Shown: positions 1-64,000 of the stretch, piece after piece
Layout of the letters: every line of letters starts with the position of its first letter
Numbering within the stretch: the first letter of the stretch is position 1
Assembly (NCBI GenBank): GCA_963920525.1
Contig: OY986436.1
Span: 23,856,818-23,920,817, forward strand
Source: Dichetophora obliterata
Taxonomy: Eukaryota; Arthropoda; Insecta; Diptera; Sciomyzidae
DNA length: 64,000 nt
Direction of reading: 5' to 3'
Notes under the pieces: generated by a model
Seen by the model: only the letters and a program-made list of their open reading frames with translations
Databases searched by the model: none
What the model was told of the DNA's origin: nothing
Program-made: the position numbers and the translations under genes

Positions 1-2
1 AT

Positions 3-158
3 TTTGCAAATACTAGATTTGAAACTAAAGCTGGTGTGGTCATATATAAAGTACAGGAAAATGTATATTTTATTCCAAAATTTTTAACTGTGAAGCAGGC
101 ATTAGGCATAGAAACATTGAACTATAATGTGGCCATTTTAAAAGTGGGCGTTATTTGA
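3..158 (+). CDS. C-terminal end of an unrecognised coding sequence (partial)
   Basis: An open frame runs from the window edge for 51 codons to TGA at 156-158. The residues are mixed and protein-like (it begins FANTRFETKAGVV and ends YNVAILKVGVI), unlike the low-complexity frames around it. A polyadenylation signal AATAAA lies at 187-192, only 29 bases after the stop, which is the layout expected of a gene or transposon 3' end. I do not recognise the family. It could be the tail of a transposon protein, given the surroundings. The 5' part is outside the window. Confidence 0.4.
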   Translation, partial: FANTRFETKAGVVIYKVQENVYFIPKFLTVKQALGIETLNYNVAILKVGVI

Positions 159-194
159 CAAAGGTGCGTGGCCTTTTTCTATTGTCAATAAAGC

Positions 195-544
195 TTTATT
201 CTACAAGTTGATTAAAAAGTATTATAAGAAAAATGAAAGAATGTGATGGGTGGTGTGGTGTGGCGGGTGGTGTGATTTGGTAGAAATCGTCACGTAACAG
301 TGAGATTGCTGTGTGTTTATACGTGCGAGTATCGAATGAGCTGTGAGCGTGCGTGCGAGTATTGAGATTCGAGACTAACAAACAAGTAGGCGAGTGCGCA
401 ACTCTCTCTTTCTCTCTTTCACGGTGTGTTTCTGTTTCTGACACGTAGAAATTTCGTTTAACCGCATTTATTATATTTGTGTGTTTGTTTTAAATCATAA
501 GTGAAAATTTTAATTTCAATTAAGTTTTAAGAAATGGAAACTGC
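195..544. other. No gene seen; GT- and CT-rich simple sequence
   Basis: The stretch has GTGTGG-type runs near 245-270 and CTCTCTTTCTCTCTTTC near 402-420. A minus-strand open frame over it is Ser/Thr/His rich and follows the simple sequence, so I do not call it a gene. Confidence 0.4.
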
Positions 545-1041
545 AGCAAATGTGTATAATACAGTGTTATCTGATGTTAGAATTTCAAAATGTTTTTTGA
601 CACTAGGGTGAACCCTAAAATTGTTTTATTTTTGTTTCATACTTTTTGTGTATGTGACATAAGAATTTTAAAGGTTTCTTGACACTAGGGTGGACCCTAA
701 ATATGTCTAAATATGACTGATCGCTGATTTCGAATCTTATGTTAGAATTTTTAAAAAATGTACACTAGGGTGGACCCTAAAAATGTGTTTTTTGTACTCT
801 TTTGTACTCTTTGTATATGTGCTGGCAATATAAAGGAGTCGCTGATTTCGAACCTGATGTAAGAATTTCAAAAAACTTTTTTGTCACCTAAATATGTTTC
901 ATTTTGCTTTATACTTTTTGTTGATGTGCTGGTCGTTGATTTCGAATCTGATGTTAGAATTAAAAAAAAAATTTGTTGACACTAGAGTGGACCCTAAACA
1001 TGTGATTTTTCTTTCTACTCTTTGTGTATGTGGTGGCAGTA
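545..1041. repeat. Left block of ~106-bp satellite monomers
   Basis: Four to five diverged monomers repeat the core TAGGGTGGACCCTA (a 14-base palindrome) and the phrases TCGCTGATTTCGAATCT and TATACTCTTTGTATATG. The array continues after the inserted element at 1046-2250, so both blocks were one array. Confidence 0.85.
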
Positions 1042-1172
1042 TTAACCCAATGTGCCAAACGGATCTGTAACGAATCCGTAACGAACTCACTTCTTCGTAC
1101 ATTTTGTCCGAAACGGATTGCGTTTCGCATCCGGAACGGATCCTTTTTCGTATGAAATTCCTCTCTCCGTTA

Positions 1173-1316
1173 CGGACTTCAGTTACGAATCCGTTTCGGA
1201 CTTCAGATACGAATCCGTTTCGGACTTCAGATACGAATCTGTTTCGGGCTTCAGATACGAATCCGTTTCGGACTTCAGATACGAATCCATTTCGGACTTC
1301 ATATACGAAACAGACG
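1173..1316. repeat. Six tandem 24-bp repeats inside the TTAA element
   Basis: The unit CGGACTTCAGATACGAATCC plus GTTT is repeated six times with few changes. Three more copies in the same orientation sit at 2052-2123 near the other end. They may be protein binding sites of the element. The two overlapping frames across them are repeat artefacts. Confidence 0.85.
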
Positions 1317-1526
1317 TTTCAGACTCTTTTTTTTAAATAATGCGAACTCGCAACGGACTCGTTTGACGCATTTAGCTACATATGTTAAAAATATAGGTTC
1401 TCTAAACAAGTTTGATGCATTCAAATTCGAAAACTTTTTGTAGGAAATTAAACGTAAATTAAAACAAAAAAAATTATTTTGTAATAAAATTTATAAGAGA
1501 GTAGTGGAGGCTAGTTTAAATGGTAA

Positions 1527-1886
1527 AAAAATAATTCAAAATATCAAACAAACGAGTACAATGTTGGTGAGTTCCAGGATGGCTCATACTTGTTTCTTCA
1601 AACAGCTCAACATTATTTTTCATTGAAGCATCCCAATAACTTTTACTGCTATAATGACAAAGCGTACCAAATTCACGCAATTAAAAAAGTTTCCGAAAAA
1701 TATCTTGTGTACGGCTATCCTATAGTCACATTTAACTTGATCACTAATGATAATTATTTAAAAATTCTGACAAGTACTTTTCTTCGATTTGAAGGAGAGC
1801 TTGAGGAGCACGAGCTTAGTGAAATAAAAAAATTGTTTAATATAAAAATAAGTACACAATTGTATTTCGTATCCCTAATCCACTGA
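1527..1886 (+). CDS. Open frame of unknown function inside the TTAA element
   Basis: The frame is open from just after a stop at 1524 to a stop at 1884-1886 (119 codons) with no ATG at its start. The middle and end look protein-like (HPNNFYCYNDKAYQIHAIKK, ELEEHELSEIKKLFNIKIST). It carries a PolyA-like context, ATAAAATAAG, right after the stop. I do not recognise a family. It may be a captured or decayed exon of the element. It differs from the repetitive flanks in having few repeats and normal codon variety. Confidence 0.3.
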   Translation, partial: KNNSKYQTNEYNVGEFQDGSYLFLQTAQHYFSLKHPNNFYCYNDKAYQIHAIKKVSEKYLVYGYPIVTFNLITNDNYLKILTSTFLRFEGELEEHELSEIKKLFNIKISTQLYFVSLIH

Positions 1887-2254
1887 AAATAAAATAAGAA
1901 ATTGTAAAACAAATTTAAGACTGTCTTTTATGTTAACGTTGTGGTAATTTTTTTGACGGATTCGTAACGGGTCCGTCAAAACATAAGAGCGATTCCTCTC
2001 AAAAATACGAATCGCTTTTTCCATTTTTTCGGATCCGCCTCGAACTCAGAACGGACTTCAGAAACGAATCCGTGACGCACTTCAGATACGAATCCGTTAC
2101 GGACTTCATATACGAATCCGTTTCAGACTCTTTTGGCGGATTCGTAACGGGTTCGTAACGGGTCCATCGAAACATAAGAAAGCGTAGTGCGTACTGACGG
2201 ACTCGTAACGGGTTCGTAACGGATCCGTATCCGTTTTTGTGCACATTGGGAAAA

Positions 2255-5200
2255 GACGGATTTCGAATCTTATGTTAGAATTGCAAAAAGTTTTTTGACA
2301 CTAGGGTGGACCCTAAATATGTGTTTTTTGTTTTATACTCTTTGGATATGTGCTGGCAATATAAAGGGGTCGCTGATTTCGAATCTTATGTTAGAATTTA
2401 AAAAATTTTTTGACACTAGGGCAGTCCTTTAAAATATGTTTTTGTTTTATACTCTTTTTAGATGCGCTGGTAGCTGATTTTTAATTTGATGTAAGAATTT
2501 TAAAAAGATTTTTCAAACTAGGGTGGACCCTAAATATGTTTTATTTTGCTTTATACTCCTTGTAGATGTGCTGGTCGCTTATCTCGAATCTGATGTTAAA
2601 ATTTAAAATAAAATTTTGACACTAGGGTGGACCCTTAACATGTGTTTTTTCTTTATACTTTTTGTGTATGTGGTGGGAGTATTAAGAGGTGAATTTCGAA
2701 TCTTATGTTAGAATTTCAAAAAGTTTTTTGACACTAGGGTGGACCCTAAAATTGTGTTTTTTGTTTTATACTCTTTGTATATGTGCTGGCAATATAAAGG
2801 GGTCGCTGATTTCGAAATCTTATATTAAAATGAAAAAAATTGTTGACACTAGGGCGGGCGGACCTTGAAAATGTTTTTTTGTTTTATACTCTGTTTAGAT
2901 GCGCTGGAAGCATATTTTTAATTTGATGTGAGAATTTCAAAAAGATTTGACACTAGGGTGGACCCTAAATATGTTTTATTTTGCTTTATACTCTTTGTAA
3001 ATGTGCTGGTCGCTTATCTCGAATCTGATGTTAAAATTTAACATAAAATTTTGACACTAGGGTGGACCCTAAACATGTGTTTTTTCTTTATACTCTTTGA
3101 GTATGTGGTAGGACTATTAAGAAGTCGCTGATATCGAATCGTATGTTAGAATTAAAAAAATGTTTTGATACTAGGGCGGACCTTAAAAATGTGTGTTTGT
3201 TTAATACTCTTCTAGATGCGCAGGTCGCTGATTTGAAATTTGATGTAAGAATTTCAAAAAGATTTTTGACACTAGGGTGGACTTTAAAAATGTGTTTTTG
3301 GCTTTATACTCTTTGTAGATGCTATGGTCGCTGATTTGAAATCTGATGTTAGAATATCCTAAAGTTTTTTGACACTAGGGTGGACCCTAAAAGAGTGTTT
3401 TAGCTTTATACTCTTTATGTATGTGCTGGCATTATTAAGGGGTTGCTAATTTCGAATATTATGTTAGAATTTAAAAAAATTTTGATATTAGGACGGACCC
3501 CACAAATTTGGTTTTTTTATTTAATACTGTTTGTAGATGCGCGGTCGATGATTTAAAATTTGATGATAGAATTTCAAAAAGTTTCTTGTCACTAGGGTGA
3601 ACCCTAAAAATGTGTTTCGTGGCTTTATACTCCTTGTAAATGCGCTGGTCGCTGATTTCGATTTTGATGTAAGAATTTCAGAAAGTTTAAAAATGTGTTT
3701 TTTGTTTTATACTCTTTGTATATGTGCTGGCAATATAAAGGGGTCGCTAATTTCGAATCTTATGTTAGAATTTAAAAAAATTTTCGACACTAGGGCAGTC
3801 CTTGAAAATGTGTTTTTGTTTTATACTCTTTTTAGATGCGCTGCTAGCTGATTTTTAATTTGATGTAAGAATTTTAAAAAGATTTTTCAAACTAGGGTGG
3901 ACCCTAAATATGTTTTATTTTGCTTTATACTCCTTGTAGATGTGCTGGTCGCTTATCTCGAATCTGATGTTAAAATTTAAAATAAAATTTTGACACTAGG
4001 GTGGACCCTTAACATGTGTTTTTTCTTTATACTTTTTGTGTATGTGGTGGGAGTATTAAGAGGTGGATTTCGAATCTTATGTTAGAATTTCAAAAAGTTT
4101 TTTGACACTAGGGTGGACCCTAAAATTGTGTTTTTTGTTTTATACTCTTTGTATATGTGCTGGCAATATAAAGGGGTCGCTGATTTCGAAATCTTATATT
4201 AAAATGAAAAAAATTGTTGACACTAGGGCGGGCGGACCTTGAAAATGTTTTTTTGTTTTATACTCTGTTTAGATGCGCTGGAAGCATATTTTTAATTTGA
4301 TGTGAGAATTTCAAAAAGATTTGACACTAGGGTGGACCCTAAATATGTTTTATTTTGCTTTATACTCTTTGTAAATGTGCTGGTCGCTTATCTCGAATCT
4401 GATGTTAAAATTTAACATAAAATTTTGACACTAGGGTGGACCCTAAACATGTGTTTTTTCTTTATACTCTTTGAGTATGTGGTAGGACTATTAAGAAGTC
4501 GCTGATATCGAATCGTATGTTAGAATTAAAAAAATGTTTTGATACTAGGGCGGACCTTAAAAATGTGTGTTTGTTTAATACTCTTCTAGATGCGCAGGTC
4601 GCTGATTTGAAATTTGATGTAAGAATTTCAAAAAGATTTTTGACACTAGGGTGGACTTTAAAAATGTGTTTTTGGCTTTATACTCTTTGTAGATGCTATG
4701 GTCGCTGATTTGAAATCTGATGTTAGAATATCCTAAAGTTTTTTGACACTAGGGTGGACCCTAAAAGAGTGTTTTAGCTTTATACTCTTTATGTATGTGC
4801 TGGCATTATTAAGGGGTTGCTAATTTCGAATATTATGTTAGAATTTAAAAAAATTTTGATATTAGGACGGACCCCACAAATTTGGTTTTTTTATTTAATA
4901 CTGTTTGTAGATGCGCGGTCGATGATTTAAAATTTGATGATAGAATTTCAAAAAGTTTCTTGTCACTAGGGTGAACCCTAAAAATGTGTTTCGTGGCTTT
5001 ATACTCCTTGTAAATGCGCTGGTCGCTGATTTCGATTTTGATGTAAGAATTTCAGAAAGTTTAAAAATGTGTTTTTTGTTTTATACTCTTTGTATATGTG
5101 CTGGCAATATAAAGGGGTCGCTAATTTCGAATCTTATGTTAGAATTTAAAAAATTTTTCGACACTAGGGCAGTCCTTGAAAATGTGTTTTTGTTTTATAC

Positions 5201-5290
5201 TCTTTTTAGATGCGCTGGTAGCTGATTTTTAAATTGATGTAAGAATTTTAAAAAGATTTTTGAAACTAGGGTGTACCCTAAATATGTGGT
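2255..5290. repeat. Main satellite block with 1374-bp higher-order repeat
   Basis: Monomers of about 106 bp carry GACACTAGGGTGGACCCTAA followed by TATACTCTTTGTATATGTGC and TCGCTGATTTCGAATCT. Thirteen diverged monomers make one higher-order unit: 2411-3784 is repeated at 3785-5158 with offset exactly 1374, with only scattered changes, and a third copy starts at 5159 and stops near 5290. Frames of 63 and 84 codons recur identically at the same offset and are satellite artefacts, not genes. Confidence 0.9.
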
Positions 5291-6203
5291 TTTTTATACT
5301 CTTAAGGAAGTCCAGTTTTTTAAAACAACTTTTCAATCAATTCAAGCTCCATACGAGCAACATGATAAATGTTTAATGCTCAAAGCCTTGTTGCGACATG
5401 AAATAAACATCGCTACCAACGGTAACTGCCTTTTTTTCAACTCTCATAAGAATTTTACTTTATTTATTTTCAGTAAATAAATTTATTTTTCCGAAACTAT
5501 TAAACTTAACATTTTTATTGTTAATTTACATTATTTGTTTTGAAAAAAGTGTATAAAATAAAACTAATAAAAATAATAAAAAAATATATATATACAGATT
5601 TTATTTCGAATTACATTTGGAGTTGACGCAAAAGCGTAGGGAACTTCGTTCCTGACGGGGGTCCCCGACCGCACCACTTTTTTTTCTTATCTCCTGTTTC
5701 TCTTTTCTTCCTTGTATCACCTTGTCTTATCTATTATAGATTTTTATAGGTGTCTTCAGAGGACCTTTTTCTGACCTTTATTTCTATAAAATATTGTTTA
5801 TAAATATTTTCATCTGAAATTTTTCTTTTCCCTCTTTTTTTCAGTATTTGATAGAAGCGATTAGACTCTCTGTTCATATTCTTCTTTATAATAATGCTTT
5901 TGCTAAACTTATATAAGGCCATTCCAAAAAATTACTTCAACAAGTTTCAAATTTAAAATCCATCCTTGTGTTGCAGTTGTTTTACTTGTTCTTTATATTT
6001 TGCATAATATGTTGGTAACTCTTTTGTGGCATTTCGGTGGTGGTTTTGCTTTGTTGTATTAAATCGTAGATTTCAAAATATTTTAGATGCTCACAACAGT
6101 TTTTTTTTTTCTTTCAAAAGAATTTTCTTTGTGCTTATCACATTTTCCAAGCAGTGCACATGCGGTGCATACAATACGTATGTCTGTCTTTTTGTCTGTC
6201 TGT
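5291..6203. other. No recognisable feature
   Basis: The sequence is AT-rich. A 69-codon frame at 5271-5480 starts within the satellite and has a plausible middle part, but nothing supports it as a gene. A GC-richer patch at 5630-5690 (CGGGGGTCCCCGACCGCACC) stands out but is unexplained. Confidence 0.4.
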
Positions 6204-6207
6204 TTAA

Positions 6208-6814
6208 CCCTTTCGCCCCTACTGGGATTATATGTACCAGCAAATTTGGCAGGCTTTATATCAGAACTTTCACATTAAAATAAAATTTTTGAACTGTCCC
6301 AATAATAGTTGAATGCCTAGTCGTTGGTTAAATGCCAGATATTATACGTTTTCTGCACTTAAGTACACAGTTTTTAAAAAAATTCGTGCGTCACTACGTT
6401 TAATGTTTAAGTTTTTTATGTATAATACTGTAATTTTTCAGTGCAGCTTGCGAGTATTTGCTTATTACCTGACTACGGCGAAGTAAAAGAAGCGGCGGTA
6501 TATGTGTTCGACCGGTATGAATGCATGTATTTATGTTCATCTGTTCCACCCTCACTTCTAAACTATTTATTATTTTTTGATCAAATGAGGTATCGCTGGA
6601 AGCGTTTTGATCATCTGCTGGTTATAGACTATGTGACGTTACATTAAATTTAATATAGCTTCCTCTAGAGGACAGAATATAATCCAGGATATATTAAAGA
6701 TTAGAAAATTTTCAAGTATTACAAACATCTTATATTTTTGTTCTCTATTGATAACTGAAGTCAAAATTGACATATCTTTGCCAGTTTTTTAAATAAAACT
6801 TCGGGGCGAAAGGG
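6208..6814. mobile_element. 607-bp piggyBac-like MITE with TTAA duplication
   Basis: The ends are CCCTTTCGCCCC on the left and GGGGCGAAAGGG on the right, a perfect 12-bp inverted repeat. They are flanked by TTAA at 6204-6207 and 6815-6818. TTAA targeting with CCC ends is the hallmark of piggyBac-type elements. It has no transposase, so it is non-autonomous. Confidence 0.8.
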
Positions 6815-6818
6815 TTAA

Positions 6819-8638
6819 ATAAATTGTCTGCATTTTTGATTTCGTATCTTTTACTCTTCTGTATTGCTATCTTTTTCCACTGTGAGCATTCGGTCTCAAT
6901 TTTAAAATAATGACGAACATATTTTTGCCTTGTTTTTTCTGTATTCCTATCTTTGGTATACAGTCTGTGTTCGTCCTTCATTCGATGCGATTCAACAACG
7001 TCAACACAAAAACGTCTGTAAGCTCGGTGACTCATGTTATCTGATACGTTTTAACAGATGCATCGGATATCATGTGCTCTGTTGTGAAGACTAAACTACA
7101 CCCTGTTTTTAAGTTCTCTGTCTCGCTCTCTCATTTATAGACAAAAACACTAATATTCTTTCCTCTGTTTTATTCCTGACAGTCTGTTGCATTTCACAGA
7201 CCTCGCATTGGTTTTTCTCGATTATTTATTTTTCATTTTTAAAACTAATTCTAAAATATCACAAAAAAAACTGAAAATTTACAGATTATATTAAAAAAAA
7301 TACTCAGAAAGATAAGCACAGAACCAGAAAGGAAAACAATAATGAAAAAATGACGACACGTTTGACTTTTCTTCATCGTTGCCATCAGTTGTTGCATTCC
7401 ACACGATGCGTGACAGTCATGTGGATAACCAGAAATTATGTGGATACCGATGACTGTTCCACTCCCTGTCACTCTGTTTCGCTACCTCCTTCGCTATATT
7501 CTCTCTTACTTCCACCATTACTGCGTATGTGTGTGACTGCATTTGTCACGTAGTGTGCATAAAATTATGAACGTGACACACACGCACGCATATCCACATA
7601 AATGAATGATTGCCTTTTCGTATTGATTGGCTTTGCCATACATTTATTAAACACTATAAATTCATGTATGGGTATTTTTTCATATTTTTTCGTCTCTTGG
7701 AAATGCTGTAGGGTGGATATCAAAATTTCAATTATTCATGTTAGACAATGATAAATAAATAATGTTGCTCTCGAAGAGATTGAGTGAGATTTCGTTGGTG
7801 TTATCGGAATAGTGTTAACGTGTCTGAGACTCGTATAAGCTTTGTTCGGTAGAAAGAATATAGTCTGAAGTTTGATTATTGTCAATCAAACAAAGGCATT
7901 GGCTTTTATTTTTTTTTTATTCAAGGTACCTTTGTGATTTGTTGTCAAGACTGTAATTAATCTTAGGATGAATTCCATGTCATGTTTCCTTTCCATTAAT
8001 TCCATAATCATGTTTCTATCTCTAAATAGTATAATGATTTCGCAAACCTTTTTGATGGATCTTCGTTTCATTCTGTCATTGTACAACATTTCATCTTTTT
8101 GGCATAGAAATTTTTGTAAATTGAATAATGAACTCAATTGTCTTAAAACATCTGTGAATACTCTTATCTATTGAATAGGCACAAATAATATGCTCATATT
8201 AATGTGTAAAGATTATTGTATATGTTCGTAGACAAGTGGAAGTTCCGAAATTACGTGGGGGAACATGAAGTTGTGACGTTAACCTTCTATTTACATTAAG
8301 TTCCAAACGGTTGGAAAGCACGCTCGCAGAGAAATAATACCCGAACCTTATCTTTTAAAATCCATTTCTATACTTTATCCAGAATTATCTTTGCAATATC
8401 TTTGCAATATCTTTGCAATATGGACTTCTCTTGGACAAAAAAGAAGTGGTAAGAAAAAATCGTTAATGCTTTACCTCATTGGCAATGAGGAATATCAGTA
8501 AGTTCGCTTATTTTCCTTGTAAATTCTCAAATTTACTGCCTTTACAAGAAATAGCCTTGAGAAAACTAAAGGAGTTGAGGTGGAAGATTACTTCCTTCAA
8601 TATTAAATTTTTTACGCCGGTGCTTGCTCTAAACCAGG
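6819..8638. other. No recognisable gene or repeat
   Basis: AT-rich sequence with short simple runs, including a triplicated TCTTTGCAATA at 8390-8420. Open frames of 60-97 codons here lack family features. Confidence 0.4.
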
Positions 8639-8746
8639 GCGCTGAATTTATGGCGTTAACCGTTTTTTAATCCTTCGGCCCATTTTTGAGAAATTCGAGT
8701 TGCAAGGTCAAGTACATGTTAATGCAGTTTTTGTTAGAAAAACCTT
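8639..8746. repeat. Dispersed repeat also present inverted at 23610-23722
   Basis: GCGCTGAATTTATGGCGTTA through GAGAAATTCGAGTTGCAAGG and a following AGTACATGTTAATGCAG match the reverse complement of 23610-23722 with few differences. Its class is unknown. Confidence 0.7.
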
Positions 8747-8749
8747 TTT

Positions 8750-9833
8750 ATTAGCTTTAGCGTCTTCATATCATCAGGTGAAACATTAAGAAGTACCTGG
8801 GAAATAATTTCTTAAAACCCTCAAAACTTAACTCTAAGGTCCACAGTGACCCTATTTAAAAAAAAACCGGTGTTTCGTACAAAAGCTTTGTTTAAAAAAA
8901 TTTACATTTTTTATGCAATAATACTTAGCTAAATTAAAAAGTGCACGTTTCATGCACAGTGTTTTGAATGTTTTGTAATAACTCATAGTAAAATAAATAT
9001 TATTTCCTGTTGCAGGAAAAAGACCTTCAACCATAAAATTATTTCCTTTTATTTTGATGTGAGACTTCTGTTCGAAGTCACAAGTTTGTCTGGCATTTCT
9101 TTTAGCATATTTTTTTTACTTAGTTATACACAACAAAAACACTGCAAAAAATATAATAGCATGAATATATATGCGCAGTTTGTTTATTTGTGTCATTAAT
9201 AAAATTATGTTTTCATTTTTCTCTGCTTCGAAATTGCTATCTTCTAAGAAAATTGTCTTTCTGAGCGTCTGTCTTTCTGTGCGTCTGTCTGCCTGGCTGG
9301 ATTGCTCTGTGCGTTTATCGTGTAATGAATGCCTCGTCTTTTGTCGTTGTTGTTCTGAGTGCTGTTCTTTTCTTGTCTATCCGGGATGTCTACAAAAAAT
9401 TTTGCCAAAATGCAAACATTGAAATTATTGTGCAATTTCACAAATTGGAAAGGGAGGAGAAAAAATAGAGCTGTACCTAAACAGCCCAAAAAGCTAATAG
9501 GTTTATTTTTGGTTTTTGTGAGATGCTTACAATGCTAAAAGCTGCATTTTTTTTCCTAGAAGATTGTCTGTGAGCCAGTTTTTGTGAACTGAATATTTGT
9601 TAAATTTAAACTTTCTGACTGTCTGTCTGATGAGTAGTTTTTATGTTGCTCCTTTTTTTTTTTGTGCATATTTTGTGTATTGCTTTGCTCTTGTAACTTT
9701 GGTAAAATTTCCGTATTAATGCCAGTCAGACACTTTAAGCTATCAATAAGTTTTTCACAGCCTCACAAAACGTATATATATAAAAAAATTTTGGAAATCA
9801 AGATTCAAAATATAAGGCAACGAAGTAAAGTAA
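8750..9833. other. No recognisable feature
   Basis: AT-rich sequence with CTGTCTGT-type simple stretches near 9262-9300 and 9610-9635. No gene can be supported. Confidence 0.4.
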
Positions 9834-10135
9834 AGTATTGTAAGGTGAATTAGGGTTAAGTCAAGGGTAGAATAGAATAGGATAAGATAGAATATTAGGT
9901 TAGGGTATGGTAGAGTAGGGTAGGGTAGAATTGGGTAAAGTAGGGTAGGGTAGGGTTGAGTAGGCTAGGGTATGGTAAGGTAGGGTAGAGTAGGGTGAGG
10001 TAGGGTAAAGTAGGGTAAGGTAGTGTGAAGTAGGCTAGGGTAGAGTAGGATAGGGTAGAATAGGTTAAGGAAAGGTAAGAGTAGGGTAGAGTAGGCTAGG
10101 GAGGGTAAGCTAGGGTAGGGTAGGCTAGGGTAGGG
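9834..10135. repeat. Pentanucleotide array, TAGGG/AGGTA type
   Basis: Variants of a 5-bp unit (AGGGT, AGAGT, AGGCT, AGGAT) repeat for about 300 bp, opening with AAGGTGAATTAGGGTTAAGT. The same opening phrase recurs at 11736, so the array has a larger repeated block. The array is interrupted by the putative LTR that starts at 10136 and resumes at 11445. Confidence 0.9.
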
Positions 10136-10621
10136 TGTGACGGTGGTTTTTTCCAATGGCTGAGGTCAGCTCAGCCGTGCCAGGGTCAAATGAAAGGACC
10201 ACAAACTTCCACAAATAAAAACAGCGCAGTTTTCCAATTAAATTTAACTTCTTTATTTATAACTTTGCCTTATTATAAACTTATTATACTTATTGCAGTG
10301 CAGTGTCGTGTGAGTCGGAGTGAGTGTTCGTCGATGACGGTTGAAGGCTACTGTTGTATATCGGTAGTCGAGAGAGAGGGTTTTAGCGAATGAAAATCGG
10401 TATCGGTGAACGGTAATCGTTAATCGCTGTCGGTAATCGGTTCAATACGTCAACAGGAAGGCTGAAAATAACGCTAAAAGGAATACTCCTTTAATATTCG
10501 AAAACAAAAGATAATAGCAAAGAGGATAGGCAGAGGTTTGGTCGATGAGTCCAAATGAGGACCCTCCAGGATCTGGCCTATTAATAAGATTCAAGTAACA
10601 AAACCAAGAGAATGATTAAAA

Positions 10622-10970
10622 GTGTGCCGCCTCTGGTGGATGCGAACCAGAACTGGTTTGCTCCAGAGGAAGAAGGCACAAAAAATAAAAAAGTTTGCCG
10701 CCTCTGGTGGATGCGAGCCAGAGCTGGTTTGCTCCAGAGAAAGAAGGCACGCGAAAATTAAAAGTGTGCCGCCCCTGGTGGATGCGAACCAGAACTAGTT
10801 TGCTCCAGAGGAAAGAAGGCACGCCAAAAATTTACCGTGTGTTGACTCTGGTAGATGCGAATCAGCAGTGATTCGCTCCAGAGTACGACACTAAAAAAAA
10901 ATCAAAAAAGTGTGTCGACTCTGGTAGATGCGAACCAGATATGATTTGCTCCAGAGTTCTGCGCACAGAA
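10622..10970 (+). repeat. Five tandem ~72-bp hairpin units in the putative LTR
   Basis: Units begin near 10624, 10694, 10766, 10839 and 10912. In unit 1, an outer stem GTGCC/GGCAC (10624-10628 with 10675-10679) encloses CTCTGG/CCAGAG, then an inner stem GCGAACCA/TGGTTTGC closing a GAAC loop. Unit 4 changes both sides together: outer GTGTTG/CGACAC, middle ACTCTGG/CCAGAGT, inner GCGAATCA/TGATTCGC with loop GCAG. Unit 5 keeps ACTCTGG/CCAGAGT. Paired changes suggest that the fold, as RNA or as a DNA palindrome, is what was kept. The units lie upstream of the TATA-like site. Confidence 0.8.
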
Positions 10971-11033
10971 CCGCAGTCCAACTCCGTGAGCTTACCTAAA
11001 AGGAATGCTGACTAGGTTGGTTTTGTGCCGCCC

Positions 11034-11045
11034 TTTTATATTATG
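11034..11045 (+). promoter_or_regulatory. TATA-like box of the putative LTR
   Basis: TTTTATATTATG sits just after the hairpin array and about 355 bp before AATAAA at 11400-11405. The position fits the U3/R border of an LTR. Confidence 0.35.
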
Positions 11046-11444
11046 TGGTGTTAGGAACCAGTTAGGAATTATACGTTTGCCGTGTGTATTGCTGTAGTGT
11101 ATTATTTGAAGCTACTCTTTTGTGTTATTTTGTCATAAGTAAGTATGTGTGTTTGTGTGTCGTCGGTTTGTTTTATGGTGTCATGATTAGGTATGTAGCG
11201 TGTGTCTGAATGTATGGTTTAGTGACGGGTGCAGTAGTTAGGTATTTGCTGTCGCTGTTATTTTGTCATAAGTAATCATTGTGTGTCGGTATGTTCAACA
11301 GCTGCAATATAATATTTAATGTTATTTATATAGTAATAATAATATTATAGCTTAAGTTATAATATAACAATTATTTAAATTAGTTTATAGATTAGTAATA
11401 ATAAATTGTATTGGTAGTTGTAATATTTGTAACGTCACGTTACA

Positions 11445-12270
11445 AGGGTACGGTAGGGTAAGGTAGTTTAGGGTAGAGTATGCTAGGGTAGGCTAAGGTA
11501 GGGTACGGTAGTTTAGGGTAGAGTAGGCTAGGGTAGAGTAGGGTAGCGTAGGGTAGGGTAAGGCAAGGTAAGGTTAGGTTGGGTTAGATAAGGTTAGGTA
11601 ATGTAAGGTAAGGGTAGGTAAGGTAAAGTAAGGTTAGGTAAGGTTAAATAAGTAAAGGTAAGTAAAGGTAAATGATTGGAGATCAAGTAAATAACTGAAG
11701 ATCAAGTAAATGATTGGAGATCAAGTAAATGATTGGAAGGTGAATTAGGGTTAAGTCTAGGGTAGAACAGGGTAGGATAGAATAGGATAGAATAGGACAG
11801 GATAGGATAGGATAGGATAGGATAGGATAGGATAGGATAGGATAGAATAGGATAGGATGGGATAGGATAGGGTAGGGTTGAGTAGGATATGATAGGATAG
11901 GGTAGGTTAAAGCAGGGTAGAGTAGGATTGGGTAAGGTAGGGTGGAGTAGGCTAGGGTAGAGTAGGGTGGGGTAGAGTAGGGTAAGGAAAGGTAAGGTTA
12001 GGTTAGGTTAGGTAAGATGAGGTATGGTAAGGTAAGGTAAGGTATGCTATGCTATGCTATGCTATGCTATGGGATGGTATTGTATGGTATGGTATGGTAT
12101 GGTATGGTATGGTATGGTATGGTATGGTATGGTATGGTATGGTATAGTAAGATAAGTTAAGATAAGGTAAGACAAGTTAAGATAAGATTAGATAAGATAA
12201 GGTAAGGTAAGTTTAAGTAAGATAATTAAAGGTAAGTTAAAGTAAGATAATTTAAGGTAAGTAAACTTGA
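11445..12270. repeat. Pentanucleotide arrays of successive sequence types
   Basis: The array changes type along its length: GGGTA/AGGTA, then GATAG (about 11760-11880), then GGGTA again, then GCTAT and GGTAT (about 12045-12145), then AAGAT/AAGGT. All share a 5-bp period. Runs such as GGTATGGTATGGTATGGTAT are nearly perfect. Confidence 0.9.
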
Positions 12271-12325
12271 GATCAAGTAAATGAGTGGTTTTTAATATTG
12301 TTTCACGAAGAAAATAAACAATATT

Positions 12326-12580
12326 CAGCCCTATCGGGAATAATTTTTCACGCGGATTCGGAAAAGGGAGTTTTCACTTTTAAGATAAACATTTTAAAAT
12401 TTTGTATGCAAATTTGTTCATCTAAGGTTGATACAGAAATTTGCACCATTAGAATATTAAAATTTTTGATGAGAACAGAAATGACCGAAAAATACAAAAA
12501 TACCAAATGCTTTTATATTCCTTTTTTAGAATATCATCTTTTTGGGTACCAATTTCAATTCAAAATATCAGATTTTTTGT
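12326..12580 (+). mobile_element. Single end of a CAGCCC-type MITE
   Basis: CAGCCCTATCGGGAATAATT and the following CACGCGGATTCGGAAAAGGG match the left end of the elements at 36547-37412, 51152-51364 and 58591-58812. No matching right end is found nearby, so this copy looks truncated. The right limit given is a guess. Confidence 0.6.
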
Positions 12581-13215
12581 GAGATGGTGAATTTCTTTTT
12601 TATAATATCTCTAACTTGCAACAAATACTTTCTCTTTCCTGTCTTGGGTCTACGTGCAATTGTACTTGGTGATAAATTTAAACGCTCTTTCAGAGAAATC
12701 AACGAAATTAATACTCTCAGAAATTTGCAATCCTGTGGCAAGGTCTTCGCGTGTACTCCATGTTGGGGGATCAAATTTCAAGAAATCCATTTTTATTTCG
12801 TTTCTAATGGTATTTTTTGATCAAAGAATGCAAAAATGTAGCCAGCTCTGCCTTTAGAAATTTATCAAACAAAGCAGCAGAAACTTTTTGAATTAGTTTT
12901 TTAACTAATTCTTTATTAACCCTACGGAGAAAGCAGAGTCAATTGCCCTTAAATGACTGGTCCCATGACAGCTCCAATGGACAACTATCAACTGTTATTG
13001 ACAACGCCATGTAAAAGTGACCGGTCGGTTTCATATGTTGGCAACCTTATCACGTGGTAGGTTCTGAAAAGGTCCCTTTTTCCTTAAAACAGGTCACCAA
13101 TCTACTATTCTGGACCGGTCACTGGACCGATTTGTCTTCAAAAAAATTGTTACCTTGAGTTTGTTTAACTACAAGGATCTCAACGTTCCCGAAAATTAAC
13201 GTTTTTAAAAACACT
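12581..13215. other. No recognisable feature
   Basis: Ordinary AT-rich sequence. It contains two GACCGGTC-like phrases (near 13020 and 13115) but no gene. Confidence 0.4.
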
Positions 13216-13655
13216 TCAAGTCAAGTCAAGTCAAGTCAAGTCAAGTCAAGTCAAGTCAAGTCAAGTCAAGTCAAGTCAAGTCAAGTCAAGTCAAGTCAAG
13301 TCAAGTCAAGTCAAGTCAAGTCAAGTCAAGTCAAGTCAAGTCAAGTCAAGTCAAGTCAAGTCAAGTCAAGTCAAGTCAAGTCAAGTCAAGTCAAGTCAAG
13401 TCAAGTCAAGTCAAGTCAAGTCAAGTCAAGTCAAGTCAAGTCAAGTCAAGTCAAGTCAAGTCAAGTCAAGTCAAGTCAAGTCAAGTCAAGTCAAGTCAAG
13501 TCAAGTCAAGTCAAGTCAAGTCAAGTCAAGTCAAGTCAAGTCAAGTCAAGTCAAGTCAAGTCAAGTCAAGTCAAGTCAAGTCAAGTCAAGTCAAGTCAAG
13601 TCAAGTCAAGTCAAGTCAAGTCAAGTCAAGTCAAGTCATGTCAAGTCAAGTCAAG
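13216..13655. repeat. Near-perfect (TCAAG)88 array
   Basis: TCAAG is repeated about 88 times over 440 bp with one visible substitution, TCATG near 13636-13640. It then decays into TTACG/TTAAC. It is far more uniform than the other pentamer arrays, so it expanded recently or is poorly assembled. Confidence 0.95.
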
Positions 13656-14890
13656 TTACGTTAACTTAAGTTAAGCAAAGTTAGTAAAGAAGACAAAGTT
13701 CGCAAGATATTGTCGCATTAATAATCCTAACAAAATTGAAATAAAATTATGTCAATTCTGTTAAAGAAATTTAATATTTGAAAAACATATACATGTTTAA
13801 ATATTTTCGAATATTAAACACTTACCATTTACGATGATGATGAAAATGATTGACATGAAAATAATCTTTAATCCACATTTTGATGACATTATTTTCGACG
13901 TGCGAACCGAGTATTAAAAAAAATTACTAAAAAAAATAAAAAATAACACAAAATAAACTCTCCGCTACTGTGTGCTGCAGGAATATGCATCCATGTATGA
14001 TGAGTTTACTAGGACCTTTGCGTTTGTTCCTGTTACTTTTGCTGTTGTTGTGATCTCACTGTTGTACAATGAAGTTCAACGTTATATTATTTTTGCTTTG
14101 ATTTCTGTCACAAAAATGCACAAAATTGCTTTAAATGTGGCTAATCTATGCTAAAGAGTAGCCATGACAGTTGCGTTTTTTTCTTCTCTTTTTTTGGCGA
14201 TTGCGATGGTGGTAGAGATGACGGTGGTTATTGTTGGATATGGCAATGGCCAAGCCGCAGCACCGAAAGAGCGCAAGAATATCAAAAACACACGTTTAAC
14301 GTTGCTTCTTTCTTTAATTTTTTAATTCGTTATGCATGCGTTCACTTTTTAGACATTTTTTCTTTATTTTTGTTATTTTTAGTATGGGTTTAAAAACACG
14401 TATTTAGTTATTTCCATGATTTTAAAAATGAACACTTTATATGGAATTTTTTGGAAAAAATTTTTTGGCCAAAAAAATGGTTCTTCCAAAAACTTTTCGT
14501 CGCTAAGAAGAATTACAGTGAATTGTAATGATTTCAATTAATCTGAAAAGAAGCAAGAAAGAAAAAATATTGTAAGTGAGATAAGGCGATTATAGGATAA
14601 TAAATTTTGTTGCATGCTTTTAGGCAATATTTTAAAAATAAAAGATAAGATAATTAATGTTACTGCATACTTTTAGGCACTATTTTAATATAAAAATATC
14701 TAGATTGACTTCACATCAGTGGCGTAGAAAGCTTTTTGATGGGGGGATCTCCGTTAAAAATACAATAACTTAAAAAAGTATTCTTTTAAATACCTGATTA
14801 CATCATGACTTTTTCGTAAAGTCGAATGTCATGTTTCAGAGCCTTACTTTGTTTAAACGGCGAAAAGCGGTATTTAGGTAAAAAGTTATG
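13656..14890. other. No recognisable gene
   Basis: AT-rich sequence with short open frames of 60-81 codons that lack family features. The phrase CAGTGGCGTAGAAAG near 14718 may mark the edge of a repeat. Confidence 0.4.
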
Positions 14891-14894
14891 GGCT

Positions 14895-15295
14895 TGCATG
14901 AATATTTGGCCATGACAAAGCTATTCCGCTATGTGTGCCGCTATTGCTTAGACTCGTCCATAAGCGCAGCCATCTGTCCAATTCAAACGATTGCTTGGCT
15001 ATGTTCGATCCCAATCCGAAGGAGTTTTTCGCCGTTTCCTAGCAGTAGACGAAACATGGATATATCACAACACACCAGAGACCAAGGAACAGTGAAAGCA
15101 GTGGCTTTCTCCGGGTAGTTGTGAACTAAAGAAGGCCAAGGTAGGTCTGTCGGCCGACAAGGTCATGGCGACAGTTTTTGGGATGCATGCATAGCCATTC
15201 ACATCGATTACCTTAAAAAGGGTAAAAAGATCACAGGCAAATATTATTCATAGCTGTTGGACATTGATTTAAAGCAAAAACGAACGCATTTGACG
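14895..15295 (+). pseudogene. mariner transposase remnant (plus strand)
   Basis: Translating across frames gives mariner landmarks: RRFLAVDETWIYHNTPE (VDETW codons at 15045-15059), then KKAKVGLSADKVMATVFWD and IHIDYLKKGKKITGKYYS. These cover the first catalytic Asp of the D,D34D triad and the region before the second Asp. A TGA or stop lies after TKEQ, and the reading frame shifts more than once, so it is dead. The helix-turn-helix end and the C-terminal third are missing. It lies just outside the 3' end of the minus-strand LINE at 15305-19250. Confidence 0.85.
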
Positions 15296-15866
15296 AATAA
15301 AAAAGGCTCTTAATCATTTAGTTGGCGCTACAACCGTATGTCGGTCTTGGTCTTATCTAAGAATGTGCGACAGCCATTTCTGTCTCTCGCTTGCTTGCGC
15401 CAGTTGGAAATTCCAAGCTTCGTCAAGTTGTCCTTTACTTGGTCTTTCGAACGAAGATGCGGTCGTCCTCTTCTGCGTTGACCGCCGCTGGGTACCGAAT
15501 CGAATATTTTTTCCTATGGAGCATCGTCTTTCATGTGCTGAACATGACCAAGCCAACGAAGCCGCTCGATTTTAATGCGCTTGACTATGTCGATGTCAGC
15601 GTACAGCTCGTACAGTTCATCATTCCACCGTATTCGATACTCGTCATTGACGCAGATTAGTCCGTAGATCTTACAAAGGATCTTTCTCTCGAAGGCTCCT
15701 AAAGTCTTTTCATCTGAACTGCTCAGCGTCCAGGTTTGTGATTCTTAAAGTACGACGGGCATGATTATAGAGCGCGATTTTCGTTCGTCGATAGAGGGCT
15801 CTACTTCTAAATTGCCTGCTGAGCCCAAAGTATCACCTGTTGGCAAGATTTATTCTTCGTTTGATC

Positions 15867-16285
15867 TCAATGCTGATGTCGTTGGTTGATGCTAGCTCCC
15901 AGATAGGCGAAGTCATTCATAACCTCAAAGGAGGTATTGTCTACAGTAACGTGGGTTCCAAGACGCTGGGACTGTTTGTTTGTTGACACCAAGTATTTCG
16001 TCTTATCTGCATTCACTACCAGACCCATTCGACTTGACTCTCTTTCTAATCTGGAAAATGCTGCACTGACTTCGCGCGTATTATGACCAATGTTATGGCT
16101 CGTGTTATGGCCTATGATATCGATGTCATCAGCATACGCAAGTAGCATAACACTCTTGTAGAATATTGTGCCACTACGTCTCAGATCAGCAGCTCGGATG
16201 ATCTTCTCCATCATTAGGTTGAAAAAGTCGCACGATAAGGAATCACATTGTCTGAAACCTCGTTTGGTGCGAAGGCGTTTGATAA
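15867..16285 (-). pseudogene. LINE reverse transcriptase, catalytic half, copy 1
   Basis: The frame holds GFRQCDSLSCDFFNL, where an active copy would read GFRQGDSLS, and the catalytic YADD motif (codons at 16136-16125) in LLAYADDIDIIGH. It is followed by SRLERESSRMGLVVNADKTK and FAYLGASIN, typical of the palm/thumb part. A small in-frame duplication after YADD (HNTSHNIGHNTRE) is absent from copy 2. The N-terminal 26 residues of the longest open frame come from the nested mariner side, not from the LINE. It is inactive because it is separated from the rest by insertions. Confidence 0.85.
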
Positions 16286-17175
16286 TTCCGTGTAAAATGA
16301 AGCAAGGAATTATTTTCACGGCAAAAAACGTTTTATTTCTCAACACTCATAGTATTCGACATTGACCGTTATTTTCGGTGAAAGGTAATAGATGTAGATT
16401 ACACCGCGTTTATCCCAAAATACTGTCGTCGTAACCTTTTTGGCCGAAAGCACCGTCTTCACCTTCTTCGTAGGACGTTCGGTCGGTGAAGTCCACTGTT
16501 TCGACAGTTCCTTTGTCTCTGGTTTTTAGTGATGGATCCATGTTTCGTCCACGATTACTAATCGACAGAAAAAAATCCTTCTTATCTTTGTTCAACATCG
16601 CCAAGCACGCCGTTGAATCAGTCACACAATCGCGTTTATGGTCGATAATGAGCAAAAGCGGCTATCCCATCTTGCGGATAATTTTTTCATGTCCAAATTA
16701 TTTCACAAAATGTTCCACATTCATTCGTTTGAGATGACTGCGTCCTCAACAATCTCGCTCACTTTAGCTCTGCGATCGGCCAACACGATATCGTGAATTT
16801 TAGTGACCATTTCTGGTGTGGTGACTTCATTTAAGCGTCCAGAAAGTTCGGCGTCACTTGTGCTTGTACGACCGCATCGGAATTCAGTACAGCACTTGTG
16901 AATCATTTCAATCGATAGTATATAGTCCCTATAGTATTAATCAAGCCTTTCCTTGGTTTGGCTGATGGTTTTTTTGCGCAGAAAATAGTGCTTGATGAGT
17001 GCACGAAATTCACTTTTTTCCATTTTCGCCACAATTCACAAGAGCACCTGCTGTCAATGGCTACCAAACACAAACTAAGCGTTGCAGCGAGCTGAAATTT
17101 TAACAGTAGTCTATTAACAGATGGTAGAGTACAGGATCAGTGCTGCATTTGAAGTTACTATGCGGGAAATAAAAA
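16285..17175 (-). mobile_element. mariner remnant nested in LINE copy 1
   Basis: A transposase start MEKSEFRALIKHYFL is encoded from ATG at 17023 and soon meets a stop. Further on come RTSTSDAELSGRLNEVTTPE and MVTKIHDIVLADRRAKVSEI (16906-16721), the mariner helix-turn-helix region, and ACLAMLNKDKKDFF (16655-16410). The VDETW block is present but frameshifted and followed by a stop. The C-terminal third is missing. It sits where the second LINE copy has continuous RT sequence, so it inserted after the LINE. Terminal repeats are not clear, so limits are approximate. Confidence 0.8.
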
Positions 17176-17188
17176 ATTCAATAACTTC

Positions 17189-17545
17189 TCAAATTGCCCT
17201 CATAACAAATGGTGGGGAGAGGTCCTCCCCGATTTTAACTGCGCTGCTGGTGTTGCTCAGTGTCATCCTGTAAAGAAGTATTAGTTTTGCAGGAATACTA
17301 AATTCAGAGATGGTGGAGTACAGGTGCTTCCTTTTTGGGCTATCGCAGGCGGCTTTGTAGTTGACAAAAATATGTTGGGTGTCGACTTGTTTTTCTTGGG
17401 TCTTCTCCAAAATTTGTCGTAGCGCGAAAATCTGGTCAATGGAGGAATTTCTAGGTCTGAAGCCATACTGATAAGGTCCAATCAATTGGTTTAGAATGGG
17501 CTTCAATCTTTCACGTAAAACGATCGATAGGACCTCATATGCGAT
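17189..17545 (-). pseudogene. LINE reverse transcriptase, N-terminal half, copy 1
   Basis: The minus strand encodes NIAYEVLSIVLRERLKPILN, then LIGPYQYGFRPRNSSIDQIF, LRQILEKTQEKQVDT and KLILLYRMTLSNTSS. These are the fingers region and the GFRPGKST-type block of LINE reverse transcriptases. It is continuous with the RT half at 16285-15867 once the mariner is removed. An active copy would have Asp-Phe after DYKAA; here the text reads NYKAACD, which suggests loss of a key residue. Confidence 0.8.
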
Positions 17546-17554
17546 ATTAAGAAG

Positions 17555-17898
17555 TATTTTTTTTTACTGGCCATTTCAGCGCTTGGAAGGACTTTGACCT
17601 AGCTTCTATTGATCAATTGTGTTGTGCGTGTTATTAAATGTTTGATCACAAATGAACGAGAACTGGACCTACGTATTTTATGCCGACTCCGAACGGCTTA
17701 TGTTCTCAAGAAGCTTTACATGGCAATTTTTTTTACTCTCTGAGGTTTGCCATTGTCTGCAGAGAGGTGACGACCGAACAGAAAAATTATTTCAATGGAA
17801 AAACTATCTGTCTGAGCTGGAATTGAACCCGGGCTACCGCAGTTCTTTAGCTTAGGGGCCACGCACTCTACCCACTAGGCTACGGCCGCCACCGGCCG
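17555..17898 (-). mobile_element. tRNA-derived SINE A, copy 1 (reverse, nested in the LINE)
   Basis: On the minus strand it begins GGCGGCCGTAGCCTAGTGGG (A box) and has GGGTTCAATTCC (B box) about 50 bases on. It ends in a run of A (seen as T9 near 17558 on the plus strand). Flanks ATTAAGAAG (17546-17554) and AATAAGAAG (17899-17907) form a 9-bp target duplication with one change, and uninterrupted LINE copy 2 has TATTAAGAAGG there. A second copy is at 58233-58548. Confidence 0.85.
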
Positions 17899-17934
17899 AA
17901 TAAGAAGGATTATTCCACGGTAATTGGCACATTG

Positions 17935-18235
17935 TCGGCCTTTGACTATCAACTCAGAGGTCCCTGGTTCGAATCCGGGTGCGGGCATGGTTCTTTTCAC
18001 TTTCTTTGTTCTTTCCTACATTTAAGAATTATGGAAAACTAAAAAATCCACAACTAAATTGTGGAATTTAAGGACAGGAACAACTAAGGGCTGGAAATGC
18101 TTGCCGAGGTTAACGCATAACACTAGCCTCGGTTAAAAACAATTCAAATTGTCTTTCACGGTTGTTTCGCCTAATCAATAATTCTCGTATGGTTCCAATC
18201 AATTGCTCTAAGTAAATCTATCCCTTTCCTTTGAG
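17935..18235 (+). mobile_element. tRNA-derived SINE B, copy 1, A box deleted
   Basis: It aligns over ~300 bp with the copy at 49085-49380. The B box GGTTCGAATCC is at 17966-17976, but the 23 bases holding the A box are missing between TCGGCCTTTG and ACTATCAAC. Pol III transcription would therefore be impaired. The tail shares GGAAATGCTTGCCGAGGTTA with copy 2. Confidence 0.85.
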
Positions 18236-18339
18236 GTCAAAGTCCAATTGGCGGGATAGATACAAACCCCATAATTGGGGTTTCCGGAATATCATTTATA
18301 TTGGCGGGATTGTTGTCAGCGTCGCCATTTAGAAGCTTA

Positions 18340-18365
18340 GGGAGCGTTTATAGTGCGGACATACG
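18340..18365 (+). repeat. Isolated end resembling the TAA-flanked element at 26710
   Basis: GGGAGCGTTTATAGTGCGGAC after TTA resembles the terminal repeat GGGCGCGTTTATAGTGGCGG of 26710-28162. No partner end was found, so this is a fragment at best. Confidence 0.35.
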
Positions 18366-18695
18366 ACCGAACATATAGAGAAGTGTGCCCTCCATAACGT
18401 TTTAAGAGCCTTTCATAAGAGGCCCCGGTTTTAAAACCATCGGAAAGGCAGCCTAATTCCAGTCGCCATACATCTCAATCTTCTCATGCTCGCGCTTTTC
18501 GGCCTCTTTTTTCCGCCTGAAAATACATCTCTTTTCCCTCCTCATCTCTTTGTATCATACCTTAGCAACGTACCTTAGCAACGCACCTTAGCAACGCACG
18601 TTACAACCGACAGCAGGGTGCCTTTATAGGGGGCGTCGCGCCACTCCTGGTTGTACCACTGGTTTCGGTGAGGGTGGTGGTAGCCAATCACTTCT

Positions 18696-19245
18696 TCAGC
18701 AGCCGCACGCATGGAGTTGGAAATGTGTGTCCACATCGATTGGAGGATTGCTTTGAAGCAGGAGTGAGAGTCGAGTGGCGAAAGCTTCAGCTGTCTGTTT
18801 CGATTGCAGCTTGTCGACGTCTAGCTTTCTCTGTGTAGGGTTGCGTGCATTCTTAGCTGCGCACAGACGTGTACGGATCTTGTCTGCGACAAGATAGTGA
18901 TTCGAATAAATGTTTGCACCACGGATCGTGCGTACATCCAACACACTGAAAGAGTGCCTTCCGTCGATCAAAACGTGATCAATTTGATTTTTGGTTTTTT
19001 GATCAGGAGACATTCAGATGCTTGAATCTAGTGCTACTTACGACCATGTTTCGTGCTGAGACGAAGTCAGTCAGCCTCATTCCGTTATCGGATTTGTTGG
19101 CGTGGAGGCTAAACTTTCCGACTGTTGGACCAATTATATTTTCCCTGCCCACCTTAGCGTTGAAGTCACCAAACACGATTTTTGCGTCGTGACGGAGGCT
19201 CCGCTCGTTAGCATTTTCAAGGCGCTCGTAGAAAATTTTTTCCAC
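18696..19245 (-). pseudogene. LINE endonuclease domain, copy 1
   Basis: Two overlapping minus-strand frames give an AP-endonuclease-like domain: IVFGDFNAKVGRENIIGPTV and GMRLTDFVSARNMVV (19245-19003), then KNQIDHVLIDGRHSFSVLDV, RGANIYSNHYLVADKIRT (19013-18696). GDFNA, the IDHV block and SNHYLV (SDHYLV in active copies) are the conserved motifs of the APE fold that nicks DNA for target-primed reverse transcription. The frame change near 19010 and Asp to Asn in SNHYLV show decay. It is the most 5' recognisable part of this LINE copy. Confidence 0.85.
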
Positions 19246-19250
19246 TTCCT

Positions 19251-20955
19251 CTTAAATGTGAAATACATTACGTTTGATTCTAAAAGACTCTTCCAATTTA
19301 GTAAGACTCTAATAGACTCTAAAGTCAATTTTTGTGAACATAAAAAAATAAAAAAATTGCTATCAATTTTAGCACTTTAAAGAACTACTTTTTGTATTTT
19401 TAAGCAACATTCTTACATAGCAAGAAAACTGCATGCGAAGATAAAAAAAAACTAAATTCTTGGTTTATTATTTTAGGTTATCATTTAACTGTACAGCAGT
19501 CTTAAAACCGTTCAAAATTTCAATTTTCAAAGATTTGCCAGAGATAAACTAAACTATTGCGTTTTGCTGCAAGGATATATGTTCATATATTAATATTATT
19601 CCATTGTGCTCTCTGCAATAACTATCGGAATATTTTGTCCTTCTTGTACACGTTGCTTGTATTATCACGTCGTGCGAATATGTGTGTGTGTGTTTTTTTC
19701 TATTTTTACTCTAATATGAGCTGAGCGAAAATAGCAGTAAAACGTAGTGGAAGCAAAAATACTGCCCCTAGCTTTATTCTTTTTGCAGGACACACCAGCA
19801 GTGTTCGGATGCATATATTGTATCACTTATTTTGTTTTGTTTTTTTTTTCTTTTTTTTTCAACACTGGATGTCATCATAACAACAAAAAGGAAAAGTCAT
19901 ATGATTGCGTTTTCTGTAATAAATTTTGTGGGACAACTTTTGTAGTTGTTTTTATATACGGTACCATATCACAGAAAACGTAGTGATTCTCTATTAAAAA
20001 TAGGTATTAAAAGGCGCAACAGCTGAAAAAAGGAGCAACTGTAAGGTAAGGGATTCGCGGGATTTAAAAATGCAATCCCAGAATTTCAAAATTTTCACTT
20101 TAGTAGAAATTCTATACAAAAATTTTGCAATATGTAGTATTAAACCTTCCAATATACTCAAATTATCAAAATAAATAAGATTCTAGTCAAGAGATTTTTA
20201 ATAATGCCTTACCCTCTAACCGCTAAATCTTTAGGAGCGACAAATTAATAGAAAATACATTTTTTTTTCTAAACTAGAGCTTAACGACAGTTAAAATTAC
20301 TTCCGAAGTAAAATTAACTTTTTCGTTTTGTTGTTAGACATAGAAAAAGAAAGGATGTATCCTTCACTTCTTCATTCATAACACACAAAGTTGGATTTAT
20401 TTACAGCAATAAAATATGCAAAGAGATATTACAATATCGTACCTTCTCAACAACAATTGTTTCAAATCACTAACTTTTTTTTTAGTCAATATTTTGGTCA
20501 ATAAAAACAAAGAAATCAGTGCACGAGAATATTGTTTCAACGAACTTACTGCTCACACGCGACTGGCCATATATGTAAGCAAAACGGAGCTTTTGAGAAC
20601 TTTCAAAGTTTTTAAGCAAAGAATGTCAAATTTCTGATGAAACTGATGGCAGTTGTTTTAAACAAAAACCAAATGCCCCTGTAGAGGAAATGAGATTTTA
20701 GTAATAGATGCCCTGAGGCACTTTTACTGGTTAGAGGGTTAAGGGTTCAGTCTAGTTAGTTGGGTCGAGTTTCTGACTGCAATAACTGTGTAGAATGTCA
20801 TACTAAAAGAGCCACTAAGCCAAACTACGTTTTTCGAGCGGACGATTCTCATAACTCAGTCAACTTATAACGAATCTCAATGTTTTTTTTTTTAAATACG
20901 CGTAATTAAAATGTCTATGGAATGGACCATAATCTAACCGGTTCATTGCACATTT
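19251..20955. other. No recognisable gene
   Basis: AT-rich sequence with poly-T runs (about 19838-19860). Open frames here are short and of low complexity. Confidence 0.4.
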
Positions 20956-20959
20956 AATT

Positions 20960-21335
20960 TTATATTACTTATTTTTACGAATTCGGTACTGTCACGAACG
21001 CTATGTAGAAGTGGGTCGCTGAATCCGAATCCGTTGTCAGAATTTCAAAATTATGTAATTTTTTATAATAGGGTTGCCATCTTATATGTATTTTTAAGAA
21101 TTGTAACCATCATTTAACAGTGTTAGGGAGTCGCTGATTTCAAATCTTAAGTCAGAATTGTAAAATTCAATGAATTTGTAAAAATACCAAAAAAGAAGGT
21201 GGCAACCCTATTAACCATATTGAATTTTGAAATTCTGAGTTCAGATTCGAAATCAGCGACGCCCTAACACTGTAAAATGATGGTTAAAATTCTTAAAAAT
21301 ACATATTATTAGGTGGCAGCCCTTAAAATTTAATT
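20960..21335. repeat. Foldback copy of the TCGCTGATTTCG repeat family
   Basis: AGTCGCTGATTTCAAATCTTA with AGGGTTGCCATC on its left is mirrored by TCAGATTCGAAATCAGCGAC and AGGTGGCAGCCCT, forming arms of roughly 130 bp around 21195. The GTCGCTGATTTCGAATCT phrase is the same as in the satellite at 545-5290 and in 31240-32130. Confidence 0.75.
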
Positions 21336-21339
21336 CATT

Positions 21340-22228
21340 CTATACTTATTTGATTCACTTTTTTCGAATCAATCACATATGAGTAATACTTTGGAAACTA
21401 CTTATTCTTATTCATACTCATTTTTGGGTAAGAGACTCATGATTCAAATTTGTGATTCATAGCAAATCTCTGATTTGAATCACTGAGTTGTGAACGAATA
21501 GTACTCGAGTACTACTCATTTTTAAGTATTCGTCGCAGATCTCTGGTACTGGCCCAGGTACAGGTACTGGCCCTGGTACTGGTACGTCACCCAGTGTCTT
21601 GCTTTACGATATTGATTTTATAGAATCTTCTCAAAGTACTATAAATATACATGAAAAGTTTTGAATGTTCATATTTTTCACTTTTTCCAAAAGACATGAA
21701 TGAAAATTGCCTATTTGCCGGACTGTCTAACCGGACTGGGCCCAACTAGTTAGAATTTTTAAAAAAATTCAAATTTTCTAAAAGTAGAATATTTCAGAAG
21801 TATTTTTTAAAAATTTCAGACTAATCAAATTATTATTTATGGAGATAAAGAACTTTTAACGCGTTTTTTTCAAAATCATGTTTTCGAAATCGGAAATCAC
21901 TGTAACTTTAGAATGGCTTTACCGAAAAGTTTGAAATTTTTCTCACTTGTTTTATACACAATTGTCTTCCGGATGAACAAAGGATTTTTTACGATTATTT
22001 TTTAAAGCCGAAAATATGTGTGAAATTTTGGTCGAATAAACAAATTTGAACATCCGACATTTATCGAAAAAAACTTAATTTTTGAATTCCCTTCGCTCAT
22101 CAGGAGCATTATTTCATTAACTAACGATCCCTTTTTTTATTTGGATCTCAAGCAAATTTGCTGTATCCGACTAATTAATCAAATATTTTGTCATAAAAAA
22201 AATAATAAAACATTTTCTTCATATATAT
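21340..22228. other. No recognisable feature
   Basis: AT-rich sequence. A short GGTACTGGCCCAGGTACAGG stretch near 21545-21585 is a local simple repeat. Confidence 0.4.
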
Positions 22229-22455
22229 ATGAAGGGCTTGCTGCAAAAACATGATAATCCACACAAAAAATATTTATGTATGAAAAAATAGAATAGAACA
22301 CGGACACTTTTGCAAATAGGCTCGAAAATTAATAAGAAATAGCCAAAATCTCTTCAGTGGTTATTCGCAATGCATTGAGTATCTACTGTTTTCAGCCTAA
22401 AAAATTGATTTTTGAGATTATGGGGCTTATCACGTTATTGCAATAAGCCCTTCAT
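22229..22455. mobile_element. MITE with GAAGGGCTT ends
   Basis: ATGAAGGGCTTGCTGCAAAA is answered by an imperfect inverse ending TTGCAATAAGCCCTTCAT. No clear target duplication was seen. Confidence 0.55.
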
Positions 22456-22506
22456 GTCTTTCATGTTAAAAAAAAAAATAATAATAATTATAATGAATTT
22501 AACATT

Positions 22507-22978
22507 TATTAGAGTACATAAAAAAATTTGGTGACGTCATTTGCGTGTAAGTGACGTTGTCATGAAGTGAAGGGAGAAGATTTGCTTCCAGAATAACATG
22601 ATCTGTAATCATCAGAGAAAAAAATATATTTGCAATTACGCCGAGGTAATTTAGACTTTTTTTTTTAAAAAACTGAGCCTTAAAATAAATTGACAGCTCG
22701 TTATGTACTCAAATTTACAATTAAATTTTAAACAATCAACGTTAAATACGCGTTATTTTCTTACAAATAAAAATTTTTCCAAAAACTGTTTGTGAAAGTA
22801 AGTGTTTACTTTACAAATATATAAGTTAATATATAAGTATATATAAGTTTTTTCAGATGATTACAGATCATGTTATTCTGGAAGCAAAGTGGTCCTACAC
22901 TTCTCGCATCGCTTCAAAAAAAAAATAGACATGTACACGCAAATGACGTCACAAAAAAAAATTTTTATGTACTTTAAT
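22507..22978. mobile_element. MITE with ~100-bp inverted arms
   Basis: The left arm runs from TTATTAGAGTACATAAAAAA through GTGACGTCATTTGCGTGTA to CAGAATAACATGATCTGTAA. The right arm is its inverse ending GTACTTTAATAA. The inner TTCCAGAATAACATGATCTG block is perfect. Confidence 0.75.
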
Positions 22979-23189
22979 AATTGTTGAAATCAATAAAAAA
23001 TATTATATCAATATCTCTGACCATTTTTTTGTAGTATTCCTTTAAAAAACGCCTTCAGAATCGCTATTATTACATAAAGGCACTTTTAGTTATGGAGTCA
23101 ATTCGGACCCTAAAGGTTAGGCTTCGAGGGTTAAACTGTTTTACGAAACCGTTTCACCACAAAGCTTGAAGCCGCTACAGCTAATAAAA

Positions 23190-23722
23190 AACTAGTAAGG
23201 AATTATCTTCGACTGGACCGAAGTTAAAATACCCAAACGGCCGTATTTTAGTTTATTAGAAGTTTTGAACTGGGTGACGTCACTTTTATAGGGCGTGTTT
23301 TTTATCCAAATGCTTCACATTTGAACTTCAGAGTTATTTTTAGTTATTAAAGCTTATAAACCCAATATCAAGTTTTAACATTAATTTTTAGAAATTTTTA
23401 AAGGTTTGACTATAATGATGACGTCACTTTGTATGGGAGCTGTGCGGAAATTTCAAAAAATCGAGTGCATAGTTAAGATTAAAACTAATTTCCAAAATTT
23501 GAAGCCAATACACAAGTTTTCTATACCTGGCACGTCTCTTTATCGACGTTACAAACGGAGTGACAAAGTTAATATACCTCATACGCATTTTTTTATGCGT
23601 GAAGGTATAAACAGTATTTCTAAAAAAACTGCATTAACATGTACTTGGCCTTGAAACTCGAATTTCTCGAAAATAGGCCGAAGGATTAAAAACGGTTAAC
23701 GCCATTAAATTCAGCGTCTTAG
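23190..23722. repeat. Dispersed repeat R, short copy, plus shared tail
   Basis: AGTAAGGAATTATCT, GATGACGTCACTTTGTATGG and GGAGTGACAAAGTTAATATA recur in the same order at 44575-46860. The last part (23610-23722) is the inverse of 8639-8746. The class is unknown. The uninterrupted AACATTAATTTTTAG here serves as the empty site for the MITE at 44792-45979. Confidence 0.65.
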
Positions 23723-24331
23723 AATTATGCTGTTATGCTATGTGGCAAGCATGTTTGCAAAAAAAAAGTGATCGATTCATGCAGTGGTATTTGTGTCAAA
23801 TGTTGCTTTAGTATGACATAAAAATACTACAAAAGAGTCAACATATGACTCAGTGAGGCGCAATATTTCACAATGATATGAAATTCATCAATAACAGAGC
23901 AGCGAAGAACACTGGCAACCCAACTAATAAACAACAACTTGGCAGCACTGTGCACGCTCTCCTGCTGTGCACATCCTGAAATCCAGTGCAACTCCACTTC
24001 TCAAACAGAGGTATAGGCGGAAAAAAGAAACACAAACAAAAACCACAAAAAGCCCACCAACAACAATGATGGAATTAATCCGATTATCAACGAATAGCCA
24101 AGAAGCGAATATAACTATCTCACTCTAGTGCATTGGATCGGCTGTATTGAATTATGGCGAGAGCGCGAGCAAAAAATTTATTCAAGAGAGCTCGCAAATT
24201 GTATTATATATTGTTGTTGTTTTTATTGTTTTTGTTGGGGTTATTGCATGCAGCGTGAGTGGCTGCCAATTATTTGCTACTGTTTATGGAGTCGTAGTAG
24301 TAGCAGTAGTTAAAAAGTAGTATTACATTAA
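23723..24331. other. No recognisable feature
   Basis: Ordinary sequence. Minor GTAGTAGTAGCAGTAG simple repeat near 24294-24310. Confidence 0.4.
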
Positions 24332-24573
24332 CTGGCAAATTAACAAATTGTTAACCAGTATTTTTTATATTTCTATATGTTTGTTATTTTAAAAAAAAAT
24401 TTAAGCACAAAAAACAACATTTTTGAATGAAATTGTTAATAACTGAAAAGCAGTTGACAATTGTTATCAAAATTTATTTTTTTTGAGCTTCAAATTTTGT
24501 TTTGAAATCAAAAAATTACAACAAACACAATGAAATATTCAAAATACTGGTTAGCAATTTGTTAATTTGCCAG
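24332..24573. mobile_element. 242-bp MITE with CTGGCAAATTAAC ends
   Basis: CTGGCAAATTAACAAATTGT plus TAACCAGTATTTT is the inverse of the right end, which closes GTTAATTTGCCAG. The ~33-bp ends differ at one base. No protein is encoded. Confidence 0.8.
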
Positions 24574-24858
24574 AATACGGTTGTAAGAATGTTTTTTTGA
24601 TAATAAATACAAGAAATCTAGAAGATATTGAACATTGAGTTTAAGATCTCAAACTTAAATTAATTTATGATCAATTTTTAATAATTTCTCGTAAAAAAAA
24701 AGTTACTTGAGCGTATACTGGTTTTAAGGGTCACTCACTTGCAATGTCGATGTCAGAATCGGATTTTGGTAGCTGCATTGAGCAGATTCACGGTCAACTA
24801 CATATACGGGTTTTATCTTATTGTATCATAAAACATAGCATTTACAAGGCGTCAATCA

Positions 24859-25078
24859 CACGGCGTTTTCTTTTCTCGAAAAAATGCTGCATTTTTTCTG
24901 CCCTTTTTGAAAATGCAGCTCTTTTTGAAAATACTGCCCTCTTGAAAAAAAAATAGTGACCTCTTAAATTGAATCGTGTTCTTTTCTCGAAAATGTTGAC
25001 CTCAAAAGTAGAAAAAATGCAGAATTCTCAAAGAGTGCAGAAAAAATGCATGTTTTCTTGGGAAAAGAAAACGCCGTG
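24859..25078. mobile_element. 220-bp MITE with CACGGCG ends
   Basis: CACGGCGTTTTCTTTTCTCG at the left is answered by GGGAAAAGAAAACGCCGTG at the right, with an inner TGCATTTTTTCTGC pair. The middle has repeated CTTTTTGAAAATGCAGCT-like phrases. The open frames across it are artefacts. Confidence 0.75.
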
Positions 25079-25571
25079 CTATCAATTGAAAGTAACGTGC
25101 ATTTTGCAATAAACTCCGAATGCTACTTCCGAATGCAGTACGTTCTAAGTGCTGATAGGTCAAAAGGCATTTTTTGGACAAACATAACAGAAATTAGAGG
25201 CTGGTTAAAACTCAATTTAACTGCTTTAATTTTCAAATATACCCTCAAAATTGCAAGTTACCATCAATAACCCAAAAAAGGTAGGTTTATGAGTTAACTT
25301 TTATGTAAAACTCTCAAAACTCATTCGTAATGTATAAACCACTCGATTATTGAAAGCCCAAGAATTGAGTTTTACAATGCTACGTGATCTCTATTTCTAT
25401 TTTAAAAAATGGCAAAGTTAAAGTTCGAAGTAACTTTGAAAATTGAAATTTGAAATGAAACTAAGAAACATAATTTTTTTATTTTTATTTTTAAAAATTT
25501 CATCTGCTAGGCCAAGGCCCTTACAGATTACTTAGAACAATACTTAAAACTAGCTTAACATCACAGATATC

Positions 25572-26510
25572 TTAATGCGATTGTAGAGAGCACATAATAA
25601 TTTCTATAATGTGTTTAATGAAAATATTTCTACACACGCTAAAATCTAATTGATTCGCAAATGAATTGCAATTTGAAAGGCAACGTGAAAGAGGTTCATT
25701 GGAAACATAATTAGTTCTATGGTAAGGAGTATGGAATAAGTTTAACTCTCTCAAATAACGCTCTGGGACATTAAATGGAATTAATGCTAACAGTTCAGAA
25801 GTATCAATTTTACCGTCAATTATATCCTTAATGAACATAATATTATTAAAGGTTCGTCTATCTGATAAACTACTAAAGCCTAGCAGTTGGAACGTACCCA
25901 ATAATTAGGCATTGTCTCCCAAGTATATTGTCTTCTCAAAGCAAATCTTAAAAATCGTTTTTGGATATTTTCAATACGGGTAATCGATACCCCATAAAAG
26001 GGGTCCCACACAACCGACGCATACTCTGGTAGAGATCTTACTAGACTGAAAAAGATTGTGCTTGGTATTAATGGATTAAAAAAGTCCCTGGAATTCCTTT
26101 TCAGAAATCCAAATTGGGAGTTAGCTTTTGCAATAATGTATTCCAAGTGAGTATCTAAAGCAAGTTTAGGGTCAAAAATGACACCAAGGTCTTTAAATTG
26201 ATTCACTCTATAAAATTCTTCATCATAAATAATTGGATTTACTTTCCGAGCACAAGTGAGGACTTTACATTTACCAAAATTAAGATTAAGCTGGTTAACG
26301 TTACACCATTGCAAAAACGATGAAATATCATCCTGGAGTTTCACGCAATCCGTACAATGGTTAACTTCCAAAAATATCTTCAAATCATCGGCATAAAGAA
26401 GTTTCTTGCAAAACTTAAAAGACTGAGTAACATCATTAATAAATAAGTTAAACGGTAAAAGACCCATGTGACTCCCCTGCGGAACACCTGATGTAACCTT
26501 AATTCAATAC
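25572..26510 (-). pseudogene. Jockey-like LINE reverse transcriptase core
   Basis: The frame starts near TSGVPQGSHMGLLPFNLFIN (a GVPQGS.LGPLLF-type motif) and has KKLLYADDLKIF with catalytic YADD at 26395-26384. NQLNLNFGKCKVLTC and FKDLGVIFDPKL follow, then the connection region with YASVVWDPFY. A frameshift near 25890 moves the C-terminal part (FSSLSDRRTFNNIMFIKDII, SVCRNIFI) to another frame ending at 25572. A stop just upstream of 26510 blocks the link to the N-terminal part. The protein would copy RNA at a nicked target if intact. Confidence 0.85.
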
Positions 26511-26709
26511 GAGTGAACCCATTTTAAAAATTGTAAGTGAATACCTATCATCTCAAGTTTTTTTAACAAAACAGGGTGTTTAAAATCGTTATATAATACA
26601 TCCACCTGCGAACCTTTCTCAATAGCGTTAACTGCAAAATTGATAAAAATTACTAAGTTGGAAGTAGTGGACCTTCCCTTAAAAAACCCATGCTGTTTCC
26701 AAGCTATAA

Positions 26710-28162
26710 GGGCGCGTTTATAGTGGCGGCTTGTTGCTGAGCCGGACCGAGCTGGAAACGCGTCCTGCCAAAAGCAGCTGGAAGTGCGTATAGTGCGCGC
26801 TTGTCGCTGGTGACTTGTTTCAGCTGGTTTTTGACTATTTTGGGTTTGTTTGCATATATTAGTTTTTTTTTTGTTTATTTTTGCAACCGAAGCATCAAAA
26901 AAGCCACATGATTTCGTTCATTCATTTTGCTTTCCTCAAACCAACAAGCGCAGAGACGAAAATGCGAAAAACGCTGCTGAAACGCACTTCCTGCAACTGC
27001 AAGTCGTTTCAAGTCACTTGAGGTACCAACTTGTTTCGACTTTTTTCGCTGGTTTTTTCTGCTGGTTTTTGTTGCCTTCTTGTTGTGTTTTTATTTAAAA
27101 TTTTTTTTTTTGACAAAATAGAAGATCGTAGAAAGAACGCACATTAAAAAATCGTACATCAGCTGCTGGCCCAAGATTTTTTTATGCGATGACTCAGCGA
27201 AAACGCACTTCAAGCCGCATGAAGCCACTTGATCATCCAACTGGTTTTAACTTTTTTAACTTTTTTCTTTAGGTTTTGTTTTTGTTGTATTATTTTTGAT
27301 ATTGCAACAAAGCAATACAAAACTAATCTAAACAAAGTCGTTATATCTTGTTGCTACTATTTTTGTTTGTTTACTTTTGTGCTTAAAATCAAATAGAAAG
27401 GAAGAGCGCACATAATAAAATTTGATAATCTTCGATTCTCTGTTTTAGATGAAACACACTTGCAGCCGCTAATCGACGAATTGCTTCACCGGCTGGTTTA
27501 GCTTTTTTCACTATTTCTCTTTTTGTTTTCTGTATGCAACAGTTGATAGAAATTTATCTTTGTTGCTTCTTTATAGTGCTGTTTCTGTGTGTATTTTTTG
27601 CGGGCAAGAAAATACAGCATAACAACAGCGAAATTTCGTGTTCTTGTATGCTTATTACTTTTCTTGTTGGTCTCCTTTGTTGCTATCGTGTGGTTCTTTG
27701 TTTTTTTTTGAATGAATGAATTCAAGGAAATACAGAATCGATCGCGACGCGACGCTGGCAGTCAAGTGTGCTGCAATTTGTTTTTTTTTTTCGTATATCA
27801 ATATTTTTCCGAGGAATTTAGTTTGCTACCGCCAGCGTTGCCAACTTTGTGGGAAAAATCCCTTTTCATTCCAACAAAAAAAAAATTGTTTTCCTTGTTT
27901 CTTTTTAAATTTCATGTTATTTAACGAAAGTAATAAGCAAGCAACGTGTAAAATGAATCAAAACACAAGCAAACCGTGCGAGCGAGCGAGAAAGCAACAA
28001 TCGGGAAGATGGAAACCAGCGCACAAGTCACTTGAAGTTGCAAGCTCGGCTGGCACTATACGCACTTTGAGCTTGTTTCATATGATTGTATGTGCAGCGT
28101 TTTCCAGCTTTCCTTCTCGGTTCGGTCCGGTCCAGCAACAAGTCGCCACTATAAATGCGCCC
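26710..28162. mobile_element. 1453-bp TIR element with TAA duplication (Harbinger-like, non-autonomous)
   Basis: Left end GGGCGCGTTTATAGTGGCGG matches the inverse of the right end CGCCACTATAAATGCGCCC, and similarity continues for ~60 bases (TTGTTGCTG, CCGGACCGA). TAA flanks both sides (26707-26709, 28163-28165), fitting the TWA target of PIF/Harbinger elements. The inside repeats phrases such as CGCTGGTTTTTTCTGCTGG and AAACGCACTTC but encodes no transposase. It splits the jockey-like LINE. Confidence 0.8.
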
Positions 28163-28169
28163 TAAGACT

Positions 28170-28811
28170 ACGTATATACTTCCGCAAAAAGGAGCTTGTT
28201 AACAATTTTATCAAGGACTTCAGGGATAATCGATAGCTTTACGATAGGCCTGTAATTTTCAGGTGCTACAATATTGGTGCTACACAAGTAGTTTTCCACT
28301 CATCTGGGAAAACACCGCTAGAAAGAGATTTGTTGAAAATCAAATCCAATGCGACGTACAGAGTTTGTGCACAATTTTTTTAAAAACACTGGAGGAAGCA
28401 AATCATAACCAGCACTTTTGGAACAATCAAGACTTATTAGGGTCTCTAGTATTTCCTTATCTGGTATTTATAAACTACCAATGTTCAGCAGTTGCGGCAG
28501 ATCGGAAAATTCATACGCGTCACTGAGAGAATTCGATTGATTAAAAAACTGTTCCAAAAAAATCAGTAAAAAGTTCGGTTATCCTATTATAATTAGAAGA
28601 CTCCTCCCCTTTATATTCCATGGACGTAGGAAAACCAGAAGATTTTCTTTTATTATTCACACAAATATTCAAAAAGATTTCAGATTTGACATAAGGCCTC
28701 TCTCAATGGAGTCAATATATTTCTCATATAAGAAGTTCGCTAAAAAGTCTAGCTCTCGTCTACGCAAAACAAAAATAGCTTTGTCAGTTGACAGACCAGT
28801 TTTTTTGAACC
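28170..28811 (-). pseudogene. Jockey-like LINE, linker and early RT block
   Basis: Minus-strand frames read RRRELDFLANFLYEKYIDSI, KSFLNICVNNKRKSSGFPTS and ITELFTDFFG, then after decay SLSSGVFPDEWKTTCV, APENYRPI and LSIIPEVLDKIVNKLL. These are the usual steps from the endonuclease linker into RT motif 1 of jockey-type LINEs. Stops and shifts occur between them. Confidence 0.7.
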
Positions 28812-28819
28812 GTAAATGA

Positions 28820-29722
28820 TAGGGCGGGTCGATTTATTTTTCGACAATTTCCCTATGATTTCCGTATTCTATGGGTTATTCCATGAAAATTTGCCAAAGG
28901 AACATCCCTAACTCAAAAACTATCGATCGGGTTTAATCGCCAGTAGGCGCGTTGGAAAGGTGAGCTCATTTTGATCAATTTACAAAAAAATCTCCAACAT
29001 TGGTCCAACGGTTCAAAAGTTCCGGGCATTTTTGTCCAAATTTTGGACCATTTTTCCATTTTTTTCATGATTTTGTCCAAGAATATTACTTTCATGGCCA
29101 TTTTTTTGGCTCAATTCATTAATTAATTCAATTTAAAATTCAAAACGAAGAGTTTAAGCCCAAATTTATCGAATTCGGTTGAATAATTCATGCGATATTG
29201 CTAAAACAGAATAACACATAAAACCAACTTTTTGATTTTTTTTTCCTTTTTATTTTTTTTTTCTACAAAAATTCAAATTAAGAGATAATAAAGTATCTAT
29301 CAACCTATTATCAAAAAAAAATATTCAATTTGAGTGTAGTAAAAGACAAAATCTTGGACAAAATCATGAAAAAAATGGAAAAATGCTCCAAAATTTGGAC
29401 AAAAATGCCCGTAACTTTTGAACCGTTGGACCAATCTTGGAGATTTTTTTTTTGTGAATTGATCAAAATGAGCTCACCTTTCCAACGCGCCTGCTGGCGA
29501 TTAAACCCGATCGATAGTTTTTGAGTTATGGATGTGAACGTGTAGGTAATATTTCATACGAACGTCAATTTGGGAAAAAATCTACCAACAAAAAGTAGGG
29601 GACTCGATTTTAACGATAGAGGTATGGTTCCTTTGGCAAATTTTCATGGAATAACCCATAGAATACGGAAATCATAGGGAAATTGGTGAATTTTTTCACT
29701 CCCTACAAATCGACCCGCCCTA
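28820..29722. mobile_element. 903-bp palindromic hAT-like MITE with 8-bp duplication
   Basis: Ends TAGGGCGGGTCGATTT and AAATCGACCCGCCCTA are flanked by GTAAATGA on both sides (28812-28819, 29723-29730). An 8-bp duplication points to the hAT (or P) group. The arms reach inward about 300 bp, including GGAAAGGTGAGCTCATTTTG and its inverse. Two near-identical 62-64 codon frames, one in each arm, exist only because the arms are inverse copies. No transposase is present. Confidence 0.85.
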
Positions 29723-29730
29723 GTAAATGA

Positions 29731-29930
29731 GCTTTATTCCTTAAAGTTTTTAGATTAACTAGCCTTCTGTTAAACCAAGGATGCTTGAAAGAAGATATTT
29801 GTTTCTTGACTGGAACGTACCGCCGTAGCCCTTCGCTTATAATACACTTGAATTTAAATTACATGTCATTAACATCAACTTACCAAAACACACTCAATGT
29901 ACAGACTCAAAAATTAGCTAAGTCTGAGGA
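29731..29930 (-). pseudogene. Jockey-like LINE, most 5' surviving piece
   Basis: Reading down from about 29860, the minus strand gives CIISEGLRRYVPVKKQISSF, KHPWFNRRLVNLKTLRNKAH. PWF(N/D) followed by a basic stretch is characteristic of the linker after the endonuclease in jockey-type ORF2. The endonuclease itself is absent. Confidence 0.7.
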
Positions 29931-30415
29931 AATTGGCATACTTGAAATTGTTTGAGAGGCTACTCCCAACCCCCGTCTCTTCTCTAAAAGAATAAAAATC
30001 TACATTTAAAACAACTGTCTTGTGATGAACCTAGTCGTTTGTTAGCTACATGTCACATTTGAAGAGTTCATATTTAAAGTCAACATTAATGAAAAGGGGA
30101 TTTAGGGATGTTTTGGATTTACAGAGCAACTTTTGAAAGGAAACTGGGTTGCTTCACTAATTGAAGAACTTTTAAATAAGCGACATACTCGATTAAAAAG
30201 AAAAATCAAAAGTAGATTTTAACCTTTGTTTTTAATCCATTAGCAATCTTAAGGGAAAAATTGAATTTTTTTATAAAATATACATATTAGATTATACCTC
30301 TAAACATATGATTTCCATAATATAAAATCAATCGCCATTAAATTTTTTGAGTTACAACAGATTTTTTGGGTTGATTTATCTGCTGATTTGACGAACGATT
30401 TGACCAGTGTGAACC
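29931..30415. other. No recognisable feature
   Basis: AT-rich sequence without repeats or frames that I can identify. Confidence 0.4.
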
Positions 30416-30670
30416 AGAGCTGGGATACAAAAGTAATTGATTACATATAAATTACAATTTCAATTACAAATTATAATCGTAATTTTTAAAAAAATCATAA
30501 TCGAAATATTTTTAGTTACGATTACAGTACCGTTATAAAAAAATTAAAATGACTGTAGTCGTAATCAAAAAATTTATTTACTTCGATTACAGTAATTGTA
30601 AAACAGCAGAATTTTTATTACGATTACAATTATTACGATATTTGTAATTATTACGATTACTGCATAAATC
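30416..30670. repeat. Cluster of (T)AATTAC/GTAATCG-like motifs
   Basis: AGAGCTGGGATACAAAAGTA leads into dense alternation of AATTAC, GTAATC and GATTAC. Similar clusters lie at 41520-41720 and 42690-42915. Such runs occur at the subterminal ends of some hAT elements, but no element can be delimited here. Confidence 0.45.
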
Positions 30671-31239
30671 TTTCTTTTTCATGATGCAATTCACAAAGAA
30701 CATCTGTTCTAGAATCTTTATTTGTGGTGCGGCCCTGCTGTAATAGTTCTCTTTGCATGCTTTCTTTTTGATGCCGTCCGCGGTGGCACGCTCTTTCTGA
30801 TTTTTCATTCGAAAAATTAGTCTTATTTAAATCAAATATTGATTTTTAATATTTCAGAATTAATTGGATTTTCGCTCGCATCAATTTAAACATTCCTTAT
30901 TATAGAGTTTGTTTTTATTTATATCAGAGAACTGCACAAGTCTACTTGAAGACTATTTCAAGTACTTGCTTAAAATACAAGTTCAAGCTTGCTTGAGCTT
31001 GATAATTTTAATCAAGTATAACATGAACTTGAATATAAATAAGCACACGACATCTTGCGACTTGCATGTATGCTAGCTTACAAGCGAACGGCACGAAGTC
31101 CCAAGTAAAGGAAAACTTTATGACTTCGCCAAAAAGCTTGAAATTGAAGGCAAGTATCCAATTGAAGCAAGTACCCAAAAACTTCAATGAGCTTGTGTAG
31201 GTTAAGCGTATTAGGACTTTTAAGGGTTCTATCTCCGTG

Positions 31240-32130
31240 GTTGGCAGTTTTAGGGGGTAGCTGATTTCGGAATTGATGTCAAAATTTGAAATTCAAGATG
31301 GCGGATAGAGTTGCCAACTAGATTTTCTTGTATGTTTTCGAATTCTTGTAATTTTGAAATTCTGACAAAAGGATTTGATTTCGAATCTAATGTCGCAGTT
31401 TTAAAATTTAAGATGGAGGTTTGGGTTGCCTTTTTTACCACAGTATTGCCACCTGGTAAAATGTATTTTCAAGAGTTTTAAACATCATTTAACAGCAGGG
31501 GTATTCACGATTCAGTGCACTTGCCTGTGCAGTTGAGGACTTGTGCAGTTAAGTTTTCGTGAACACACCACCATCACCATTTCAAAGCTGTCAACATTTT
31601 TCAATGCACACAAGTGCACAACTGCTCAAGTCCTCAAGTTGAAGGTAATAGTAGAAAAGCACTTGTGTAGATTTTTGACGTACGTACAATTTGTTTTTGT
31701 AAAGTGCACAAGTCCTCAACTGCACAGGCAAGTGCACTGAATCGTGAATACCCCTAGTGTTAAAGGGTCGCTGATTTCGAATCTGAATTCAGAATTTTAA
31801 AATTCGATATAGTGGATAGGGTTGCCACCTATTTTTTATTTTTACGAATTCGGTACTGGCGCGAACACTGGGTAAAAATGGGTCGCTGAATTGAAATAAG
31901 TTGCCAGAATTTCAAAATATTGTCATTTTTTTATAATAAAGTTGCCACCTAATAATATGTATTTTTAAGAGTTTTAAACATCATTTAACAGTGTAGGGGA
32001 TTTCGAATCTGAATAAAGAATTTTAAAATGCAATATGGTGGATAGGGTTGCCACCAATTTTTTTTATTTTTACTGTTGGCGCGAACACCAAGTTAAAATG
32101 GGTCGCTGAATCCGAATCCGTGCCAGCCGT
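31240..32130. repeat. TCGCTGATTTCG-family repeats
   Basis: Four or more diverged units contain GGGTCGCTGATTTCGAATCT, AGGGTTGCCACC and TAAACATCATTTAACAGTG. They match 20960-21335 and share the first phrase with the satellite at 545-5290. Confidence 0.75.
31497..31755. mobile_element. 259-bp MITE with perfect ~50-bp terminal inverted repeats
   Basis: AGGGGTATTCACGATTCAGT through GAGGACTTGTGCA is repeated perfectly inverted at the right end, finishing GAATACCCCT. The flanking AACATCATTTAACAG and TAGTGTTAAAGG belong to the surrounding repeat. Perfect arms suggest a recent insertion compared with its host repeat. Confidence 0.85.
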
Positions 32131-32315
32131 AAGCTAGCATACTTGCAAGTCGCAAGCTGTCGTGGGCTTATTTATATTCAAGTACAAGTTATACTTGATT
32201 GAAAATTATCAAGCTCAAGAAAGCTTGAACTTATATTTTAAGCAAGTACTTGGTATAGACTTTAAGCGGGCTTGTGCAGTTCTCTGATGTGCGCTAAATC
32301 GTTAATATTCCTAAT

Positions 32316-32711
32316 ATGTATTTGATTGTAGGAGTTTTGTTAATAATTACTCTTGCATTAATTAATATAGATAATTTGCTACATATTTACATTCTGGCTA
32401 TGTATGATCGTAACTATGAATCTCCCACTAAACGATTTTCAAATAATTTTATCTATAAAAAAGCTAATATAAATCCTCTGTGCATTTACTCTTTAAACTT
32501 ATTAAAAAAATTTGTTAATAAATTAGAGTTCCATGAAAATAGTTTCATTTCTGATGTTTTCTCTTACCAAAAAGATTTTAGCTGGTCAAACACTCGATAT
32601 TTATCTCCGATTGAAATTTTAAATGAAAATATTAACGCTGAAATAAATGCCTTGTCTCCTTTATTGCCTGATTTTTATAAAAATATTACACCCGGTACAC
32701 ACAGAGGATAA
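32316..32711 (+). CDS. 131-codon open frame of unknown function
   Basis: The frame starts MYLIVGVLLIITLALINIDN and ends PLLPDFYKNITPGTHRG. A hydrophobic N-terminus is followed by a mixed polar region with normal residue variety. TTGATTGTAG near its start could be a splice acceptor, so the real start may differ. An A-rich region with AATAAA follows at 32985-33010, as expected for a polyadenylated or LINE-derived sequence. I do not recognise it. It abuts the right end of the TIR element. Confidence 0.3.
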   Translation: MYLIVGVLLIITLALINIDNLLHIYILAMYDRNYESPTKRFSNNFIYKKANINPLCIYSLNLLKKFVNKLEFHENSFISDVFSYQKDFSWSNTRYLSPIEILNENINAEINALSPLLPDFYKNITPGTHRG

Positions 32712-33365
32712 TATTTTTGTTTTTTATTTTTTTTTTTTATGTTTGTTTAGTCTGTAAGTTTAGATTTAAGTCTAGCTTTTAAGTAAACTTTATTGTAGAA
32801 AACTATCTTCTCTGATATCAAATGTGCCGGGAGCAAACACAGTTTATTAAATAACAAAAAATACTTATTGTATTACTCAACAAGCTTGAAGCGAAAACTT
32901 GTAATTATTTTAGAATAATACATATAGTTCTAAGTTATCTTTTGAAAAAATAGCATTGTAAATTAGGTGAAAAAATAAGACTCAATAAAATAAATTAAAT
33001 TAAAAAAAAATTACATTCTGGCAACACTCATTATGTTATAAATTGATCTCAAATACATGTTTGGCAGCACTTTTAGTTTATAATTAAAATTTTAAGTCAA
33101 CGATTATTGTTGACACAAATAATTAATATTTGTTATTAACTATTCGATATTTTTTAAAAATTTGGATTATTTTGCATACTATTTTGTGAAGAAAAGACTT
33201 CACGTTATGTATTGGAAAAAAGTGCATATATGTATATATATATTTTTATTTTATAAAAGTCGATGTTAAATATTTTTATGAAAAATAGCAATTTACTTAT
33301 ATTATTTTATTTTTAAAATTTCTTAGCAATAATTTTTTTTCATTTTAATCCAAAAAAGGGCATGA
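32712..33365. other. No recognisable feature
   Basis: AT-rich sequence, with TATATATGTATATATATA near 33224-33242. Confidence 0.4.
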
Positions 33366-33895
33366 AGTAATTTGGCACGATTACGGTTTCCTTGGCGCCA
33401 AATTCTGAAAATGCAGTTTTATAATACTCATTGAGAAAAAAAGATTCACCAAAGGAATTATCGATATATCGATTACTTATCGAGTTATAGATTTCTAAAA
33501 ATATTTACTTTGCGAAGTCTATGTAAAAGTTCGGCTATATCTTTGCTAATAATGGTCAAATTAATCAGATCGATAAAAGATAAAACAAATCATTTCTTTC
33601 CAACCCGGTCACGCTACAGACGGTCTTTCTGCATATTATTATTTTTGTTAGTATGAAACCGTTATTTCAAGCAAAATTCCGTTATTAAGGTTATATAAAA
33701 ACATCATATATTAAAAGCTGAACTAGTGACCTTTCGTTTGAAGTAAAATGTGTTAAACTTTTTTCTCCATTGTAGCTATTTTTTTCATTTCTGTATACAT
33801 GCTAGGTTGAACAGTAGAATAATATGGTTTTTTGTTTTTAACTCGTTCATTTTGAGAATGCAGTTTTGATGTACTCATAGTCAAAATAAGATCTA

Positions 33896-35102
33896 AAGGA
33901 TGTTTTTTATAGAGTGATACAAGTTTAAATCATAATAAGACATAGTAATATATTTTTAATATCAATGAAACGGGCTTTAGTGGATAGAAAATTTTATCAC
34001 ATTAATGTTGAAATATGATTTCGGCCATGTGCCCAAGTGTTCAATTGTTTGTGGTTTATCGACGTAGACAAGTGACTTTACATAACCCCAAAGAAAATAA
34101 TCCAATGGGGTTAAATCACGCAATCTTGGGGGCCAATTAATTGGGCCATTTCGTGAAATTATTTTTTTGTCAAAAGTTTCCTTGAGTAAATGAATTGTAG
34201 CGCCCGCTGTGTGGCATGTGGCTCCGTCCTGTTGGAACCACATATCAGCAAGATTATTGCCAGCTAATTGAGGTACGAAAAAACTTCGAATAATGTTCCT
34301 ATACCATTCACCATTGACAGTAACATTCTGACCATCATCGTTTTTGAAGACATATGGGCCAATGACTCCGCCAGCCCATAAAGCGCACCAAACAGTAGTT
34401 TTCTGTGGATGTAATGGTGTTTCGACAAAAGCTTGTGGATTCTCCTCACTCCAAATACGACAATTCTGTTTATTTACGTACCCAACCCATTCAACCAAAA
34501 ATGGGCTTCATCGGAAAATAAAATTTTCCATGGAAATTCAAAATCAATATCAATTTGTGCTTCAGCCCATTCGCCGAATTGGCGGCGCATACGATGGTCG
34601 TTTGGCTTTAATTCCTGCATAAGTTGAATCTTGGAAGGTTTTAAGTCAAGATCTTTTCGTAAAATTTTCTATTAAGTGGAAGGACACAACCCCAGTTGCT
34701 GAGAACGGCGACGAATTGATTGATTAGGACCACCTTCAATGCTTTCCTTCCTGTACAGCGGCTACAGATTCTTCAGTGAGCACTGTTCGGCGTCTCACGG
34801 GATGCACATTATCAGTAACAGTAAATGTGGTCCGAAAACGATCTATTGTTCTTCGAATTAGCAGCTCTGAAGGACAATTATGTACGCCATAAAATGGACG
34901 AAGTGCACGACAAGTTTGACGAACACAACCATTATTTTGATTAAAAATTTCCACAATTTGCACGCGTTGCTATGGTGTAAGTCGATCCATAATGAAATGT
35001 CAAAGCAAACAAAACAAAAAGCAACTATCAGCTGTTAAATGGGTGGTCAAATAAAGCAGTGATGCCAACTCAAAGTTGTATCATTCAATAAAAAACACCC
35101 TT
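33896..35102 (-). mobile_element. mariner-family (IS630/Tc1/mariner) element, 1.2 kb, TA-flanked
   Basis: Left end AAGGATGTTTTTTATAGAGT and the right end's inverse AAGGGTGTTTTTTATTGAAT form a ~30-bp terminal repeat including GATACAA. TA flanks both ends (33894-33895, 35103-35104). Removing the element restores AAGATCTACTTACCGAATTA, which aligns with the inverse of the other arm of the large repeat (TTCATTGACCGAATTA). This confirms the boundaries. Confidence 0.85.
33977..34990 (-). pseudogene. mariner-family transposase, frameshifted
   Basis: The start MDRLTP near 34990-34973 is followed by a stop, then QIVEIFNQNNGCVRQTCRAL (helix-turn-helix), a gap with shifts and stops (34735-34500), and an intact catalytic segment at 34498-33977. 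That segment has GYVNKQNCRIWSEENPQ, TVWCALWAGGVIGPYVF, WFQQDGATCHTA (second catalytic Asp) and LTPLDYFLWGYVKSLV (third Asp). The first Asp region (SDEAHF in relatives) is lost in the gap. The C-terminus is short. This cut-and-paste transposase family is common in insects. It is inactive here. Confidence 0.9.
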
Positions 35103-35437
35103 TACTTACCGAATTATCGATATATCAATTAATTATCGGTGTTTTTCTTGCTAAAGATTATATTTAAGTAAAAATTGATATTGTTGTCATAATCTAATCG
35201 ATTCAGATAATATTATCTATGCATTTTAATAGGCCAATCTAGTATGCTCCTTCAAAGCTCTTCTACTGAGCAATGGAGCTTAATGTATATTTAAATTCAA
35301 ATTATTATCTTGTAAATGAATATCTAATAAAAAATAAAAAATAAAAAATAAAATAAATAAAAAATAAAATAAAAAAAAATAAAAAATAATATAAAAAAAA
35401 ATAAAAAATAAAATAAAAAAAAATAAAAAATAAAATA

Positions 35438-35468
<31 letters not shown>

Positions 35469-35960
35469 ATTAATAAAAAAAATAAATAAAAAACAAAAAA
35501 TAGAATTTTGTTTTGATATTTGATTTCTGGTCATTGCTTAGGGATTACAATCTTTACATAGTTCCCAAAATTGGATTTAGGATTACGGCCAGTTTTAAAA
35601 AGGTCATAGGCCAAAAAAAAAAGACAAACTAATCCCACAATAATTTGGTTATAAAAACAATCAGCCTAACCAAAAAACATTTTAATGTTGACTCTAAATT
35701 TAGTGTGAGCTTTTCTGACATTATTTCTATAGAATTTGCTGCCAAAAAGATTATACTAAATTTAGAGTCGACATTAAAATTTTTTTGGATAGGCTGATTC
35801 TGTCAACATTCTGTAAAAAATTGATTTTCCCTTGCAAGAAATAGTGATAAAAACATTCCTTACAAGGAAAAACCATTATCTCAAGGAATGAATTTAATTT
35901 TTTGATGAAATGAATGTTTGGAAATAAATAAAAAGTCTATAATTCGGTCAATGAATCTTA
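35103..35960. repeat. A/T low-complexity stretch (AAAATAAA)n
   Basis: From 35325 to 35505 the sequence is almost only A and T in AAATAAAAAATAAA patterns. The Phe-rich minus-strand frame over it is an artefact. The remainder is featureless apart from the large inverted-repeat arms. A short inverse pair around CTCTAAATTTAGTG / AAATTTAGAGTCGACAT lies at 35690-35775. Confidence 0.8.
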
Positions 35961-36546
35961 TTTAGACCATGAGTACATTAAAACTGCGTCCTCAAAATGT
36001 ACGATTAGTTAAAAGAAAAACCATATCATTGTACTGTTCAACTTAGTACATAAGCAAAAATGAGAAATACAGGAACAATGAAGAAAAAAATATTACATAT
36101 TATACACCAAACGCAAGGTCATTGTTTCAGTTTTTAATATATGATGTTTTTGTTTCCCCTTAATATTGGAGTTTTTAGAGGAAATAACGGTTTTATGCAA
36201 AACAAAAATTATAATATAATATAGAAAAACCGTCTGTAGCGTGACCGGGTTGAAAAGAATTGATTTGTTTTATCTCGAATGGTATCCGAATCATTCAGAT
36301 CGGTTAAACATTAGGAAAGGTTGCGAGCTGTCGAAAACGTAGCCAACGAAATATTGTGCACGAATAGAATTTGTGTTGATAATGCAGATAGAGCTTTGTG
36401 CTTACTTAATAGGTTTTGGTAAATTTTAAGTTTTCTAATTTGAACTATGTATTTTGACATTTCGCTACCGTTGGCTGCGGCATAAGTTAAAAGTTCGTCA
36501 ACATTTTTGTGTCGGCTCCGTTCGCTACGTGTTGGTTGTTTTCATT

Positions 36547-37412
36547 CAGCCCAATCGGTAATAATTTTTCACGCGGAATCGAATAAGGGAGTTTTTATTT
36601 TTAAGATAAAGCTTAAGTACATTTTGAAGATTTTTATTTTCAATTTTTAAAAAATTTTCAAAATTTTTTTTGAGCTTCCCTATTGGAAATTTTAAAGCAC
36701 TTTATTAAAAAGCACATAAAAAGTGCTTTATTCTACCTTTGCATGGTGCTTTTGTGTTGTAAAAAAGCTCTTTGCTTTCGCTTTTCTTAGTGCTTCAAAA
36801 AAATTTTTGTGATTACTTCGAATATCTTGTTGAATTCGATACTACTGACACTCCCACCACTAGCATTCGTGTCATCACTAGCATTTTAGCATTCGAAAAG
36901 TTTAAATTATAAGAAAGTGTATTAGAATAGTGAAAAATAAATAATTAACTGAAAAAGTAAATAGTTTAATTGATAATATTATAGTGTGATTAAAAAAGGT
37001 AATAAAATGAGTGGCAAGTGATTAGGGTACTCAAAACGCCACTTTAAAAGATTGAACAAAGCCCTTTTTCGAATCACTTTCCGAAGCGAGAGCAAAGCAC
37101 TTTTTTAACGCTTCTTGAAGTGAGAACAAAGCACTTTTTTAACGCTTTTTGAAGCTAGAACAAAGCCCTTTTTGGAATCACTTTCCGAAGCGAAAGCAAA
37201 GCGCTTTTGCAAATCACCATCCGTTGCAAGAGCAAAGGTCTTTTTCCCAATGACATGGCAATGTTAAAAAAAGGCGCTATTTAAAACGAGAACAAAGCGC
37301 TATTAACATTTTTTTAAGTGCTTTCAAAGTGCTTTGTTTCCTAAAGGGTTTATCGTCAAAATAAAAACTCCCTTTTTCGATTCCGCGTGGAAAATTATTC
37401 CCAATAGGGCTG
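36547..37412. mobile_element. 866-bp CAGCCC-type MITE
   Basis: Left CAGCCCAATCGGTAATAATT plus CACGCGGAATCGAATAAGGG is answered by the inverse at 37345-37412, ending CCAATAGGGCTG. The inside has ~50-bp tandem-like phrases (GAAGTGAGAACAAAGCACTT). It lies within the block that splits the right arm of the large inverted repeat. Confidence 0.85.
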
Positions 37413-37666
37413 ATTATGTTCATTTCATAGGGTTGCAAGGCAACCAACTTCTATGTTGACATTTTTTCTGTTGGCTGTGTGTTGGCTATGCTTATTCTGT
37501 TCGGGCTATTAGCCGAATTTTCATATAAGCTTTATAAAGTGGACAATTTTTTGAAAAAATGTATAACTCAATAACTAAACGATATATCCATAATTCCTTC
37601 GATGAATCCTATTTTCTGAATGAACTGCATTCTCATATCTTGGCGCCACTGAAACCGTAATCTCAC

Positions 37667-38852
37667 CAGTAATTTTTGTTTTTTACTCTTTTTCATCACT
37701 TTTCAACACTAGAGGCTAAATAAAATTAACATAATTAGAGCGCATTGTTGCAACTTAGTGTTCCTTAAATATCATATTTTTTAAACCCTTTAAAGGGTGG
37801 TCTTAACACAAAACAGTATAACTGGTTTTTTAACAATTTTTGTAGTTATGTTTTTAATACACTATTTTGTTAGTACTTCATTTGTGTTTGTGTGGCATCG
37901 CAAAATCGCCAAAGAAATAAACAATAAAAACATTGAGAGAACTAGGAAAAATAACCAATTGAGAGCAATAAAATCAGCGCATTTTTTTACTTCAAGCTTA
38001 AGCATTTATTTATTTTTTCGTGTTTTTCAATATGAATCACTTAATTTAAAACAATTGAAAATTGATATTTATGTTTATGCATTGCTTAAAATTGTTGTTT
38101 TATTCATATTCCAGCTGTTTTATTTATTATTTTTTTCCACTTTCTCAGACAGCCTTTAATTTATTTTCTCCACATACACACAAAAACAAAAACTGTTTGC
38201 ATATTTTTTCATAACTTTGTGTTTACAAAAAACTTTGTACTCACATTTCTTTTCCTTTGCTCACTGCACATTGCAATTAATGCTTATTTTAGAACAATTT
38301 TTATTTCATTGCAATTGAAGTGGATTTTCACTTGAATTCATAACTAATATTATTTTCACCCTGTGTCGAACTTGTTTTTGACACCGATATTTTTACTTTT
38401 TTTTTCTTAATTCTTTCACTATTTCCTACTCTGTTACTCCAATGCATCAACAGCGGCTGCTGCTAGTTCTTTCAATTATACACAAAAACTTCGGCAAACG
38501 CGTTTTTGCCACCCGCTAATACGATTTTGACAAACGAAGACTCTGAAAATCCCGCAGCAACTGACGAACGCAGCAAAAATTTCTAGCGTACTTTTTTAGC
38601 TTTCGACCATGGTGCTACTTGTTGTTGTTGTTGCATTTGCTACTCTTTTTAGTCGGTTTCCAGTTTTGTTCCAGCGTGCAACAGTGATAGCTGTAGTTCG
38701 TGAGAGCTTCAGCCCAGTTGACTGTTGCATGAGTTTGAGAAGGCCATCAATATTGTGGAATATGGACTGTTAGTGAATGCGTTCGGCTGCTGAAGTAAAT
38801 GTTTATGTTTTGCCAGACTAGATATGGTTATATTTTGGGCTGCGTTTAATGC
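37667..38852. other. No supported gene
   Basis: A 120-codon frame at 37797-38159 lacks an ATG and is very rich in Phe, Ile and Leu. I do not call it a gene. TTGTTGTTGTTGTTGC occurs near 38620. Confidence 0.4.
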
Positions 38853-39101
38853 TCCATCATCTCTATCAGAGATAAAGAGATAGGAAACTTCAATTTTGTG
38901 ACGTCAAAACATATGTTTTTTCCATTTTTATGCACTTTGGTGAAACTCATTTATTGTGTACGTGAGTTCACCTCAGATCAGTGTTGCCGCGACGGTTCTA
39001 AAAAAAGTATCCATGAAAAGGTCACAAATGTATCCACTTCAGAAAAAAAGTATCCACATATTGTATCCACTGAAACTCAATTTTTAAGCTTTGCAGACTA
39101 A

Positions 39102-39707
39102 CAGTCAAACCTAAATCAGCGCGTTAGCGTTTTTTATCTGTCAAAAATTTCTCATGCCCATACGATTTATATGTAGCAAACCATAATAACGCGGCGGCAA
39201 CGCTGAGCGGTTGGAAAATCCAATTTTGACAGAGCGTTAAGAAGTGAAGTTCCACACATCAAAAGCAAAAGTGAAAGCAAAGTAATTTTAAAGTGACAAC
39301 AATTGTTTATTTTTTACTCTTTTTCGAACGTTTATTGAATTTGCAATATGGAGGTAAGAATTTTGTTGATAATTATAGTTTAAGTATAGTTTTAATGCTT
39401 GTGAAAATTATAGCACCTAATAGAATTAGTGCAAAGAAACCCATGTCTTTATATTAAGAAGGAACCTAAATACAAAGATGTTAAATTTAAAGAAAAAATT
39501 TGGGAAGAAATTGGCAAAGAATTAAATCTGCCGGGTAGCATAACAATTCGCTTAATATACTATAAAATTTCTAATTGCAAAATATTTCTTTTATCTAAAG
39601 ATTGACATTTGCTTGCCGCCTACCGCTTTTATTTAGGTATGGTACTTACGCGTTAACGTAAAGCGGCTATCAACGCTCCGCTCAACGCGCTGATTTAGGT
39701 TTGACTG
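39102..39707. mobile_element. 606-bp PIF/Harbinger-like remnant with TAA duplication
   Basis: CAGTCAAACCTAAATCAGCG at the left is the inverse of the right end CGCTGATTTAGGTTTGACTG. TAA lies on both sides (39099-39101, 39708-39710), as expected for PIF/Harbinger. It carries the start of a spliced MADF-type gene and no transposase, so it is an internally deleted element. Confidence 0.85.
39348..39605 (+). pseudogene. Start of a MADF-domain gene of a Harbinger element, with intron
   Basis: ATG GAG at 39348-39353 is followed by GTAAGAAT. A 60-bp intron (39354-39413) ends in TTATAG, and exon 2 continues CACCTAATAGAATTAGTG. The joined reading gives MEHLIELVQRNPCLY, then KFKEKIWEEIGKELNLPG. This matches the beginning of MADF domains (a Myb/SANT-like DNA-binding fold), with the conserved LI-V-P-LY and W-I-L-L spacing. 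After LPG the frame drifts to a stop at 39603-39605, where an internal deletion cut the domain. PIF elements of flies are known to carry a second, MADF-type gene besides the transposase. Confidence 0.75.
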
Positions 39708-39744
39708 TAACAAATAGCTTTGTTAAAATGTAATAGCAAGAAAC

Positions 39745-40737
39745 TGGAATAAAGGTGCGCCGTGGAAACCGGGGTGTCTTTATTTCTATACAGATGGGTC
39801 AAAATTAAATGGCAAGGTCGGGTATGGGGTCTACTCAAAAGAATTAGGGGTATCCTTAGTTCGTAGGCTGCCGGATCACTGTAGTGTTTACCAAGCCGAA
39901 ATGATGGCGATTAAAGAAGTTGCAACCTGGCTCTCAGAGAACGTCATCTCTAAACGAGAAATACATATTTTCTCGGACAGCCAAGCAGCGATCAAATCGA
40001 TTGAGCAGGTATCCATCAACTCTAAAGTAGCCAGAGAATGCCGTGCTGCATTAGGCGAAATGTCAAAGTTCTTTGACATCAGCTTAATCTGAGTACCTGG
40101 GCATAAGGGCATACGTGGAAATGAAAAAGCAGACGAGCTTGCTAGGAAAGGTACATCGGTGACTCTAATGGGTCGAAACTCGCCGAGCATCCCGATGGCA
40201 ACTGTCAAAATGCTACTTAATGAGTACACCACATCTAAAGCCAACTCAAGATGGGCTGAACTCTCAACATGCAGAACAACAAGGCTTATCTGGCCGACTC
40301 TAAACCCAAAGCGATCGAGAGTCCTTCTCTCGTTGGGAAGATCAGAGGTGGCTACGTTAGTGGCTGTTACCACAGGGCACTGCCTAATAGGCAGACATGC
40401 CTCCAGATTGGGAGTCATCACTAATGACTTCTGCAGAAGCTGCAGGGACGAGGAGGAGGAGGAAACTATCTCCCACCTTCTATGCTCCTGTCCCGCGCTT
40501 GCGAGAAGAAGGCATAAACATTTGGGGTCATTCTTCTTTTCGGAGCTTGACGACCTGTCGGAGACAAGCGTCAAACGTCTAACAAGCTTTATTAAGAGCT
40601 CAATGTGGTTCCACTCGGACTGAAGGCCAAGTGTGCAGCGGTATCACAACGGACCTCACTGGTCTAAGTGAGCTGTGGTACGTGCGTTTTGGTTTTAAGC
40701 ACGTACAGCGGCTGCCGCCTCAACCTAACCTCAACCT
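39745..40737 (+). mobile_element. 5'-truncated LINE end (RNase H and tail) with 7-bp duplication
   Basis: AAGAAAC flanks the segment on both sides (39738-39744, 40738-40744). It contains the RNase H domain, a Cys/His C-terminal motif, and a short 3' UTR that finishes in TAACCTCAACCT. The truncated 5' end and target duplication show insertion by target-primed reverse transcription. Confidence 0.85.
39760..40623 (+). pseudogene. LINE RNase H domain and Cys/His tail, one nonsense mutation
   Basis: The frame reads YFYTDGSKLNGKVGYGVYSK (catalytic Asp), SVYQAEMMAIKEVATW (Glu), IHIFSDSQAAIKSI (Asp) and VPGHKGIRGNEKADELA (final Asp), the full RNase H set. A TGA at 40090-40092 stands where Trp is expected before VPGHKG; otherwise the frame is open to 40623. 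After the domain come GHCLIGRHASRLG and CRSCRDEEEEETISHLLCSC, a CCHC-like motif. This order is typical of I- and LOA-type LINEs. The opposite-strand 228-codon frame is a shadow. Confidence 0.9.
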
Positions 40738-40744
40738 AAGAAAC

Positions 40745-43700
40745 AAAGCATGCACATATATAAAATAATAAATAATAATATTAAGACCTAAAGCTTAAAT
40801 ATTTTACATAATTTTAGGATTTATTTTTTTAAAAGTTAAAATAATGAGCAACGATATTTAAACTTTAAAAGTTTGTTCAAAATGATGCTCAAAAAGAGCT
40901 TTTCAAAGAAAGAGATTCGGCGCTGTTGTTGATATTTACTCTTCTATTAATCTTAAAAATTAAAACCGAGAATATAATTAATAACTATGAGCTCAGCTAT
41001 GGCCGGGACTAGAAAAAAGCACTGAAAATTGGCAGAATTACGAGCTTTTGAAATTTAAGTTCTAAAAACATTGTTTTTTACTAAATTCAATGTAAAATAT
41101 ACGATTTTTTGAAATTTTGATAGCGAAAGCCACTGATGTGAATGATATATTAAAATTTCAGATGATTCGGCTGAATGGCTTTTATTTTCGCTACAACACA
41201 TTGCCGAAAAAATTAGTTTTGAGATAAATGATTGTAAATAGAGTGAGTATGGTATTTGTGCTGTGCGCTCGATACCTGCTAAAATGGCTGTAGAAGCGGA
41301 GATAACGTCAGTATCCTTTCAAAAATTTAACTGTAAATTTTCAAAAACTATACTTTTGAAAGATTAAGAAGAAAAAGAAGATAAAAATTTAAGACAACCG
41401 GCCCATGCCTTAAAAAGGAACATATGTACGTTTCAGTACTTCAGTCTGTTATAAAATATGTTTTTTACATTATTTTTAAAGGTTTGATATTTATACAAAC
41501 AATATATAAAACATAGCTGTTAAATTTCGATTACGTTAATAAGCAATTATATTGTATTATTATATTTTAAAAATAATTGTAATCATAATATAATCCTTGA
41601 CGGAGATGTTTTTGATAAGTAATTGATAACGGTTACAAATAATCAAAAAATAATTACGACTACTTAGAATTACGAAAATAATCAAAAAGAGTACAAATTA
41701 ATCAAGAAAACTTAATCCGACTACTTGTAGAAATTTTTTTTATTCTATTTGAGGTCGACTCGCATCATTTTAACGGTGAGGTTGTGAAGTGAAACCACTC
41801 ATTTTTAACTGAAATCGCTAAACATGGCATGTATAGCATTTTTTTATAAAAAAAGGATACTTGACGACATCCTAAACGAGTTGAAGTGAACTGTACAATA
41901 TATTCCTACCTAGCCGCTGCAATTGAATTCAACTGAACAGCTGAATTTTATTAGTGATTATCGTGACCGTAACTTTAATGATTTAATATTTTATATTTTT
42001 AGTGATTGAGTATTTTTATAATTCTATATGTGAACGTAAAATCTGCATTTGATGTAATTTATCAAAATGTATGGATTTATTTATCTATATTTCCCATTTC
42101 CACACTAGGCTATTGTATATATGAAAGTAATATGTCATTTTGTATAGTATTTTTAGTGTTTGTATATGTCTCGCCATGTACAAGCTGTCGTTGTCTCTTT
42201 CACCCATATGTTTTTAGGACAATCGTCAAAAGCAAATGTTAAAATACTCCTTGAGCAGTAGTAAATTATTCCGTAATAATATTGTAGCCAAGTGGCTTTC
42301 GATTATTAATTTAGTTAATTGTGTAACAGACCAGGCAGGCCATACATTACAGCATTAGCGAATATCGATTAATTAAAGACTCAGTAAAGTACTACTTACT
42401 AGTGCTACTTTGATTCTGTTTGATTATTTAAGAACTTTTTTTAAAGTACGGAATATTTTGTAAAATTTTATTCATAAATAAACATATTATATGTATGTAT
42501 ACAATCAATAAAAAAGATTTTAAAAAAACAAGAAAGAACAAAAAAGTGCTTGACAAAATTAACAGAGCAAATATTGTAATGCATTTTTTGTTCTTGTTTT
42601 TTGACAATCTCGTTTAATAATTAAACATATCTGTGTTTGTTTATCAAAAAAATTTAACAACAATTTTAGTATTTTAGACTGAAATTTTTTTAATAATCAA
42701 AAAGAAATAAACATTATTTCTAAAAGTAGCTGGATTATTTTTCTTGATTACTTTTAATTAGTTTTGATTATTTTCGTCATCTGAAGTAATCGTAATTATT
42801 TTGTGATTGTTATTATTATATAACGATTACAAACATAAAAGAATTGTAATTAATCAATTATTTCACATTTATAAAAAAATAATCGAATTGCTAATAACTA
42901 CGATTAGTAGTAATTATTTAACAAATGTGATACAAAATAATATATAAATACATAAAAAAGTAATTTAATAGCTTATTCAGTTTAATGTAATATAAACAAA
43001 ATGGGTTTCTATTGCCCTTTATTAATATTAAATTTATTCGTTTTTATGTATTTTGCAAAACAATATACTTTTACATATTCCCAAAAAAATCTACTAGTCT
43101 TATCGTTTATAGTAAGCTTTAAATTATAAAAAATTCATTCAGCTGCAGCTGTGCTATGAGGCAGACTTAATATATTTATCACAAAATTGTAAAGTTCTTT
43201 GTAAAGAGGTTTCGTTAATGCATTGTTTGATAAAAAGTACTGTCCAAAAATGTCTCAATATCATAATTTTTCTTAACGTTTTTGTCGAATTTAAAGAAGT
43301 TTTATATTTTTGCAAATAAAAACATATATTCATATATGAGGCTTAAAAAGTATCCATAAATTTTTCGTTACGGCAACACTGCTTGGACTTATTCCTATGG
43401 TGTAATTATTCTAAGATAATTTCACCATTATGTTTCAGGGATGTTTTCCATTGCTTTTCTGAAGTCTTTTGTGGTATACCGTTTGTTACCCATTTTCTTT
43501 CAATAATATGTAGTTTTACAGTTATCGGACCTCAAACGTAACTGGTGAAATTCTTAAATCTACCATAAACCAGGGTTGTTTTCCGTTGATTTTACGACCA
43601 CATATAAATGTTTTGTGCTAGTATTGGAGCCAATTTAACGTAAAATCGAGCATAGTGCTATCCTTCTCCAACGGAGTTTCCCATCTCTTTATCTCTGATC

Positions 43701-43760
43701 TCTATGGTGACATGTTTAATCATTGTAATCAAAATTTGTAAAGTAAAATTTGTTAAGTCC
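40745..43760. other. No recognisable gene; AT-rich with AATTAC clusters
   Basis: Clusters of AATTAC/TAATCG-like motifs occur at 41520-41720 and 42690-42915. The 78-codon frame at 42006 has no family features. Confidence 0.4.
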
Positions 43761-43922
43761 TGGGGCCCTACTCTGTATTGCGAAGCGAGAAAAAATACCG
43801 CAAAATAGTGTAATCGGTACTCCGTAATGCTATAACCACGTGCAATTTGCTATTTAAATGCGCATCGCGTTTCATTTTCGCAACGCATTGATTTACGCAT
43901 CGCAATACGGAGTAGGGCCTCA
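43761..43922. mobile_element. 162-bp MITE, GGGCCCTACTCTGTATTGCG type
   Basis: TGGGGCCCTACTCTGTATTG is the inverse of the right end CAATACGGAGTAGGGCCTCA. Related ends occur at 53237-53444 and 60481-60545. Confidence 0.75.
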
Positions 43923-44041
43923 GATAGACTGCTAAATTGTTAAAGTTAACTGCTGTTGATGTGAACGCATCTGCTTAGACATTTTACAAAATCAGCTGAC
44001 AGACTTCTACAGCTAAAAATCTGTGGTTTTCATAATTATTA

Positions 44042-44391
44042 GATCTGTTCGCGTACTTTTCTGGAAAAAAATTAAAAACGTCAATAGTAATAAAATTGAG
44101 AGAGAATTAACTTCAACTTTGAAAAGTAAACTAACGCTTTCTGGTAAAATAATGAAAAATGTCAAATACGTCTAAGAAAATCTAAAAAAACTCAGCTGCT
44201 ACACACACACCGCTACCATTTGACAGTTTTCATCTTTTTACAACATGAAATTCTTTATGTAAAAACTTTAAAAAACTTGAACGGAGAGAAAATGTGATTT
44301 CCCAATTCTCTCATTAAACGAACGCTTTTCAGGCACTTTCTAGTAAAAACTTTTGAAATATTTCTTTTGCATTCGTCTACGCTAACAGACC
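44042..44391. mobile_element. 350-bp MITE at TATTA, GGTCTGTTCGCG type, copy 1
   Basis: The ends are GATCTGTTCGCGTACTTTTC and CTAACAGACC, flanked by TATTA (44037-44041) and TATTG (44392-44396). The whole body is the inverse of 48392-48753, including CAGCTGCTACACACACAC. Confidence 0.8.
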
Positions 44392-44404
44392 TATTGTAAC
44401 AAAG

Positions 44405-44536
44405 GGTCCTATTCTCTAACTGTGAGTTTTAAAGTGAGTTTATACACTTTTTCTGACTAAGCTCACTGACTAGGAACCAGTAAGTTTTTGTAAAAGCAGT
44501 GTACACTTCACAACTCACAGTTACAGAATAGGGCCC
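44405..44536. mobile_element. 132-bp MITE, GGGTCCTATTCTCTAACTG type
   Basis: GGGTCCTATTCTCTAACTGT with GAGTT is mirrored by AACTCACAGTTACAGAATAG and GGCCCC. It resembles the TACTCTGTA group in layout but differs in sequence. Confidence 0.7.
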
Positions 44537-44791
44537 CAAGTACTTAATAACCAAAAATTTATTTTAATTTTCGAATTAGTAAGGAATTATCTCAACTTCA
44601 GTCAACTCCATTAAGTCAATTCCAGCAAAACCCATTGCCTTATTTTAAATTGTTTGAAGTCTTGAATGTTGTATTATGTTGATGACGTCACTTTTATTGG
44701 TCACGATTTTTTTCTAAATACATCACATTTTAGACTCGCAGTCCTTTTTATTTATTAAAGCTTTTGTGTACAACATCAAGTTTAAACATTA

Positions 44792-45979
44792 AGTCTGTTC
44801 CCGTACTTTTTGGACTAAAAATGGTTAAACTGTCAAAAGTTTGAGAATCAGAAAAAAATCTCTCAAAAATAGATAAAAACACAAAAAAGAACGGGAACGC
44901 TTTTCGGAATAAAATTGTGTAAGGTTAGGTTAGGTTCAGTTCATTGCAGTCAAAATTAAATTCAAACAAGCAATCATGATACAATAACTATTAGGCGTCA
45001 TGAGAACGTGTGTCGTTCAAAACTGTTGTGAACTGTTATGGTAACGGTACCTTAGTGGACAGTGTTTTTCTCTGAATGTGTTTTACTCTAAACGTCGGAA
45101 AAATTGTAAATTATTTAATTTAATTATTAATATTGATGCGGCACCTGTATATTTTTATGAGTTGTCATTTCATTTTTTTAATTATTTGTTTGTTTGATAC
45201 AATGACTATTAGGTAGCCATGACAGCTACCTATTTTCTCACGAGCTGCGACCATCGAATGTTAAACAAAAGAAAACAAAACAAACCGCGTGTGTTACACA
45301 TATTGGACGCATTCAGCGGAGCCAACAATTGCATTTAAATTATTTATAGAATTGCATATTATTAATAATTAAATTATATAATTTACATTTTTTCTGACGT
45401 TTAGAGTAAAACACATTTAGAGAAAAACATCGTTCACTAAGGTATCGCTGCCATAACAGTTCACAACAGTTTTGAACGACACACGTTCTCATGACACCTT
45501 ATAGTTATTGTATCATGATTGCTTGCTTGAATTTAATTTTGACTGCAACCGTAGTGCCCTCTACGAGTCGTCTTTTTTCCGTTCCTTTGAGAAAATTTGT
45601 TATCGCGATTATATTAAGGCGAAAGGAACGCAGCTATTGTAATTAATTCGCAAATGACCATTTACATTTAGTTTTTCACAATATAACATGTTGCTGGTTT
45701 CCATTCCAATAGTTTTTATTTATTTCAAAGGACTTTTTATGTTTTGGAATTTCTTTGCTAACTTGTAAACAGCTGATTTTAAGCAGTTGGACACTTTTAC
45801 CATTTTTACCAGAAAAAATTTCTCGGACTAAAACTTGCAACTTTTGACAGTGAGGGGAAATTTTTTACTCTCTCGACCGCACTCTCTTTTACCATTTTTT
45901 CAAGTACGGGAACGCTCTTCGGACTAAAACCTGCAAAACTGGTAAATTGGACTAAAATTTTAGAGCACGGGAACAGACC
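44792..45979. mobile_element. 1188-bp element of the GGTCTGTTC type, with nested MITE
   Basis: Ends AGTCTGTTCCCGTACTTTTT and GAGCACGGGAACAGACC are inverse. They are flanked by CATTA (44787-44791) and TATTA (45980-45984). The related repeat at 23381-23395 shows the empty site. A second MITE (44944-45548) lies inside. Confidence 0.75.
44944..45548. mobile_element. 605-bp MITE with ~190-bp inverted arms
   Basis: TTGCAGTCAAAATTAAATTC and onward through ACGTGTGTCGTTCAAAACTG is mirrored in the right arm, which ends TTTTGACTGCAA. The middle contains TTGGACGCATTCAGCGGAGC, which recurs near 51030-51060, so a fragment of this family is also there. Confidence 0.8.
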
Positions 45980-46860
45980 TATTAAGTTTTTTGGAATTTA
46001 TAAAGGTTTTACTTTTATGATTACTTCAATTTGTATGAAGGGTGGGTGGAATTTTCAGTTTTGCAAAGTTTTAAGCCATTGCAGTAATTTTTGTGCAATT
46101 TAAGGGGATTTTACTGATTCCATAAAGTCTCTTTGTATGGGAGGTAGCCATGGTTCCATTACATTTTTCCAAAATTTCATACTAAAAGAGCATATTAATG
46201 TTAGAGCTTATGTGCAAAATTTGTAGTCATTAGACTAATTTTTGCGGAATTGATAGAGATTTTACCATTTTGGTAAATTCACTTTGTAAGGGAGGTAAGG
46301 GAGACGTGATTTTTATTTGACTATTACAAATTTCATACGTGCAAAATTTGTAGCCACAGATAAATTTTTGTGGAATTTAAAGAGATTTTACCGTTTTGGT
46401 TAAGTCACTATGTATGGGAGGTAGGCGTGGTTTTCATCGGATTTTTTCAAATTTTATACTCAAAATACATAGTAAAGGTTAAAGCTAATGTGCAAAATTT
46501 AAAGTTATTAGATAATTTTTTGTCGAATTTAAAGAGATTTTACCATTTTGGTTGTCACTTTGCATGGGAGGTAGGCGTGGTTTTAATCCGATTTGGCTCA
46601 TTTTCGAACATGACCTCCATTTTTTAATAAAAAGCTTATATATTTTATTTCGTTACGATAGCTCTAAAATAACGGCTGCTATCGTGAACACAGACATTTA
46701 GATAGACATGGCTAAATTCACTCAGAAGGTGATGCTTATCAAGAATGTATATACTTTTCTATACCAACCATGCCTTATTATCGGCGTTACACACGGAGTG
46801 ACAAAGTTAATATACCACTGTTACTTTTTTAAACGTGAGGGTATAATAACAATAAAGGGC

Positions 46861-47195
46861 TCTTTTTATATTTTGAAACTGCAAATCAAAAATAATTTGG
46901 TATATTTTAGAACTCATTCCGAAAACCAATCATCACTACACTCAATAATTTTGACGTTTCCGACTTAAAAAATGGTAACTGCTAAGCAACAACACGGTGC
47001 TGAGCTTGTGAACTTGTCTTTTCCCAAACAAAATTATGACAGGACTTAACAAATTTGTTAAGTTTAGTAAGTTAGCAGAGCTCAACAAATGTAGTGAAGA
47101 ATAACATTAGAATTTTTACACAGAAAGGGCATATTTTTCTCACCGTTCGGTGTATAAAAGTAAATATCAGATAAGATATTTGTTTTGTACCCTGT
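46861..47195. other. No recognisable gene
   Basis: AT-rich flank sequence. CACCGTTCGGTGT near 47141-47154 has an inverse partner at 49853-49866 (ACACCGAACGGTG). Confidence 0.4.
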
Positions 47196-47796
47196 AATAC
47201 TACGTTTACAGAGGGCCAAATGATTCATTTCAGCTCATTCAGCCATATGAGAAATGGAATCATCTCATTTCGCACACAAATTCTCAGCTGCAATTCAACC
47301 CATTTGAAACAAATGAATGAGATTGGATACGTTTTTACAAAAACTTATTACAAACTATTTCGAACGCATTCAATGGAGAATGGATAATAAAATACGAAAC
47401 ACATTATGGAACCTGTTCGTCAAACAACAGCCATGCTCGAATCAATTTGATAGTTAATGCCCAGTTTCCATGTGATCTAAGATCTCCCCCTATCACATCT
47501 TCTGTGGGAAAGAAATAGAATGCGATTGCTTCTTGATGGGATTAATAAAGGAATATTTTGCATTTTATAGCATGTGGTATACTCTACGATCTCATGTGGT
47601 CCTGTGAAAAGATAGGATGGAAACATTAACTGTATTTTGTAAAAATATTGATTAAATAAACATATTTGATCAGAATGTGTTACAATTTTGCATAAAATTT
47701 ATATATTTTAGATTTTTGACACTACTTTTCTATACGTTTTGCATAAAAATCCGATCCCTAGGCATCACTAACAACTATTTTGAAAGCATCCAAAGA

Positions 47797-48223
47797 GCCT
47801 GTTCTCACGCGCCTTACGTTAGGCGGATCATCGGATTAATTTTGACGTCTACAGGTAAGGTGGGAAGTGGGAAGGTGACAAGTTACGTGAGGCAGCATTT
47901 TCAAAAATTTTAAAAATTTTGCGATTCATTTTGACGTCTGTTACTTTGAAGTTTCATTGTGCCTCATTTTCCTCGTGGTTCTCTTATGTTTTAGCGCAAA
48001 TAAATTTTGTTTTGCATTGGTTGGGTTTTCTGTTTGCGTTGCTGTTTAATTTAAGACTTACAAAGTAATGAATTCTCCGAAATTTAACACCACATTTATG
48101 GACTGTTCTCGGAATGCAAAATAAGGCGGGCTTAAAAAAGTCGGTAGTAAGAACACCTGACAGATGCATAGTGTCAAAATAACGCCATTACTCTGCCTTT
48201 TTTAAGGCGAGTGAGAACAGGGT
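47797..48223. mobile_element. 427-bp MITE with GCCTGTTCTCACGCG ends
   Basis: GCCTGTTCTCACGCGCCTTA is the near inverse of TAAGGCGAGTGAGAACAGGG. CAAAGA lies on both sides (47791-47796, 48224-48229). The inner TTGACGTCT/TTTTGACAC region is less conserved. No protein is encoded. Confidence 0.75.
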
Positions 48224-48391
48224 CAAAGATGCTTTAACATGTCAAATAGATGTAAAATAAAATAGAAAAAAATTTAAGAAATTTGTGAAAGTTTGCTGTA
48301 ATCAATAAGTAATCATTTAAGTTACAAAAAATCGTTTATTAAATCTTTAATTAAATAATTTACAAAATATATAAAAAAGTTATTAATATTA

Positions 48392-48753
48392 GGTCTGTTC
48401 GCGAAGTCGAATGCAAACGAAATATTTCAAAAGTTTTTACTAGAAAGTGCCTGAAAAGCGTTCGTTTACTGAGAGAATTGGTTAATAGAGAGGAAATCAC
48501 ATTTTCTCTCTGTTCAAGTTTTTTAAAGTTTTTACAAGAAGAATTTCATGTTGTCAACAAGATGAAAACTGCCAAATGGTAGTTTTGTGTGTGTAGCAGC
48601 TGAGTTTTTTTAGGTTTCCTTAGACGTATTTGACATTTTTCATTATTTTACCAGAAAGCGTTCGCTTACTTTTTAAAGTTGAAGTTAATTCTCTCTCAAT
48701 TTTATTACTTTTGACGTTTTTATTATTTTACCAGAAAAGTACGCGAACAGACC
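48392..48753. mobile_element. 362-bp MITE at TATTA, GGTCTGTTCGCG type, copy 2
   Basis: Ends GGTCTGTTCGCGAAGTCGAA and AAAGTACGCGAACAGACC are flanked by TATTA at 48387-48391 and 48754-48758. The body is the inverse of copy 1 at 44042-44391. Confidence 0.85.
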
Positions 48754-49084
48754 TATTAAATTGACGATTTTATAGATTCCGTGTTGTTAGAATTTTATGC
48801 CGTGGTTGCATCTAAAAGCTGGTTTTATAGAGCTGGCAGTGGTTGGTGTGCTTTTAAATCTTGACGCGGTGGACAACTTCATGATACCGTCTAGACTGAC
48901 TCCAACTTTTTCGACATTTTTAAATTTTGGAATTTAAAACAAATGCAATGAAATAATTTCTTAAGCAAACAAATAAAAGCTGCACAACATACAACAATAA
49001 ACCAAATGTCATTATGGCATAGCAAGAATAACATATATCCACCTCGCTCATTATAGCAGAAGATGTGCTTGTCGGAGATGTTTA

Positions 49085-49380
49085 TCGGCCTTTGTAGTCT
49101 AGTGGAGAGTGCGCTAGACTATCAACCCAAAGGTCCCTGGTTCGAATCCGGGTTTGGGCATGGTTCTTTTCTACGTTTAAGAATTACGGAAAACTTAAAA
49201 TACACAACTACATTGTGGAAAATATGGAATTAAAGGACAAGAACAACTAAAGGCAGGAAATGCTTGCCGAGGTTAAGGCATAACACTAGCTTCAGTCAAA
49301 ATCAATTCAAATTGTCAATCAATAATTCACGTATGATTCCAATCAATTCCTCTAAATAATCTATCCCTTTCCTTTCAGGT
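49085..49380 (+). mobile_element. tRNA-derived SINE B, copy 2, both Pol III boxes present
   Basis: A box TAGTCTAGTGG at 49095-49105 and B box GGTTCGAATCC at 49139-49149 head a ~300-bp element whose body matches 17935-18235. The head resembles a tRNA but is followed at once by SINE sequence, so it is not a functional tRNA gene. Confidence 0.85.
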
Positions 49381-49805
49381 TAAATACCAAACCTTGTTTG
49401 TATAAGGCGCATGCCTCGGTTCTTTGATCTTTTTTTTAAAAAAAATTCTTAGATCTCATGGAAACCGGGCTTAAGAAGCTAATTTGACGGTTTGTCGAAC
49501 CTGTTGGCCTGTTGGTAAACATTTTTGATTATCTCCGCGATGATGGCGAAAAACAACAAAAATTCTTCGCTTGTTTGCCGAACACGTGGCTTTAATTTGA
49601 ACGCTACTTCTTTCGAAGAAGTTTGACCCGCCATTTTGTTTGAAGAACCAGTTCGCTAATGTGTAAGCTGCTTAAAAACAAAAAAAAGGGAACAAACAAC
49701 AAACAACCACTTGTCAATTGAAATGATACCTTGCAAAAAAAAACATTGTAAACACTTTTAAATGACTCATTTCAAATGAGTCATTTGACCCAATCTAAAC
49801 GAAGT

Positions 49806-50217
49806 ATTAGGTGTTTATTTATAATAATATACAAAGTGATGATTTCTTTAACACCGAACGGTGTCATTGTTAACTATTCAAAGGCTGTTCATTACATTGG
49901 ATTTCGATTAAGTTCGATTTGAACCAGTTTTTTTTTATTTTAATACAATCAATTCAAATTTTAATAAAGTCGATTGGGATTAAATAAAATTTCTTTTTTA
50001 TTTTTATTGGTACAAAACAGCGCCATTGCCAATTTTATTTGGACTAGCTTTCAAATATCACTGAAAACTTATCACAATACTTTTCACAGGAGTTACTAAG
50101 TTTTTCAACTTTGGAACCCTATAACTTCTAAGCGAGATGAGAGCGGCCATTAATTTTTTCAGATTTAGAATTAGAAGCCTTTATTCTGAAAAAATTCATT
50201 GTTGCTAAAAGTAAAAT
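49806..50217. other. No recognisable feature
   Basis: AT-rich sequence between the nested elements and the Harbinger fragment. Confidence 0.4.
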
Positions 50218-50492
50218 ATGTCTAATTTTTTCAACAAGCCGGGAATCCCAGGAGTTATTGTTGTAATAGATGGGACACATATTCAAATGATTAGACCCAG
50301 TAAAAACGAACATTTATTTTTAAACAAAAAATTAATGTACATCATTAATGCTATGGTGGTATGTTAAAAGTTGTCATATTTTATTAATCTGTTAAACTAT
50401 GTGGTCTTAATCTTTAGATATGTGAGCACAAATTTTATATACGTGCAGTAAATGGATCATACGGAGGTGCATCGCATAAATCAGATCTATGA
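50218..50492 (+). pseudogene. PIF/Harbinger transposase fragment with intron
   Basis: Exon 1 (50218-50358) reads MSNFFNKPGIPGVIVVIDGT, then HIQMIRPSKNE and MYIINAMV. The IDGTHI block is the first catalytic Asp region of Harbinger DDE transposases. A 59-bp intron (50359-50417) starts GTATGT and ends TCTTTAG. Exon 2 reads ICEHKFYIRAVNGSYGGASHKSDL before a stop at 50490-50492, matching the D-NGSYGGASHDS region with the last Asp in place. The N-terminal part and the remainder are missing. No ends were found for the element. It could supply the class of enzyme that moved the TAA-flanked elements in this window, but it is dead. Confidence 0.9.
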
Positions 50493-51151
50493 CACCTTTC
50501 CCACGAGCGGCATTATCTAAAGCAGCGAAAAACAGAAAGCGAAAAACAGGGATCATTGATAAGTTTATTTTTAGCCAGAAGATAGATAAATATTTGTAAT
50601 TAAGTGTCTTTTTAATATAGGCGATTCCAGCTATCACCTTGAAGCTTTGCTTTTAATTCCATACCAAAATTCTCTAGAAAATTCTTTAGAATGCTACTAC
50701 AATCAACAATTTTCAACTTTTTTCCCTTTTCAACAATTTCACTTTTACTACAATCAAAAAGTGAAACCAACAATAAAGCGTGTTTGAAATTTTAAAAGGT
50801 AGATTTCGATGCCTTCTTACTACTGCAGAACCCCATTACTCACTGGAAAAAGTTGTTAAAATACTGATGTGTGTTTTACGCTTCATAATATATGTTTAAT
50901 CCATAATATTGAGTCTCCTGCTCTTATAACAGAAGCTTCTGCTGTTGTCACTGTTGCATTTCGGACTGCGTTCTCTTTCTCATATCCAAAACTGTCAAAG
51001 TCAGTTTGTTGCGAATGAGAGCAAAATTAAATTAATGGCTGCATTCAGCGGAGTCAACAGTTGGTAACTGACTATTGTGTTAAAATTTCTTGAGAACCTT
51101 TGCAATTAAATTATTTACATAATTAAAAAATTATAAAAATTAAATTAAATA

Positions 51152-51364
51152 CAGCCCAATTCTGAATGATTTTTCCCGGGGAATTGGAAAAGGGCGTTTT
51201 AATTTTTAAGATAAAGTTCAAAAACATTTTGGAAATTTTAATTGTCTATATGTTCATCAACCGTTCATATTTATGAGTGTAAAAAAAAGGTGTTCTTAGC
51301 TGCTATCTTAAAAATTAAAACACCTTTTCCGATTCCCCAGAAAACATTATTCAGAATCGGGCTG
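51152..51364. mobile_element. 213-bp CAGCCC-type MITE
   Basis: CAGCCCAATTCTGAATGATT with GAAAAGGGCGTTTTAATTTT is mirrored by AAAACACCTTTTCCGATTCC and AGAATCGGGCTG. It belongs to the same family as 36547-37412 and 58591-58812. Confidence 0.85.
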
Positions 51365-51519
51365 CTTATGTATGTTTTGTTTTCCTATACCTATACCCAT
51401 ACCTAAAACATTAATTAGTTTTTATAAACACATATAATTAAAACTTAATAAGTTATAAAAAAATCCTTATTTTCTTTCAAGCCAAAATACCACGCATTGG
51501 AGGTCCTAAATACTTACCA

Positions 51520-53225
51520 AGTTGGCGCAACAACCTCGGTATGTCGGTCATGGCCTCATCTAAGAATTTGCTCCAGCCATTTCTGTCTTTCGCTTGCTGG
51601 CGCCAGTTGGAAATTCCAAGCTTCGTCAGGTTGTCCTCTACTTGGTCTTTTCAGCGAAGACGCGGTCGTCCTCTTCTGCGTTGACTGCCGCTGGGTACCG
51701 AAACGAATATTTTTTTCACTGGAGCATCGTCTTTCATGCGCTGAATATGATCTAGCCAGCGAAGCCACTCGATTTTAATGCGAATCTGAACTGCTCACCG
51801 TCCAGGTTTGTGAAGCATAAAATAGGACGGGCATGATGAGCGATTTTCGTTCGTCGAGAGAGGGCTCTGCTTCTAAATTGCCTACTGAGCCCAAAGTAAC
51901 ACCTGTTGGCAAGTTATTCTTCGTTTGATCTCAATGCTGATATCGTTGGTTAAGTTTATGCTGGATCCCAGATAGACGAAGTTCTTCCAACCTCGAAGGT
52001 ATTGTCAACTGTAATGTGAGTTCCAAGACGCTGAGACTGTTTTTTTGTTGACACCAAGTATTTACCTTATCTGCATTCACTGCCAGACCCAATCGACTTG
52101 ACTCTCTTTCTAATCTGGAGAATGCTGCACAGACTTCGCGCATATTATGACCAAAGATATCGATGTCATCAGCATACGCAAGCAGCATAACACTCTTGTA
52201 AAATATTGTGCCACTTTGTATCAGATCTTCATCTTTAGGTTGAAAAAGTCCCACGATAAGGAATCACCGTGTCTGAAACCTCAATTGGGAACAAATGGTG
52301 AGGTGGGCTGGTATTGCTCAGTGTCATCCTGCAAAGTAGTATTAGTTTTGCAGGAATGCCAAATTAAGACATGGTGGAGTGTTTCCTTATTGGGCTGCAG
52401 AAAGCGGCTTTGTAGTCGACAAAAAGATGGTGGGTGTCGACTTGTTTTTCTTGGATCTGCTCCAAGATTTGTCGTAGCGTGAAGATCTGTAGTGGAATTC
52501 CCAAAAATTTAACGATAATAATCGTTGTCGTTATCGGTCATTGTGCGTGCTACGTTCATAGAAAATTACAGTTTTCGTTTGCTAACGATATCGAAAATCT
52601 TCGTTAACGCGTTTGGAAGTTCCATTACTGATCGATTGTAGACTTTCCAGGTCTGAAGCCACACTGATAAGGTCCAATCAGTTGGTTTACAATGGGCTTC
52701 AATCTTTCGCATAAAACACTCGACAGGATCTTATATGCGATATTAAGAAGGCTTATCCCACTGTAATTGGCACAAATAGAGGGGTCGTCTTTCTTGTAGA
52801 TTAGGCAGAGCACACTGAGATTCCAATCGTTTGGAATATATTCTTTCGACCATATTCTGCATTTTTAAGCCGAGCTATAGCTGTCATAACTTCATCATAC
52901 TCCGGAATATCAAATTTTTTTCCGCCTGAAAATACGTCTCTTCTATCCTCTTCTCTTTGAATCGCTCCTTAGCAGCGCGCGTTGCAATCGACAACAGGGT
53001 GGATTTGTAGGCGGCGTCTTTCTCTGCAGTGGCGTCGCGACACTGCTGGTCGTACCACTGGTTTCGGCGCACGCATGAAGTTGGAAATGTGTCCACTGCG
53101 CGCATATATCATCGATTGGAGGAGTGCTTTGAAGCAAGAGTGAGTCGAAAGCTTCGGCTGTCTGTTTCGATTGCAGCTTGTCGACGTCTAGCTTTCTGTG
53201 TAGGGAGGTCCTGCAGCATTTAAAT
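51520..53225 (-). mobile_element. Decayed APE-type LINE, copy 2
   Basis: It aligns with copy 1 (15305-19250), lacking the mariner and SINEs that split that copy. From high to low coordinates, minus-strand frames give VRRNQWYDQQCRDATAEKDA (53105-52884), SLLNIAYKILSSVLCERLKP with GPYQCGFRPGKSTIDQ (52813-52625), and LLAYADDIDIFGHNMREV with YADD at 52176-52165. A ~120-bp stretch at 52495-52620 (AACGATAATAATCGTTGTCG) is not in copy 1 and looks like an insertion. The endonuclease is missing. Confidence 0.85.
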
Positions 53226-53236
53226 CGACTGGTACC

Positions 53237-53444
53237 TGGGGCCTTACTCTGTAATACGATTTGAAAAGCAAATGCGATTCGAAAACAAAATCACACCATG
53301 TAAATACATGAATAAAGATTATTAAATGGCAGTAGCTTCCACCTGTTTTAAAATGCTGTTTTTTGAACTAATAAAAAATTCGTAAAAAAAACCATGTAAA
53401 TACATGTTGACTGTTTTCGAATCGCATTACAGAGTAAGGCTCCT
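53237..53444. mobile_element. 208-bp MITE, TTACTCTGTAATACGA type
   Basis: GGGGCCTTACTCTGTAATAC with GATTTGAAAA is the inverse of TTTTCGAATCGCATTACAG and AGTAAGGCTCC. An inner CATGTAAATACATG occurs twice. Confidence 0.75.
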
Positions 53445-54487
53445 GTTTCCACAGATTTTCCGATGTTTCCTTAGCATCTGCTGTCTTTATGAAACCTTCG
53501 ACCAGATCCGAATGAGCACACATAAAATTGACTTAAATTTAAAATTGTCTTTAAGCTGAAATTTTCAATTGATTACTCAATTCTTAACAATTTTAAATCT
53601 TTGGGAGATAATTTAATTTATAATCACAATAATTAGGATAGATACTGAAATAAATTGGCTCACTACCTGCTCTTCTGCTTTCACAAAGTCTTTTTGTTTA
53701 TTTTTTCGGTTTTCTCCAAATAAATGAATCCGCTGAGGTTGGATCAGACAACCATTCTGTAATCTCTTTTTGTCTTAGAAATAATCTAACAATACTTATA
53801 GAAAACATTCGATCGCAGTTCATTAATAAACAAGTTTATTGAATTAGTTTCAATCATCGCTACTTCAATTGTACGCTCTTCTGTGGTTTTACAAATTGTT
53901 ATATTTTTTGTTTATCTTTTATAATTTCTAGGTTACTTCGATATAATGTGTTTCATTTTTTTGTTGTTGTTACTCTTTTCATAAAATGTAGAAACATTGC
54001 AATTTTAACTGGTTTTTTTCTTGCATTGTCTGGTAAAAAAATCAATTTTAGTTTACGGTTTGCTATATAAATGAAATATATAGGAGAATGACAATATAGG
54101 AGAAGAGAACAAGTAGGTTACATAATATATAATTGCATTAAATCAAATTCAAGGAAATACAGTGTTTTGAAGTGAAAACAGCTAGCATTTTACTGGTAAA
54201 AAAAAATCCTGATTAGTATAAAATTATGCAGTAGCAAACCAACCGCCGACATGGTTTCATAAGGGAATTCTTTAAGATTTATAATAGTATGTATATATAT
54301 AATATTTATATGATCAACAATTTCTTAATATTGTTTGCTAGCTTAATAAAAATAAAATATGTTTTGTTTTATTTTTGTGTTTGTTTTTTTTTGCAATTAT
54401 TTTGAAATCTTTGCGGAAAACGTTTTTGACTGCATCCGAACCGATGAGGGCGACTGCTATGTGTTATGATAGTTGCGTGAGGGTTTT
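53445..54487. other. 3' flank and 3' UTR of stc
   Basis: No other gene is seen. A minus-strand AATAAA lies at 54373-54368, about 115 bases after the stc stop codon, and is a candidate polyadenylation signal. Confidence 0.45.
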
Positions 54488-57400
54488 CTATCGCTTGATT
54501 CCCCAGGCATTGTTGCTTGGCACTGGTACACGTCGTTGACCGGCCTCGCGTTGCATTACTTCCATGATGCTGGTGGCAGGCAGCCAGGACTAAAGTAAGC
54601 AGCCAGGAATAGTAAAGATATGAATTATAGAAGGGAAAATGAATCAGAAACATATTTGCAAAAGAAAAACTTACGCGATCTTTTTGCGCGGTGGCTACAA
54701 CATTGCGATTTGGCTCAGCATCGTAGGCGACCGAATCAACACCGAACATTTCGCACATTTCATGTACTAGTTGACGCTTTTCGCGATTCATTGTTGGAAA
54801 TGAATGACTGCGTGACTTTTGCTTGCTTTCCTTGGCCAACTTGACGAGTGTGGTGAGTGCATCGTAAATGGATTTAACCAAGACAGGATCACGTTTGGCA
54901 AAATTGCGTATGAAATCAGAATATTTGGTCATAAGCTTCTGTGGCAAATCAGGATTGCGTATTTGTAGTCCAATGGCGAGGCGGCGATTGCGTTCCAACA
55001 GACGGCACTCCTCATTACAGTCGAGTCTGAAAATAAGAGGGGAAACGTGTAAAGGGTTCCAAAATGCTACAAAAAAAAGCACTAACGGCTAATGATTAAA
55101 ACAAATTCTAATGTGTACTAATTTTAAGCGCATTTTTTGGTAAAATTTCTCTAAAATTCTTATAAAAATAATCAATGGCAAACTGAACAAGTGTTTTTTT
55201 TTTGTTTGCTACACCAACTCATCAGCAGTCTTTTGAGATTTGTAAGGTCAACGAACTTTAAAAGCCATATATCACAAGATTCGACAAAACCAAAGCGAAA
55301 TTATACGTGCCTTTGACTACAAAGCAGCGATTTTGGAATCAATGGCAAATTGCGCAAGTGTTTCGTTGTTTGCTACACCAACTCATCAGTAGTCTTCTGT
55401 GATTTTCAAAGACAAGAAACACTAAAAGCATTATACCACAAGATTCGGCAAAAGCAAAGCGGAATTATACGTGCCTTTGCCTACGAAGCAAATACTTGAC
55501 TAAATACTTTTTAAAACTCCTTGTCGTGCCTATAAAATTTTTCTCTTTTTTACAACCTTGCAGAAGGCAAAACTTAAAAAGTTCACAATTTTATTAAAAA
55601 ATACTTACGTTTTATTGGTTTTGTTCGTCTTTACTGGTGCTAAAATCTCGCTCAATTCCATATAGTTGCCGCGCTGCATTTCGGCCATGGACGAAGCCAA
55701 TTGAGCAGTAGCAATGCGACTGTATTCGCGTGCCAAGTCATAGCAGGCACGCAGCTGCTTGCGATTGCCGCATTCGCATTGAACCTCAACCTAAGAGCGT
55801 GAAGTAACGTGAATAAAATACTTTTGAGAAAAAAAAAACAACTTGGGTCATACCATTTCCTTGCATGGCGTTTCTGGACACACGCCATCGTGACATGTAG
55901 CCATACATTTGTGACCACAGGCGGCACGCAATGCCGTGCAACTTTGCTTACACACCTCACCTGTTGTCAGCTGACAAACACCCTCGTGACACGAACGTAT
56001 ACATTTATGACGCCCACACGGCAGTGGTTTCTGGCATGCCAGTCCGCAGCTGAAACTCTGCTGCGAGCATGGAATGGTTTTGCGTTGTTCATGCTGCCCG
56101 AAGCACCATTTGGTAGTGAACATCATGCAAGGTGGGCAGCTGGCAGCCGAATGGCAGTTATGCTGCGGTGCATGCTCACAAGGATGTAAACGCGAGCATG
56201 GACGCTTGCATATTGGGCGTTTGGTGCCGCATGGCACAGGTGGATAGATAACCTCAGCACCGCATTCGCAGAACAGCTCCTCAAAGGAGCTGCGATAACA
56301 TGGTGGACAATTGCCTCGATGGCATTGCTGATCGCACTTGTGCTTGCCACAGGACAGCGTATAGTTGCAAGGCAGCGGACAGATATGATCGATATCAATG
56401 CAACATTCCTGGTTGCATTTATGCTTGCCGCAGGAGCGTTTCTTGACACAGCGCTTTTTGCAACGGGCATCGTCGGCACGCGTCGAGAGCTGGCGACATT
56501 TAATCATTTGATCCATGTGACCACAACGACATTTGACTGCCGTCTGCTTGTTGCAAGGTGGGCAATTTCCCAAGTGGCACTTGCTGGTGCAGTGATGGGG
56601 ATGGGCTGTAAAAAGAAAAAAAATATATGAGGTTATTTTAAAAAAATAATTTAACTTAATATAGACAATATTGACCTGCTTTGCCACAACGCAAAGTTTT
56701 TCCGCAAATGCCTTCACATACGGGTATTGGATCCAGGCATGAAGTGCGCTGTTCATTCATTACAGGCAACTTGCCACAGGGGCACGAGGTGACCATTTCG
56801 GGGCTCTGTTTGCACGGACGACACTCGCCGGCATGGCAACAATCTTTGCACTTGTGATTGCCACATGTCAAATCGCGTCCACAAGGCTTGCCACAGGAAT
56901 AGTTGTGCTTTTCGTGCGAATCACGTGTGCAAGCTACTTGACGCTCCTGCTTGGTGCAATGACATTTCTGCTCCACCTTCTCAGCACATGGTTGGCACTT
57001 GCCAGCGTGACATTTGTCAACGCAAGTATGTAGCTCGCAGTTGAGTAGCTTAGCGCAAGTGGCATCGCATTCGATTGGCTCCTTGAGGCAACACTGCATA
57101 ACTTTTGTTGTTTTGCCACAGCCACATTCACGCTTAACATTGGCCTGGCACGGTGGGCAAGGGCCTGGATGACATAGCAAAGTGCAGGCATGGGCACAAC
57201 CTTCGACACGTCCACAAACCTCGCCACAAGAGTGTGCTATGTCTTGACGCGTGTAGGTTGGATTTTTGAGCTTGCCACAGAAGCAGTAGTAGTCGCGTGG
57301 CACTTCTTTAACAACATTTTGACAGGCAGGGCAACGCCAACCGTCATCGGATTTAGAACTAAAGGCCCACTTGATGATGCACGTTAGATGTAGAATGTGA

Positions 57401-57549
57401 TAGCAATTGTTGCAAGACCAGACCGAGTGATGTGCTCTAATGGGTTCAACACAGACCAGACACTCAAGACGACGCGTTTCTATGTCACGCATTAATTTTT
57501 CACGCTGCGATAGCTTCTCATTTTCCGGATAGACTTTCTTTGGGGATTT
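54488..57549 (-). CDS. stc: shuttle craft / NF-X1-type zinc-finger protein, C-terminal exons (5' partial)
   Basis: Five minus-strand exons join cleanly: 57549-56676, 56605-55854, 55790-55609, 55026-54675 and 54589-54488, with donors such as GTCAAT, GTATGA, GTAAGT and acceptors ending CAG or TAG. The product starts here at KSPKKVYPENEKLSQREKL and has a RING-like finger (LECLVCVEPI ... GWRCPACQ). About nine NF-X1 repeats follow (for example CGKHKCNQECC, CHRGNCPPC, CHEGVC). Then comes an R3H single-strand nucleic-acid domain (SFPTMNREKRQLVHEM), and the end is RRVPVPSNNAWGIKR with stop at 54490-54488. STC is the fly relative of NFX1, a nuclear nucleic-acid-binding regulator needed for nervous-system development. 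The N-terminal exons are not found up to 64000. No frameshift is seen, so the gene looks functional. Confidence 0.95.
55171..55504. repeat. 167-bp tandem duplication in an stc intron
   Basis: ATCAATGGCAAACTGAACAA at 55171 restarts at 55338. Both units contain TTTGCTACACCAACTCATCA and ATTATACGTGCCTTTG. The units differ by about 10-15 percent by eye. Confidence 0.85.
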
Positions 57550-58232
57550 CTAAAAACACAAAAAGAAAAAGCTCTGGTATAAAATGCCAAAGATTTCAAA
57601 CATATTTTTGGTATGGTTTAAGAATAAATTACTTAAACATTTACTGAAGCATCTTACATTTCTTCCAAAACATTGAAGTTGCTTAGCAGAAAGTGAATTT
57701 TTGTTACTTAATACACATTTTTAGGGTTTTATTAATGTCCAGATTTCAACACGGTTTGCAATAAATTTTTACAGGAATTTTAAATTTTTTTATGCGAAAT
57801 TTCCATACAAAACTTAATTTTTATACAAATAATAATACAAAAAGAAAAAAGTGCCAACTCGAAAAAAGGATTTTAAATTTTAATAATCGAAAAGTTATTT
57901 GTGTTAGGTGTTCTTTTTTGGATTTGTGGAGTGATTTGAAGTTGTAAAGCATTCCATGCGCCATGAATGTTTGCAGTACAAGTTGAGGAACAGTCGTGAT
58001 TTCATTTCAAGATACACATGTTGACAGAAAAATAAGTGTGCTTTTTTTAAATCACAAGAATGCTTAAATTTTGTTATTGAAATGATCTCATATTTCGCTT
58101 AATGAGTCGTCCTGCAGACATTTCTGTAAGGCATCAAGTAACTTGACAACCATAATCGCCTCAAAGATACAAATCCAAAGCAATTGCTTGTTGTTACTTG
58201 TGTTCAAATGTAAACGGTCCTGAAAAAACCGT
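57550..58232. other. Upstream intron of stc, no further exon seen
   Basis: The acceptor TTTTTAG ends at 57550. Above it the sequence is AT-rich with no frame resembling the STC N-terminus. The stretch up to 64000 behaves as intron filled with transposons. Confidence 0.5.
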
Positions 58233-58548
58233 TTTATTGCCCATTTCAACCCTTGAAAGGATTTTGACCGAGCTTTTGTCAATTGCGTTGTGCGTGTTAT
58301 TAAATGTTCAAACACAGATCGAGAACTGAACCCACGCATTTTATGTCGACTCCGAGCAGCGGCTCATGTTCTCAAGAAGCTTTACATTGCAGTTTCTTCT
58401 CTCTGTGGTTCGCAATTGTTTGCAGAGAGTTGGCGTCGAGACAGAAATATTAATTAAAATAAATAAAAAACCTTTAAGTTTGAAAGGAAATTAAACCCGG
58501 TCTACCACGGTTCTCTAACATACGCATTCTATCTAACAGGCTACGCCT
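58233..58548 (-). mobile_element. tRNA-derived SINE A, copy 2
   Basis: On the minus strand it begins GGCGTAGCCTGTTAGATAGA (A-box region) and has CCGGGTTTAATTTCC (B-box region, one change). The body matches 17555-17898, including GAGTCGACATAAAATGCGTG and TCAAGAAGCTTTAC (plus strand). A short AT-rich insertion lies near 58450-58475. It lies in the presumed stc intron. Confidence 0.85.
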
Positions 58549-58590
58549 TAATCCTCCTGGTTTTGTCATCTGAGTCATATTTGTTGTCAT

Positions 58591-58812
58591 TCAGCCCAAT
58601 CATGAAACATTTTCTCCCGGGAGTTGTAAAAGGGAGTTTCCGTTTTTAAGATAAAGTTTTAAAACTTTTTGTAAATTTTTAATGAAGTTTTGTTTATCAA
58701 CCGCCAATATTCATTAGTGTAAAATATAAAAATGAGATGCCTTTATCTGCTATCTTAAAATCGGAAACTCCCTTTTACTACTCCTGGAAGAAAACGTTAC
58801 ATGATTGGGCTG
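58591..58812. mobile_element. 222-bp CAGCCC-type MITE
   Basis: TCAGCCCAATCATGAAACAT with AAAAGGGAGTTTCCGTTTTT is mirrored by GGAAACTCCCTTTTACTAC and ATGATTGGGCTGA. Same family as 36547-37412 and 51152-51364. Confidence 0.85.
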
Positions 58813-58859
58813 ATTATGTTGCGCTGGTTTTCGCGAACAACAAAGAAAAGTTTTTCGTT

Positions 58860-59260
58860 TCGACATTGATCACCTAAATCGATTCAAAATGGTGTCCCCG
58901 GAGCGTTCTTTTGAGTTTGCTGAATAGTTATGTCACATGGTTGCGGAACGATATGAATCCAATTTGTTAGAAAAAAATCTCAGAGTAAAAAAAAAACCCA
59001 AATAATGCTCTCTTAAAACGTTTTGAACGGATCCAATGGACATGTTGGCAGGCATCATCAAGGTATTTAATTGTTTACCAACGATTTCGACCACCAATTC
59101 CTTGACATGCTGCTCATCCTTTGATGTTCTTGATCGTCTTTGATGAGGTTCATCTTCGAATCTTTCTCGTCCCTCTTTGATCATCTTTTACCACTCATTC
59201 CGCAAGCAAAAAATTCTCTTATTGTTTACGAAAACGAAAGCTAAACCACAGAACATAACA
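58860..59260 (-). pseudogene. mariner transposase N-terminal remnant
   Basis: The minus-strand frame at 59184-58933 reads IKEGRERFEDEPHQRRSRTS, DEQHVKELVVEIVG and MSIGSVQNVLREHLG-like residues, the helix-turn-helix half of a mariner transposase (active relatives read GRPSTS and GISHGSVQ). The catalytic half is missing. Terminal repeats are unclear, so limits are approximate. Confidence 0.75.
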
Positions 59261-60480
59261 GTTTGAAATTTAACGAACTTGAAATTTGAACGAGTTGAAG
59301 TACAGAGTGTAAATTACCGGGGGTCTCAGTTCGACTTCGAATGCTCTTTCACTCAAGTTTCGTTATACAAACGTCCGGAGAAGCTTTGGGTTATACTTCT
59401 GTCGCAGCGTTCGTTTTGACACTGCCCATACTTATCTATAGATGCAAGTTCTTGACCAACTTATATTGTTGTATGTCTTTTTGAAAAATAATTCTTTTTT
59501 TTTCATTTCTTCTACGGACGCTTGTACAATGTTTTTTTTAACGTACTTTGAACTGAAACCTCAGATTCTATACTCTCCGTGGTTGCAGTCATGTTGTAGC
59601 TGTTCCGAACGAGCAATATTTTTTATATATATAAAGATTATTTCTTCCAAGAAAGCCAATTTCAACTCATTACTCTTTAGTAGAAACAAATTTGATTTAA
59701 TTCATTCCGCACAAGGGCAAATTATTTTGCAATAATTGCACTTTATGACGCTCGTCTCTTTTGTTTTAGCTTTATTCGCCGATTTTTTTTTTTGCTTTAT
59801 TTTCCTCTTCAAGTGAAAATAAGGAAAATTTCGCGAATTTGGTCCTTTTGGTCTTATTTCACCTCGCCAAATATAAGGTAGATCTCATTTTTTGTAAGCA
59901 GTATGAAACAGTAAGAAAAGATTAGAAGTTTTCTTTGGTATGCATTTTTCATTTTCAAAAACTTAAAGCGAATTCGGATAAAATATTTGCTCTTTTTTTA
60001 AATAATCACCTCATTCTCTTACGCGTTCGTTTCCATGCTGAGCAAATTCCATGCTGTTTTGATCAAGCGCACATCGCACAATGTAACGCGCCTATATGGC
60101 GAGTGGACAAAGATTTAATGAGTTGGCTTAGAATCATGCAAAAAGAAGTTTCAGGATAAGATAATTGTTGACACAAAATTTCGTTTGAATCGGATAAATG
60201 ATGACACGCCCACCTTTCATATATAATATTTGGAAATCGCTAACTTGTTATAATTCCCAAAAAAATTGTTCCAGACCAATCAAATTGTGTACTCATATTT
60301 TTTTAGCATGAAATAGTGTTAATATGTATGATCCAAATCCTCTCACAAACACACCCAACTCCCATGTAACCAAAATCGGTAATCATAAAATAGTTATAAG
60401 TGTTAGTTATATTTGAGATAATTTTTTTTACCAAAAAATTAGTGATACATATTAGTTATTGAAAAATTGTATTGATCTGG
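59261..60480. other. No recognisable feature
   Basis: AT-rich presumed stc intron sequence. Short open frames have no family features. Confidence 0.4.
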
Positions 60481-60545
60481 AGCCTTACCGATTACGCTAT
60501 TTTGCGATTTTTTTTTCGCATCGCAATACAGAGTAGGGCTTCTGA
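60481..60545. repeat. Single end of the TACTCTGTATTGCGA-type MITE
   Basis: GCATCGCAATACAGAGTAGG followed by GCTTC matches the right end of 43761-43922. The left part (GAGCCTTACCGATTACGCTA) is an imperfect partner, so a 65-bp degenerate copy is possible. Confidence 0.5.
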
Positions 60546-60569
60546 TATAATTTGTTGGCAAATTATTCC

Positions 60570-61000
60570 TGACTAGCTTATACCCGGCACGCCCCGCTTC
60601 GCTCCACGCTTATCCCCTGAAAAGTGGTCATAACTATAGTGAGGCCACGCCTATTTTAAAAAATTTCGTTTTTAATTCATTCATTCATTCAGAAGTTTTT
60701 GGATTTCAGTAATGAAATTGGATATTTAAGCAACTTTCTTAAAAATAAAGATCAAGTTCGAAAATGAGCCGAATAAAATTAAAATAACGCCTACCTCCTA
60801 TACAAAGTTACTTAATAAACTTGGTTTTACACGTTTTTATTTCCCTTAAAGTCACAAAACTTAATTAACTGACTTGAAATTTTTCACATAAGCTTTCGTT
60901 ATTGATATTCAAAGTTTGAAATTTAACAAAATCGAATAAAAGCCACGCCTACCTCCCATAAAAACTGAAGTCGTATATAATATATTATATTTAGTGAATT
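60570..61000. repeat. Repeat with ACTAGCTTATACCCGGCACG head and CCACGCCTACCTCC units
   Basis: TTATACCCGGCACGCCCCGC is followed by diverged units sharing CCACGCCTACCTCCCATA, the inverse of the GGGAGGTAGGCGTGG units at 46020-46620. This links it to dispersed repeat R. The class is uncertain. Confidence 0.5.
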
Positions 61001-61374
61001 ATATCAATTTCTTAAAATTAGGCGTAAATATAGTGCGACCACATCCATTTTTAGCACAGTTTCCGACAGTAACCATACGAGCAGATATGTTATTTTGAGA
61101 ACTTATGTTATTTTGAGAACTATAAAATTTTAATTTAAAACGACCCAAACCGTCTGAAATAAAGCATTTTGACTGATTTATGGCGCTAAAAGAGTGTTGC
61201 AACAAATTTTTCGTAAACTATCTCGTTCTCGAAACAAATCAACTTGCAAAATTCCAACTCAATGGGCCCAGTAGTTTTGAAGTATATAGCCATCAGACAC
61301 ATGTTTCTTAGCTTTTTATATATGGGCATTTCCACCGAAAAGTCAAAAAAATTAAAACTTATAATTTTATGATA

Positions 61375-62994
61375 AGGTATGCGACAAAAAGATAAGGTCA
61401 GTCTGTTTTTTCTTTGTGGAGCTCAATTTGAGTGATTACTCTTTGGATCTTGTGGATTTTATTGTTCGATAGAGAGAATGCAACAAATAAATTCTAATAT
61501 AATGAGTAAACAAAGTCCCGTTAGTTTTAAATACATCAAAAATGAAAAAAAGCTAAATTTTGCTGCGACAAAATGATAAGGTCAGTTGCAATTTTTGCAT
61601 TGTTTGGTCAGGTGAGTGTTCCGTTTGTATTAAAATTTGATTTATTTTAATAATTAAATTATTAAACAGTTTTTGAAGAGAAATGGGTCGTGGTAAGAGT
61701 CTCACTACTTACGAGAAAGGATTTATTGACGGAAAGGTTGTTGAAGGAGTTGGAATGAGACAAATCGCCAGGGACCTTGGAAGATCACTGTGTGTTGTAC
61801 AAAATTATTTGAAGGATCGAGAAAATTATGGGAAAAAAAAGAGTCCTGGTCGAAAAAAAGTACTTTCCGCGACCACAGTGCGCTCCATTGGACGAATTGC
61901 CTCAAATTCTACCATAAGTGCAGCAAAAATTAAGGCAGAGCTTAAGCTTACTGCATCCAAGAGGACAGTACTCAGAGCCATCGACGGAAATGAATATTTG
62001 AAGCGAGCCAAAATGAAAAAAATTCCTTGCCTCAATGCTGACCATAAAGCGAAGAGGCTTGCATTCGCTAAATTAAACATGTCAACCAATTGGCATCAGG
62101 TAATTTTATAATAAATAAAAAGAAAATCATTTGTAGGTTTTAATGACTGTTTTTTTTTTCTTTCAGATGATTTTTTCGGACGAAAAAATTCAATCTTGAT
62201 GGCCCAGATGGTTTGAATTATTATTGGCGGGATTTAAGAAAGGAGCCTCGATATTTTTCAAAAAGAAATTTTGGTGGTGGTTCGTTGATGGTGTGGGGAG
62301 CATTCAGCTCTATTGGAACATAGCCTCTCGCATTTCCGTCAACACGCATGAACAGTGCTGAATACCAGGAAGTACTCTCCACATGTTTGCTGCCTTTTCT
62401 TGCTGAAAATCGAGAAGCGCTGCTTGTTTTTCAGCAAGATAATGCAGCGATCCATGTGAGTCGGTCAACAAAGGAGTGGTTTGTGGGCAATTCAGTGGAA
62501 GTCTTGGACTGGCCCTCACGCTCACCTGACCTGAATCCCATGGAGAACATGTGGGGAATTCTTGTACGTGAAGTTTTTGCCGATAACAGGCAGTTTAGCA
62601 CTGTTGCTGATCTGAAAGTGGCCATACTGAATGCCTGGAGAGAAATTCGGCAAACAACATTCGCGAGCCTGGTAGGATCGATGCCGAGGCGTATTTTAAA
62701 GACAATACAAAAAAATGGAAGCCAAATTAATTAAAAAAATTTATTCTGTACATTAATAAACTTGTTTTCGTAAAAAATTGCAACTGACCTTATCATTTTG
62801 TCGCAGCAAATTTTAGCTTTTTTTCATTTTTGATGTATTTAAAACTAACGGGACTTTGATTACTCATTATATTAGAATTTATTTGTTGCATTCTCTCTAT
62901 CGAACAATAAAATCCACAAGATCCAAAGAGTAATCACTCAAATTGAGCTCCACAAAGAAAAAACAGACTGACCTTATCTTTTTGTCGCTTACCT
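61375..62994 (+). mobile_element. 1620-bp Tc1-like element with IR/DR ends, TA-flanked
   Basis: Both ends carry ~230-bp inverted repeats beginning AGGTATGCGACAAAAAGATA and, at the right, closing GCTTACCT. TA lies on each side (61373-61374, 62995-62996). Each repeat holds two related sites, GCGACAAAAAGATAAGGTCA (outer) and GCGACAAAATGATAAGGTCA (inner), about 184 bp apart. This is the IR/DR layout of several Tc1-type transposons. The arms are nearly identical, so the copy is young. Confidence 0.9.
61683..62734 (+). pseudogene. Tc1-like transposase with intron and few defects
   Basis: Exon 1 (61683-62099) encodes MGRGKSLTTYEKGFIDGKVV, two helix-turn-helix domains with the GRKKVLS linker, and ends NWHQ. 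GTAATTTT starts a probable 67-bp intron ending TTTCAG at 62166. Exon 2 resumes MIFSDEK (first catalytic Asp) and then shows a small indel in a run of A, a TAG after FSSIGT, and continues open from 62348: LLVFQQDNAAIHVSR (second Asp), SPDLNPMENMWGILVREV (catalytic Glu), ending at 62734. This gives a DDE set with only two visible lesions. Confidence 0.9.
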
Positions 62995-62997
62995 TAT

Positions 62998-63127
62998 TGG
63001 CTGGAATGCATAAAAAGTGAGCATATGCTCCGACTCGATTTTTTAAGTAAATTCAAGAGAGTTTATGAATTTTTTTACTTGAAAAATCGAGAAAGAGCAA
63101 ATGCTCACTTTTTATGCATTCCAGCCA
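62998..63127. repeat. 130-bp near-perfect hairpin beside the Tc1 element
   Basis: TGGCTGGAATGCATAAAAAG plus TGAGCAT pairs perfectly with the inverse at 63101-63127. A second inner stem (CGATTTTTTAAGTAAA with TTTACTTGAAAAATCG) follows. It could be a tiny MITE or a foldback RNA source. It begins 3-4 bases after the Tc1 TA. Confidence 0.8.
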
Positions 63128-64000
63128 TTATCTATTTTCATTTTTTTAATTTAAGCAATTTATACATAAATTTATTTACGATGCTGATCAAATCGTTTGC
63201 ACTGTTTCATAAATGTAGTTTTTCTTTTTCGTAAATGTTTAGTAAATCTTTCGTAAGCTTTTTGCTTTAGTAAAAATGGAAGGCATTGGCTAAAGATACT
63301 GAAAAAATGGTTGAGGCAATGAAAGCACAATATATTAAATTTGTGTTTTAATTACTAAATTAAATAAGTACTTAACTACCTAATTACTTGATTACGCAAT
63401 TGAACTACAATGGAAATTTAAGTAACGTAACGCCAGATAAAAAAGCTTAATAAAAAAGCCAGAGAAGAATTTAAAAATTTATCACTTGCAAAATGATCTT
63501 ATGGGGCTTTCCATAGTGATTGGTGGGACAGTTTACTCCAGAATCCGTAATGTTTAGACCTGTAACTTTGCATTTTGATGTAATATAATGATCAAATAGG
63601 TATTTTACAATAGATTATGAACCGACTTATAAAACATTTACCGAAAAAATAGCTCATATAAATTTTCTGGTAATATTTCATTGGTTAAAGAAGTGTCACT
63701 GGTGGGACAATGAAAAATATCTCACCTCCGCCTTCTGTTAATCGAGATTTTAGCCCAAATACTATACATAGCCAGATGTCTTTTACTATGCGATGAAATG
63801 ATTAAATATACTTCAACAGAAACTAAAAAATAGTACCAAGTTTAGTTTTTACAAGAAAATATAGAAAGTAGAAATTGTGACTGGTGGGAAATCGTGTTGT
63901 GACTAATAAAAAAAACTTGTTTTCTCTAAATAATTTTTACAGATCATGTAAATTAAAGGTCTGCAGCGAACCATCCGTTCTACTTGTACAAACAGATATA
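63128..64000. repeat. AT-rich end of window; GTGACTGGTGGGA phrase at ~180-bp spacing
   Basis: GTGATTGGTGGGACAG (63516), GTCACTGGTGGGACAATG (63692) and GTGACTGGTGGGAAATCG (63875) recur 176 and 183 bases apart. The sequence between them is barely alike by eye, so a decayed tandem repeat is only possible. No gene is seen. Confidence 0.4.

What the first reader, a model, noticed from the sequence alone, without database searches (positions are those of the whole stretch)
10622..10970. Tandem array of five covarying hairpins inside a putative LTR
Five ~72-bp units each fold into an outer stem, a CTCTGG/CCAGAG stem and an inner 8-bp stem with a 4-base loop. Between units 1 and 4 both strands of the stems change together: the inner pair moves from GCGAACCA/TGGTTTGC to GCGAATCA/TGATTCGC and the outer from GTGCC/GGCAC to GTGTTG/CGACAC. 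Drift in a plain tandem repeat would break pairs rather than preserve them. The array lies just upstream of a TATA-like site. It might be a protein-binding palindrome array (enhancer or insulator) or a structured RNA. I know of no named element with this design. This is the strongest candidate for something undescribed here.
Basis: partly seen in the sequence, partly recalled or inferred. Interest (0 to 1): 0.75.

Follow-up and report, generated by a model that had tools for sequence, protein, structure and literature searches.

The report
Hairpin repeat array in retrotransposon LTR
A short palindromic module is repeated about 4 to 12 times just after the predicted RNA start of a (probably insect) LTR retrotransposon family; it appears to be kept by selection in copies that multiplied, but the covariation that first suggested a structured RNA is largely shared descent.

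Summary
Array and palindromes are real: five units of 71-73 bp, each with a 6-bp stem, an asymmetric bulge (1 and 5 nt), an imperfect 8-bp stem and a 4-nt loop. It lies in a solo LTR (10136-11444, AGGG duplications) of a Ty3/gypsy element with Osvaldo-like features. TATA and initiator lie upstream, so the array is inferred to be transcribed leader in R; first core 52 nt after the predicted start in 39 of 44 loci with both signals.

350 clean units from the same genome give two results. The 38-nt core looks constrained in lineages that spread: shared/private changes 22/264 in stems, 2/43 in five of six bulge columns, 16/48 in the loop. The covariation claim fails a phylogeny-aware test: no stem pair significant, arm swaps between unit classes non-significant, one stem pair mismatched in most units. 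Two pairs do show compensated states.

Best reading: a multi-copy cis-acting binding module, somewhat more likely RNA hairpins than DNA sites, not settled.

The parts
10132..10135 (.). target-site duplication AGGG, left
   Evidence: matches 11445-11448; 22 of 23 solo LTRs of the family have exact 4-bp duplications. In this TAGGG-like repeat a single match alone would be weak
10136..11444 (-). solo LTR, 1309 bp; sense strand is minus (TGTAAC...CCGTCACA)
   Evidence: both ends found in 27 of 37 loci; PBS and PPT adjoin the ends in copies with internal sequence
11445..11448 (.). target-site duplication AGGG, right
11034..11040 (-). TATA box TATAAAA
   Evidence: TATA plus initiator found in 44 of 54 loci, constant spacing in 43 of 44
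11004..11014 (-). initiator-like TAGTCAGCATT; predicted start A at 11009 (inferred, no transcript data)
10906..10976 (-). sense unit 1 (class C); core 10919-10956
   Evidence: preceded in sense by GTTCTGTGCGCAGAAC, itself able to form a small hairpin (read from the sequence)
10833..10905 (-). sense unit 2 (class B); core 10846-10883; the only perfect inner stem of the five
10760..10832 (-). sense unit 3 (class A); core 10773-10810
10689..10759 (-). sense unit 4 (class A); core 10702-10739
10618..10688 (-). sense unit 5 (class A); core 10631-10668
10252..10257 (-). candidate poly(A) signal AATAAA; R would run from about 11009 to just past here
   Evidence: read from the sequence; the end of R is inferred

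Best explanation
The array is a cis-acting module of an Osvaldo-like Ty3/gypsy retrotransposon, placed in the R region so that it would lie near the start of the RNA leader and again near the 3' end of the same RNA. Each 38-nt core (sense: CTCTGG-A-GCRAAYCA-N4-TGRTTCGC-ATCYA-CCAGAG) is most likely recognised as an RNA hairpin whose asymmetric internal loop (A opposite AUCYA) is part of the binding site. About 4 to 12 tandem copies give a multivalent platform for a protein, Gag or a host factor, that acts on the retroelement RNA (packaging, export or translation). Shown: the LTR, its orientation, the fixed position after TATA/initiator, repeat number variation, constraint on the core. Inferred: transcription and its start, the RNA form, the protein, the step it serves.
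For: Orientation: PBS tggcgcccgagcagggac directly after the LTR and a G-rich PPT before the other LTR of one copy; gag, protease (weak), RT, RNase H and integrase fragments on that strand. Position: first core at initiator A +52 in 39 of 44 loci with both signals. Constraint: changes shared by 3 or more loci versus private to one locus, stems 22/264, five bulge columns 2/43, loop 16/48, pair 0/39 11/27; stem versus loop p = 2.4e-4, five bulge columns versus loop p = 0.004, core versus loop, pair 0/39 and flanks p = 1.4e-11. Geometry: spacers of 1 and 5 nt are natural in a hairpin and awkward for a protein reading two equal half-sites on duplex DNA (inference). Pair 13-22 has C-G, U.G and U-A states (218, 75, 42 of 350) and pair 0-39 C-G and A-U (199, 95 of 350). 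Hairpin propensity: median z of 254 distinct cores -2.63 sense, -3.07 antisense.
Against: No stem pair covaries beyond a phylogenetic null. RNAalifold on 34 units gives a covariation term of only -0.27, 9 pairs, one of them with double changes. Arm swaps: 19 (outer), 50 (inner) and 15 (inner plus middle) of 120 permutations do as well on the sense strand, 14, 40 and 12 on the antisense. Pair 10-25 is A.C in 222 and A.A in 32 of 350 units. The antisense core is the more stable in 179 of 254, and every window unit folds better as antisense RNA. In whole-leader folds of 12 copies the unit's own inner stem exceeds probability 0.5 in 21 of 74 units and its own middle stem in 8 of 74 on the sense strand; the whole-array fold pairs units with each other. 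Stem-keeping among changes shared by 3 or more loci (17 of 33) is not significantly above private ones (110 of 291), p = 0.14. No significant excess of sense-strand wobble at event level, 16 of 28, p = 0.14.
Confidence: 0.42

Rival explanations
1. Duplex DNA array: each core is an inverted pair of half-sites for a sequence-specific DNA-binding protein, and the array works as an enhancer, downstream promoter element or insulator, as the Su(Hw) array does in gypsy.
For: Conservation follows primary sequence, five of six bulge columns included. The variable A.C pair is simply R in each half-site under this model. Cores sit in AT-rich spacers. The gypsy insulator is 340 bp, in the 5' UTR, 12 sites in AT-rich sequence (PMC2374998 passages). 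No RNA covariation shown.
Against: Unequal spacers (1 and 5 nt) between CTCTGG and GCRAAYCA in the two half-sites (inference). Su(Hw) consensus is not enriched: 11 matches with up to 2 mismatches in L005 against 9.55 expected, one of them in the array. No factor known.
Confidence: 0.36
2. The core is kept for something other than binding of a regulator: the palindromes feed long inter-unit duplexes, for example a source of small RNAs, or aid strand transfer in reverse transcription.
For: The whole-array fold pairs units with each other and own stems are improbable in most units of the leader folds; both strands fold; R is copied in minus-strand strong-stop DNA (general knowledge).
Against: Does not explain why five bulge columns are as conserved as stems or the fixed distance from the predicted start. 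No small-RNA data seen.
Confidence: 0.1
3. No function: a minisatellite in an LTR, homogenised by unequal exchange, with pairs shared by descent.
For: Unit number differs between the two LTRs of single elements, 10 and 12, 6 and 9. Covariation follows descent.
Against: Homogenisation should treat core, loop and spacer alike, yet shared changes are depleted in the core only. The class order C, B, A is kept in 37 of 54 loci.
Confidence: 0.12

Closest known systems
Osvaldo lineage of Ty3/gypsy retrotransposons
   Same: Long LTR (1.1-1.8 kb in 27 copies here; 997-2055 bp reported), mostly 4-bp target duplications, tRNA-Lys-like PBS, Ty3/gypsy domain order (PMC3286476 passages)
   Different: No palindromic repeat array is mentioned in the passages shown; RT/IN phylogeny not done here
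gypsy (Drosophila) Su(Hw) insulator
   Same: About 340 bp of conserved cores in AT-rich sequence in the 5' UTR of an insect Ty3/gypsy element (PMC2374998 passages)
   Different: Su(Hw) sites are short and not hairpins; consensus not enriched here; this array is inside the LTR
R-region stem-loops of retroviruses
   Same: Long R regions can keep stem-loops, with conservation in both halves of the stem (PMC3601003 passages)
   Different: The passages shown describe tandem repeats in U3, not a tandem array of hairpins in R
Retroviral constitutive transport element (MPMV CTE)
   Same: Structured RNA with internal loops that recruits a protein (PMC7551171 passages)
   Different: CTE is one stem-loop of 150-175 nt with two internal loops; here many short units; no sequence comparison made
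Tandem repeats in mosquito LTR elements (Mag-like and non-autonomous elements of Culex)
   Same: Complex tandem repeats inside LTR retroelements (PMC3286476 section 14)
   Different: Those lie between the LTRs; no palindromic unit described in the section read

Membership tests
LTR retrotransposon (solo LTR) | Recurrent exact ends TGT...ACA with target-site duplications | tested here: met
   27 of 37 loci with both ends; 22 of 23 solo LTRs with exact 4-bp duplications, L015 fails
LTR retrotransposon (solo LTR) | PBS and PPT next to the LTR in copies with internal sequence | tested here: met
   PBS in L013 and L016, L037 by its first bases; G-rich PPT in L011, L012 and L038
Ty3/gypsy | gag, PR, RT, RNase H, integrase in that order | tested here: met
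   Pfam hits on separate pieces of one copy, frames broken; the protease hits are below Pfam's cut-off
Osvaldo lineage | LTR of about 1-2 kb and 4-bp target duplication | tested here: met
Osvaldo lineage | PBS complementary to tRNA-Lys | tested here: inconclusive
   PBS sequence seen; that it fits tRNA-Lys is recalled, no tRNA was compared
Osvaldo lineage | RT/RNase H/IN phylogeny | not tested
   no named reference sequences used; own-genome integrase search did not complete (15 tries)
gypsy-type Su(Hw) insulator | cluster of YRYTGCATAYYY sites | tested here: not met
   11 matches with 2 mismatches allowed in L005, 9.55 expected, one in the array
Described structured RNA (Rfam 15) | match to a family | tested here: not met
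   none over the array at gathering score; two chance-level hits of E 1.5 and 2
Covariation-supported RNA structure | stem pairs covary beyond phylogeny | tested here: not met
   302 sequences, 60 null simulations, own script, best stem pair E 33; low power, few changes in stems

The most novel reading that the evidence does not exclude
The R region of this retrotransposon carries a new kind of RNA element: a tandem, copy-number-variable array of hairpins of one design with a conserved asymmetric internal loop, set at a fixed distance from the cap, that binds the element's own Gag or a host protein in a multivalent way and controls the fate of the genomic RNA.
Probability: 0.22. Interest if true: 0.6.

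Novelty: new variant of a known kind. Interest (0 to 1): 0.4.

Why it matters
Few insect LTR elements have a mapped cis-acting leader signal (recalled). Here many natural copies with about 4 to 12 units, three or more unit classes and a map of constrained and free positions exist in one genome, so a binding partner and copy-number effects can be tested directly. It also shows how class-level differences in a tandem palindrome can look like covariation.

Tried and rejected
Rejected or not supported: covariation as proof of RNA structure; hammerhead or other Rfam RNA; Su(Hw)-type array; a tRNA-derived unit (unit length and a B-box-like GGTTCGCATCC suggested it, consensus recalled, but no tRNA was called there); viral origin (19-base match in two IMG/VR records, nothing else of a 1601-base query similar). 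The core pattern has no exact match in the bacterial/archaeal contigs or in IMG/VR. Outer-stem covariation GTGCC/GGCAC to GTGTTG/CGACAC: one C-G to T-A change is visible by eye on the plus strand, but some arms of other classes pair as well or better. A covariance model was built but not searched with.

Dropped rows: L033 and L034 as tandem copies of L032 (left out, removed as duplicates); 11 of 254 units and 31 of 381 units without a clean core; L046 holds no LTR and was not used. The 34 units of A2 were drawn at random by class from 169. The constraint test uses units found by similarity to the core, which could hide strongly changed cores; flank columns are ungapped, so the loop comparison is the cleaner one; p values treat tree events as independent.

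Literature: search listings (titles and starts of abstracts); passages of PMC3601003, PMC3286476, PMC7551171, PMC2374998 and section 14 of PMC3286476. None of what was shown names such an array; that is not proof of absence, most subscription papers are not held.

Full report
What is there. The window is part of a 1.31 Gb assembly in 76 contigs. A gene in the window is a shuttle craft / NF-X1 homologue; the host is probably an insect, species unknown. At 10618-10976 Tandem Repeats Finder and the repeat finder give five units with start-to-start spacing 71, 71, 73, 73. Each has C(T/C)CTGG / CCAGAG and an inner 8-nt inverted pair around four bases. The five fold better than most or all shuffles on the plus strand (z -2.9 to -6.1), less so on the minus strand (z -0.6 to -4.7).

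The element. The own-genome search with the array scored 40 of 229 candidates and returned 74 matches; a second search with an older array scored 40 of 222 and returned 90; both are lower bounds. Of 37 loci oriented for, 27 hold both LTR ends; leaving out four LTRs that belong to two copies with internal sequence, 22 of 23 solo LTRs have exact 4-bp duplications (L015 fails). The window copy is 10136-11444 with AGGG on both sides. In a copy on C3 (LTRs in L016 and L011, duplication AAAG) the LTR is followed by tggcgcccgagcagggac and preceded at the other end by a G-rich tract. Pfam finds Retrotrans_gag, sub-threshold aspartyl protease, RVT_1, RNase H, integrase zinc finger and core on separate pieces of its internal part, all on the strand that equals window minus; the frames are broken. 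Long LTR, 4-bp duplication and a tRNA-Lys PBS are given for the Osvaldo lineage in Culex (PMC3286476 passages); that this PBS fits tRNA-Lys is recalled, and a tree was not made.

Orientation and position. The sense strand is minus. TATAAAA (11040-11034) and TCAGCA (11011-11006) precede the array; both signals were found in 44 of 54 loci, spacing is constant in 43 of 44, and the first clean core starts 52 nt after the initiator A in 39 of 44. AATAAA lies at 10257-10252. So the array is inferred to be in R, present near both ends of the RNA.

Unit classes. From 37 loci 254 units were cut. In the window's subfamily the sense order is class C, class B, then class A repeated; 37 of 54 loci begin with C, B by clean cores. 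Older copies have other first units and extra distal classes. Over 54 loci, 4 to 13 unit hits were counted per locus; L069 and L026 hold two arrays, and partial hits count, so about 12 is the largest single array. The two LTRs of single elements differ in number, 10 and 12, 6 and 9, so the array changes length after or during insertion.

Covariation. In 350 clean units pair 13-22 shows C-G 218, U.G 75, U-A 42, C.A 9; pair 0-39 shows C-G 199, A-U 95, A.G 22; pair 10-25 is A.C 222, G-C 71, A.A 32, A-U 18. A count on 34 units gives 23 doubly changed cells against 13.3 in shuffles, none of 500 as high, but that control ignores descent. With a tree and an independent-sites null, no stem pair is significant (best E 33) and the strongest couplings are between columns that are not partners and mark classes. 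Swapping arms among five classes is not significant on either strand. RNAalifold's covariation term is -0.27. My null is a simple imitation of R-scape, and stems change little, so power is low. The result is 'not shown', not 'disproved'.

Constraint. I counted changes on the unit tree (321 sequences) as private (one locus) or shared (three or more loci). Private changes are mostly decay after insertion; shared ones were carried by multiplying lineages (inference). Stems 22 shared / 264 private, five bulge columns 2/43, the free bulge column 31 9/14, loop 16/48, pair 0/39 11/27; flanks 5.1 shared per column against 0.5-1.0 in stems. Stem versus loop p = 2.4e-4; whole core versus loop, pair 0/39 and flanks p = 1.4e-11. 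The p values treat tree events as independent. The core is therefore kept, five of six bulge columns included, while loop and spacer are freer. This is the strongest positive result and points to recognition of the 38-nt core.

RNA or DNA. For RNA: inferred transcribed position at a fixed distance, unequal spacers of 1 and 5 nt, two compensated pairs, a freer apical loop. For DNA: sequence rather than pairing is kept, a common mismatch, AT-rich spacers, similarity in layout to the gypsy insulator (PMC2374998 passages), though its Su(Hw) consensus is not enriched. Strand-specific wobble tests do not decide: variants in 3 or more loci 16 sense-type against 12 antisense-type events, private ones 12 and 12, p = 0.14; the antisense core is more stable in 179 of 254. 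In whole-leader folds of 12 copies the own inner stem exceeds 0.5 in 21 of 74 units, and the whole-array fold pairs units with each other. I put RNA at 0.42 and DNA at 0.36.

Verdict. A real palindromic repeat module, apparently under selection, in the R region of an Osvaldo-like LTR retrotransposon; the covariation claim is not supported; mechanism open. Tandem arrays in LTR elements are known (PMC3286476); this design in R is not named in the listings and passages seen.

Noticed in passing
9896-10136 and 11445-12261: The LTR sits inside degenerate pentamer repeats (TAGGG, TAGGA, GTAAG and relatives); similar to insect telomeric TTAGG only in style (recalled).
   Followed up: no
13216-13656: Nearly perfect array of 88 TCAAG pentamers.
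   Followed up: no
2368-5295: About 28 copies of a diverged 104-bp repeat; a 435-bp period is reported over 2260-3211.
   Followed up: no
54369-57549 (minus): Host gene like shuttle craft / NF-X1 with an R3H domain in a nearby frame.
   Followed up: partly
G000 C2:80008944-80026916 (L032-L034): Four LTR copies in a tandem segmental repeat of about 5375 bp; the three fetched have the same flanks.
   Followed up: no
L042, sense leader between predicted start and unit 1: A roughly 400-bp insertion in the leader; its two ends look like inverted repeats by eye.
   Followed up: no
10957-10976 and copies: The 5' flank of sense unit 1 is GTTCTGTGCGCAGAAC, a possible 6-bp hairpin that competes with the outer stem and recurs in many copies.
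   Followed up: partly
L036:935-2367: Open stretches after the integrase core in the C3 copy have no Pfam hit; the first also has no PDB match.
   Followed up: partly
61677-62734 (plus): Fragments of a Tc1/mariner-like transposase (for the first part; the second not scanned).
   Followed up: no
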